Of a stretch of 43,710 bases of DNA, positions 1 through 43,710 are shown piece after piece. Under the pieces are notes generated by a model. It did no database searches and had not been told where the DNA came from. It saw nothing but the letters and a program-made list of their open reading frames with translations. The first letter of the stretch is position 1. Each line of letters begins with the position of its first letter. The DNA lies in NCBI GenBank assembly GCA_019309545.1, contig JAFDGA010000017.1, forward strand, positions 1 to 43,710, written 5' to 3'. The stretch is from Deltaproteobacteria bacterium (GTDB taxonomy: Bacteria > Desulfobacterota > Desulfobaccia > Desulfobaccales > Desulfobaccaceae). The translations under genes were made by a program, and so were the position numbers.

Positions 1-65
1 TTGGCAACGAGAAGCTGTCTAAAAGAAAAGGGCCGGGCAGCCGAGCCCAACCCCTTGATTTACTT

Positions 66-114
66 TGGCGTCCCCAACCGGATTTGAACCGGTGTTGCCG
101 GCGTGAAAGGCCGG
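66..114 (-). pseudogene. 3' half of a tRNA-Glu (anticodon TTC)
   Basis: Read on the minus strand this stretch holds an intact anticodon arm (5-bp stem, loop CTTTCAC, anticodon TTC), a normal T arm (ACCGG/CCGGT around TTCAAAT), the 3' acceptor strand TGGGGAC with discriminator G, and an encoded CCA. The matching 5' acceptor strand GTCCCCA and the D arm are absent upstream (115-180), so it cannot fold as a full tRNA. Such 3' halves are usually left as the distal attachment-site copy when an integrative element enters a tRNA gene. I see no integrase nearby. The rest of 1-305 contains nothing else I recognise. Confidence 0.65.
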
Positions 115-305
115 AATAATCAATTGCTAGCCGGTCAATCCCCAGCCTATCACGGTAGCGCGGGATTAGGAAGGGCCTTTTACGGTCTTGGCAATACCGA
201 TCATCGCTCTAAGGCGTATCATTTTCTGGCAGAATTACCGTAGGCTTTCATAATCCACAGTTTTCCACGCCATTTTCTTCACATCTCCTTACCTGGTGTT
301 CCTGG

Positions 306-896
306 TCAATCTTCTTTGCTCACCACGGTAACATGATTGGTGGTTCTTTCCAGATAGGGCCAGCTCAGATGGAGACTGTAGCGACTTAACACCCAGAGCT
401 CGGGAATTATTTCCGACACCAGCTTGCCGTCGTCAAATACCCGCACCACCGAACTTTCGGAGACGACGACGGCGATGGCTCGCGTCTCACGAGAGATGGA
501 AGCGGCGGCCATATGGCGAGATCCCAATCCGAGGGGCAAATCAATCCCAGTCGCAGAGGCATTCAGATATCGGCAGGCCGAGATGACCACCCCTGAATCG
601 GAGACCACGAAGGCCCCGTCCAGTTGTGCCAGTTCCTTTATGGTCTCCCGCATATTGGGATTGTCAATCCTTTTTACTTGGTCCGGATGTCCGAACAAGG
701 GGTCCAGAATAAGACACTTGGAGCGTTCCAGCACGGTATCCGAATCATAGACGGTAAATAAGGTGCCGATTTTCCTTCCTTCCCTTCCTTCGCGGGCCAG
801 CTCTACAGCCAAGGTGATTACCTTTTCTAGCACCAGACGGTCAATCCCCTGCTTTTTGGCACAGATCTCATCGAATATATTGGTTTCGGGAAACAT
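306..896 (-). CDS. Diadenylate cyclase (DisA_N/DAC domain protein)
   Basis: This 196-residue protein is essentially one DAC domain, which condenses two ATP into the messenger c-di-AMP. Family marks are visible: an early GRKIGTLF strand, the catalytic LDGAFVVS (DGA motif, about residue 92) and LGLGSRHMAAA (about residue 123), followed by the strand AIAVVVSESS. The second signature is normally RHR; here its third residue is Met. The membrane helices of CdaA and the helix-hairpin-helix region of DisA are both missing, so it is a short soluble cyclase, closer in plan to DacZ-like enzymes. The ATG at 896 has an AGGGAAG ribosome site 7 bases upstream. It is divergent from the sensor kinase at 1115 and has no operon partner. 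Family assignment is firm; cyclase activity is inferred. Confidence 0.85.
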   Translation of the reverse strand: MFPETNIFDEICAKKQGIDRLVLEKVITLAVELAREGREGRKIGTLFTVYDSDTVLERSKCLILDPLFGHPDQVKRIDNPNMRETIKELAQLDGAFVVSDSGVVISACRYLNASATGIDLPLGLGSRHMAAASISRETRAIAVVVSESSVVRVFDDGKLVSEIIPELWVLSRYSLHLSWPYLERTTNHVTVVSKED

Positions 897-972
897 CGAT
901 ATCTTCCCTGAAGAAGAAATATTATGGTGTATTTATCCTTTGCAGTCGGGCAAGCTCCGCCTTGAGCCACGG

Positions 973-990
973 TTGATATTTAATTATCAA
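973..990. promoter_or_regulatory. Inverted repeat in the divergent intergenic region
   Basis: A perfect TTGATA-N6-TATCAA repeat lies between the diverging cyclase gene and the sensor kinase gene. It could be an operator for either. A TATAAT box at 1070-1075 sits suitably for the kinase gene but has no good -35 partner. Function is unproven. Confidence 0.25.
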
Positions 991-1114
991 AAAAAATTTC
1001 AGATTTCAATTAAATACTTAAATGCCCGGGGGCAAGCCCACTATGGCTGCGTGAGTTGAAATTTTCGATTATAATGTTTAAAGTGGCCAAGCTAAAGGAG
1101 CGTTGGTAAGAACC

Positions 1115-2605
1115 ATGTGGAAATATGTCAGTTTGCGGGTCAGGATTTTTTCTCTGCTGGGGGCTTTGGTTTTTACCGCTTTGTTGGGGGGACTGATAAC
1201 CATCTGGCATACCGGAGCCACGGATGTTCTGTTTTCCTCTTTAATAGATAAAAACATGGCCTCCTTGCAGGCCGCCGAAGGTTTAGAAATTGCTTTGTTA
1301 AGGCAAAAGGGATACTTAACTTACTATTTTCTGGACGGTAATCCTACGTGGCTCCAAAAATTGCGGCAGAACCATGAGAGCTTTTTGGACTGCTTAGCTA
1401 ACGCTGAGGTTTTAGCCACTACTCCGGTGATGATAAAAATTATCGAAAAGATTGCCTCTAAATATCGGGATTATAACTCAGGGCGAGAACAAGTAATAAA
1501 TTTATATAAACGTGGTTTGCGCGCCGAGGGTAGTAAACTTCATTGGGAAATCCGCCGTCAATTTTTAGAAATTTACGATCTTTGCGAAACTTATAAATTT
1601 GTCAATCACGGAATAATTTCCCAGATCAAGAAGGAAAGCCGTGAGCAAGCCCGGTTTATCAAAACCCTGGCGTTAATTATTATGCCGAGCGTAATTTTTA
1701 TTGGATTATTATTAAGTTACATATTGAGCAAACAACTATTGGAACCGATCCGACAATTGAGCCTGGAAACCGGGCTGGTTCCGGGTGCCTCTCGTGAACC
1801 TGACGAGGTCAAGGCCTTAAGCCGGCGGGTTCATGACTTGATTGAAAATGTTGATCAGGCCCAAACCAAACTGGCTCGGAGCGAAGAACATCTCTTACAA
1901 TCAGAAAAGCTGGCCATGGTGGGCAAATTGGCGGCCGGAGTGACGCACAGCATCCGCAATCCCCTGACTTCGGTGAAAATGCGCCTGTTCTCATTGGGAC
2001 GGACGCTTGACTTAACTCCCAGCCAGCAAGAAGACTTTGAGGTGATCTCAGAGGAAATTCGCCATATTGATACTGTAGTCGGCAATTTCCTGGAATTTTC
2101 CCGCCCGCCCAAATTGACCATGCAGAAAGTCAGTCCCTCGGTGGTGGTGGACATGGCTCTGCAACTGCTCAGGCATCGACTTGAATCGTATCATGTGGAA
2201 GTAAAGCTTAAGCGCTCCCGCCCCCTCCCGGAAGTTTGGGCCGATCCTGACCAGCTCAAGGAGGTGCTGGTCAATCTCTTGGTCAACGCCTGTGAGGCAA
2301 TGCGAAATGGAGGGTTAATTATCATTCAGGAGGGAGAAAATTTTTTACAATCAATCGGACAGGTGGTGACAATTCAGGTGAGCGATAATGGTCCCGGAAT
2401 TCCGGAGGCAATACAAGACAAAATTCTCCAGCCTTTTTTCAGTACCAAAGAAGAGGGAACAGGTCTTGGCCTTAGTATTGCCGCCCGCATCCTTGCGAAA
2501 CATGGCGGTTGGCTAGATCTCGAGTCCCGCGAAGGCCAGGGGACTACTTTTACAATTAACTTGCCATATAGGAAGATTCAGCATGGGAACCATCCTGATA
2601 GTTGA
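1115..2605 (+). CDS. Membrane sensor histidine kinase (NtrB-like)
   Basis: A two-component sensor of about 496 residues. A hydrophobic segment near residues 10-28 and a second near 183-204 bracket an extracytoplasmic helical sensor region of roughly 150 residues rich in charged residues. After a short linker come the HisKA dimerisation helix with the phosphorylatable His in GVTHSIRNPLTS (about residue 278), the N box NLLVNACEAM, the G1 box DNGPGIP and the G2 box GTGLGLSIA. The gene overlaps the following sigma-54 activator by 23 bases, so the two are almost certainly partners. A TTG at 1103 could also start the frame, but it lies only 2 bases from the AAAGGAG ribosome site; the ATG at 1115 is 14 bases away, so neither spacing is ideal. 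The signal sensed is unknown; the neighbouring TauE genes suggest a sulfur oxyanion or organic anion. Confidence 0.88.
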   Translation: MWKYVSLRVRIFSLLGALVFTALLGGLITIWHTGATDVLFSSLIDKNMASLQAAEGLEIALLRQKGYLTYYFLDGNPTWLQKLRQNHESFLDCLANAEVLATTPVMIKIIEKIASKYRDYNSGREQVINLYKRGLRAEGSKLHWEIRRQFLEIYDLCETYKFVNHGIISQIKKESREQARFIKTLALIIMPSVIFIGLLLSYILSKQLLEPIRQLSLETGLVPGASREPDEVKALSRRVHDLIENVDQAQTKLARSEEHLLQSEKLAMVGKLAAGVTHSIRNPLTSVKMRLFSLGRTLDLTPSQQEDFEVISEEIRHIDTVVGNFLEFSRPPKLTMQKVSPSVVVDMALQLLRHRLESYHVEVKLKRSRPLPEVWADPDQLKEVLVNLLVNACEAMRNGGLIIIQEGENFLQSIGQVVTIQVSDNGPGIPEAIQDKILQPFFSTKEEGTGLGLSIAARILAKHGGWLDLESREGQGTTFTINLPYRKIQHGNHPDS

Positions 2606-4019
2606 CGACGACCCAAGATTGCGGCAAAGTTTTGAAAAGTTGTTGACTGCCGAAGGACATTCCGTTTGGACGGCTCCCGATGGCGAAACCGCCCTCAACA
2701 TGGTCCAGGCAAATCATCCCGATATGGTCATCATGGACATTCGCATGCCGGGAATAAGCGGGATTGAAACCTTTAAGGCCATTCATCAGCTCGATTCCAA
2801 GCTGCCGGTGATTATCATGACCGCTTACGGCACTACGGAGACCGCCATTGAGACCACTAAGTTGGGAGCCTTTGATTATGTTCTTAAGCCATTTGAAGTC
2901 CCCGATATTCTTACTCTAATTGAGAAGGCCCTGGAAGCCGGGCGGTTCATGCACTCCAAGGTATTGATAGACATGCCTCCCGATCAGGTGGCGGATGAAG
3001 CGATTATTGGCAAAAGCAAACCCATGCAGGAGGTTTACAAGTCTATCGGCCGCGTAGCTCCGACTGATGCCACGGTGCTTATTCGCGGCGATTCGGGAAC
3101 CGGCAAAGAACTGGTCGCCAGAGCCATATATCAACACAGTCTGCGGTCGGAAAAGCCTTTTCTGGTAATCAACTGCGTTGCTATTCCCGAGACCCTGCTG
3201 GAAAGCGAATTGTTTGGATACGAAAAAGGGGCTTTCACCGGAGCCCTAAACCGCAAAGTGGGAAAAATTGAGCAGGCCCATGGTGGTACTGTCTTTCTCG
3301 ATGAAATCGGCGACATGCCGGCCAGCATACAGGCCAAGATCTTGCGACTGCTGCAGGAGAAGAACATCGAGCGCCTGGGCGGCCGCGAAACTATCCCGGT
3401 GAATGTGCGGATCATTGCCGCCACCAACCGGGACCTCGAAACCGCGCTGGCCGAGGGACGCTTCCGCGAAGATTTGTATTATCGCCTTAAAGTGGTCACC
3501 CTGTGGTTGCCTACCTTGCGTGACCGGGCCGACGATATCCCCTTATTAACCGACTACTTTCTGAGCCGTTTTGCTCACGAATTGGATGTGAACAACCCGG
3601 GAATGACCCCTGAGGCCAGAGCCCTGCTCAAGGGCTACCATTGGCCCGGTAATGTTCGCGAGTTGGCAAATGTCCTGCAAAAGGCCCTGATTTTTAGTCG
3701 CGGCTACCCCATCCGGGCGGAGGAAATTTCTCAAGCCATTGGAGCCCAAAATGCAGTCAAATCTGTCCAAGTTGAAGACACTTTCCGAATTATCCGAAAT
3801 TGGGTTCGTCAAGAGCTGAGCACCGATACGGAGACCAATATTTTTGATGCCCTCATCGACCGTTTTGCCAGTCTGATTATCCAGGAGGCTCTGGATCTCA
3901 CCAGTGGCAATCGCAGTCAGGCCGCCAAACTTTTGGGTCTATCGCGTCCCACGCTCCAGGCCAAAATTGATAAATATCGTTTAAAAATAGGCAGCTTGGT
4001 AAAAAGCGAGGGTTCGTGA
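2583..4019 (+). CDS. Sigma-54-dependent response regulator (NtrC family)
   Basis: A complete 478-residue activator. The receiver domain (1-120) has the acidic pocket DDD at 8-10, the phospho-acceptor Asp52 in VIMDIRMPG, and the Lys in VLKPFE. The AAA+ domain (about 140-375) has Walker A GDSGTGKE, the sigma-54-contacting GAFTGA loop, Walker B GGTVFLDEIGD and an arginine-finger region FREDLYYRL. The C-terminus carries a Fis-type helix-turn-helix (SGNRSQAAKLLGLSRPTLQ). It therefore opens sigma-54 promoters from a remote enhancer after phosphorylation, probably by the overlapping upstream kinase. Three sigma-54-like promoters with a common palindrome follow within 2.5 kb and are its likely targets (inference). 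Confidence 0.93.
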   Translation: MGTILIVDDDPRLRQSFEKLLTAEGHSVWTAPDGETALNMVQANHPDMVIMDIRMPGISGIETFKAIHQLDSKLPVIIMTAYGTTETAIETTKLGAFDYVLKPFEVPDILTLIEKALEAGRFMHSKVLIDMPPDQVADEAIIGKSKPMQEVYKSIGRVAPTDATVLIRGDSGTGKELVARAIYQHSLRSEKPFLVINCVAIPETLLESELFGYEKGAFTGALNRKVGKIEQAHGGTVFLDEIGDMPASIQAKILRLLQEKNIERLGGRETIPVNVRIIAATNRDLETALAEGRFREDLYYRLKVVTLWLPTLRDRADDIPLLTDYFLSRFAHELDVNNPGMTPEARALLKGYHWPGNVRELANVLQKALIFSRGYPIRAEEISQAIGAQNAVKSVQVEDTFRIIRNWVRQELSTDTETNIFDALIDRFASLIIQEALDLTSGNRSQAAKLLGLSRPTLQAKIDKYRLKIGSLVKSEGS

Positions 4020-4053
4020 CCTCTGCCTAATCTCCCCGGCTCCTCTGATTATC

Positions 4054-4070
4054 TTTTACAGTTTGTGAAA
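4054..4070. promoter_or_regulatory. Putative enhancer palindrome (copy 1)
   Basis: TTTTACA-GTT-TGTGAAA, one mismatch from a perfect repeat. Its centre lies 118 bases before the GG of the sigma-54-like element at 4179. A second copy is at 6071. A related repeat with inverted half-sites (TGTAA-TTT-TTACA) lies at 4123-4135. This is a likely binding site for the activator encoded just upstream (inference). Confidence 0.5.
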
Positions 4071-4178
4071 AATATTGACAGGGGTAAATTCCCTCAGAGT
4101 TACCGAGCACTGCCTGGTCCGGTGTAATTTTTACAGAAAATCTAGCTGGTTACCTAAATATCAGGTTGTCTTTCCGGC

Positions 4179-4193
4179 TGGCATATCAATTGT
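4179..4193 (+). promoter_or_regulatory. Sigma-54-like promoter for the lone receiver gene
   Basis: TGGCATATCAATTGT matches the -24/-12 plan TGGCAC-N5-TTGC: GG at 4180-4181, exactly 10 bases, then GT in place of GC. Transcription would begin near 4205, about 25 bases before the ATG at 4231. Confidence 0.5.
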
Positions 4194-4230
4194 AGTAGTT
4201 GCTTGACAAGAAATTGCGCAGGTTCTGGCC

Positions 4231-4629
4231 ATGAACCGAAAATTCAAGATTTTAATAGCCGATCGCAATCGCCATGTACGACAATTCTTACGGCGGGAGT
4301 TTTTGAGTGAGGGGTACCAAGTAATCCTGGCCGGAGAAGAGGGTGAATTAGCCCAATTGTTAAGTGGTGAAGATCCACCGGACTTGCTTATCCTGGATCC
4401 CGACATCCCTTCGTGTTTGACCAAACCTGATTTAATCAGATGGCTGCATTTACAGTATCCGGCCTTACCTATGGTCATTTACACATTTATTTACTGCGAT
4501 ATCAATTACCCGGACCTGCCCGGGGTGGCAAGTTGCTTGGAGAAAGGAGAGAATATTGATCTGTTGAAAAAAGTGGTAGCCGATATCCTTAAGAAAAATT
4601 ATTCGTCCGGTCACTCAGTGAAGTTATAA
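4231..4629 (+). CDS. Stand-alone response regulator receiver protein
   Basis: This 132-residue protein is a CheY-like receiver with no output domain. It keeps the acceptor Asp56 (LLILDPDIP), a Thr in VIYTF and a Lys in CLEKGEN, though only one acidic residue is left in the usual N-terminal acidic pair (IADRN). It could relay or buffer phosphate from the upstream kinase. It has its own sigma-54-like promoter and enhancer palindrome, so it is probably part of the regulon of the activator at 2583. No strong ribosome site precedes the ATG. It converges on the TauE gene at 4701. Confidence 0.72.
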   Translation: MNRKFKILIADRNRHVRQFLRREFLSEGYQVILAGEEGELAQLLSGEDPPDLLILDPDIPSCLTKPDLIRWLHLQYPALPMVIYTFIYCDINYPDLPGVASCLEKGENIDLLKKVVADILKKNYSSGHSVKL

Positions 4630-4700
4630 AAAGGCCTATGACCACGGTATAATCATAACCGAATGGCTTCGGAGGGCCAACAGCTAATGTTAACCAAAGC

Positions 4701-5708
4701 TTAGCTGATAAGTTTAAGCAGCAAAAATAATATAGTGGAAAATATAATGGCAGTATACAACAGGAGTGAACGCCACCCGACAATTTTAGTTTGCAACAGC
4801 ACCCCTAGTTGATTACCTACCGTAGTAGTAATTAATAAAATCATTACCAGTATAAGATCTACATTACCTTTTAAACTATGGGTTAGGGCTCCATATAGAG
4901 CCAAGATCAACAATTCAAAGAGGTTGGTCCCCAGAGAGACCACCGTGGGAACGCCTAAAACGTAAATTAAGGCGGGCATGCGAATGAAGGCGCCGCTCAC
5001 TCCCAGAAACCCGGTCAGCAATCCGGAGACGAAACCGACCCCCAGAATCAACCAGAGAGAAATGGCCTCCACCCCGGATACGGGCAGCGCGACCATTGGT
5101 GGCAAACTGATGGTCTGCAATCGTGAGCCTACGGCCACCGCCGGGGGGGCAGGCGCCGGCACACCGGTTTTTAACCGGCGGATAGCCCAGGTCTCGCGGT
5201 ACACTGTCGTCCCGATCCAGCCCAGCATTAGGGCATAGACCGCGGTCATGGTGAGCTGCATTAAGTCTGACCGGTGGCCTAAAAGAGAGACTTTCCCGGC
5301 ATATTTGAGGAGCTCTAAAAATTGCGCCCCGACCTCCACCCCCAGAGCACTGCCCAGAAACAAGAGCAGTCCCAACTTGTAGTCCACATACCCCACGGCC
5401 CGCTGTCGCAGATTGGCGATCGTAGCCGACCCTACCATGTAGGTCAGGTCGCTCCCGATGGCCACATTAAACGGAATGTTCCCGAAGAGATTGAGAAGGG
5501 GAGCCATCAAAAAACCGCTGCCGACCCCAAAACAACCGGCCAGAAAGCCCATAGCCAGTCCCAGAACGATCAAGGCGATCAGATTGATAGTCAGCTCGCC
5601 CTGGGGAGAGACAGTGTAGAACCACCCCTGAATTGGCTGAGTCAGTAGTGCTAATTGCGGATTAAGGTACTTGATCCAATAACTGGCAATGGACAGAGGA
5701 ATATTCAT
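4701..5708 (-). CDS. TauE/SafE family membrane transporter
   Basis: A 335-residue polytopic membrane protein of the TauE/SafE (DUF81) family, whose members move sulfite, sulfonate-derived or organic anions across the inner membrane. The family's duplicated glycine-rich signature is visible in both halves: GCFGVGSGFLMAPLLN near residue 60 and GFLGVSGAFIRMPALIY near 235. The halves are joined by a proline/alanine-rich loop (about 170-205). It follows a 62-residue membrane protein by 18 bases on the same strand, so the two are likely one unit read from the sigma-54-like promoter at 5954. A second, larger TauE gene is divergent at 6310. Substrate is not determinable; sulfite or a similar sulfur anion is a reasonable guess. 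Confidence 0.85.
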   Translation of the reverse strand: MNIPLSIASYWIKYLNPQLALLTQPIQGWFYTVSPQGELTINLIALIVLGLAMGFLAGCFGVGSGFLMAPLLNLFGNIPFNVAIGSDLTYMVGSATIANLRQRAVGYVDYKLGLLLFLGSALGVEVGAQFLELLKYAGKVSLLGHRSDLMQLTMTAVYALMLGWIGTTVYRETWAIRRLKTGVPAPAPPAVAVGSRLQTISLPPMVALPVSGVEAISLWLILGVGFVSGLLTGFLGVSGAFIRMPALIYVLGVPTVVSLGTNLFELLILALYGALTHSLKGNVDLILVMILLITTTVGNQLGVLLQTKIVGWRSLLLYTAIIFSTILFLLLKLIS

Positions 5709-5726
5709 CGTATGCTCACGGCCTGC

Positions 5727-5915
5727 TTAAACACTTCCTCCTCCGAGTTTGATCCCGCAGGCCTTCTCGATAACCTTCAAAATTCCAGCCAAGGCTACCC
5801 CGATCAGGGCCGGGATCACCAGGACCATGACCACATAAAGCCATTGGGGGGCAAACGGCTGCCCCGTAGGAGCTGTACTTTGCGAGATACTCGTTAACCA
5901 CTGAAAGAAACCCAT
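5727..5915 (-). CDS. Small membrane protein paired with TauE
   Basis: A 62-residue protein with a single long hydrophobic helix (about residues 24-48, LYVVMVLVIPALIGVALAGIL) between a polar N-terminus and a short KLGGGSV tail. A GGGGGTGG ribosome site stands just before the ATG, and a sigma-54-like promoter lies immediately upstream. It ends 18 bases before the TauE permease. I do not recognise a named family. Size, topology and linkage suggest a small accessory subunit of the transporter. Confidence 0.65.
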   Translation of the reverse strand: MGFFQWLTSISQSTAPTGQPFAPQWLYVVMVLVIPALIGVALAGILKVIEKACGIKLGGGSV

Positions 5916-5939
5916 CTTGCCACCCCCAAATTCCCCTAT

Positions 5940-5954
5940 GCTAATCTCTTGCCA
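5940..5954 (-). promoter_or_regulatory. Sigma-54-like promoter for the small protein-TauE unit
   Basis: On the minus strand TGGCAAGAGATTAGC gives GG, exactly 10 bases, then GC, the classical -24/-12 core. Transcription would begin near 5928, about 13 bases before the ATG at 5915. The palindrome at 6071-6087 lies about 126 bases upstream (centre to GG). Confidence 0.55.
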
Positions 5955-6070
5955 ATCGTAAGCTGAACCGGGTATTCATGGTAACCTCTCTAAGTCCTTT
6001 ATATCTAAAGTAGATAATATTAATGCCGACGTCAAGTGGTTCATCGGGTAGCCCTGCTCCTAAACGGCCG

Positions 6071-6087
6071 TTTTACAGTTTGTAAAA
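6071..6087. promoter_or_regulatory. Putative enhancer palindrome (copy 2)
   Basis: TTTTACA-GTT-TGTAAAA is a perfect 7-bp inverted repeat with a 3-base centre and matches the copy at 4054 at 16 of 17 positions. It lies between two diverging sigma-54-like promoters, 126 bases from the left one and 115 from the right one, so one site could serve both. Confidence 0.55.
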
Positions 6088-6192
6088 AAACCTGGCGGAA
6101 ATTTTCGGATAATCTCCTTCCGAAATTGCCCAACAAAAAGATAATATAAATAATTACATATACTTATATTGATAAGAAGCTTTTCCCTTTTT

Positions 6193-6207
6193 TGGCATAA
6201 AGATTGA
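6193..6207 (+). promoter_or_regulatory. Sigma-54-like promoter for the second TauE unit
   Basis: TGGCATAAAGATTGA gives GG at 6194-6195, 10 bases, then GA instead of GC. The -24 half TGGCATA is identical to that at 4179. Transcription would begin near 6219, leaving a leader of about 90 bases. Confidence 0.45.
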
Positions 6208-6252
6208 TTAATAAATCGATTAAGACTTCAGTTAGAGTAAGTCGTCAAGATT

Positions 6253-6277
6253 GGCCCCTGAATTCCCTTCAGGGGCC
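6253..6277 (+). promoter_or_regulatory. Stable hairpin in the TauE mRNA leader
   Basis: GGCCCCTGAA-TTCCC-TTCAGGGGCC is a perfect 10-bp stem with a 5-base loop, placed 16 bases before the GGAGGG ribosome site. No T run follows, so it is not an intrinsic terminator. It may stabilise the mRNA or modulate translation. Confidence 0.5.
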
Positions 6278-6309
6278 AGGAAAAATTTAGTATGGAGGGT
6301 AGATCCGTC

Positions 6310-7623
6310 ATGAACAAAGTACGAAGCGTGTTTAACATGTTGCAGATGGCTGCTGAGGCCCACGCCCGCTGGGAGATCGAGACTTCCACCAATATCTTGC
6401 GAAATCGGAAAAAGTTGTTGATCTTGCTGGCTCTTTGTCTGCCGATCGTGGCCTTTCTGGGCATCTCCTGGGCGGCAGGGGATTTGTTGGGGGGAAAAAA
6501 GGCCTATGCGCCGGCCTTTTATTCCACCTCGATTTTTCTCCTCACTATTTTCATCGGACTAGTGGCTGGCCTGATAACGGGCTGCATCGGCGCCGGCGGT
6601 GGCTTTATCATCACCCCGGCCCTGATGAGCATCGGCGTCAAAGGCATTCTGGCGGTGGGCACCGACCTCTTTCACATCTTTGCCAAGGCCATTATGGGGA
6701 CGGCAGTCCATCGAAAGTTGGGCAACGTTTCGGTAAAACTCGCCATTACCTTCTTGGTCGGCTCAACCTTAGGAGTGGTGGTCGGGGGCACCATCAACCG
6801 GGCTATTTATGAATTCAACCCGGTCATGAGCGACCTTTTTATCAGCCTGGTGTATGTTTTTCTGTTGGGCTTTTTGGGCACTTACGCCATGACCGACTTT
6901 CTCAAGCTGCGCCGGGCCGGTCGCGCCCACCGCACTCTGGCCCCGGATGAGAAGAAAGTAGCCACCCCCCCGGCGGCGGCCACCACTGGCCTGGCCCAGA
7001 AGCTGCAATCGGTCCGTATCCCCCCGATGATCTCCTTTGACGAGGATCTGGTGCCGGGCGGCAACCGGATTTCCGGCCTGTTTGTGGCCGGGTGCGGCTT
7101 CATCGTCGGTCTGGTAGCGGCGATTATGGGGGTAGGCGGCGGTTTTCTGACCTTCCCCATGTTCGTCTACCTGTTAGGGGTGTCCTCTTTCACTACGGTA
7201 GGCACCGACATCCTGCAGATCATCTTCACTGCCGGCTTTGCCGCCATTTCGCAGTATGCCATTTATGGATTTATTTTTTACACCCTGGCCATGGGCATGC
7301 TCCTGGGCTCTCTGATCGGAATCCAGGTCGGGGCTCTCACTACCAAGGTGGTCAAGGGTATCTATATCCGGGGCTTTTACGCTACCGCCATCCTGGCCGG
7401 CTTTCTCAATCGCCTCTTCGCGCTGCCGAAAAGACTTAACCAGATGGAATACATTAGCATATCCAAGGGACTGGCCGGTGGCCTCGATTTAATCGGACTT
7501 ATCGTCTTCTTTGTGATCATTGGCATCTTCGGGCTCTGGGTGTTATCCATGTTCTTCAAAAATCTCAATGTCTTAAGGGGGAAGGAACCCTCTTTAACCA
7601 CTGTCGTCGAGGGGGTACATTAA
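6310..7623 (+). CDS. TauE/SafE family membrane transporter (long form)
   Basis: A 437-residue TauE/SafE permease, about 100 residues longer than its neighbour because of a polar N-terminal stretch of about 35 residues before the first helix and a long central loop (about 205-245). Both family signatures are clear: GCIGAGGGFIITPALM (about residue 95) and AIMGVGGGFLTFPMFVY (about 275). The start is the ATG at 6310, 10 bases after GGAGGG; the upstream ATG at 6292 overlaps that ribosome site and is unlikely. A membrane-anchored protein follows 3 bases later. A sigma-54-like promoter, an enhancer palindrome and a leader hairpin precede it. The transported anion is unknown. Confidence 0.85.
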   Translation: MNKVRSVFNMLQMAAEAHARWEIETSTNILRNRKKLLILLALCLPIVAFLGISWAAGDLLGGKKAYAPAFYSTSIFLLTIFIGLVAGLITGCIGAGGGFIITPALMSIGVKGILAVGTDLFHIFAKAIMGTAVHRKLGNVSVKLAITFLVGSTLGVVVGGTINRAIYEFNPVMSDLFISLVYVFLLGFLGTYAMTDFLKLRRAGRAHRTLAPDEKKVATPPAAATTGLAQKLQSVRIPPMISFDEDLVPGGNRISGLFVAGCGFIVGLVAAIMGVGGGFLTFPMFVYLLGVSSFTTVGTDILQIIFTAGFAAISQYAIYGFIFYTLAMGMLLGSLIGIQVGALTTKVVKGIYIRGFYATAILAGFLNRLFALPKRLNQMEYISISKGLAGGLDLIGLIVFFVIIGIFGLWVLSMFFKNLNVLRGKEPSLTTVVEGVH

Positions 7624-7626
7624 CTC

Positions 7627-8331
7627 ATGAAAACCAAAAACCTGCTTCTTGGATTATTTCTCCTGATATCGTTTGGGGTGGTTCTCTTTCTGATCTTTAT
7701 GCCGATATTTGGAGACGGCAAAAACGGGCTGGAGTATACCGATGATTTTTTCAACCGCTTGGCCAAAGGCTCTAGCAACTACATGAACGACATGCGCAAG
7801 ATAGCCCAACCCTTGGTGGGCACCCCCGTGGTTGCGGAAATAACCCTGGGGTCTCCCGAAAATGCTAAGAAGGCCGAGATCCTCTTTAGCCAGGCCGGGG
7901 CCCAGGTGGAAGCCGCCGGCCCAGTGTTAAAAATAAACGGCGATCTTGGCAAGATCCTCCTAAAAGCGGTGGATGATGCCGAAGCCCTGTTCAACAACCG
8001 GGGAGAGGAACTCCGGGCCAAATATCACTATAACTCCAAGGAGGTTGTGAAAACCTGGTGGGTCTCCCTAAATAACCTGGCTGCATCCTTGAAAAAACAG
8101 AAAAAGTTTAAACAGTACAAAGTCGTGGGCGAGGTCCAGAAGCGGGCGCTGGAGCCGGGATATAACTTTTTCGGCGTTACCCCGGCCAAGGTAGCCGACA
8201 ATGCAGGCATGCTCACCTTTTTGTTGATTTTCTATGTGGTCTATACCCTGTGGTTCGGTTTCGGCATTTATGAGCTGTTCGAAGGGCTCGGCCTGAGCAT
8301 GGAAAAGCCGGTCAGCAAAGAAGAGGTCTGA
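7627..8331 (+). CDS. Membrane-anchored protein linked to TauE, unknown function
   Basis: 234 residues with one hydrophobic helix at each end (about 7-27 and 196-215) and a soluble central domain of about 165 residues that should face the periplasm if both ends are cytoplasmic. The centre is rich in Lys, Ala and Glu and contains NYMNDMRKIAQ and a paired WW near residue 140. The C-terminal helix continues into an aromatic FGFGIYELFEG stretch. I do not recognise the family. It starts 3 bases after the TauE stop and is followed by a terminator, so it is the last gene of the unit and probably a partner of the permease. Confidence 0.7.
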   Translation: MKTKNLLLGLFLLISFGVVLFLIFMPIFGDGKNGLEYTDDFFNRLAKGSSNYMNDMRKIAQPLVGTPVVAEITLGSPENAKKAEILFSQAGAQVEAAGPVLKINGDLGKILLKAVDDAEALFNNRGEELRAKYHYNSKEVVKTWWVSLNNLAASLKKQKKFKQYKVVGEVQKRALEPGYNFFGVTPAKVADNAGMLTFLLIFYVVYTLWFGFGIYELFEGLGLSMEKPVSKEEV

Positions 8332-8369
8332 CCAGAGCTCTTAGCATCACCGCAGCGGCGCAGCGAGTG

Positions 8370-8423
8370 GCCAGGGATCGCCGGCAAGTTGGGATCCCTG
8401 GCTCTGTTCATTATTTTTTGTTA
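8370..8423 (+). terminator. Intrinsic terminator after the TauE unit
   Basis: GCCAGGGATC pairs perfectly with GATCCCTGGC across a 13-base loop, followed within 9 bases by a T-rich tract ending in TTTTTTG. This closes the 6310-8331 unit. A TATAAT box at 8422-8427 could start the next one, but a good -35 is lacking. Confidence 0.7.
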
Positions 8424-8477
8424 TAATTAAAAAAATTTTGTCTTAGCGGCGCATTCTTTCTGAAGAGGAGAAAGCTG

Positions 8478-10514
8478 GTGTCATGGTGGCGGCGTCTTTT
8501 CAGAAAAGACCAAACAATCCGGACAGCCCCCCGGCCGTTGAGCCGTAAAGAACAATATCAAAGAAAGGTCCAGCTCTATTCCGAGATATTGACCACCACC
8601 ACTGCGGCGCTCGAGGTTATGGCCCAGATGCAGGCCCGTCTGCATAGGGAGGATTATTTCAGCCCTGCCTATATTAAATTAAATTGGGCTATCGTATCAG
8701 ACTATGTCCGCGGGGTGATAAATGCTCTGAAAAGGTTTAGCAGGGGTCGGTATTTTGAAGTGGCCGCGCTGTTTGCCAGAATAGCCGATCAGATTAACGA
8801 TGAATTAACCCCGAAATTGCGGTATGAATTTTATACCAAGGACCTGTTATTTGAGAAGCACACTCTCTCCACTCCAGAGTTGTTATCCAGCGGCGTAGCT
8901 TATCGGGCTAAAGATGAAGAGAATACCGAGGCGCTGATCATCAAAGCGGTGTGGGGCTGGTGGCCGGCGGTTCAGCATGGGACTGTGCCTGCCAAACGGT
9001 ACAAAGTAGCCCAGGGTCGGGTAACGGAGTTAACCTCTCCCGAAACCGGCCCTCAGGAGCAATGGCTGACTTACCACCCTGAACAGGGTTTTTATATGGC
9101 AACCCTGCCTGAAAAATTTAAAGGGGAACCCTGTCTCCAGGAGACCGAAGCCTTAAAAATTGCGGATTACTATCATATATTGAGTACTAATTATCCCAAC
9201 CTCGAGGAATTGGAGTGGGGTTTGGGTTCTAACCGGGAGGTCATCATCCTGCGAAGCATTCCCTCCGGGAGGCCATCCTTTCAGGACTCAACCGCTGGTC
9301 AGGGCCCCGACCGATTGTTGATTTCACATGGAATAACGATCTATCCCGGTCTGGCCTCGGGACCCGCCTTTCGGATCGACGTTGACCGCTGGCCAGACAG
9401 TCTGGATATTCCGGATGGGGCTGTCCTCATCGCCAATAAACCGGCACTAGGCCTGGTGCCGCTGTTACCCAAGGCGGCGGCTTTGGTGGTGGAAACTGGC
9501 CAGCCGCATAATCATTTGGCTTTTTTGATTCGAGAGCGGCGCTTGCCGACTATCTTTGATACCGGCGATGATACCTCCCATATTAGCCAAGGCATGATTA
9601 TCACGGTCGATGCCCAGCGCCTCCAGGTGTCCGCCGGCCGCGGGGAAACCCTTCTCCCAGCGGAACCGGCCGGCAACTCTGATCACCTCCTGGCCCAAAA
9701 AATGCTGGCGCGGGTGAGCCCCCGGCTTTTTTCCTTGCATCTAGGGCCGGCAAATCAGCCTCTGGCCCCCGAGGGCTGTCAAAGCCTTCATGACCTGCTC
9801 TATTATACGTCGGAAATCTGCAGAAATGAGATGTTCTGCCTTAGCCTGAGTGGTGAAGTCGGCAAAAAGGACGCGGTCAACTTAGTCACCGGTCGATTGG
9901 TCCCCATTGTCGTCGTTGATGCGGGCGGCAGTTTATCCGTCGAACGACCGTCGATAACCTTGGAAGATGTCCGTTCCATTCCCTTCCGGGCCTTTCTAGA
10001 AGGAATGATGTCCATTCCCTGGCCCAAGGCCCGGCCGTTGGATGTCAAGGGATTCATTTCGGTCATCGGGGTAACCTCGACCACGCCCCAGGCCGAAGAC
10101 CAGTTGCGGAAAATCAGCTTTGCCCTGCTATCCGAAGATTATATGAATTTCAGCCTCTGCCTGGGGTATCATGCCTCCACCATCGAGGCCTATGTCAGTG
10201 ATAATTTGGACCACAATTACATCCGTTTTCACTACCAGGGGGGCGCGGCTTCATTAGAGCGCCGCGTGCGCCGGCTGCAACTCATCGGGGAAATCTTAGC
10301 TCAGTTAGGATTTAAGGTTACGGTCACTGGTGACTTGCTTGACGGCCTACAAGTTGGAGATCCAGGGCCGAGGCTACTCAAAAAATTAGAAATCCTGGGA
10401 CGCTTGGAAGTGTTTACCAAGCAGATGGATATGGTGATGTCGGACGATGCCGCAGTTTCAGGTTATGTAATCGATTTTTTGGAAAAGCATTGCGGGGAGC
10501 ACCAGGTTCACTAA
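8478..10514 (+). CDS. PEP-synthase-like protein A, ATP-binding region incomplete
   Basis: 678 residues, paralogous to the split protein at 13802-16380. Order: a helical N-terminal domain (about 25-115); a fragment matching only the distal half of the pyruvate-phosphate-dikinase ATP-grasp domain (SSGVAYRAKD, AVWGWWPAVQHGT); a swivelling phospho-His-like domain (about 275-390) with GQPHNHLAFLIRE where the family has SH(L/A)AxxARE, so the His is kept; and a C-terminal region of about 270 residues shared with the paralogue (VKGFISVIG, SLCLGYHASTIEAYVS, YIRFHYQGGAA). The phosphate-binding GGKxANL and RSSAxxED motifs are missing, so ATP use is doubtful. No PEP-binding barrel is recognisable. The GTG start has GAGGAG 7 bases upstream. 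It leads a cluster with a sensor kinase and two receivers; function unknown. Confidence 0.75.
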   Translation: MSWWRRLFRKDQTIRTAPRPLSRKEQYQRKVQLYSEILTTTTAALEVMAQMQARLHREDYFSPAYIKLNWAIVSDYVRGVINALKRFSRGRYFEVAALFARIADQINDELTPKLRYEFYTKDLLFEKHTLSTPELLSSGVAYRAKDEENTEALIIKAVWGWWPAVQHGTVPAKRYKVAQGRVTELTSPETGPQEQWLTYHPEQGFYMATLPEKFKGEPCLQETEALKIADYYHILSTNYPNLEELEWGLGSNREVIILRSIPSGRPSFQDSTAGQGPDRLLISHGITIYPGLASGPAFRIDVDRWPDSLDIPDGAVLIANKPALGLVPLLPKAAALVVETGQPHNHLAFLIRERRLPTIFDTGDDTSHISQGMIITVDAQRLQVSAGRGETLLPAEPAGNSDHLLAQKMLARVSPRLFSLHLGPANQPLAPEGCQSLHDLLYYTSEICRNEMFCLSLSGEVGKKDAVNLVTGRLVPIVVVDAGGSLSVERPSITLEDVRSIPFRAFLEGMMSIPWPKARPLDVKGFISVIGVTSTTPQAEDQLRKISFALLSEDYMNFSLCLGYHASTIEAYVSDNLDHNYIRFHYQGGAASLERRVRRLQLIGEILAQLGFKVTVTGDLLDGLQVGDPGPRLLKKLEILGRLEVFTKQMDMVMSDDAAVSGYVIDFLEKHCGEHQVH

Positions 10515-10582
10515 TAAGATAATGGCTTACGCCTTGATTGACCCCAGCCAGACCTTGCGATCAACAGGTCCTCAAACACCAG

Positions 10583-12784
10583 ATGTTTAATATCATTTCT
10601 AAGAAAGTATATTTAATTGTCATCACCCTTACGGTGATATTGTTGGCCGGGGCCTTTATTTTTGGCTTGCTCTCGGCTGAGAAGATGAGAGATATCATCA
10701 GCGAGCAATTCAACCAACAACAGTTGACCATTGCCAAAGGGGTAGCCTCGGATATCGAGGATAAGATTTTTTATTTGAAAGGAGAATTACATACCCTGAA
10801 CCTGTCCCCATCGGTGCAGTATTTGGAGGTTTCCTGGCCTAATCGGATGCGGATCACCATGGCCAACGTCAGCAATCTGGGGGTCATCGGCATAGGCCTG
10901 TTGGATGCTGAGGGACGACAGATTTATTGGGTAAATGCCCAGGGTGAGAGTCGGGTTATCAAAGGAAATTACTCCCAATCCGAGCTTCTCGCCTGGGCCA
11001 AGCAGCCGGAGCACCGGAATCAAATCATCTTCCAGAGGACCGGGACATTTCTTCATTCTACCCGCAAGCAAAATCCTTACCTGGTCATTTTTACCCCCAC
11101 CTATCAGATCTCCCTGGATGCCAGTCATCCTCAAGCTACGGGTCGTTTTGCCGGCTGCCTCTATTTTCTGGTCGATCCTTACCAATTAATCCAAAAACTT
11201 ACCAAGGACATTAGGTCGGGTCACAGTGGATATGCCTGGGTGATCGATAGTCGGGGGTATTTCATTTATCATCCTGAAGAGGGATTCATTGGCAGGTCTG
11301 CTTTTGAAGTCCGGGAGCAAAGGGCTCCCAAGATCTCTTTTGCGGAGATCAACAAAATCCAGCGGGAAAAGATGCTTGCCGGACAAGAGGGCGTTTCCTG
11401 GTACTGGAGCGGCTGGCACCGAGGTATCGTTAGAAAAATGAAAAAATTCATCGCCTACGCTCCCATCATCTTGAAGGGCGACAATGGCCGGATTATCTGG
11501 TCAGTGGCCGTGGTGGCCCCCCAAAGTGAAGTGGAAGGGGCCATTCATGACGTTTATATCCGACAGTTTTTACTGCAAGGGGTGGTCATTTTCATTATCA
11601 TCCTGGGAGGCGGGACAGTAATTTATTACGAGAGCCGCTGGTCGGCGGCTTTGGAAAAAGAGGTGCACACCAAAACCGCGGCCCTGGAAAAATCCAAGAA
11701 TGAACTGGCCAAGTCCGAGAAGCTCTATAAATCTCTGGTTGAGTCTGCCGAGGATGCCATCTTAAATGTTGACGCCAAAGGAGAAATTGTGTCCATAAAC
11801 CCCTATGGGGCGAAAATTTTAGGCTACACCCCGCAGGGCATTATGGGCAAAACTATCAGCGATGTGTTTCCGGGAAACACCAAAGCGGAACTCAATCGCT
11901 TGGTGGAGGAAGTAATTGCCCAAAAACAGGGGCAACGTGCTACCGAGGAATTAACCATCGGGGGCAAGGAGTACTTTTTTAATTTCAATTTAACCCCTAT
12001 CCGGGAAAATGACCGGGTTCTGAGCGTCATGATTATCGGCCATGATATTACGAGCCAGAAAAAATTTGAGGAACAATTATATCATACGGAAAAATTGGCT
12101 TCCTTGGGGCAACTGGCCGCCGGGGTGGCCCATGAGATTAACAACCCGCTGGCCATTATTTTAGGTTTTGCCGATATGCTGCTAGAAAAAATAGATGAAA
12201 ACTCTAAGGAATACAATATCATAAAAACTATCGAGCGGCAAGGTAACAATTGCAAGAAGATTGTTGAAAATTTAATGACTTTTGCACGTGCCCCGGAGAA
12301 AGATCAATATGACACCGATGTCAATCGCAGCGTGGAAACGGTCTTGGAAGTAGTCAAGAATACCCTGCTGACCAAAAAAGTGAAGTATCATCTTGATCTT
12401 GCCGAGGGGCTGCCCAAAGCTCGAGGCGATGCCGCGCAGTTACAGCAGGTTGTCTTAAACCTCATTAACAACGCGGTCATGGCTATGCCGCAAGGCGGTC
12501 ACTTAACTATCAGCACCCGCCTTAATTCTAAGCATGATAGGGTTGAAATCGTCTTTGCTGATACTGGTGAGGGGATCAAAAAAGAAAACCTGCCAAAAAT
12601 TTATGATCCATTTTTTACCACTCGCAAGGTCGGCGAAGGGACGGGATTGGGTCTGTCCGTCAGTTATGCGATTATCACTAAATTCGGCGGCACCATTACC
12701 TGTGAGAGCAAAACCAAAGAAGAGAGCAAAGATCATACAAGCGGTACTAAGTTTACGATTACCCTCCCAATAGCCCAACTATAA
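10583..12784 (+). CDS. Cache-PAS sensor histidine kinase
   Basis: About 733 residues. A helix near residues 8-30 and another near 330-350 enclose a large extracytoplasmic sensor of the double-Cache type (GHSGYAWVIDSRGYFIYHP is a typical membrane-proximal Cache segment). A short coiled coil leads into a PAS domain (SLVESAEDAILNVDAKGEIV), then HisKA with the phospho-acceptor in GVAHEINNPLAIILG, N box NLINNAVMAMPQGG, G1 DTGEGI and G2 GTGLGLSVSY. An alternative TTG at 10538 would add 15 polar residues and has no ribosome site. It sits between PEP-synthase-like protein A and two lone receivers, its likely partners. Cache domains usually bind small carboxylates or amino acids; the ligand here is unknown. 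Confidence 0.88.
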   Translation: MFNIISKKVYLIVITLTVILLAGAFIFGLLSAEKMRDIISEQFNQQQLTIAKGVASDIEDKIFYLKGELHTLNLSPSVQYLEVSWPNRMRITMANVSNLGVIGIGLLDAEGRQIYWVNAQGESRVIKGNYSQSELLAWAKQPEHRNQIIFQRTGTFLHSTRKQNPYLVIFTPTYQISLDASHPQATGRFAGCLYFLVDPYQLIQKLTKDIRSGHSGYAWVIDSRGYFIYHPEEGFIGRSAFEVREQRAPKISFAEINKIQREKMLAGQEGVSWYWSGWHRGIVRKMKKFIAYAPIILKGDNGRIIWSVAVVAPQSEVEGAIHDVYIRQFLLQGVVIFIIILGGGTVIYYESRWSAALEKEVHTKTAALEKSKNELAKSEKLYKSLVESAEDAILNVDAKGEIVSINPYGAKILGYTPQGIMGKTISDVFPGNTKAELNRLVEEVIAQKQGQRATEELTIGGKEYFFNFNLTPIRENDRVLSVMIIGHDITSQKKFEEQLYHTEKLASLGQLAAGVAHEINNPLAIILGFADMLLEKIDENSKEYNIIKTIERQGNNCKKIVENLMTFARAPEKDQYDTDVNRSVETVLEVVKNTLLTKKVKYHLDLAEGLPKARGDAAQLQQVVLNLINNAVMAMPQGGHLTISTRLNSKHDRVEIVFADTGEGIKKENLPKIYDPFFTTRKVGEGTGLGLSVSYAIITKFGGTITCESKTKEESKDHTSGTKFTITLPIAQL

Positions 12785-12814
12785 GGGACTAAAGCCAAGC
12801 AACAGGGGGTGGCC

Positions 12815-13228
12815 ATGTCTGCTAAGATCCTCATTATTGATGATGAGACTGACATGTTAGTCATGCTCAAAATGCTCATCACTGACAAGACCCCCCATGA
12901 GGTGGTTACTACCAATAACCCCATCGAGGTCGAGGAACTTCTGTCCGAAAATGATTTTAATATTGTCATTACTGATCTAAAGATGCCCATGATGGATGGA
13001 ATTGAAGTTTTGGAAGCGGTGAAAAAGAAAGACCCGGATATTCCGGTGATTATGATTACCGCTTTCGGCACCCTGGAGGCAGCTCAAGAAGCGGTCCACC
13101 GGGGAGCCTATGATTTTATTACCAAGCCCTTTCGTAAAGAACAGATTCTGGTGGCCCTGGAGCGGGCTCTGGAGTGGCAACGAATAGTCAAGGAGAACCG
13201 GAACTTAAAAAGCCGGATAGAGGAATAA
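12815..13228 (+). CDS. Stand-alone receiver protein 1
   Basis: A 137-residue CheY-like receiver with acidic residues in IIDDETDM, acceptor Asp in VITDLKMPMMDG, Thr in MITAFGT and Lys in ITKPFRKEQ, then a helical tail ending in RNLKSRIEE without a DNA-binding domain. The ATG at 12815 follows GGGGGTGG; a GTG at 12809 lies within that site. It begins 30 bases after the sensor kinase and closely resembles the receiver at 13390 (shared TKPFRKEQIL). It probably passes phosphate from the kinase to a protein partner rather than to DNA. Confidence 0.85.
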   Translation: MSAKILIIDDETDMLVMLKMLITDKTPHEVVTTNNPIEVEELLSENDFNIVITDLKMPMMDGIEVLEAVKKKDPDIPVIMITAFGTLEAAQEAVHRGAYDFITKPFRKEQILVALERALEWQRIVKENRNLKSRIEE

Positions 13229-13389
13229 GGCACCCTGCTGCTGATCGTGGCTTTTAGCGGATTAACCGGGTGGACCCGCCCGAATCTCAGGGTCGTGACC
13301 AGCTTAAGTTTTGCCATTAGCTAAATTACGAGCGGTTGAACTGAAGCTAATTTGATGGTGCCTAAATTTTGTTGCGAAGGAGTTCCGTA

Positions 13390-13776
13390 ATGTCAGCAAC
13401 CATTGTAATTGTTGATGATGAACCAGATCTTCTGGATCTGCTGAAATTCATTCTAACCGAGAAGACCAATCATAAGGTACTTACAACCAGTGACCCGCAC
13501 CAGGCAGTTGCATGGTGTAAGACGTATGGCGCTGATTTAGTCATAAGCGATCTGCGCATGCCCGAAATGGAAGGCATCGAGTTATTGAAAATTATCAAGC
13601 AGATTGACCCCAATTTGCCGCTGATTATCATTACGGCCTTTGGAACCATCGAGTCGGCTGTGGAAGCTATGCGGCACAAAGCTTTTGATTATATTACCAA
13701 GCCCTTTAGAAAAGAGCAGATTCTGATGACCGTCGACAAAGCGCTCAAATGGCGTCAGGCGCAAGCGGAAACCTGA
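13390..13776 (+). CDS. Stand-alone receiver protein 2
   Basis: A 128-residue receiver with IVDDEPDLLD, acceptor Asp in VISDLRMPEMEG, Thr in IITAFGT and Lys in ITKPFRKEQ; no output domain. AAGGAG stands 7 bases before the ATG, which settles the start. It is similar along its whole length to receiver 1 and lies 25 bases before the second PEP-synthase-like gene, so the order protein A, kinase, receiver, receiver, protein B forms one cluster. The 161-base gap before it holds nothing I recognise. Confidence 0.85.
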   Translation: MSATIVIVDDEPDLLDLLKFILTEKTNHKVLTTSDPHQAVAWCKTYGADLVISDLRMPEMEGIELLKIIKQIDPNLPLIIITAFGTIESAVEAMRHKAFDYITKPFRKEQILMTVDKALKWRQAQAET

Positions 13777-13801
13777 ACTCTTTGGGCCTGGCGACTTACT
13801 G

Positions 13802-14395
13802 GTGGACTCCTTGAGAATTTTTGGGTTCTTGAAAAGAAAAAAGCCTCTCGCCGCCGAAGGCGGAGAGGATCTGTTTAAGAAAAAGTACCAAAGCTTCAAG
13901 AAACTTTTGGAAGCCAATAATGCTGCCCTGGAAATCATGTCGCGCCTGGAGACGGTCTCCGAGGCCGATTTTGTCTTTGACATGCAGTATATTCGTACCA
14001 AGAGCGACCTGATCTTGGAAAAATGCCAAGAAATCATCAACGAGCTCAACATCCTGGGCAATGGCCGCTATGCCGACCTGATTCCGGTTTACGAAACCAT
14101 AAAAACGAAGGTTCAAAATGAGGTGGCAGGCCGAGTGGCCCAAACCACAGGCTCATTGGCCATGCCGCTGAGCCAGGTAGACCGGCGCCATCTCGGGCAG
14201 GTGGGCGGCAAAAATGCCAATCTGGGGGAAATTAAAAATCGTTTGCAGCTGCCCACCCCGGATGGTTTTGTGTTAACGCTCGAGGCTTATCGCCTGGTCC
14301 TGGCTGAAAATCAATTGGACCAGCCATTGAAGATTTTTCTCCAGGAGGTCGATACCGCCAACCTGGAGTTACTCACGGAAAATGCCGACAGATAA
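13802..14395 (+). CDS. PEP-synthase-like protein B, N-terminal part (before frameshift)
   Basis: 197 residues: a basic N-terminus, a helical domain (about 25-115) matching the N-terminus of protein A (NAALEIMSRLE against TAALEVMAQMQ), and the first part of an ATP-grasp domain with VGGKNANLGEI, the phosphate-binding lysine motif of pyruvate phosphate dikinase and PEP synthase. The frame stops at TAA 14393-14395, in mid-domain. Stepping back one base there continues into the open frame that carries the remainder of the protein, so one base appears to have been lost. GTG 13802 and TTG 13811 are both possible starts. No slippery sequence is seen, so this may be a disrupted gene, an assembly error or a gene read in two pieces. 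Confidence 0.65.
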   Translation: MDSLRIFGFLKRKKPLAAEGGEDLFKKKYQSFKKLLEANNAALEIMSRLETVSEADFVFDMQYIRTKSDLILEKCQEIINELNILGNGRYADLIPVYETIKTKVQNEVAGRVAQTTGSLAMPLSQVDRRHLGQVGGKNANLGEIKNRLQLPTPDGFVLTLEAYRLVLAENQLDQPLKIFLQEVDTANLELLTENADR

Positions 14396-14406
14396 GGGAA
14401 AGGATC

Positions 14407-16380
14407 TTGCAGGCCGAAATCCCCGCCCGCCTAGCCGATGAGGTCAACCAACACTATCATCGGTTAGCCAAAACCCTGGGCTACCAACCGCATCTGGCCC
14501 TGCGCAGCAGCGCCTTGTATGAAGATCAAGAATATTCTTTTGCAGGGCAATTCATTACCAAACTGAATGTTACTCTACCAGAATTCTTTCCAAGTTATCT
14601 GGAAGTCCTGGCCAGTCAATTTTCTCCTAACGCCCTAATATATTTGTTACAGAAAGGATTGTCTTATCGCGAGTTAGGCATGAGTGTGGGTTGCCTGGCC
14701 ATGGTACCGGCTCGAGCCAGCGGCGTCCTTTTCACCGTGGACCCTACTGGCAGCCGCGAGGAGGTGATGGTGGTTGACGCGGTCTGGGGGTTGGGCCCTA
14801 CTGTGGTGGAAGGCACTTTGATTCCAGACCGCTATCTGCTCTCCAAAAAACCGGAAATCTCGGTAGTATCACAACACATCAGCCCTAAACCCTTTCGCCT
14901 CACGGCCGCTGCCGCAGAGGGGGGAATTACCCAAGAAGCTGTACCTGAACCGGAGAATTATCAACCAGCCTTGACCCAGGAAGAGTTGCTGCAGTTGGGC
15001 CGCTATGGCCTCCGGTTGGAAGAATATTTCGGGGAGCCACAAGACATCGAATTTGCAGTAGATCCGTGGCGACAGATAGTGCTCTTGCAGTCACGACCTT
15101 TGACCTTGTTGCAACCTCTGCCGGAAGCTTTTCCATCTGCTCAAGTCAAGGATAATCCCATTCTGATTGATGGTGGCACCGTGGCCTGTTTTGGGGTGGC
15201 GTCCGGGCCTGCTTTTGTCGTTCAAAAAGACGAAGATTTAGCCCGGTTCCCGGAAGGCGGGGTATTAGTGGCCCGCTATAGTTCGGCACGTTACGGCGCG
15301 GTGCTGCATAAAGCCAGAGCTATGGTATTGGATATCGGCAGCGCCACCTCTCATCTGGCTATTTTGGCTCGGGAGTATAAGGTCCCCACCCTGGTCGATA
15401 CCGAAAAAGCCACGCAAGTCTTACAGACCGGCCAGGAAATCACCGTGGATGCGAACAATCTGCGGGTTTATCAGGGTCGGGTGGAAGAATTGCTTCAGAC
15501 TCCGCCCCCGCAGCCTTCCCGGTTTACGGAGACCCCCATTTATGTCACCCTACGCCGGGTATTGCGTTGGATTACCCCTCTCAATATGACCGATCCGAAA
15601 TTGAGCAATTTTACTCCGGCCTCTTGTCAAACTCTTCATGACATAACCCGCTTTGCCCACCAGATGGCCATAGCCGAGATGTTTGAACTGGGCGAACAGG
15701 CCAGGCAGGAAGAAGCCTTTATGGTGCGTTTGAAGACTGCCATTCCGCTGAATCTTTACCTCATCGATTTGGGAGGGGGCATTCAAAAGGACCGCCGGGC
15801 CAAATTTGTTCCGCCCGAGGCCATAACCTCTATCCCGATGCGGGCCCTGTGGAAAGGCATCAGCCACCCCGAGGTCTCCTGGGCGGGACCGATTCCCATA
15901 GATATGAAGGGGCTTTACTCGGTGTTCTCTCGGTCGCTGGCTGCGCCCGCGCCGCAGAATGCCGACTTCTGGCTGCGCACCCTGGCCATTGTGTCAAAGC
16001 ATTATCTAAATTTCAGCTCACGGTTAGGATATCACTTCGCTACCATCGATGCCTACGTGAGCGAGGTGCGGAACGATAATTACATCAGCTTTCGATTTAA
16101 GGGAGGCGCGGCGGATGAACACCGCCGGGGGCTCAGAGCCCGATTCCTTGGCGTTATTCTCACAAAACTGGATTTTGACGTAGAAATTACCGGAGATCTG
16201 GTAGTGGCCCGGCTGGGGAAATACCCTCAAGTTCTGATGGAAGAGAAGCTCGATCTGCTCGGCAGGCTGATGGCCTGCGCTCGCCAGCGGGATATGGTCA
16301 TGGGTGATGAGAAGACGGTGGATAGATATATCCAGGCCTTCCTGGAGGGGAATTACCGGTTTACCGGTGAACCTGGTTAA
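14407..16380 (+). CDS. PEP-synthase-like protein B, main part (after frameshift)
   Basis: 657 residues in the -1 frame relative to 13802. It carries the rest of the ATP-grasp domain: LALRSSALYEDQEYSFAGQ, then ASGVLFTVDPTG, DAVWGLGPTVVEGT and EPQDIEFAVD ending in LLQSRPLTLL. Next is the swivelling domain with the phospho-His candidate in SATSHLAILARE (about residue 317), then a C-terminal region of about 270 residues shared with protein A (DMKGLYSVF, YLNFSSRLGYHFATIDAYVS, NYISFRFKGGAAD). The PEP/pyruvate-binding barrel of true PEP synthases is not recognisable, so the acceptor of the phospho-His is unknown. A TTG at 14407 with AAGGA just before could allow re-initiation after the stop at 14395. 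The stop overlaps the convergent protease gene. Confidence 0.7.
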   Translation: MQAEIPARLADEVNQHYHRLAKTLGYQPHLALRSSALYEDQEYSFAGQFITKLNVTLPEFFPSYLEVLASQFSPNALIYLLQKGLSYRELGMSVGCLAMVPARASGVLFTVDPTGSREEVMVVDAVWGLGPTVVEGTLIPDRYLLSKKPEISVVSQHISPKPFRLTAAAAEGGITQEAVPEPENYQPALTQEELLQLGRYGLRLEEYFGEPQDIEFAVDPWRQIVLLQSRPLTLLQPLPEAFPSAQVKDNPILIDGGTVACFGVASGPAFVVQKDEDLARFPEGGVLVARYSSARYGAVLHKARAMVLDIGSATSHLAILAREYKVPTLVDTEKATQVLQTGQEITVDANNLRVYQGRVEELLQTPPPQPSRFTETPIYVTLRRVLRWITPLNMTDPKLSNFTPASCQTLHDITRFAHQMAIAEMFELGEQARQEEAFMVRLKTAIPLNLYLIDLGGGIQKDRRAKFVPPEAITSIPMRALWKGISHPEVSWAGPIPIDMKGLYSVFSRSLAAPAPQNADFWLRTLAIVSKHYLNFSSRLGYHFATIDAYVSEVRNDNYISFRFKGGAADEHRRGLRARFLGVILTKLDFDVEITGDLVVARLGKYPQVLMEEKLDLLGRLMACARQRDMVMGDEKTVDRYIQAFLEGNYRFTGEPG

Positions 16381-16868
16381 TCCATTTTACTGCCGAGAAT
16401 TAATGATAATTCTTTTAATATACGCTGAGTAACTTCTACGATGGCGGTCTCGACCGGGGGGGACAGCCCCGGGCCCAGGCCAAAATTCTGGCCAGCAATA
16501 CCATAAATGATCAAATGAGGTGGCAGGCGTTGCAGGATGCGGCCCAGGGCCACGGCTTCGGCTACTCCCCAGGCATGGGTCGAACAGGCCGGGAAGATTT
16601 CCGCCGGCAGCGGTTCAGCATGGGCATCAAAGCGATAGATCGTCCCCGGGGGAGCCTTAGTAAGGACTGCATCGACGATAATCACTGCCGCGGCTTCCTG
16701 CCAGGCGTTCAGCAAGTCGGCGGCCTCGCCGGACATTTCCCGGACCACTGCCGGGTCGCGCCCTTGTGCTCTAAGACGGCTGGCCACCAGCAGGCCAGCG
16801 GCGTCATCCCCCCGCCAGTGGTGGCCCACTCCGATGATTAACACCCGGTTTGGAGAGGGGAGAGACAT
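16377..16868 (-). CDS. [NiFe]-hydrogenase maturation protease (HyaD/HycI family)
   Basis: 163 residues. This endopeptidase family cuts the C-terminal extension of the hydrogenase large subunit after nickel insertion. The nickel-binding acidic residues are in place: VLIIGVGHHWRGDDAAG near the start and VIIVDAV about residue 75. The His in the later THAWG segment completes the usual set. It is the last gene of the hydrogenase operon, 6 bases after the large subunit at 16875, which is the expected substrate. Its stop overlaps that of the convergent PEP-synthase-like gene. Confidence 0.9.
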   Translation of the reverse strand: MSLPSPNRVLIIGVGHHWRGDDAAGLLVASRLRAQGRDPAVVREMSGEAADLLNAWQEAAAVIIVDAVLTKAPPGTIYRFDAHAEPLPAEIFPACSTHAWGVAEAVALGRILQRLPPHLIIYGIAGQNFGLGPGLSPPVETAIVEVTQRILKELSLILGSKMD

Positions 16869-16874
16869 CCTTCT

Positions 16875-18153
<1,279 letters not shown>

Positions 18154-18161
<8 letters not shown>

Positions 18162-18924
18162 GGGCTTCACTCTCCTGGCGGAAAGGTTCGGCATAGGCAT
18201 TAAAGGTCCGATAGAGCCGCACCAGATCATCTGGCGGCACTCCCAGCGCCTGCAGCCGATTACTTAGCGAGGCAGTATTGGGGGTCTCCTTAGGTCCATA
18301 ACAGCCATAGCAGCCCCGCTGATAGGTCGGACACAGCGCGCCGCAGCCGGCATGGGTGACCGGGCCCAGACAAGGGATACCCTGCGCCACCATGACACAG
18401 ATATTGCCCCGCAGTTTACATTCCAGACAGACACTATACGGATGGATAGTGGGACGGCGGCCATGCAAAAAGGCGCTGATCAGCTCCAGCAGTTGATTTT
18501 TATTGATGGGACAGCCGCGCAGTTCAAAATCTACCGGCACCAACGCGGCAATAGGACTGGATTGGTCCAGGGTGTGGATATATTCTGGCCGGGCATAGAC
18601 CAGGGGGATATAGTCCTTGACGTTGGTAAAATTGCGCAGGGCCTGAATCCCCCCGGCCGTGGCGCAGGCCCCGATAGTCACTAGGAATTTCGAAGCCCGG
18701 CGAATTTTTTGAATCCGGGCCGCATCATGGGGGGTGGTAATCGAGCCTTCTACCAGGGACAGATCGTAGGGACCGCGGACCACCGCCCGCGATGCCTCCA
18801 TAAAATAGGCAATTTCCAATTGGGCGGTGATGGCCAGCAGTTCATCTTCGCAGTCCAATAGACTCAATTGGCAGCCATCGCAGGAGGTGAATTTCCAGAC
18901 CGCCAGCTTGGGACGACGTTTCAT
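18154..18924 (-). CDS. hydD: [NiFe]-hydrogenase small subunit (HydD-type)
   Basis: 256 residues from the ATG at 18924, which begins 1 base after the preceding stop. It carries the Fe-S relay next to the large subunit: [15 protein letters not shown] for the proximal cluster, [11 protein letters not shown], then the cysteine-rich [11 protein letters not shown] and GYxG-rich GCYGCYG regions typical of F420- and NAD(P)-linked group 3 enzymes. No Tat signal is present, so the enzyme is cytoplasmic. It lies between the diaphorase (18926) and catalytic (16875) subunits. Confidence 0.92.
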
Positions 18925-18925
18925 G

Positions 18926-19795
18926 TCAAATCTCTCGCAATTCAAACCATTTCTGGATCCGCTGATAAGAAAACACCGGACCGTCTTTACAGATAAAATA
19001 TGGTCCGAGCTGGCAGTGGCCACATAAGCCGATCCCGCACTGCATGTTGCGTTCCATGGAAAGGTAGATGTTTTCCGGTTTGACACCGCGTTCCAGAAGT
19101 TCCTTTATGGTAAAGCGCATCATCACCCCCGGCCCGCAGATTAGGGCCACGGTATGCAAGGGGTCAAAGCGGGCCCGGGGGATCAGGGTAGTCACCACCC
19201 CGACATTATTCCGCCACTCCGGCCCGGCACTGTCCACGGTAACATGCACCCGGAAATCAAAGCGGCCCCGCCACTTTTCCAGTTCTTGGTAATAGAGCAA
19301 ATCACCCGGGGTGCGGGCCCCGACGATCAATTCAAAATTCCCGTAAGTGTGGCGCTGGGCCAGAATATGGTAAATGGCCGGACGCAGCGGGGCCAACCCC
19401 AGCCCGCCGACGACAATTACCATATCATAGCCGGTGGCTTCGACTACCGGCCAATGAGTGCCAAAAGGCCCCCGCACCCCCAGGATGCCGCCCGGCTTTA
19501 ATTGTTGGATAGATCTGGTCACCGTGCCCACGGCGCGGATAGTGTGGACTAGGGTTTGAGGATCAGCCGGGTTGCCGCTAATCGAAATGGGCACCTCTCC
19601 CACTCCAAAGGCATAGAGCATATTAAATTGACCCGGCAAAAAACAAAACGGCGCGGTTCCCGAGGTCGGTTGGAGGGCCAGAGTAAAGGTATCCCGGGTT
19701 TCTTTACGGACCCGCCGGATCTGAAAGAGTTGGGGCTGCATTGGATTCAGATGACCCGGGGCTTGGGACATTCGGGCTTCGAGCTTAGGTCCCAT
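18926..19795 (-). CDS. hydG: Hydrogenase FAD/NAD(P)-binding subunit (HydG-type)
   Basis: About 289 residues of the ferredoxin-NADP reductase fold. The N-terminal FAD barrel carries [10 protein letters not shown], followed by the nucleotide-binding [12 protein letters not shown] (about residue 130) and a C-terminal 2Fe-2S-type cluster motif [17 protein letters not shown]. It shuttles electrons between NAD(P)H and the hydrogenase Fe-S chain and is homologous to PyrK/GltA-type subunits. The start is taken as ATG 19795 with GGTGG ahead of it; it overlaps the end of the cyclic-nucleotide-binding gene by 11 bases, implying translational coupling. Confidence 0.9.
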
Positions 19796-20240
19796 AGACA
19801 TCCACCAATTGCAGTTTGAGGAAGCGGAGGCTTTGAGCCAGCACCAAAGCAAAGCGTTTCATGAATTCGTAACCTAAATCATGGTCGGTCTCACAATGGT
19901 GCAACACACAGTGGAAATCTAAGGCAATGGCCCGGGTCAAATCTATGGCGCGGGCATCAACATGCCAGCGGTGCGGCGCAACAATCCAGGACCAGCCCAA
20001 GAATTCGCCCTCCCCAACGGTGGCCAGGGTAATCGATCCCCGCCGGGCGGTATGGATCTCGATGGCTACCCGGCCGTAGCGGATCAGATAGAAATGGGTG
20101 GCGGCCTGACCTTCGGTAAAGATCATCTGGCCCGAACTGAAACTAACCAGAGATGCGCATTCGGCCAACATTCGCAGGTGTTTTGATTCCAGGCCGGTTA
20201 AGAAGGGATGTTCGGCCAGGATGGACTGCAGCGATTCCAT
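19785..20240 (-). CDS. Cyclic-nucleotide-binding domain protein in the hydrogenase operon
   Basis: 151 residues forming one Crp/Fnr-type cNMP-binding domain: [45 protein letters not shown], then [10 protein letters not shown] in the phosphate-binding cassette position. No helix-turn-helix follows, so it is unlikely to bind DNA. The cassette lacks the classical R-T-A of cAMP receptors, so the ligand may differ or be absent. It is inserted between HydB (4 bases) and HydG (overlap of 11 bases), so it is made together with the enzyme. It is probably a regulatory or assembly partner of the hydrogenase (inference). Confidence 0.82.
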
Positions 20241-20243
20241 GGG

Positions 20244-21392
20244 CTACTCCTTTTCCTCACTTTCCCGGATGGCCCGGACCTCTTCGGTGATATCGATGCC
20301 TACCGGACACCAGGTGATACAGCGGCCACAGCCGACACAGCCGGAACAGCCGAACTGGTCTATCCAGGTTGCCAGTTTGTGGGTCAGCCACTGGCGATAG
20401 CGAGATCTGGCCGAGGCTCTGATGTTGCCGCCATGAATGTAGGAATGGGCGGCGGTAAAACAGACATCCCAGCGCTGCCAGCGTTCAGCCTGCTGGCCGG
20501 TCAGATCCGTGACATCTTCGATCGTCTGGCAAAAGCAGGTAGGACAGACCAGGGTACAATTGCCGCAGGTCAGACAACGACGGGCCACCTCCTCCCAACG
20601 AGGATGCTCGTAGTTACGATAGAGCAGTTCCTTGATGCCGGTGGTATCCAGGTGACGGCCCATCTGCGCCGCCGCGGCCTGCACCAGACTCTCTGCCTGC
20701 CTCAGGATCTCTGAAGTCGCGGCTTCATGGGGCACCTCCGTTAAAACCTCGGCTCCACGGGCAGTGCCCACTTCGATGAGAAAGTAATGGTCCGCGCCGT
20801 TGAGGATTTCCGTCAGGGCCAGATCAAAGCCCGAAATGGCCTGAGGCCCGGTACCCATAGAAGCACAAAAACAATTGCCCCCGGCCTGGGTGCAATTTAC
20901 CGCCAGGATAAACGCCGCCTGCCGCCGAGCCTGATAAACTGGGTTAATATATGGTCCCTGTAAGAAAATCCGATCCTGGACAGCTATGGCGTTAAGGTCA
21001 CAGGCCCGAACCCCGATAAAGGCAAATTTAGGGATCTCTTCTTGATGGGGAAGAACCTCAAAACCGTCACTCTGTCGGCGAGCCTGCCATAGTCTTTGTC
21101 GGGGCGGCAACAAAAATGGTTTCCAACAATGTTGCCCGACCGTAAAGCCAAAAAAGGCTTGGTCACGCCTGGGTTTGAGGCGAAAGGTCCCGGCCTGTTG
21201 CTCGACCGTCCAGCCTATGGGCAAGTCCGTGACAGCCTTTAGTTCATCGTGCACCAGATTGCCGTTGCGGAGCGTCGGCCCGATCAGGGTAAAACCCCGG
21301 TTACCCAGGGCCTGCGCCAGGTCCTGCAGATGCGAGGCTGCTATTACTACTTTATCGCCGGGAGAAAAGCTGGCCGCTGGAATATTAATCAT
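20244..21392 (-). CDS. hydB: Hydrogenase 4Fe-4S electron-transfer subunit (HydB-type)
   Basis: About 382 residues. The C-terminal part has two ferredoxin-like clusters: [16 protein letters not shown] and [19 protein letters not shown]. The N-terminal two thirds match the sulfhydrogenase beta (AsrA-like) family, with [18 protein letters not shown] and a cysteine-bearing [11 protein letters not shown] segment. The subunit links the flavin subunit to external electron carriers. ATG 21392 is chosen because upstream residues to 21446 look untranslated; the ribosome site is weak. It is the first gene of the operon HydB, cNMP domain, HydG, HydD, HydA, protease. Confidence 0.9.
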
Positions 21393-21566
21393 ATTTTTTT
21401 GGTCCGACTGCCTTGTATGGTTGTGGCTGATTGACCCGCCAGGCAACCAATTACATGGCCATAAACAGAATCACTTAATGAGTGGGGACCAAACAGTTGT
21501 CCGAACTTAGCATACTTTCAACTTGGGGTAAACCTTTTTTTGGACGGCCCTAAAACGAGTTGCGGG

Positions 21567-21905
21567 TTAAGAATCGCCAGTCGATAATTTCTCGATGCTG
21601 ATGATCTCGATAACTTTCCCCCACATATGAAAGCTAACCTGATCCGGATGCAATTTGGCTTTGATTTTTACCCGAAGGCCGTCCACGGCAAATTGGCGGT
21701 CTAAGTTCATCGGATCATAGTGTTCCCCGTTGTCGGCTACGATGCCAAAAAATCCGCCCTCAAAGGGCAGATAGCGCACTGTCCCAGTAATTACCAGGGC
21801 ATCACCCGCCGCCGTCTCCACCTGGGAGTTAGTAGCCTTAAGATCGCTACTACAACCAGTTATTAAAAACAGCAAACCGAAAATGCCGATCCATATTGTT
21901 CTCAT
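21567..21905 (-). CDS. Small predicted lipoprotein
   Basis: 112 residues. A hydrophobic signal peptide ends in the lipobox LITGC, so it should be lipid-anchored at Cys18. The mature part is a small beta-rich domain with GTVRYLPFEGGFFGIVADNGEHYDP, resembling the OB-like fold of small lipoproteins of unknown role. It stands alone between the hydrogenase operon and tldD, on the same strand. I do not recognise a specific function. Confidence 0.75.
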   Translation of the reverse strand: MRTIWIGIFGLLFLITGCSSDLKATNSQVETAAGDALVITGTVRYLPFEGGFFGIVADNGEHYDPMNLDRQFAVDGLRVKIKAKLHPDQVSFHMWGKVIEIISIEKLSTGDS

Positions 21906-21976
21906 AAAAACTCCTGTGAAAACATTTATTTTAAGCAGAATTGATTAACCCGAACCTGGGTAACAAATGCTTGAGC

Positions 21977-23380
21977 TTAACCTAGGCGGGCCCGTAAACG
22001 TAAATAAGGGCCGCCATCCGAAACCTTGACCCATTCCTTGTGACCCTTGCCGCAGGTGCCCAGTCCGGTGATTTCCACTTTATTACCAACCATGGTGATA
22101 GATTGCAACAGGTCGGGCACGTAGCCGGTGACTATCACCGGGGAATAAACCCGGCCGGTCAATTGCCCCTGGCGAATCTCCTCGGCGTAAAGCCCCTCCA
22201 ATTGGATACCCCAGCCTTTGGGGTCCTCCATGCCGTTAGAGGGATAATCCAGGAAATAGCCGAACTCGATATCGGCCAGCATATCCTCAAAGTTATGGCG
22301 GCCGGGACCGAAATAAGTGTTGGTCATCCGGGCATAAACCTTGCGGGCAAAAGATTCCCGCCGGCCATTCGCCGTGCGCGGCAGGCCCAGCCGGGAGGCC
22401 GAATTCAGGTCGGTGATCGGCCGGACGAGAATACCCTCACGGATAATCTGAGTGGCGCTGGCCAGCTGGCCTTCATGATCAAAAAAGAAACTACCGGCCT
22501 GGCCAGGGAGTACAGGGGAATCATAGAGATTGACCAGCGGGGAAGCCACTTTCTGGCCCAAAAATTCCTGACCCCGAGAGCGGTGCTGCAGGAATAGATC
22601 GGCTTCGGTGCCGTGGCCAAAGGCCTCGTGGGCAAAAATGCCAGCAAAATCCGGGGAAAAAATGCAATCGTAGGTCCCTGGGGCCAGCCGCGGGGCCATC
22701 AGAATGCGGCGGGCATCCTGCTGCAATCTGGTTATTTTTTCCGGAGCCAGGCGGGCATGCTCGTAACCACCCTGATAACAATGGCCGGTATGCAGCCGGG
22801 CCGTGCGATCATCCTGACGTAATACGATCTGAGCCACCATTTGGACCCGGGGCAACTCCTGATAGAGACTGCGGGCCCGATTGACAAATAATTCCCGGGT
22901 GGTCACCTGAAGATAAGCCGCAGTGGCGTTCACTACCGAGGGGTCGCCGGATATCAGCTGATCCCGTAATTTGGTCAGATCAGCCATTTTGTCCTTCAAC
23001 GGAATTTCGGCTGGATCAAGGATGGGGAAGACGGCAAAGTCTTTGGTCAACGGAGTACCGGGATCAATGGTTAATCCGGTCTCCACCAGGCCTTCCTGGA
23101 GGGCCACATTGACCAGGGTCTGGGCCCCCTGGGAGAGCCGGGGGCAAAAATCAGGATCGGCCAGGCCGCTCAAGGCATATTCCAGAAAGCTGCGCCCGGT
23201 GAAAACGGTCAGCACCACTCCCTGCTGGCGGTCCAAAGCCTCAGCTCGGGCTTCCCGGCTGTCCATCCACAGGCACTCGCCCTCGGTGTGCTGGGCCAGG
23301 GCCGCGGCATAGGACACGGTTTTTTCCATTTCGGCCACCAGGCTAGCCAATAAGGGCTGCAGGTCTTTTATTCGGCTCAT
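21977..23380 (-). CDS. tldD: TldD family metalloprotease
   Basis: 467 residues of the TldD/PmbA family. The zinc motif HEAFGHGTEAD is clear (HExxxH) about residue 253, and a later LGTCGKG segment in the C-terminal domain is typical of TldD rather than PmbA/TldE, which lacks the metal ligands. In E. coli TldD works with TldE to process microcin B17 and the CcdA antitoxin. No pmbA/tldE gene is beside it here. GGGGTGG precedes the ATG by 7 bases. Confidence 0.9.
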   Translation of the reverse strand: MSRIKDLQPLLASLVAEMEKTVSYAAALAQHTEGECLWMDSREARAEALDRQQGVVLTVFTGRSFLEYALSGLADPDFCPRLSQGAQTLVNVALQEGLVETGLTIDPGTPLTKDFAVFPILDPAEIPLKDKMADLTKLRDQLISGDPSVVNATAAYLQVTTRELFVNRARSLYQELPRVQMVAQIVLRQDDRTARLHTGHCYQGGYEHARLAPEKITRLQQDARRILMAPRLAPGTYDCIFSPDFAGIFAHEAFGHGTEADLFLQHRSRGQEFLGQKVASPLVNLYDSPVLPGQAGSFFFDHEGQLASATQIIREGILVRPITDLNSASRLGLPRTANGRRESFARKVYARMTNTYFGPGRHNFEDMLADIEFGYFLDYPSNGMEDPKGWGIQLEGLYAEEIRQGQLTGRVYSPVIVTGYVPDLLQSITMVGNKVEITGLGTCGKGHKEWVKVSDGGPYLRLRARLG

Positions 23381-23520
23381 AATAATCCACCCCTAGTCGG
23401 AAATATTGTTGCGAAACCCCATAATGGCATGATTAATATGGCAGTAGCAGCCAGAGGTTAACAGGCTCCTCCTTATCCTCTAGCAGATAATACCATTGCC
23501 GGACTGAACAGGGGAGAAAA

Positions 23521-23943
23521 ATGTTTAATTCAGACTGTATCTTTTGTCGGATTGCCGCGGGTCGCTTATCCTCGGTGCCGATTCTGCGCACCGAGCGGGT
23601 CTATGCCTTCTTAGACATTGCCCCAGTGCATTATGGCCATACCCTGGTGATTCCCCAGGATCACTATGAGAACCTGCTGGATCTGCCCGATGACCTGTGG
23701 CTGGAAATGGGCCAGGTCTGTCGGCAGGTGGCCAGGGCCTTGCAAATAGCCTTTCAGGCCGAAGGGTTCAATCTAGGGATGAATAATTTTCCTGCGGCCG
23801 GGCAGGTGGTTTTTCATGCCCACCTGCATGTGATTCCGCGCTTTTATGATGATGATTTGCACCTGTTTCCGCAGGGGGAATACCGGCCAGGGGAAATGCC
23901 GAAAGTAGGTCAGAAGCTGCGTCAGACCCTAGCCAGCCTCTGA
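23521..23943 (+). CDS. HIT family nucleotide hydrolase/transferase
   Basis: 140 residues with the histidine-triad motif HAHLHVIPR (about residue 100) and the zinc-type CIFC pair near the N-terminus (CIFCRIAAG), as in Hint-like HIT proteins that hydrolyse AMP-linked substrates. Divergent from tldD. Its 3' end overlaps the convergent pabC gene by 15 bases. Exact substrate unknown. Confidence 0.9.
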   Translation: MFNSDCIFCRIAAGRLSSVPILRTERVYAFLDIAPVHYGHTLVIPQDHYENLLDLPDDLWLEMGQVCRQVARALQIAFQAEGFNLGMNNFPAAGQVVFHAHLHVIPRFYDDDLHLFPQGEYRPGEMPKVGQKLRQTLASL

Positions 23944-24765
23944 CCACAGGCACTGATTGAGAAATACTGTCTGTTGCGAGCGAGTCAGGTCCCGGCCATC
24001 CAGCGAGGCTACGGGCAACAACCCCATCAGAGAATTGGCCAGCCACACTCCTTGGGCCTGGTCCAGGCGTTCTACTGTAGTGGGAACTGCGGTTACTGGG
24101 ATCTGCCGCCGGGTCAGAGCCCGCTTTACCATGGCCACCGTGACACTGGGCAGGCCACTGGCGGTCTGAGGGATAAAATAACTTCCGGTTTCCGCAAAGA
24201 GCAGGCCGGTCGCCGCCCCCTCAGAGATGGTGCCATCCGGCTCCAGGATCAAGGCTTCCCGCCCCCCTCGATCCAGGGCATATTGCCGGGCCGCCAGGCA
24301 GAACAGATAATTCAGGCTCTTGTGGCGGCCCAAGAAGCTGGCCCGGCTCTCCGGAAAGGTCACTACCGGCCAGCCCTGCCGATATTCCGCCGCCTCTGGT
24401 GGCTCGTAAGGTCGCGCAAAGATGACGGTGGTCGGATGGTCACTGGCGGGTAATCCCAGCCCGACGGCTTGCCCTCGAGTAACCAGAATTTTTACCATCG
24501 CCAATCTAGCGTTTAAGTTATTTTGAGCCAACAACTGCTGAATCTGGTCAGTCCATGGGATCTCCGGCGGCAATTTGATCTGAAATTGCCGACAGGAGGC
24601 CTCCAGGCGGGCCAGGTGCTCGGTGAGGAATAACACTCGCCCGGCTTCGGCACGCATGGTTTCAAAAAAACCATCGCCATAAAGGAAGCCCCGGTCATTT
24701 ACCGAGACCTGGGCTTCGTGAGCCGGCAGTAGCCGATCATTGACAAAGATGAATTCCCGTTCCAT
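23929..24765 (-). CDS. pabC: Aminodeoxychorismate lyase (class IV PLP enzyme)
   Basis: 278 residues of the fold-type IV aminotransferase family. The PLP lysine is in GRHKSLNYL (about residue 148), and VNDRGFLYGDGFFETMR and the later EGAATGLLF are conserved family segments. Branched-chain and D-amino acid aminotransferases share this fold, but its position 62 bases after pabB in the order pabA-pabB-pabC supports the lyase that releases pyruvate from aminodeoxychorismate to give 4-aminobenzoate for folate. Confidence 0.85.
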   Translation of the reverse strand: MEREFIFVNDRLLPAHEAQVSVNDRGFLYGDGFFETMRAEAGRVLFLTEHLARLEASCRQFQIKLPPEIPWTDQIQQLLAQNNLNARLAMVKILVTRGQAVGLGLPASDHPTTVIFARPYEPPEAAEYRQGWPVVTFPESRASFLGRHKSLNYLFCLAARQYALDRGGREALILEPDGTISEGAATGLLFAETGSYFIPQTASGLPSVTVAMVKRALTRRQIPVTAVPTTVERLDQAQGVWLANSLMGLLPVASLDGRDLTRSQQTVFLNQCLWSEAG

Positions 24766-24827
24766 TGAAGGCGTCTACCTTTTACCTCATTACTCAACCT
24801 GTCTATATCAGGAGTTCTATGCGCGGG

Positions 24828-26279
24828 TCAGGCCTCGGCCTGGCCCAATCTGGTCTCCCTCGGGGTAGTCTGCTGGACGCCGCCCTGGCCGATAATACTA
24901 AACAGGGTCTGACCTTTGTGGATGGTCTCCAGGTATTCGTCTTCTTCCCGGGAATCGTAAACAATGCCGCCGCCCACGGAAAAATAGAATCTTCCCCGAT
25001 AGCAGATGCCGGTCCGGATGGCGACGTTAAGATCCAGGTTGCGGTGCAGTCCCAGATAGCCGATAGCGCCGGTATAAACGTGGCGCACCGTGGGTTCCAG
25101 TTCATCGATGATTTCCATGGCTCGAATCTTGGGACAGCCCGTGATCGAACCGCCTGGAAAGGTGGCCCGCAGGATATCCACCTGAGTGGTCTCAGGACGG
25201 AGACGGCCCTCGACAATGGAAATCAGATGATAGACGTTCTGATAGGCTTCCAGGCGCTTGTGCTCCTGGACCATGACGGTGCGGGCCTGACAGACTTTGC
25301 CCAGATCATTGCGCAGCAGATCGACGATCATCGACAGTTCGGCGTCATCCTTGGGGCTGTTGAGCAGTTCCTGCCGCAGCGCCGCATCCTCGGCCGCGGT
25401 GCCGCCGCGGGGCCGGGTGCCCTTGATGGGCCGGGTTTCCAGATAATCCTCCTGCCGGAACAGAAAGCGCTCCATGGAGGTGGATAATACTTGAAAATCC
25501 CCCATATTCAGATAGGCATAAAACGGAGCTGGATTAAGCTGGTAGAGCCGTAAAAACAGAGTATAAAGATCACCGGCCAAAGGAAAGGAAAATCGCTGGG
25601 ACAGGTTGACCTGATAGACATCCCCCTGGCGGATATAATGGCGCACCCGGCCCACGGCCCTTAGATACTCCTCATGGCTGAAGTTGCTCTGCAAGGCCCC
25701 CACCCGGTAATTTCCCAAGTGCGCCTGCCCGGGAAAAACCTCCGACTCCGCCGCGGATTGCCGCTGCCTTTCCACTGACCCCTTAAGCGCGGCTTCGTAC
25801 TTCAGCCTGATCCGCCAGCAGCGGTGCTGATAGCGGTCATGGACGATCAGATGACGCGGAAAGGCCAGGACCATTTCCGGCAGTTGCAGATCGTCGTGGC
25901 TGGTGGTGGGCAGGCGCTCCAGGTGGTTTTTCAGATCATAGGCCAAAAACCCCAAGCCACCGGCGGCAAACGGAAACACCGGCAAGGGGTCGGGAAGTTC
26001 CAGGGCTTCCAGCACCTCCTCCAGCACATTGAAGGGGTCGGCGACCAGGTTCTGGTAGCGGTTACCTTGCTGAATCTTAAGCTGTTTACCCCTGGCCCGC
26101 AGGACCAGAAACGGGTCCCAGCCCATCACCGAATAGCGGGCGCAGTCCAGGTCCCCGCCGCTCAACAGCAACATGGCATAGGGTTGGGTCCGCCGGGTTG
26201 CAAACCATTCGGCCAGTCCGGTAACCCCGTTCGGCGGCGGAATCGAGGCAATTTTGAGATCAGTTATTTTGCCCCACAT
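24828..26279 (-). CDS. pabB: Aminodeoxychorismate synthase component I
   Basis: About 483 residues of the chorismate-utilising family. Motifs: DVYQVNLSQRF, PIKGTRPRGG, DLLRNDLGKVC and GGSITGCPKIRAMEIID. The Lys in PIKGT is the mark of PabB; anthranilate synthase TrpE has Ala there. The N-terminal region keeps LSGGDLDCARYSVMG-like segments. ATG 26279 is preferred over GTG 26285 because AGGA lies at a normal distance; the gene overlaps pabA by 20 bases. Confidence 0.9.
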   Translation of the reverse strand: MWGKITDLKIASIPPPNGVTGLAEWFATRRTQPYAMLLLSGGDLDCARYSVMGWDPFLVLRARGKQLKIQQGNRYQNLVADPFNVLEEVLEALELPDPLPVFPFAAGGLGFLAYDLKNHLERLPTTSHDDLQLPEMVLAFPRHLIVHDRYQHRCWRIRLKYEAALKGSVERQRQSAAESEVFPGQAHLGNYRVGALQSNFSHEEYLRAVGRVRHYIRQGDVYQVNLSQRFSFPLAGDLYTLFLRLYQLNPAPFYAYLNMGDFQVLSTSMERFLFRQEDYLETRPIKGTRPRGGTAAEDAALRQELLNSPKDDAELSMIVDLLRNDLGKVCQARTVMVQEHKRLEAYQNVYHLISIVEGRLRPETTQVDILRATFPGGSITGCPKIRAMEIIDELEPTVRHVYTGAIGYLGLHRNLDLNVAIRTGICYRGRFYFSVGGGIVYDSREEDEYLETIHKGQTLFSIIGQGGVQQTTPRETRLGQAEA

Positions 26280-26904
26280 TAACACCGTCCTTTAAAAGGC
26301 GAGTTGAATCCTGGCGCCACCCTGTCGTGCTTCCGAACACCGGGGCCAGTCTTAGAAAATTGACGGTCAGCTCCTTGCCGTATTCGGTAAGGAAAGACTC
26401 GGGATGAAACTGGACGCCATGCAAAGGATAGCGGCGATGACTAAGTCCCATGACTACGCCATCGTTAGCCCAGGCCGTGACCTCCAGGTCCGCGGATCGG
26501 GGGTCTACGGCCAAGGAATGGTAGCGGGCAGCCCAAAAAGGCGAAGGTATACCGCCAAATATGCCGCGGCCTTGATGAAACACCTGGTAGCGCTTACCGT
26601 GCACCGGTACTGGTGCCAGGTCGGTCTGGCCGCCAAACACTTCGTTTAAGGCCTGCATTCCCAGGCAGACCCCCAAGATAGGCAATTGGGGGGCAAAATG
26701 GGCGATCACCGCCTTGCTGATTCCCGCGTCCTTAGGGGCCTTGGGTCCTGGGGAGATGCATAGCCAATCCGGATTGAGGCTCTCAATCCCCCCCAGGGTA
26801 ATCTGGTCATGGCGAAAGACCAGCACCTCCAGATCGAATTCATAGAACAATTGCACCAGGTTATAGGTAAAGGAATCATAATTGTCGATGATTAGCAGCC
26901 GCAT
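26260..26904 (-). CDS. pabA: Aminodeoxychorismate synthase glutamine amidotransferase
   Basis: About 214 residues of a class I glutamine amidotransferase that supplies ammonia to PabB. DNYDSFTYNLVQ opens the protein, the nucleophile is in ILGVCLGMQAL, and the His-Glu pair in HGVQFHPES. Two adjacent ATGs (26907, 26904) follow a GGGGAG site; the second has the better spacing. The same frame stays open upstream to an ATG at 26961, only about 5 bases after the predicted transcription start, and this stretch contains an intrinsic terminator hairpin, an unusual leader. It overlaps pabB. Confidence 0.9.
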   Translation of the reverse strand: MRLLIIDNYDSFTYNLVQLFYEFDLEVLVFRHDQITLGGIESLNPDWLCISPGPKAPKDAGISKAVIAHFAPQLPILGVCLGMQALNEVFGGQTDLAPVPVHGKRYQVFHQGRGIFGGIPSPFWAARYHSLAVDPRSADLEVTAWANDGVVMGLSHRRYPLHGVQFHPESFLTEYGKELTVNFLRLAPVFGSTTGWRQDSTRLLKDGVNVGQNN

Positions 26905-26914
26905 CATGCTCCCC

Positions 26915-26949
26915 AAAAGAAAAAGCCACCCAGTTGAGTCTGGGTGGCT
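26915..26949 (-). terminator. Intrinsic terminator in the pabA leader (attenuator candidate)
   Basis: On the minus strand AGCCACCCAG pairs perfectly with CTGGGTGGCT across a 6-base loop and is followed directly by TTTTCTTTT. It lies between the promoter at 26973-27001 and the pabA start, so it would stop transcription before the gene unless relieved. The hairpin is also within a frame continuous with pabA. Confidence 0.75.
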
Positions 26950-26972
26950 CTCGCCTGACATAACTCGATAAT

Positions 26973-27001
26973 TATATAGCACCATCAGCCCAAAAAGTCA
27001 A
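26973..27001 (-). promoter_or_regulatory. Sigma-70-type promoter for the pab operon
   Basis: On the minus strand TTGACT and TATATA are separated by 17 bases (the run continues TATATAAT). The start of transcription would fall near 26966, giving a leader of about 60 bases before pabA. Confidence 0.65.
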
Positions 27002-27104
27002 CCTTTTTTGTCGTTTTTTAAAATGGCCGAGGAATGGGACTTTAAAAAGCAAGGATATTCAAAACCCTTGACTACCGCTCCCGGAAAGGTAACAATAAAT
27101 CATT

Positions 27105-28181
27105 ATGCGCTCCCGTTTCCCGCTCTTCCCGTTTAGTGCTATTGTCGGGCAGGAAGATCTTAAACTGGCGCTGCTGATCAACGCCGTCAATCCCGCCATT
27201 GGAGGAGTGCTGATCCGGGGTGAAAAAGGCACCGGCAAATCCACCGCGGTACGGGCTTTGGCGGCCCTGTTGCCGGAAATGGAAGCAGTGGCCGGCTGTA
27301 TTTATGGTTGCCATCCTCAAGGGGTGGATGGCCTCTGCGAGGACTGTCAACGCCGCCGGGCCCAAGGCAATGGCCTGCCGGTGATCTGCAAGCCGGTGCC
27401 GGTGGTTACCCTGCCTTTAGGGGCTACCGAGGACCGGGTGCTGGGCACGCTGGATCTGGAAGCCGCCATCCATACCGGCCGCAAGCGGTTTGAACCCGGC
27501 CTGTTGGCTCGGGCCCATCGGGGCATCCTCTATATCGATGAGGTCAATCTGCTGGAAGATCATCTGGTCGATGTGCTGCTGGATGTCGCGGCTTGTGGCG
27601 TCAATATAGTGGAACGGGAATCGGTTTCCGTAGCTCACCCGGCCCGCTTTATCCTGGTGGGCACCATGAATCCCGAGGAGGGAGAATTACGGCCCCAGTT
27701 GTTGGACCGCTTCGGTATCTGCGTCGAAGTCAAGGGGCTGATCAATCCCGCTGCCCGGGCTGCCATTGTTAACAATCGGCTGGCCTTTGAGCGCGCCCCC
27801 GAAGACTATATCGCTGCCCACCAACAATCCGAGGCTGAGTTGAAGCATCGGCTCGAACGAGCCAAGGCCCTTCTTCCTGCGGTCCAGGTTAGCGAGGCTG
27901 CCCTCTCTCTGGCTGTGCATCTAGCCCTGACCATGGGGGCCGAGGGGCATCGGGCGGATCTGGTTACCATCCAGGCGGCCAGCGCGCTGGCCGCCCTGGA
28001 CGGCCGGACCGCCATCGGAGTCGCCGACATCAAACGGGCTGCGGTCTTCGCCCTGCGGCACCGGTTGGTAGGCAATCCTCTGGAGGACGAGGAAATCGAC
28101 ACGGCCAGGCTGGCCGAGCAGATTGAGGCGGCCTCCAGCAGCGAGTCCATACCGCCCCCGGTGGAAAAAAAAAGCCGGTAA
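27105..28181 (+). CDS. Chelatase AAA+ subunit (ChlI/BchI-like), zero-frame product
   Basis: 358 residues: an AAA+ ATPase of the magnesium/cobalt chelatase type. Walker A is GEKGTGKST (about residue 39), Walker [16 protein letters not shown], then sensor-1 [20 protein letters not shown]. An insertion with [13 protein letters not shown] is normal for ChlI. The C-terminal helical domain is followed by an acidic/proline tail. The frame ends at TAA 28179-28181 just after a run of nine A, and a -1 shift there continues into the VWA protein at 28214, so this is probably both an independent small subunit and the first half of a 639-residue ChlD-like medium subunit. No cobN/chlH partner is in the window; cobalt insertion for cobalamin is more likely than chlorophyll synthesis in an anaerobe. 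Confidence 0.88.
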
Positions 28182-28196
28182 AGCGAGATTTACCGG
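28165..28196 (+). promoter_or_regulatory. Programmed -1 frameshift signal (A9 slip site and hairpin)
   Basis: Nine A (28165-28173) give the slippery heptamer A-AAA-AAA in the zero frame. Two bases after the heptamer an 8-bp perfect stem CCGGTAAA/TTTACCGG (28175-28182 with 28189-28196, loop of 6) encloses the zero-frame TAA. The -1 frame is open from before the slip into the VWA gene. Spacing to the hairpin is shorter than in model cases. Confidence 0.75.
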
Positions 28197-28213
28197 TCCC
28201 GGAAGGCGCCTAT

Positions 28214-29023
28214 GTGGTCGCCTGTCCCCCCGCCTTTGAGCTAAAACCATTATCCTTCCTGTTTCCCCGTCAGTATCACGGCAAACGCGGGCGGCGGTTG
28301 GCTACTGCCACCCAGAGTTATTATGGCCGATATCTGCGGTCCCGCTTTCCTTATGGTGAGGTGCCGGACCTGGCACTCGATGCCACCCTCCGGGCCGCGG
28401 TGGCGAACGGCCAAGGGTTGACGAACGGCAAGATCGACATCGGCACCGATGATCTGCGTTATAAAGTCCGCCACGGCAAAACCCAGACCCTCATGTTACT
28501 GGTCGTTGATGCCAGCGGCTCGATGGGCGCGGCCCAACGCATGGCCGCGGCCAAGCAGGCGGCTCTATCATTTTTGATCCAGGCTTACCAGCGCCGCGAT
28601 CGGGTCGGCATGATTACCTTTAATGGGGTTCGAGCCCGGGTTTTATTGCCGCCGACCAACAGTATCACCCTGGCCCAAAAAAGACTGCGTGCTTTACCGA
28701 CCGGGGGGAAAACCCCGCTAGCCCATGCTCTGCAGCTGGCCTTGCGCCTAGCCCGAATGGAACTGCAGCGCCAGAAGAGCCTGATCCCCATCATTGTGGT
28801 GATTTCAGACGGCAATCCTAATGTCCCGTTATTCAGTTCGGATGCTCGCAGCGATGCCCTGAAAGTGGCAACTGCCATTGGTAGAAACGGCCTGCCAGCA
28901 CTGTTTGTCGATACCGACCGCAATTTTATGGAACCCGGCCTGGGGCTGGCTTTATCCCGGGCAATGCGTGGCCGCTACGAACGATTTGAGAATCTGGCGT
29001 TCAGCAAGGTTCAGACCGTTTAG
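28214..29023 (+). CDS. Chelatase VWA-domain part (ChlD C-terminal region)
   Basis: 269 residues from a possible GTG, but the frame is open upstream to the A9 run at 28165-28173, adding residues [15 protein letters not shown], so it is more likely translated by -1 frameshifting from the AAA+ gene. It has a von Willebrand A domain with the MIDAS motif DASGSMG (about residue 98), a Thr in the second loop (GGKTPLAHAL) and the Asp of VISDGNPN. Before it lies the RxxxSYYGRYLRSRFPYGEV linker typical of ChlD. In chelatases this subunit bridges the AAA+ ring and the large metal-inserting subunit. No ribosome site precedes the GTG. Confidence 0.85.
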   Translation: MVACPPAFELKPLSFLFPRQYHGKRGRRLATATQSYYGRYLRSRFPYGEVPDLALDATLRAAVANGQGLTNGKIDIGTDDLRYKVRHGKTQTLMLLVVDASGSMGAAQRMAAAKQAALSFLIQAYQRRDRVGMITFNGVRARVLLPPTNSITLAQKRLRALPTGGKTPLAHALQLALRLARMELQRQKSLIPIIVVISDGNPNVPLFSSDARSDALKVATAIGRNGLPALFVDTDRNFMEPGLGLALSRAMRGRYERFENLAFSKVQTV

Positions 29024-29065
29024 CTGGTTGAACATGGCCTCCGGGGCGGCCCCGTCTCCCTCTCG

Positions 29066-29093
29066 CCCTCTCCCCCGCCAGCGGGGGAGAGGG
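29066..29093. repeat. Perfect GC-rich palindrome (REP-like)
   Basis: CCCTCTCCCCCGC pairs perfectly with GCGGGGGAGAGGG across 2 bases. Sequences of this form recur as intergenic palindromes in many genomes. It follows the chelatase stop by 42 bases and might end its transcript, but no T run follows. Confidence 0.5.
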
Positions 29094-29181
29094 GATAAAG
29101 GATAAAATTACTCATTTGAAAGCTAATCGGTATTGGATCAGAGTTGCCCCGCGGGCTTGCCTTTACCACGTCCCTGACCCC

Positions 29182-29210
29182 TTGTTTCCCCGCGATAAGT
29201 ACGCTATTAT
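29182..29210 (+). promoter_or_regulatory. Possible sigma-70 promoter for the symporter-kinase unit
   Basis: TTGTTT, 17 bases, TATTAT. It lies about 100 bases before the small membrane protein gene at 29312. The match is moderate. Confidence 0.3.
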
Positions 29211-29311
29211 AAAGTATAAACTTATGCAGGAATATTCTGCGTCGGCTTGTGGGGCAATAATAACCGAGTTATCCCCCTCATCTAGTCAATTAGGGAAGGT
29301 TAGCAGAAAGA

Positions 29312-29548
29312 ATGCCCGCCGCCATGACAAAAAAGGATAAGCTTTTGGTCTTGCTTGGAATCCTGGGTTTTTTCTTTCTGAATTACCCTCTGCTGCAGAT
29401 TTTTAACCGTGAGCAAATGCTGTTAGGGGTACCAACTCTGATCTGGTACCTCTTTGGGATTTGGATTCTGGCCATTGTCGGGCTTTGCGCTTTTAGTTGC
29501 CATTTGTCTGCCAAAGAGGGAAAAGCCCAGACGACTTTAGAAGAGTGA
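29312..29548 (+). CDS. Small membrane protein upstream of symporter kinase
   Basis: 78 residues with two hydrophobic helices (about 10-30 and 39-62) and short charged ends. The stop overlaps the ATG of the following gene (TGATG), so the two are translationally coupled. Small two-helix proteins of this kind often precede sodium/solute symporters (for example DUF3311-type), and this is probably an accessory subunit. I cannot assign a family with certainty. Confidence 0.7.
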   Translation: MPAAMTKKDKLLVLLGILGFFFLNYPLLQIFNREQMLLGVPTLIWYLFGIWILAIVGLCAFSCHLSAKEGKAQTTLEE

Positions 29549-32500
29549 TGCTCAGTCCCGGATTGGTAGCGGTCATTGCCTTTGGATACCTTTTGCTGCT
29601 CTTTGCCATCGCCTATTACGGCGACCGGCGGCGGGCCCAGGGCCGGAGTGTGATCGCCAATCCTTATATCTATACCCTTTCCCTGGCGGTCTATTGCACG
29701 GCCTGGACTTTTTTTGGTAGCGTCGGCAAAGCCGCAACCCAGGGGGCGACCTTTCTCACCATCTATCTCGGCCCCACCATAATGGCCTTTTTCTGGTGGT
29801 TTGTGTTGCGCAAGATGCTCCGGGTCTGCAAAGACAACAACCTGACCACCATGTCCGATTTCCTCACTCTACGCTATGGCAAGGGGACCTTCCTGGGAGC
29901 CCTGGTTACCCTGGGGGTCCTGCTGGCCGTGGTTCCTTATATCGGCCTGCAACTCAAGTCTGTCTCAGATACCTTTAATATCTTGACTTACCATGAGGTC
30001 ATCTCACCGCTCACCACCCCGGTGTACCACGATACGGCCTTATATGTGTCCCTGGTCCTGGCGGTATTTGGGATTTTATTCGGAGCTCGCCACCTGGACC
30101 CCACCGAACGCCACGAAGGCATGGTGGCGGCGGTGGCGTTTGAATCCTTAATCAAACTCCTGGCCTTCCTGGCGATCGGGGTCGTGGTTACTTACGGCAT
30201 TTTTCCGGGCTGGGGAGAGATTTTTGGGAGTATCAGCCAGCAGCCGCAATTTCGTCAGCTTCTTCAAATCAACACCGGCGCTCATGACAGCTATCTATTG
30301 ATCATGGTCCAAACCTTTCTGGCCATGGGGGCCATACTTTTCCTGCCCCGCCAGTTTCACATGGCAGTTGTGGAGAACACTGATGAAAAGCACATCCTGA
30401 CCGCCATATGGCTTTTACCCTTATACCTGTTGTTGATCAATCTGTTTGTCATGCCCATTGCCTTCGGAGGCTTGTTGCTCGGTTTTCCCCCTTCTCAGGC
30501 CGACACCTTTGTCCTTAGAATCCCGCTCCAAAGTGGCCATCCTTATCTGGCCCTGTTAACCTTTATCGGCGGGCTGTCGGCCTCGACGGCCATGGTGGCG
30601 GTGACCTCCATCACGGTTAGTACCATGCTCCTCAACAGCCTGGTGCTGCCGCTGGCCATCCGGCTCAAGTTGCAGGACCGCCTGCCCCCCTATCTTTTGG
30701 CCACCAAACGATCTGGCATTCTGTTGGTGATCCTTTTAGGATATATCACTTATCGCCTGATTGGCCCCTCCGCCATGCTGGTGGATATGGGACTGATTGC
30801 CTTTTGCGGGGTTGCACAATTAGCGCCCGCCATCCTGGGGGCTTTGTATTGGCGAGAAGCCACCAGATACGGGGCAATTGCCGGGTTGGGGTCAGGTTTC
30901 TTGCTCTGGGCTTATACTTTGGTCCTGCCCTACCTGGTTGAAGCGGGGATGTTTTCGACGGACATCCTAAAATTTGGCCCTTTGGGCCTGGCTTTTCTCA
31001 AGCCCACCGCCTTTTTGGGTCTGACCGGTCTCGACATTCTGTCTCACGCCTTCTTCTGGTCCTTATTTTTTAACATTGGGACTTTTTTGAGCGTTTCCTT
31101 GCTGACCGCCAGCAGTCCCCTGGAACAAGAACAGGCCTGGCGATTTGTGGATGTCTTTGAACTGGAAGAAGGAATGCCGCTGGAACGGCGATATACCTAC
31201 CTGCCCAATCTGGATCAATTTACCCGCTTCATGGAGAAATTCATCGGCAACCAAAAGGCCGCCGAAGCTCGGCGCGCCTTCTTGACGCAAGTAGAAATAC
31301 CTGAAAAAGATTGGGGAGATCGGGAAAAACTCCAGCTCCAGGCCTATGTCGAGCGGACTATTGCTGGTTCGATCGGACCGGCGGCCGCTCGGGTAATCAT
31401 GGAGGGCTACTTATCTTCCTTAGGCTCCCGCATGGAAGGGGTCTTTGATCTCTTCGGACAGGTCTCGAGTTCCCTGGAAGAAAGTCAACAGAAACTCAAA
31501 AGGCGGGTCGCCGAACTCTCGGTGCTATATGAGGCGGCCCGAACCTTGACGTCAACTTTATACCTGCCCGAACTTATCGAGGGCGTGCTGGACCTGTTGG
31601 TCGAACGCTTAGGGGTAGAAAAGTGCTCAGTCCGACTGTTAGACGATGAGGGGATGTTAGTCATCAAAAGTTATCGGGGCCTGACCCGTTTGGCCCCGGT
31701 CTTGTCAGTAAAGCCGGAAATCAACACCCTGCTGGGACAATGTCTTTTGACCCCCCAGGTCATTTCGGTTTCGGATACCTCTCTGATGGGGAGAGATCGC
31801 CTGGAAGGATTGTTGGAAGAGGAAACCATGGCCTCTTTTGTGTTGGCCCCGATTACCACGGAAACCTTGGCCTTGGGAGTCTTGACCGCAGCCAGCAGTC
31901 AGAAAGGCTATTTCGCCCGGGAGCACGTGGAGTTTTTCCAGTCTCTGGCCGGACAGTTGGGCGGGGCGGTCCGCAGTGCCCAACAGGTGGCCCACCAGAT
32001 TCGCAATCCGGTGCATGCCATCGGTGGTTTTGCCCATCTGCTTCTGAAAAAGCTACCCGAAGGCTCTGATACTCGAAATTATGCGGAGATCATCATTAAG
32101 GAGGCCAAACGCCTGGAAAAGATGGTCAGGGAAGTTGTGGAAACCTCAGTAATTTTTATTCCCAGAGAGGAAGAACAGGACATCAATCAGGTCGTCCGGG
32201 GAGCCTTGGGAATTATCCGGTCTAAAATTGAAGAAAAGCACATTGACCTCAAGGTGGAGCTGACTGAAAACCTTCCGCCCCTGACTATGGATGTGGGTAA
32301 CATGAAGCGGGTAATCCTACAATTGGTGGCCAACGCACTGGATGCCATGTCTTTCGGAGGCCGTCTGAAACTGAGTACCGCGCCCCGAGATGACATGGTG
32401 GAGGTCAAAGTGGCGGATAATGGCAAGGGCATCCCGGCCCATATGTTACCCCATATTTTTGATACCTTCTTTTCTACCAAGCCTTCCGGACCCGGTCTAG

Positions 32501-32616
32501 GGTTGCCCATTGTTCATAAAATCATTACCCAACATCGGGGAGAGATCTCCATTGAGAGCAAGGAAAACGTCGGGACCACGGTAACTATTCGGTTGCCTAC
32601 CGCCAAACCCCATTAA
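29548..32616 (+). CDS. Sodium/solute symporter-type sensor histidine kinase
   Basis: 1022 residues. The first 500 or so form a PutP-like SSS membrane domain with about 13 helices (AYYGDRRRAQGRS, YCTAWTFFGSVGKA, SASTAMVAVTSITVSTML are family segments). A cytoplasmic linker leads to a GAF-like domain (about 655-805), then HisKA with the His in VAHQIRNPVHAIGGFAH, N box LVANALDAMSFGG, G1 DNGKGIP and G2 PGLGLPIVHK. The plan is like CrbS and CbrA, which couple carboxylate or amino acid sensing/transport to signalling. The ATG at 29548 is set by the TGATG overlap. No response regulator is adjacent, so its partner is elsewhere. Confidence 0.88.
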   Translation: MLSPGLVAVIAFGYLLLLFAIAYYGDRRRAQGRSVIANPYIYTLSLAVYCTAWTFFGSVGKAATQGATFLTIYLGPTIMAFFWWFVLRKMLRVCKDNNLTTMSDFLTLRYGKGTFLGALVTLGVLLAVVPYIGLQLKSVSDTFNILTYHEVISPLTTPVYHDTALYVSLVLAVFGILFGARHLDPTERHEGMVAAVAFESLIKLLAFLAIGVVVTYGIFPGWGEIFGSISQQPQFRQLLQINTGAHDSYLLIMVQTFLAMGAILFLPRQFHMAVVENTDEKHILTAIWLLPLYLLLINLFVMPIAFGGLLLGFPPSQADTFVLRIPLQSGHPYLALLTFIGGLSASTAMVAVTSITVSTMLLNSLVLPLAIRLKLQDRLPPYLLATKRSGILLVILLGYITYRLIGPSAMLVDMGLIAFCGVAQLAPAILGALYWREATRYGAIAGLGSGFLLWAYTLVLPYLVEAGMFSTDILKFGPLGLAFLKPTAFLGLTGLDILSHAFFWSLFFNIGTFLSVSLLTASSPLEQEQAWRFVDVFELEEGMPLERRYTYLPNLDQFTRFMEKFIGNQKAAEARRAFLTQVEIPEKDWGDREKLQLQAYVERTIAGSIGPAAARVIMEGYLSSLGSRMEGVFDLFGQVSSSLEESQQKLKRRVAELSVLYEAARTLTSTLYLPELIEGVLDLLVERLGVEKCSVRLLDDEGMLVIKSYRGLTRLAPVLSVKPEINTLLGQCLLTPQVISVSDTSLMGRDRLEGLLEEETMASFVLAPITTETLALGVLTAASSQKGYFAREHVEFFQSLAGQLGGAVRSAQQVAHQIRNPVHAIGGFAHLLLKKLPEGSDTRNYAEIIIKEAKRLEKMVREVVETSVIFIPREEEQDINQVVRGALGIIRSKIEEKHIDLKVELTENLPPLTMDVGNMKRVILQLVANALDAMSFGGRLKLSTAPRDDMVEVKVADNGKGIPAHMLPHIFDTFFSTKPSGPGLGLPIVHKIITQHRGEISIESKENVGTTVTIRLPTAKPH

Positions 32617-32820
32617 TGACCATTTAAGCTTATCGATCTTTAGGAAGCTGGCGGTCAAATTATCAGACTCTGAAAAATGTCGGTTCTCAAAAGACCATAA
32701 AGACTAAAGCTTCCCAAGCGCTTTTGATTTTCCTTTGGTTTGAAAACCCGGTATGTTAATATAAGCTGGATTTTTATGAAGAACCAGGGCTTGTCGAACC
32801 GGTTGCATTAGCTATCAGCT

Positions 32821-33468
32821 ATGGAAATTCTGTTTGTCCTTTTGGGCATTTTTAGCTCTTCATTTCTGATTGCCCTTTCCGGGGCCTTGATACCCGGACC
32901 GCTGCTGACCATTACCATCACTGAGGCTAGTCGTCGAGGCTTTTGGGCCGGGCCGCTAATCATCCTGGGACACGGATTACTAGAGTTCACGCTGCTTATC
33001 CTGTTACTGCTGGGAGTCGGAGCTCTGGTCAACCAGCCCTATATTATGGGTGGGGTGGCCCTGATGGGGGCCGGCCTGTTATGGTGGATGGGTCTGGGCC
33101 TGCTTAAAGAGGCCCGACAGGCGCAACCGTCCCTGAATCAGAACCACAGCTGCAGCATACACCCGATCTGGGCTGGAATACTGATGAGCCTGGCCAACCC
33201 TTACTGGCTTATCTGGTGGCTCACCCTGGGACTGGGATATGTGATGTTTGCCTATAAATATGGTTTCTGGGGTATTGCCTTTTTCTTTTTCGGCCATATT
33301 CTGGCCGACCTGGGCTGGTACTCATTGGTGTCCCTGGCAGTGGCCCAGGGGAAACAGTTCCTGTCCGATCGCCTTTATCATGGCTTTATGGTGTTTTGTG
33401 CCCTGTTTCTGCTCGGTTTCGGTTGCTACTTCGGAATTCAGGGGGTCAGAATGTGTTGGTTTTCCTAA
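32821..33468 (+). CDS. LysE family exporter
   Basis: 215 residues, about six hydrophobic helices, with the LysE/RhtB N-terminal signature GALIPGPLLTITITEASRRG and the mid-protein NPYWLIWWLTLG. Members export amino acids or related small solutes; substrate unknown here. A short Cys/His-bearing loop (NHSCSIH) lies between helices 3 and 4. The 204-base gap before it contains no convincing gene. Confidence 0.82.
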   Translation: MEILFVLLGIFSSSFLIALSGALIPGPLLTITITEASRRGFWAGPLIILGHGLLEFTLLILLLLGVGALVNQPYIMGGVALMGAGLLWWMGLGLLKEARQAQPSLNQNHSCSIHPIWAGILMSLANPYWLIWWLTLGLGYVMFAYKYGFWGIAFFFFGHILADLGWYSLVSLAVAQGKQFLSDRLYHGFMVFCALFLLGFGCYFGIQGVRMCWFS

Positions 33469-33495
33469 AAACCCTTATCAACTAACGGAATAAAA

Positions 33496-34119
33496 ATGAT
33501 TCAAGAAGTCTTATTGGTAGGCCTGTTAGAAGTCAATTGTTATATCTTGGGGGACGAAGACACTGCCGAAGCAGTAGTGATTGATCCCGGCGGCGATGCT
33601 CCGGAGATTCTTGACACCCTCCAGCGCAAGAACCTGCAATTAAAGATGATCATCAACACCCATGGGCATTTCGATCATGTCGACGCCAACCAGCCGCTGA
33701 AGGAGGCTACCGGCGCGCCGATTGCCATTCACCCGGCCGACGCGACCATGCTCAGCCAACCCTCGGCGGAAGCCCTGTTCTTTACCGGTGGCCGGGTGCG
33801 CCCTTCTGAGGCTGATATCTTGCTGAATGAGGGAGACCTGGTGACATTTGGCAAATATCAGCTCAAAGTTCTGCATACCCCCGGACATACACCAGGGGGC
33901 ATCTCTCTGGTAATGCAAAATGATCCGATCGTCTATGTTGGTGATACCTTGTTTGCCGGGTCCATCGGGCGGACTGATTTTCCCGGCGGTTCTTTCGAAG
34001 AGTTGATCAGATCGGTGCGCGAAAAGATATTCCCCTTGGGGGACCATTATCTGGTCATGCCCGGTCATGGTCCGGCCACTACCGTGGGCCAGGAACGCAA
34101 GTACAATCCTTTTTTTTAA
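33496..34119 (+). CDS. MBL-fold metallohydrolase (glyoxalase II-like)
   Basis: 207 residues with the metal-binding series THGHFDH (about residue 54), HTPGHTPGG, GDTLFAGSIGRTDFPGG and MPGHGPATT, as in the YcbL/GloB-like branch. Members hydrolyse thioesters such as hydroxyacyl-glutathione or act on persulfides; the specific substrate cannot be told. Starts 27 bases after the LysE gene. Confidence 0.88.
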   Translation: MIQEVLLVGLLEVNCYILGDEDTAEAVVIDPGGDAPEILDTLQRKNLQLKMIINTHGHFDHVDANQPLKEATGAPIAIHPADATMLSQPSAEALFFTGGRVRPSEADILLNEGDLVTFGKYQLKVLHTPGHTPGGISLVMQNDPIVYVGDTLFAGSIGRTDFPGGSFEELIRSVREKIFPLGDHYLVMPGHGPATTVGQERKYNPFF

Positions 34120-34195
34120 TTTCCCGGAAGTTTAGTGGTCAGGAAATGGGAAGGTTCGGATTGCGGCCAAGGTTTCTTAAAAATTAGCCTCCTTT

Positions 34196-35419
34196 ATGGC
34201 AAAGATCTTGAGAGAAAAAAAAATCCTGGTAGGCGTGTCCGGCGGCATCGCGGCTTATAAGGCCGCCGAACTGGTGCGCTTGCTGGTTACCTCAGGGGCT
34301 GGGGTCCAAGTAGTGATGACCCGGAGTGCGCAAGAATTTATCAGCCCCTTAACGTTTGAAGCACTGTCAGGGTCGCCGGTCCGCACCGCCCTGTTTGGTC
34401 CCGGCACGGTTCCACTGGAACATGTCAGCCTGGGGCAGGAAGTGGACGCCATTGTCCTGGCCCCGGCGACGGCCAACCTAATCGGCAAACTGGCGGCGGG
34501 CATCGGCGATGATCTGCTGACCACTCTGCTCTTAGCCGCCATCCGGCCGGTGTTAATCTGCCCGGCGATGAATGTTAAAATGTATGAAAACCGAATGGTT
34601 CAGGATAATTTAGATCGTCTCCGCCGGGCCGGATTTCACATAATGCCGCCAGCGGCGGGAGTATTGGCCTGTGGGGCGGAGGGCTGGGGGCGGTTGCCGG
34701 AACCGGCTAACATCGTCGAGGAGGTGGCAGCGCTCTTGACTCCTAAAGATCTGGAGGGCTGCCAGATTTTAGTTACGGCTGGGCCAACTCACGAAGACCT
34801 GGACCCGGTGCGGTTTTTGACCAACCGTTCCACCGGCAAAATGGGCTATGCCCTGACCCGGGTGGCCCGACGCCGGGGGGCGAACGTCTGGCTGGTGAGC
34901 GGTCCTTCAACACAACCCTGCCCGCCAGGGGTGACGCGCTTTATGGTCCGCACCGCCCTGGAGATGCAAGAAGTGGTGATGGAGCATTTCCCCCAGACGG
35001 ATGTAGTGTTGATGGCCGCCGCGGTCAGTGATTATCGACCGGCCAGCTTTGTCGGCACCAAGATTAAGCGCGGCGGCGAGGAAATGATCCTCAGACTCAA
35101 CCATAATCCCGACATTTTGCTGGAGTTGGGCAAGCAGAAGACCGGCCAGATTCTGGTAGGCTTTGCAGCTGAAACCGATGATCTTGAGAGCCACGCCCTG
35201 CAAAAACTGAAACGCAAGAATCTGGATCTGATCGTTGCCAACGATATCAACCGAGCTGATTCCGGCTTTGCGGTCGATACCAATGAAGTCACCCTGATCC
35301 ACCGCGACGGCCAGGTGGAGCCCTTGCCGTTGCTTTCCAAGGAAGAGGTGGCGGACCGGGTCCTGGATTGGGTGGCGACCGTGTGGCCGGGCAGCCGGTC
35401 TGGGACTGGTCATGTCTGA
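34196..35419 (+). CDS. coaBC: Phosphopantothenoylcysteine decarboxylase/synthetase
   Basis: 407 residues, a full-length CoaBC fusion that makes 4'-phosphopantetheine for coenzyme A. The CoaC half has SGGIAAYK (FMN site), the catalytic His in PLEHVSL, PAMNVKMYENR and the flap ACGAEGWGR. The CoaB half has TAGPTHEDLDPVRF, NRSTGKMGYAL and VGFAAETDD. It overlaps the next gene by 8 bases. Confidence 0.95.
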   Translation: MAKILREKKILVGVSGGIAAYKAAELVRLLVTSGAGVQVVMTRSAQEFISPLTFEALSGSPVRTALFGPGTVPLEHVSLGQEVDAIVLAPATANLIGKLAAGIGDDLLTTLLLAAIRPVLICPAMNVKMYENRMVQDNLDRLRRAGFHIMPPAAGVLACGAEGWGRLPEPANIVEEVAALLTPKDLEGCQILVTAGPTHEDLDPVRFLTNRSTGKMGYALTRVARRRGANVWLVSGPSTQPCPPGVTRFMVRTALEMQEVVMEHFPQTDVVLMAAAVSDYRPASFVGTKIKRGGEEMILRLNHNPDILLELGKQKTGQILVGFAAETDDLESHALQKLKRKNLDLIVANDINRADSGFAVDTNEVTLIHRDGQVEPLPLLSKEEVADRVLDWVATVWPGSRSGTGHV

Positions 35420-36143
35420 GCCGTTGCGGAAAGAATTGTCTCGCCTGGTAGCCCAGTTGCGGGGTTGGCTGGCCTTTCAACAGCGACTGGGGCTGGCGGC
35501 TTTACCCGGTGCCAGGCTGACCGACCAGGACCAACCGGAAGCTGACCGCGCCAGGATTTCTCCTTCAGAACCGAAGTCAGTTCTGAGCTTAGAAGAAATC
35601 CGGGCCGAGTTGGAAGACTGCCAGCGCTGTAAGTTGAGCCGCACTCGTAAACAAGTGGTATTTGGGGCCGGGAACCCCCATGCCCGGCTGGTGTTTATCG
35701 GCGAAGCTCCAGGAGAGGAAGAAGATCTGCAAGGAGTGCCTTTTGTGGGCGCGGCCGGCCAATTACTCGATCGTCTGTTTGACAGATTGGGGCTGCGACG
35801 CCAGGAAGTCTATATCACGAACATCGTTAAATGCCGTCCTCCTGGCAATCGCAATCCGGAAGCGGATGAAATCAACACCTGTTTGCCCTTTCTGAAAAAA
35901 CAACTTCAGGCCATTCAGCCACAGATCATTTGTACTCTGGGCCGCATCGCCACGCAGGTGTTATTGGGGACCCCGGTGCCCTTGAACCGACTGAGGGGCC
36001 AATGGCAGAAGTGGCAGGATATTGAACTAATGCCCACTTTTCATCCCTCCTATCTGCTGCGGTTTCCGGCGGAACGCAAAAAGACCTGGGAAGACATGCA
36101 AAAAGTGATGGCGGTTTATGGCTCGGGACACCATGGGGCGTAG
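35412..36143 (+). CDS. Uracil-DNA glycosylase, family 4
   Basis: 243 residues. Residues 1-55 are a variable N-terminal stretch; the catalytic part starts at CQRCKLS, the first two ligands of the 4Fe-4S cluster, followed by GEAPGEEEDLQGVPFVGAAGQLL (motif 1), NIVKCRPPGNRNP and FHPSYLLR (motif 2). It removes uracil from DNA. Overlaps both neighbours, which suggests one unit with coaBC and the NfeD gene. Confidence 0.92.
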   Translation: MSEPLRKELSRLVAQLRGWLAFQQRLGLAALPGARLTDQDQPEADRARISPSEPKSVLSLEEIRAELEDCQRCKLSRTRKQVVFGAGNPHARLVFIGEAPGEEEDLQGVPFVGAAGQLLDRLFDRLGLRRQEVYITNIVKCRPPGNRNPEADEINTCLPFLKKQLQAIQPQIICTLGRIATQVLLGTPVPLNRLRGQWQKWQDIELMPTFHPSYLLRFPAERKKTWEDMQKVMAVYGSGHHGA

Positions 36144-37428
36144 GGTCGTATTTTTCCTTATTGTGCTGCTGGGCCTCTCGAACTGGGCACCGGCTCAGGC
36201 AATCCCCAGGCCAACCATATATGTGTTGTCGGCCACCGGGTCGATCAATCCCGGGCTGGCCGAATTTATCCTGGATGGCATCCGCACTGCTGAACAGGCC
36301 CGGGCAGATGCCCTGGTCATCCAGCTGGATACTCCCGGGGGTCTGGATACCTCAATGCGACAGATCGTGCAGGGGATTATCAATGCCAAGATCCCGGTCT
36401 TGGTCTATGTCTCACCCAAGGGGGCGCGGGCCGCCTCGGCCGGACTGATGATCACTATGGCCGCCCACGTTGCCGCCATGGCACCTGGCACCAATATCGG
36501 CGCCGCCACTCCGGTAGCCCTGGGAATCAAGCAGACCGACAAGGTTATGGCTCGCAAGGCGGTTAACGATATGGTGGCCTATGTCCAGTCTTTAGCCAAG
36601 GAGCGGGGGCGGAACCAACAATGGGTGGAAAAGGCGGTGCGCCACAGCGCCTCTATTCCGGCTGATAAAGCCCTGCGTCTCAAGGTCATTGATCTGATGG
36701 CCGAAGATCTGGATGAGTTATTGGCCCAAGTAAATAATCGACCCATAAGGATCGGGAAAGGCATTATAAAGTTACAGACCGCTAACGCCCACCTGGTTCC
36801 GATTAAAGAGGGTCTGCGGATCACTATCCTGAAGCGCATCGCCGACCCTAACATTGCTTTTATTTTAATGATGATTGGCCTGGCCGGGCTCTATTTTGAA
36901 CTGGCCCATCCCGGAGTAATTTTCCCCGGGGTGGTGGGCGCGCTGGCCCTGCTCCTGGCCTTTTTTGCCTTTCAGACTTTACCGATCAACATGACCGGGG
37001 TATTATTAATTCTGTTGGCCTTCATTTTTTTTCTATTGGAGATCTATGTAACCAGCTATGGGTTGCTTGCCGTGGCTGGAGTTGCATCGTTGTTGCTGGG
37101 TTCGATAATGCTGCTTCGGAAGGGTGAGGCTGGCATGGGAATTTCCTGGGAAATCCTCTTACCAACGGTCATTATTATCTCTTTATTCTTTGTTGGTGTG
37201 ACTATTCTGGTCCTTCGGGCCCAGATGAGCAAACCCTCGACCGGCGCAGCCGGCCTGGTCGGAGAGAGAGGGGTGGCGCGGACGGCGCTCGCTCCGGAAG
37301 GGAGAGTATTTATCCATGGAGAATATTGGACGGCAATGAGCGAGGAACCCATCGCCGCCGGGGAACCTGTCGAGGTGGTAAAGGTGATAAATCTGAAACT
37401 CCTGGTCCGCCGGGTAACATCATCATAA
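36118..37428 (+). CDS. NfeD family membrane serine protease
   Basis: 436 residues: a signal peptide (about 10-30), a ClpP-like protease domain with the serine in AASAGLMIT (about residue 108) and a Lys further on, four to five C-terminal helices (about 245-360), and an OB-like NfeD soluble tail ([13 protein letters not shown]). This class cleaves membrane protein C-termini, notably stomatins. The slipin gene follows 13 bases later, the classic partner. ATG 36118 or 36133 may be the start; the first overlaps the glycosylase gene by 26 bases. Confidence 0.92.
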
Positions 37429-37441
37429 AAGGAGAATTGCT

Positions 37442-38209
37442 ATGATAGGCATCTGGCCCTTAACTATTTTGATCTTGGTGGTAATTTTTTTGCTTAGTGC
37501 AGTCAAAGTCTTAAAAGAATATGAACGAGCGGTAATCTTCCGTCTGGGCAAAGCCTTGCCCGGGGATAAAGGTCCGGGACTGATTATCCTGATCCCGTTT
37601 ATTGATCAGATGAGGAAGGTTAACTTGCAGATGGTGACCTATGATGTTCCGACTCAGGATGTCATTACCAAGGACAATGTCAGCGTCAAGGTTAACGCCG
37701 TAGTCTATTTCCGAATAATGGATTCCCGGAAGGCGGTAATCGAGGTCCAGGATTATTTTCAGGCCACTGCCTTGCTGGCCCAGACTACCTTGCGAAGCGT
37801 CTGCGGCCAGGTGGAGTTGGACGACCTGCTTTCGGAACGGGAGAAAATCAATTCCCAGATTGCCAGCATTTTAGACCAACATACTGATCCCTGGGGCATC
37901 AAGGTGACCCTGGTGGAAGTCAAAGCTATCGACCTACCCCCTGAAATGCAACGGGCCATGGCCAGCCAAGCGGAGGCCGAGCGGGAACGCCGCGCCAAGG
38001 TCATTGCGGCCGAAGGTGAATTCCAGGCGGCCAAACGGCTCCACGAAGCCGCCGATATTATGGCCCAAGAACCCATCGCCCTGCAATTGCGTTATCTGCA
38101 GACCCTGGCGGGGATTGCCACGGAGCAGAACTCCACTATTTTATTCCCCATTCCCATTGATCTGGTCAGCCCCTTCCTACCTAAAACGGCAAAATCAGGG
38201 TCGGAGTAA
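37442..38209 (+). CDS. Slipin (stomatin/SPFH family protein)
   Basis: 255 residues: an N-terminal membrane hairpin (about 5-22) and a Band 7/SPFH domain with [30 protein letters not shown] and [17 protein letters not shown], then a coiled coil rich in [16 protein letters not shown]. It forms membrane oligomers linked to quality control and lipid domains. Paired with NfeD upstream; GGAG lies 7 bases before the ATG. Confidence 0.93.
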
Positions 38210-38238
38210 TTATTTAATGGAAAATGAGGAGTATTTTT

Positions 38239-38577
38239 ATGGCCAAAAAAGAAAAAAAAGGCAAAAAGGAAAAACCCCTGGAGCGGATGACCGCCAAAGA
38301 ACTGCGTGAATATGCCCTTTCCTTAGGCGGTGAAATTATCGGCGTGCACGGCATGAACAAAGAGGAACTGCTGGCTGCCATCAAGCAGGTCAAGGGCATC
38401 CAGGACGAAGGCAAAAAGACCGCCCGGACGATCAATGTCCGGGAGATCAAAGAGAAAGTTAAATCTTTGCGCCAAGCCAAACTGGACGCGATTGCCGCCG
38501 GAGAGCCTCGCAGTAAGATCACCATCCTGCGCAAGCGCGTCAATCGCTTGAAAAAACTGACCCGTAAGGTCGCGTGA
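38239..38577 (+). CDS. Small lysine-rich protein with Rho_N-like domain
   Basis: 112 residues. A basic tail (KKEKKGKKEK) leads into LERMTAKELREYALSLGG and MNKEELLAAIK, which resembles the small helix-extended-helix of the Rho N-terminal/SAP-like domain, then a helical basic stretch ending in RKRVNRLKKLTRKV. It may bind nucleic acid. AGGAG stands 8 bases before ATG 38239. It follows slipin by 29 bases but its link to the NfeD pair is unclear. Confidence 0.7.
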   Translation: MAKKEKKGKKEKPLERMTAKELREYALSLGGEIIGVHGMNKEELLAAIKQVKGIQDEGKKTARTINVREIKEKVKSLRQAKLDAIAAGEPRSKITILRKRVNRLKKLTRKVA

Positions 38578-38682
38578 ACGAAAAAATTCGAAAGGGTGAA
38601 AACTTGGTCGGATCAGCCTGCAGATTTATGCGACTAGCTGGTGAACCAGACGGTTATCAACCGCCTACAGGATGACACCAAT

Positions 38683-39600
38683 ATGGCAAACGAGGAAAAA
38701 GAGATAAGAGATCGGGGTGAGGCCCAATCCAGTCACTCGGCGGACCTGTCGTCTCCTCTGCATCTGAAGATCTCCCAAATCGGGAAAGAAAAGACCGTAC
38801 CAGCCCATACCCTGATCGTCAAACAGGGTGAGATCCCGGAACATTTTTACGTCATTCGCCAGGGACAGGTTCAGGTCTTCCGGGAGACCCGAGACCACAT
38901 CCGCACCGAACTTGCCGTCCTGGGGCCGGGAGCCTATTTCGGGGAACTGGCCCTGGTTACCAATCAGCCTCGCACCGCCTCGGTGGAGACACTGGAAGAG
39001 ACCCGGCTTATCGAGATCACCCGCGCCGAGTTTGACCAACTGCTGGATGACAACCCGCAATTAGCCCGTGTGATCATCAGGCAGTTGACGCAATGGCTGG
39101 TGGAAGGTGACAAACGCCTGGAAACTCAGGTGGTGCGGCAGGTCCGGGTGCGGGAAATCTCCTGGTTCGATTATATGTTGCTGTTAGGATTGAGTGTGAT
39201 TCTGGCAATCATCTTTAACTTTTCCAATCCTAATGGTATCCCCCTGGTGCCCCATTTCTGGGCTCAGGAACCAGTACCCCGGGTCGACCTGGCCCAAGCC
39301 TATAATGACTACAGTCATCAGCAAGCCCTGTTTATCGATGCCCGGCCCACCAACTTTTACGATCAGAAGCATATTAAGGGGGCCGTTAATCTGCCCTTGC
39401 CATTATTTGATTTTATTTATACCATGCGTCTCAGCCAGGTTGATAAAGACAAACCCTTGATTGTCTATGGCCGTAACATCAGCCGGCATTACGACGACGA
39501 TGTGGCCCGCAAACTCATATTGCGCGGGCACACCAATGTCAAAGTGTTGGACGCCGGAGTAACGGCTTGGGAAAAAACCAATTATCCGACGGAGCCCTGA
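38683..39600 (+). CDS. cNMP-binding, membrane and degenerate rhodanese-domain protein
   Basis: 305 residues. A cyclic-nucleotide-binding domain (about 30-140, with EHFYVIRQGQVQVF and the cassette GAYFGELALVTNQPRTASVE) is followed by one membrane helix (about 168-188) and a rhodanese domain (about 205-300). The rhodanese active loop reads VYGRNISRHY where active enzymes have a Cys, so sulfur transfer is unlikely unless another residue serves. ATG 38683 with AGGA upstream is preferred to GTG 38641. The next gene, DoxX/MauE-like, starts 3 bases after the stop. Probably a ligand-sensing membrane scaffold; role unknown. Confidence 0.82.
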   Translation: MANEEKEIRDRGEAQSSHSADLSSPLHLKISQIGKEKTVPAHTLIVKQGEIPEHFYVIRQGQVQVFRETRDHIRTELAVLGPGAYFGELALVTNQPRTASVETLEETRLIEITRAEFDQLLDDNPQLARVIIRQLTQWLVEGDKRLETQVVRQVRVREISWFDYMLLLGLSVILAIIFNFSNPNGIPLVPHFWAQEPVPRVDLAQAYNDYSHQQALFIDARPTNFYDQKHIKGAVNLPLPLFDFIYTMRLSQVDKDKPLIVYGRNISRHYDDDVARKLILRGHTNVKVLDAGVTAWEKTNYPTEP

Positions 39601-39603
39601 ATT

Positions 39604-40080
39604 ATGATTAACCTGTTGGCTGCCATATGGCGCAGTCCTTATACCGCCATTGTTTTCCGTCTGGTCCTGGGGACTTCGTTTATCGTCGCCCCTATGTATA
39701 AAATCGTCTATCCCGGTGAGTTTGCCGAGAATGTGGCTGGCTTTCAGTTGGTTCCCTATCTGGGGGTCAACTTTATGGCGGTGATTATGCCCTGGATTGA
39801 GCTGGTTACCGGCTTGTTCCTGATCCTGGGTATTCGCACCCGGGCCGCAGCCTCAATCATCGGTGCCTTATTGATCGTCTTTACAGTGGCCATTGTCATC
39901 AACCTGGTTCAGGGCACCCCAATTAACTGCGGCTGCTTCGAGGCCGTGGGCGAACCTCTCGACTGGTGGCTGGTCATCCGGGATGTGGGGATGTTGATCA
40001 TGGCTATACAGATTATCCTCTATGATCGTCTCTTTATCTTTGACCGGGGCGGCTTTATCTTACGGGAGAAAAAGATATGA
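39604..40080 (+). CDS. DoxX/MauE family membrane protein
   Basis: 158 residues with four hydrophobic helices and the conserved NCGCFE pair of cysteines, typical of MauE-like DoxX proteins that support periplasmic thiol-redox or cofactor assembly. Three bases after the cNMP/rhodanese gene and overlapping the lipoprotein start (ATGA), so the three form an operon. Confidence 0.82.
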   Translation: MINLLAAIWRSPYTAIVFRLVLGTSFIVAPMYKIVYPGEFAENVAGFQLVPYLGVNFMAVIMPWIELVTGLFLILGIRTRAAASIIGALLIVFTVAIVINLVQGTPINCGCFEAVGEPLDWWLVIRDVGMLIMAIQIILYDRLFIFDRGGFILREKKI

Positions 40081-40430
40081 GGGTATACCGAATTCTGTGG
40101 CTGGCCTTGGCCGTCCTCTTCATTTGTGGGGCCTTGGGGTGTAAATCACGAACCCCCTATACGGGTAAATACGTAGCTGAGGTCAAAAAGCCTTCTCCCA
40201 AGCAGATATTTCTGGAACTTAAAGCCGACGGTGAAGGCTCCTGGACCATAGAAAGCCAGGAGGTATCCTTCCGTTGGGAAGTCAAAAATGGCGACATCTG
40301 GCTCCATACCAAAGGCGGAGGGGTGATTATCGGCACTCCGGTAGGTGAGAAGTTATTTCTGGACCTCTCGGGTGATATTAGGCCGGGTGGTAAGCGGCTG
40401 GAATTTAAGCGCCTGCCCGAGGGAGGATAA
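40077..40430 (+). CDS. Small predicted lipoprotein
   Basis: 117 residues with a signal peptide ending in the lipobox GALGC (Cys at about 22) and a small beta-rich domain (YTGKYVAEVKK, GEGSWTIESQEVSFRWEV) like the cradle of small DUF-type lipoproteins. Starts by ATGA overlap with the DoxX/MauE gene. No specific function recognised. Confidence 0.75.
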   Translation: MRVYRILWLALAVLFICGALGCKSRTPYTGKYVAEVKKPSPKQIFLELKADGEGSWTIESQEVSFRWEVKNGDIWLHTKGGGVIIGTPVGEKLFLDLSGDIRPGGKRLEFKRLPEGG

Positions 40431-40522
40431 GAGTCGGGAAAACCCCTTGGAGCCGTGGTTAGCTATCTGGGAGAAAATAGCACGATAACTCATTAATAAA
40501 AGCAGGCATAGCCATTTCCGAC

Positions 40523-41716
40523 GTGGCAAATCTACCCATGGGGATCAATTTGGTAAAAAAAGCAAACCTGCGACGTTTAGGGGGATTGACTCTGCTTTGG
40601 CTTCTGGGACTTGGAGTTTTACAGGCCCTGCCTGCCGACCCGCGAGTTCTCCGCTTAGGACTGAGCCGCGTGCAGGATACTACCTTATTGACCGTAATCT
40701 TAACCCAGTCCGTGGAGGCTCGGGTATCGGCTGTGACTGCGGTCAGCACTCCCCAATTAATAATCATCTTCCCGAACGCGGTGGCGGCTCATCTGCCCTT
40801 AGATCTGCCGGGAGATCAGGCTTTGGTCCGGCAGGTCCGCACTTTGTTTACTCCTGGCCGGAAAGGGGTACGGATTATCCTTGATCTAATTCCTGGCCGT
40901 CCGTACGTTTTCTGGCGTCAACTCCGTCCGGGGCCTGGCGGCATGGTCCAATTCGTTATCGGTCTGAATCCAGAGACCCGCGAGGAAAGCCACCCGTCGC
41001 CTGGGCTAATCTTAACCAGGCGGCCTCGGCCTCCTAGCTCGGCTCCGCTGGCGGCCCGGAAGTCTTCACCGGTCGGTGATTATGGTTACAAGATAGCTCC
41101 AAGGCGACTGGAAAGTGAGGATTTCCGAGAACTGGGGCGATTGGCGCCGGGGGCGGCTGGAGTGTTGCACGTTTTGGAGAAGCAAGGCTGGAAGGTGACC
41201 CATCAGAGTGAATCGGACCGGCCTGGTCAGCGACTTATCCAGAAATTTGTTTTAACTAATCCCCGGTACCCCATCCTAACCGTCCGGTTTACCCATATCG
41301 CGGGCAGTTCCGCCGCTTCCCCGGACATCAATTTTATTACTTTGGCCACCGACAATCTTACCGGTTCCGAGGCCCAGCGTTACCGGGAAATGTGCCAATG
41401 GTCCACCAATCAGATCAAGAAGCATTTTGAAGACATCGGCGACTATTACAGTGATGGCTTGAAACCCTTGCGGATCATCCTGCGTCGACAGAGTCAGGCC
41501 GAGGCCCTGCGGAATTTTGAGGTCTTTCGTCAGTTTCTGACCGCAGCCGTTCCCCAGCACCCCCAACTGACCGATGATTTGTTGGCCCACCTGAAAGAAA
41601 AGGTCAACCAACGCCTGGAAGGGGTCCAGTACACTCTTTCCGAAAATCCTTTGGTTATCTTAAATATGGAAGATTTCCTCTTTACGCGCGTTTATTTTTT
41701 GGGCCAAGTTAGTTAA
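40523..41716 (+). CDS. AMIN-domain secreted protein
   Basis: About 397 residues (GTG 40523, or ATG 40538). A signal peptide (about 20-38) precedes an AMIN-like beta domain (about 40-150, VILTQSVEARVSAVTAVSTPQLIIIFP and GVRIILDLIPG), a domain that targets periplasmic proteins to peptidoglycan or secretin assemblies. A proline-rich linker (155-195) leads to a C-terminal helical region of unknown type (QSQAEALRNFEVFRQFLTAA). No amidase catalytic domain is present. The selenoprotein gene follows 13 bases later. Confidence 0.72.
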   Translation: MANLPMGINLVKKANLRRLGGLTLLWLLGLGVLQALPADPRVLRLGLSRVQDTTLLTVILTQSVEARVSAVTAVSTPQLIIIFPNAVAAHLPLDLPGDQALVRQVRTLFTPGRKGVRIILDLIPGRPYVFWRQLRPGPGGMVQFVIGLNPETREESHPSPGLILTRRPRPPSSAPLAARKSSPVGDYGYKIAPRRLESEDFRELGRLAPGAAGVLHVLEKQGWKVTHQSESDRPGQRLIQKFVLTNPRYPILTVRFTHIAGSSAASPDINFITLATDNLTGSEAQRYREMCQWSTNQIKKHFEDIGDYYSDGLKPLRIILRRQSQAEALRNFEVFRQFLTAAVPQHPQLTDDLLAHLKEKVNQRLEGVQYTLSENPLVILNMEDFLFTRVYFLGQVS

Positions 41717-41729
41717 AGAGGTGAGCGTC

Positions 41730-41945
41730 ATGACCGAAACTATCAAAATTTACGGCAAGCACACTTGACCTTTTACCCAGCGAGCCCGGGAGGCTCTGGG
41801 CAAGGAAGGCAAATCCATCGTTTATCTGGATGTAATCCAGGATTCCCAGGCTTTGACAGAAATGTTGACCCTGACCGGGGGTAAACGCCGGGTCCCGGTA
41901 GTGGTCCAGGGGGATCAGGTCACTATCGGTTTCGGAGGGTCTTGA
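41730..41945 (+). CDS. Selenocysteine glutaredoxin-like protein (Uxx-star type)
   Basis: A 71-residue protein with an in-frame UGA at codon 13 (41766-41768), invisible if UGA is read as stop. The N-terminus MTETIKIYGKHT-Sec-PFT puts Sec where glutaredoxins have the first Cys of CPYC. The middle (YLDVIQDSQALTEM, RRVPVVVQGDQV) follows the glutaredoxin fold including the cis-Pro, and it ends in GFGGS. A stem-loop, the expected bacterial SECIS, follows the UGA. GAGGTG precedes the ATG. This fits a glutaredoxin-like (seleno)protein family of unknown target. It shows the organism inserts selenocysteine (SelB route). Confidence 0.85.
41776..41800 (+). promoter_or_regulatory. Bacterial SECIS element candidate
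   Basis: A hairpin starting 7 bases after the UGA: CCCA pairs with TGGG and GAGCC with GGCTC, with a 2-base bulge (GC) and the loop CGGGA. Position and size fit the bacterial SECIS that binds SelB just after the Sec codon. Confidence 0.65.
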
Positions 41946-42032
41946 AAGGTATGACCGGCTCGCCAGTTAGGCGGCCTCTCGATAATTTCAAAGCATGTTG
42001 ATCCGACCGCGGCTTCGTAGGAAGAGGTTGAG

Positions 42033-42722
42033 CTATTCGGGGCGGCGCAATTCAAAAAAGAGAATGGTTTTCGGCTCCTGGTCGAGACGCAGGGTCTTTT
42101 TCCGATAGCGCACCACAAAGCGATTCTGGGTCAGTTCTAAGAAGTGATACTGGCCCTTGAAATGGGCGGTCTGAGTGATATAAACGCGTCCTCCGGGAGC
42201 CAGGTAGCGGTGGCACAGCTCGATCAGGGAATCAAAAAATTTAGGATTACAAAGGAGTTCCGAGCCAATGAGCCAGTCATAAGCCTGACCCAGCTCAGGA
42301 TGATGCCAATCCAGGAACTGAATGGTTGCGTTGGTAAGTTTATTATAGTAGGCACTTAGTGTGGCAAAGGCCAGGGCATCAGGATGGTTGTCAGTAAGAG
42401 TGACCAAATGCCCTCGAGCTGCAGCGAATAGACCGACAAAACCCAAGCCGGCCCCCAACTCCAGAATCCGGTGGCCCGGAACTGGCTCCTGGGCCACCAT
42501 AAAATCTGCCAACACCAAGGCCGACTCCCAAACCTTGGCCCAGTAAGGGAAATTTTCCAGTGACCAGGCTCCAGCCTCAATCTGGCTTATCAGATGGGTC
42601 TCCAGGTCCTTGATGTATAGAATCTTCAGGGTTAGGTCCCGCACCCGGGCCTGGTCCCAATCCAGTTCATAGCGTTGCCGGAGACTTTCCTCCAGATCCT
42701 GGGCTTGTCTTTCGGTTAACAT
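42033..42722 (-). CDS. SAM-dependent methyltransferase (METTL20/21-like)
   Basis: 229 residues of the seven-strand methyltransferase class. The SAM site ILELGAGLGFVGL (about residue 86) is followed by TDNHPDAL. Before it, FPYWAKVWESALVLADFM matches the N-terminal element of the METTL20/METTL21 protein-lysine methyltransferases, which act on, for example, the electron-transfer flavoprotein beta subunit or ribosomal proteins. Convergent with the selenoprotein gene. Confidence 0.8.
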   Translation of the reverse strand: MLTERQAQDLEESLRQRYELDWDQARVRDLTLKILYIKDLETHLISQIEAGAWSLENFPYWAKVWESALVLADFMVAQEPVPGHRILELGAGLGFVGLFAAARGHLVTLTDNHPDALAFATLSAYYNKLTNATIQFLDWHHPELGQAYDWLIGSELLCNPKFFDSLIELCHRYLAPGGRVYITQTAHFKGQYHFLELTQNRFVVRYRKKTLRLDQEPKTILFFELRRPE

Positions 42723-42849
42723 CTTACTCCCAAGATTATATTCGATAACCTGTTGTTAGTTTATGATGTCTGAACCCACTACCAGCCAAACATGGTGTCG
42801 GTTTAAATCATAGCGATAATCAAAAAATTTAGGCGATGGCTTGAGAAAG

Positions 42850-42971
42850 AAAGCTCCCGATTCTCGGCTGGAGCGTTCAGATTAATTTACAATATTGGCG
42901 CTCTGGGCCATGAACATCTGACGAGACGGCTATCCTGCGGGCCGTAAATCAAGGCACCTCCAGATGTTCAT
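42850..42971 (-). ncRNA. Structured intergenic region, possible small RNA or leader
   Basis: Within the 451-base gap before tRNA-Ser, ATGAACATCTG (42910-42920) and CAGATGTTCAT (42961-42971) form an 11-bp stem enclosing an inner hairpin ACGGC/GCCGT (42926-42930 and 42941-42945). Read on the minus strand this is followed by a second hairpin and TTTCTTTC (about 42850-42875), resembling a weak terminator. It could be a small RNA or part of the leader of the methyltransferase gene. No known class recognised. Confidence 0.35.
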
Positions 42972-43173
42972 CAAATATCCTGATTTCATTTGATCTGAAT
43001 TTTATTAGATCATAAAAATCACCGCAGTATAAGTATTTTTCCCAAAATTATTTAAAATTTCTCTTTGGCCATTATCACCCAAATCTTTAGGAGCCTCAGA
43101 TCTGAGTCAGAGGTATGTCCCAAGGGTAACACACGTTGACAGTGGTCCAGGGGATTGGTTAAAATTCAATTAC

Positions 43174-43259
43174 GGAGGGATGGCCGAGTGGTTTAAGGCG
43201 GCGGTCTTGAAAACCGCTGACCGAAAGGTCCGTGGGTTCGAATCCTACTCCCTCCGCCA
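43174..43259 (+). tRNA. tRNA-Ser (anticodon TGA)
   Basis: A class II tRNA with acceptor GGAGGGA/TCCCTCC, D arm GGCCGAGTGGTTTAAGGC, anticodon arm GCGGTCTTGAAAACCGC (anticodon TGA), long variable arm GACCGAAAGGTC, T arm GTGGGTTCGAATCCTAC and an encoded CCA at 43257-43259. It reads UCA codons. Confidence 0.95.
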
Positions 43260-43596
43260 GTTAACTGTTGTAAATTATTGACATTTAAAATACAATAACG
43301 GCAAAATCTGAGGTCCCGGACAGGCCCGGGAAAGTCAACCCATTAGCGAGGCGGCTGAGGGTTCCTAAAAGCCTCATCTTCAGTGCAGCTGTTAATTTTT
43401 TTTCAATCCATCAGCAATCTCTTCTGTTGCGTCCCGGATCAAATCAACCTTTGCCAAAAAAGAAGCCACGGGGGGGAGCGGCTGCGCCGTGCACCGCGGG
43501 GTGAGCCCACTTTGGAAGAGGTGGGATAATGGTGGGATAAATTTTCTAAAAAGAAATTAAAAATGGTTGACAACTTAGCTAACCCTTTGTATTTAC
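43260..43596. other. Intergenic region between two tRNA genes
   Basis: No convincing gene. It holds a short hairpin around 43315-43335 (CCCGG/CCGGG), a direct repeat GGTGGGATAA at 43520-43529 and 43531-43540, and a minus-strand open frame of about 45 codons (ending in a region rich in Ala) without a good start. Regions next to tRNA 3' ends are frequent integration sites, but no integrase is seen. Confidence 0.4.
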
Positions 43597-43675
43597 TGGT
43601 GCCCCCGGCCCGACTCGAACGGGCGACCCAGGGATTAGGAATCCCTTGCTCTATCCATTACTGAGCTACGGGGGC
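43597..43675 (-). tRNA. tRNA-Arg (anticodon CCT)
   Basis: On the minus strand: acceptor GCCCCCG/CGGGGGC, D arm TAGCTCAGTAATGGATAGAGCA, anticodon arm with loop TTCCTAA (anticodon CCT), T arm GCCCGTTCGAGTCGGGC, discriminator A and encoded CCA (43597-43599). It reads AGG codons. Confidence 0.95.
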
Positions 43676-43710
43676 TTGGATTATCATTAATTTACCACCT
43701 CTTCTTACCG

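Follow-up and report, generated by a model that had tools for sequence, protein, structure and literature searches.

We identified, in a 43,710-nucleotide stretch of DNA (hereafter the window), a gene that is best explained, with a probability of roughly 0.93, as encoding a UXX-star family 1 selenoprotein of 74 residues, in which selenocysteine (Sec) would be inserted at UGA codons 13 and 72. On sequence evidence, the identity of the locus as a double selenoprotein gene is very nearly certain. An earlier note had proposed a UGA-containing selenoprotein gene at this place. Its Sec13 stands, but it overlooked a second Sec codon with a SECIS element of its own as well as the actual stop codon, and the gene end that it placed at the UGA at 41943–41945 is wrong. 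This UGA is almost certainly a second Sec codon rather than a stop, with the frame continuing to 41954.

Gene structure and family assignment

The features of the region are as follows.

40523–41716, plus strand: upstream gene for a weakly AMIN-like protein of 397 aa, adjoining the selenoprotein gene in 22 of 22 class loci compared
41718–41725, plus strand: Shine-Dalgarno-like ribosome site AGAGGTGA, seen in the sequence, 4 nt before the ATG at 41730
41730–41954, plus strand: predicted gene for a double selenoprotein of UXX-star family 1, with 74 codons and a stop (from translation and NF041114 match)
41766–41768, plus strand: UGA predicted as the first Sec codon (U13, in the UPFT motif), where glutaredoxins have their catalytic Cys
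41776–41800, plus strand: candidate SECIS 1, hairpin CCCAGCGAGCC-CGGGA-GGCUCUGGG with its loop at 41787–41791 (from fold, pair counts in 46 relatives and the constraints of PMC13188914)
41943–41945, plus strand: UGA predicted as the second Sec codon (U72, in the C-terminal GGSUKV-stop; from UGA in 52 of 52 distinct relatives, and profile score and coverage)
41952–41954, plus strand: true stop codon TGA, with TGA, TAA or TAG at the same place in relatives
41957–41976, plus strand: candidate SECIS 2, hairpin GGCUCGCC-AGUUA-GGCGGCC, in which a single U is bulged and the loop lies at 41965–41969 (from fold, conservation and covariation)

The gene product reads MTETIKIYGKHT-U-PFT…GFGGS-U-KV-stop, or in full MTETIKIYGKHTUPFTQRAREALGKEGKSIVYLDVIQDSQALTEMLTLTGGKRRVPVVVQGDQVTIGFGGSUKV. 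Much of the anatomy given in the earlier note agrees with the sequence, namely the good ribosome site ahead of the ATG, the 12 codons ahead of the first UGA and the 58 sense codons past it, the stem beginning 7 nt after that UGA, and the 13-nt gap from the stop of the upstream ORF. After the second UGA, the frame continues as AAG-GTA-TGA.

The NCBIfam equivalog model NF041114, "UXX-star selenoprotein family 1", has a curated cut-off of 72 bits, which the product exceeds in a match to the whole model. With codons 73 and 74 translated as well, the score is 104.8 bits over profile positions 1–70 of 70; with a translation that ends at codon 72, it is 101.4 bits over positions 1–68. Because the score rises and the profile becomes fully covered once codons 73–74 are included, we read UGA 72 as Sec. 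The anatomy agrees with the name "UXX-star" (Sec, two residues, stop): the model's UxxT motif with Sec near the N-terminus is present as U13-P-F-T, and the second Sec lies two residues before the stop, as in 51 of the 52 distinct loci compared below (three codons in the remaining one). UXX-star families 2 and 3 (NF041211 and NF047338), related glutaredoxin-like models of the same group, are matched more weakly, at 51 and 62 bits against cut-offs of 100 and 97.

The glutaredoxin-like features that the earlier note had recognized are far beyond chance (NF041114, E 2e-30; Pfam PF00462 Glutaredoxin, E 4.9e-11, 43.1 bits against a gathering score of 22.9). The expectation that standard annotation would miss this gene is right for plain gene finders and wrong for the NCBI annotation library, where NF041114 is a curated model of this very family.

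Conservation of the UGA codons and their candidate SECIS elements

The source genome carries one NF041114-type gene. In a profile scan, matches above the cut-off occurred in 100 of the 395 genomes of the phylum and in 23 of the 29 genomes of the class, and a scan of named genomes found further relatives in a Desulfobacca MAG (81% identical), in Acidobacteria and in Pelotomaculum. At one locus (L066, G380:C16) there is a tandem pair of UXX-star family 1 genes, with two TGAs each and approximately 425 bases from start to start. Four other loci (L077, L085, L087 and L088) encode a variant in which an insert precedes the C-terminal Sec (the sequence is GDVSLRGGIPLFGGTU-like) and site 1 reads CPFC, UPFC or UPYC.

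For comparison of the two Sec sites we used 52 distinct loci, the window's own included. Homologues with Cys or Sec at codon 13, whose existence the earlier note had named as a check on its proposal, are present: site 1 is UGA in 46 loci and Cys in six. All six Cys relatives retain UGA at site 2, which is UGA in 52 of 52 loci, a count to be read with the sampling in mind, as these loci score best against a model built on Sec forms and relatives with a C-terminal Cys may be underrepresented. The invariant residues are G9, K10, U/C13, P14, A19, V35, M45, V55, P56, G67 and U72. Beyond the second UGA, codon 73 specifies Gly, Lys, Arg or Ala and codon 74 Val or Ile, followed by the stop (with an extra codon in one locus). 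The third base of codon 74 is free (GTG 15, GTC 15, GTT 13, GTA 5). Freely varying third bases beside constant residues, as seen in codons 73–74, are a hallmark of translation.

Each UGA is followed by a hairpin that could serve as its SECIS element. The review PMC13188914 gives rules for bacterial SECIS elements that include a loop of 3–9 nt, an upper stem of 4–16 bp, a G in the first two loop positions, a distance of 16–37 nt from the UGA and an MFE of at most -7.5. Both hairpins conform to these rules. SECIS 1, inside the coding region, has its loop 18 nt from the first UGA, and SECIS 2, beyond the stop codon, has its loop 19 nt from the second; the folded stretches have energies of -18.1 and -16.1 kcal/mol, respectively. 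An Rfam scan of the whole window at gathering thresholds returned two tRNAs only.

The SECIS 2 hairpin (fold z -2.35) is found at the right distance in 48 of the 52 relatives, 47 of them with a G in the first two loop positions, whereas 11 other offsets in the gene, taken as a control, give 5–24 hairpins, and 0–16 with the loop G. Pairing is maintained in 89.5% of cells, with 75 both-side changes and six of the seven pairs changing on both sides, and the covariation score is 0.499, compared with 0.214 for shuffled and at most 0.132 for slid alignments. A role as terminator was considered for this hairpin and rejected: a run of at least five T follows it in only 3 of 53 loci, and the codons past the UGA are conserved.

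SECIS 1 is strong in the window itself, where nine pairs form in the fold. Counting pairs of the named structure in 46 relatives, 80% of cells are paired and the score is 0.236, where shuffled alignments give 0.134 and slid ones no more than 0.134. RNAalifold found no consensus pairs for SECIS 1, the named-structure count being its one line of support across relatives, and a strict five-pair rule detects it in only 15 of the 46. It is weaker outside the class, and coding constraint confounds its pairing.

A G+C-rich hairpin directly after a UGA looks, in bacteria, like a terminator, and could therefore suggest that only Sec13 is real, with UGA 72 an ordinary stop and the hairpin an intrinsic terminator. 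We consider this very improbable. Past UGA 72, the encoded amino acids are conserved although third bases are free, and any of the three stops then follows; the UGA at codon 72 is invariant, whereas real stops vary; the loop G and the distance fit a SECIS; and the curated NF041114 model reaches two residues beyond the UGA. Still more improbable is a broken glutaredoxin pseudogene that acquired its UGAs by chance. In-frame UGA codons and an active site without Cys are what such a relic might present, but the same two UGAs recur in 46 of the 52 relatives, across several phyla and with the protein sequence otherwise conserved, and the Sec machinery is complete (see below). The evidence thus favours a gene with two Sec codons.

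Selenocysteine machinery and gene neighbourhood

Sec machinery in the genome had been named as a further check, and the full selA, selB, selC and selD set required for a bacterial selenoprotein gene is present: selA (E 7e-185), selB (by profile search), selC as a tRNA-Sec with anticodon UCA, and selD, whose own frame has an in-frame UGA near its start, as expected for a Sec-containing SelD. Since selA was found in 355 of the 395 genomes of the phylum, its presence is uninformative as a discriminating test. In the proposed mechanism, SelB and tRNA-Sec would decode both UGA codons, the second by way of the SECIS beyond the stop.

Four genomes (G065, G095, G290 and G319, at least 97% complete; loci L049, L051 and L100–L107) carry UXX-star genes above the cut-off, with two TGAs in the best match of each. 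A search for selA (TIGR00474) gave no match in any of the four, one of which (G065) is a single contig; selB is above its cut-off in all four and tRNA-Sec in three. The ORFs tested near selB (in G065, G095 and G290) and near tRNA-Sec (in G065) are not selA. These genomes may use another route to Sec-tRNA, or the search may have missed the gene.

The upstream gene had been described as encoding an AMIN domain, which is weakly supported: the window protein has no match in Pfam even at E 10, and the matches of its relatives to PF11741 (E 0.019 and 0.24) fall short of the cut-off of that family. No member of this protein group that was tested has a Pfam family above cut-off. Across the flanks of 22 class loci (L018, L024 and L027–L046), the C-terminal half of this protein of approximately 400 residues is strongly conserved (EDIGDFF...LKPLRVKLR). 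Ahead of it, window positions 38641–40430 hold genes for a cNMP-binding/rhodanese fusion, for a protein of the MauE/DoxX type and for an uncharacterized protein of 117 residues. The Desulfobacca MAG carries an equally ordered set of ORFs that differ little in size from these, and a locus from the same genus (L018) seems to keep this order. The neighbourhood was considered as a guide to function and set aside, being constant only within the class. Because neighbours differ elsewhere, a functional link between them and the selenoprotein gene is no more than suggestive.

Predicted function and relation to known systems

An AlphaFold model of the protein (pLDDT 90.8) shows a glutaredoxin fold of the order beta-alpha-beta-alpha-beta-beta, with little chain left past the fourth strand, and among solved structures it is closest to glutaredoxins, NrdH and the thioredoxin-like BC3987. 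We infer that the protein is a small thiol/selenol oxidoreductase with a truncated glutaredoxin fold, probably using both of its Sec residues. Sec13 occupies the position of the glutaredoxin catalytic Cys, and the second Cys of the CxxC motif is absent (UPFT), which is why Sec72 could be cast in a resolving or partner role. The attack on the substrate would be made by Sec13, with Sec72 as its resolving partner in a diselenide, or in a selenylsulfide where residue 13 is Cys; we put this scheme forward tentatively, with somewhat less than even odds. A little more speculative is the idea that the C-terminal Sec, not Sec13, is the indispensable group, with the two forming a diselenide pair and the SECIS in the 3′ UTR being free of coding constraint. 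It is suggested by the exchange of site 1 for Cys while site 2 is UGA in every locus compared.

The protein could instead be a real double selenoprotein that binds a metal or metalloid through its selenols without exchanging electrons. PMC13188914 raises the possibility that the Sec of UXX-star proteins coordinates a metal or acts on substrates yet to be identified, and the motif without a second Cys would suit such a role. However, the glutaredoxin fold, the position of Sec at the catalytic Cys and the intact cis-Pro VP motif point towards redox chemistry, and no metal-resistance gene was identified among the part of the neighbours covered. Metal binding is therefore unlikely, although far from negligible, and an oxidoreductase role is preferred.

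Both the family and the presence of two Sec in its members are on record. Table 1 of PMC13188914 (a 2026 review) has an entry 'Distant Grx-like protein 1 (UXX-star selenoprotein family 1)' for NF041114, with UxxT and 2 Sec, and the review traces the family to Zhang and Gladyshev 2008. The present gene is thus a well-supported added member and the phenomenon is not new, so that as a discovery it adds little; what this analysis contributes is the second Sec codon of this gene, its corrected stop at 41954 and the covariation evidence for a SECIS beyond the stop. A protein of only 74 residues that spends two selenocysteines also offers a simple experimental case for asking why. Our gene resembles the family in its full-length match, UxxT motif, two Sec and C-terminal U-x-x-stop; codon 73 is Lys here, whereas Gly is commonest in the family, and nothing marks a new kind.

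With glutaredoxin 3, NrdH and a cyanobacterial glutaredoxin the protein shares a common fold (Foldseek TM 0.71–0.77, query-normalised). Compared with classical glutaredoxin 3 and NrdH, the cis-Pro region is alike, but the protein is shorter, its model lacks the C-terminal helix past the fourth strand, UPFT replaces CPYC and there is an additional C-terminal Sec. The SECIS of Escherichia coli fdhF resembles the hairpins described here in its UGA-to-loop spacing, a bulged U in the upper stem and the loop G, most clearly in SECIS 2. The fdhF element lies within its coding region, whereas SECIS 2 sits past the stop codon, and the covariation provides clear evidence for a SECIS in this position in the gene of a 74-residue protein.
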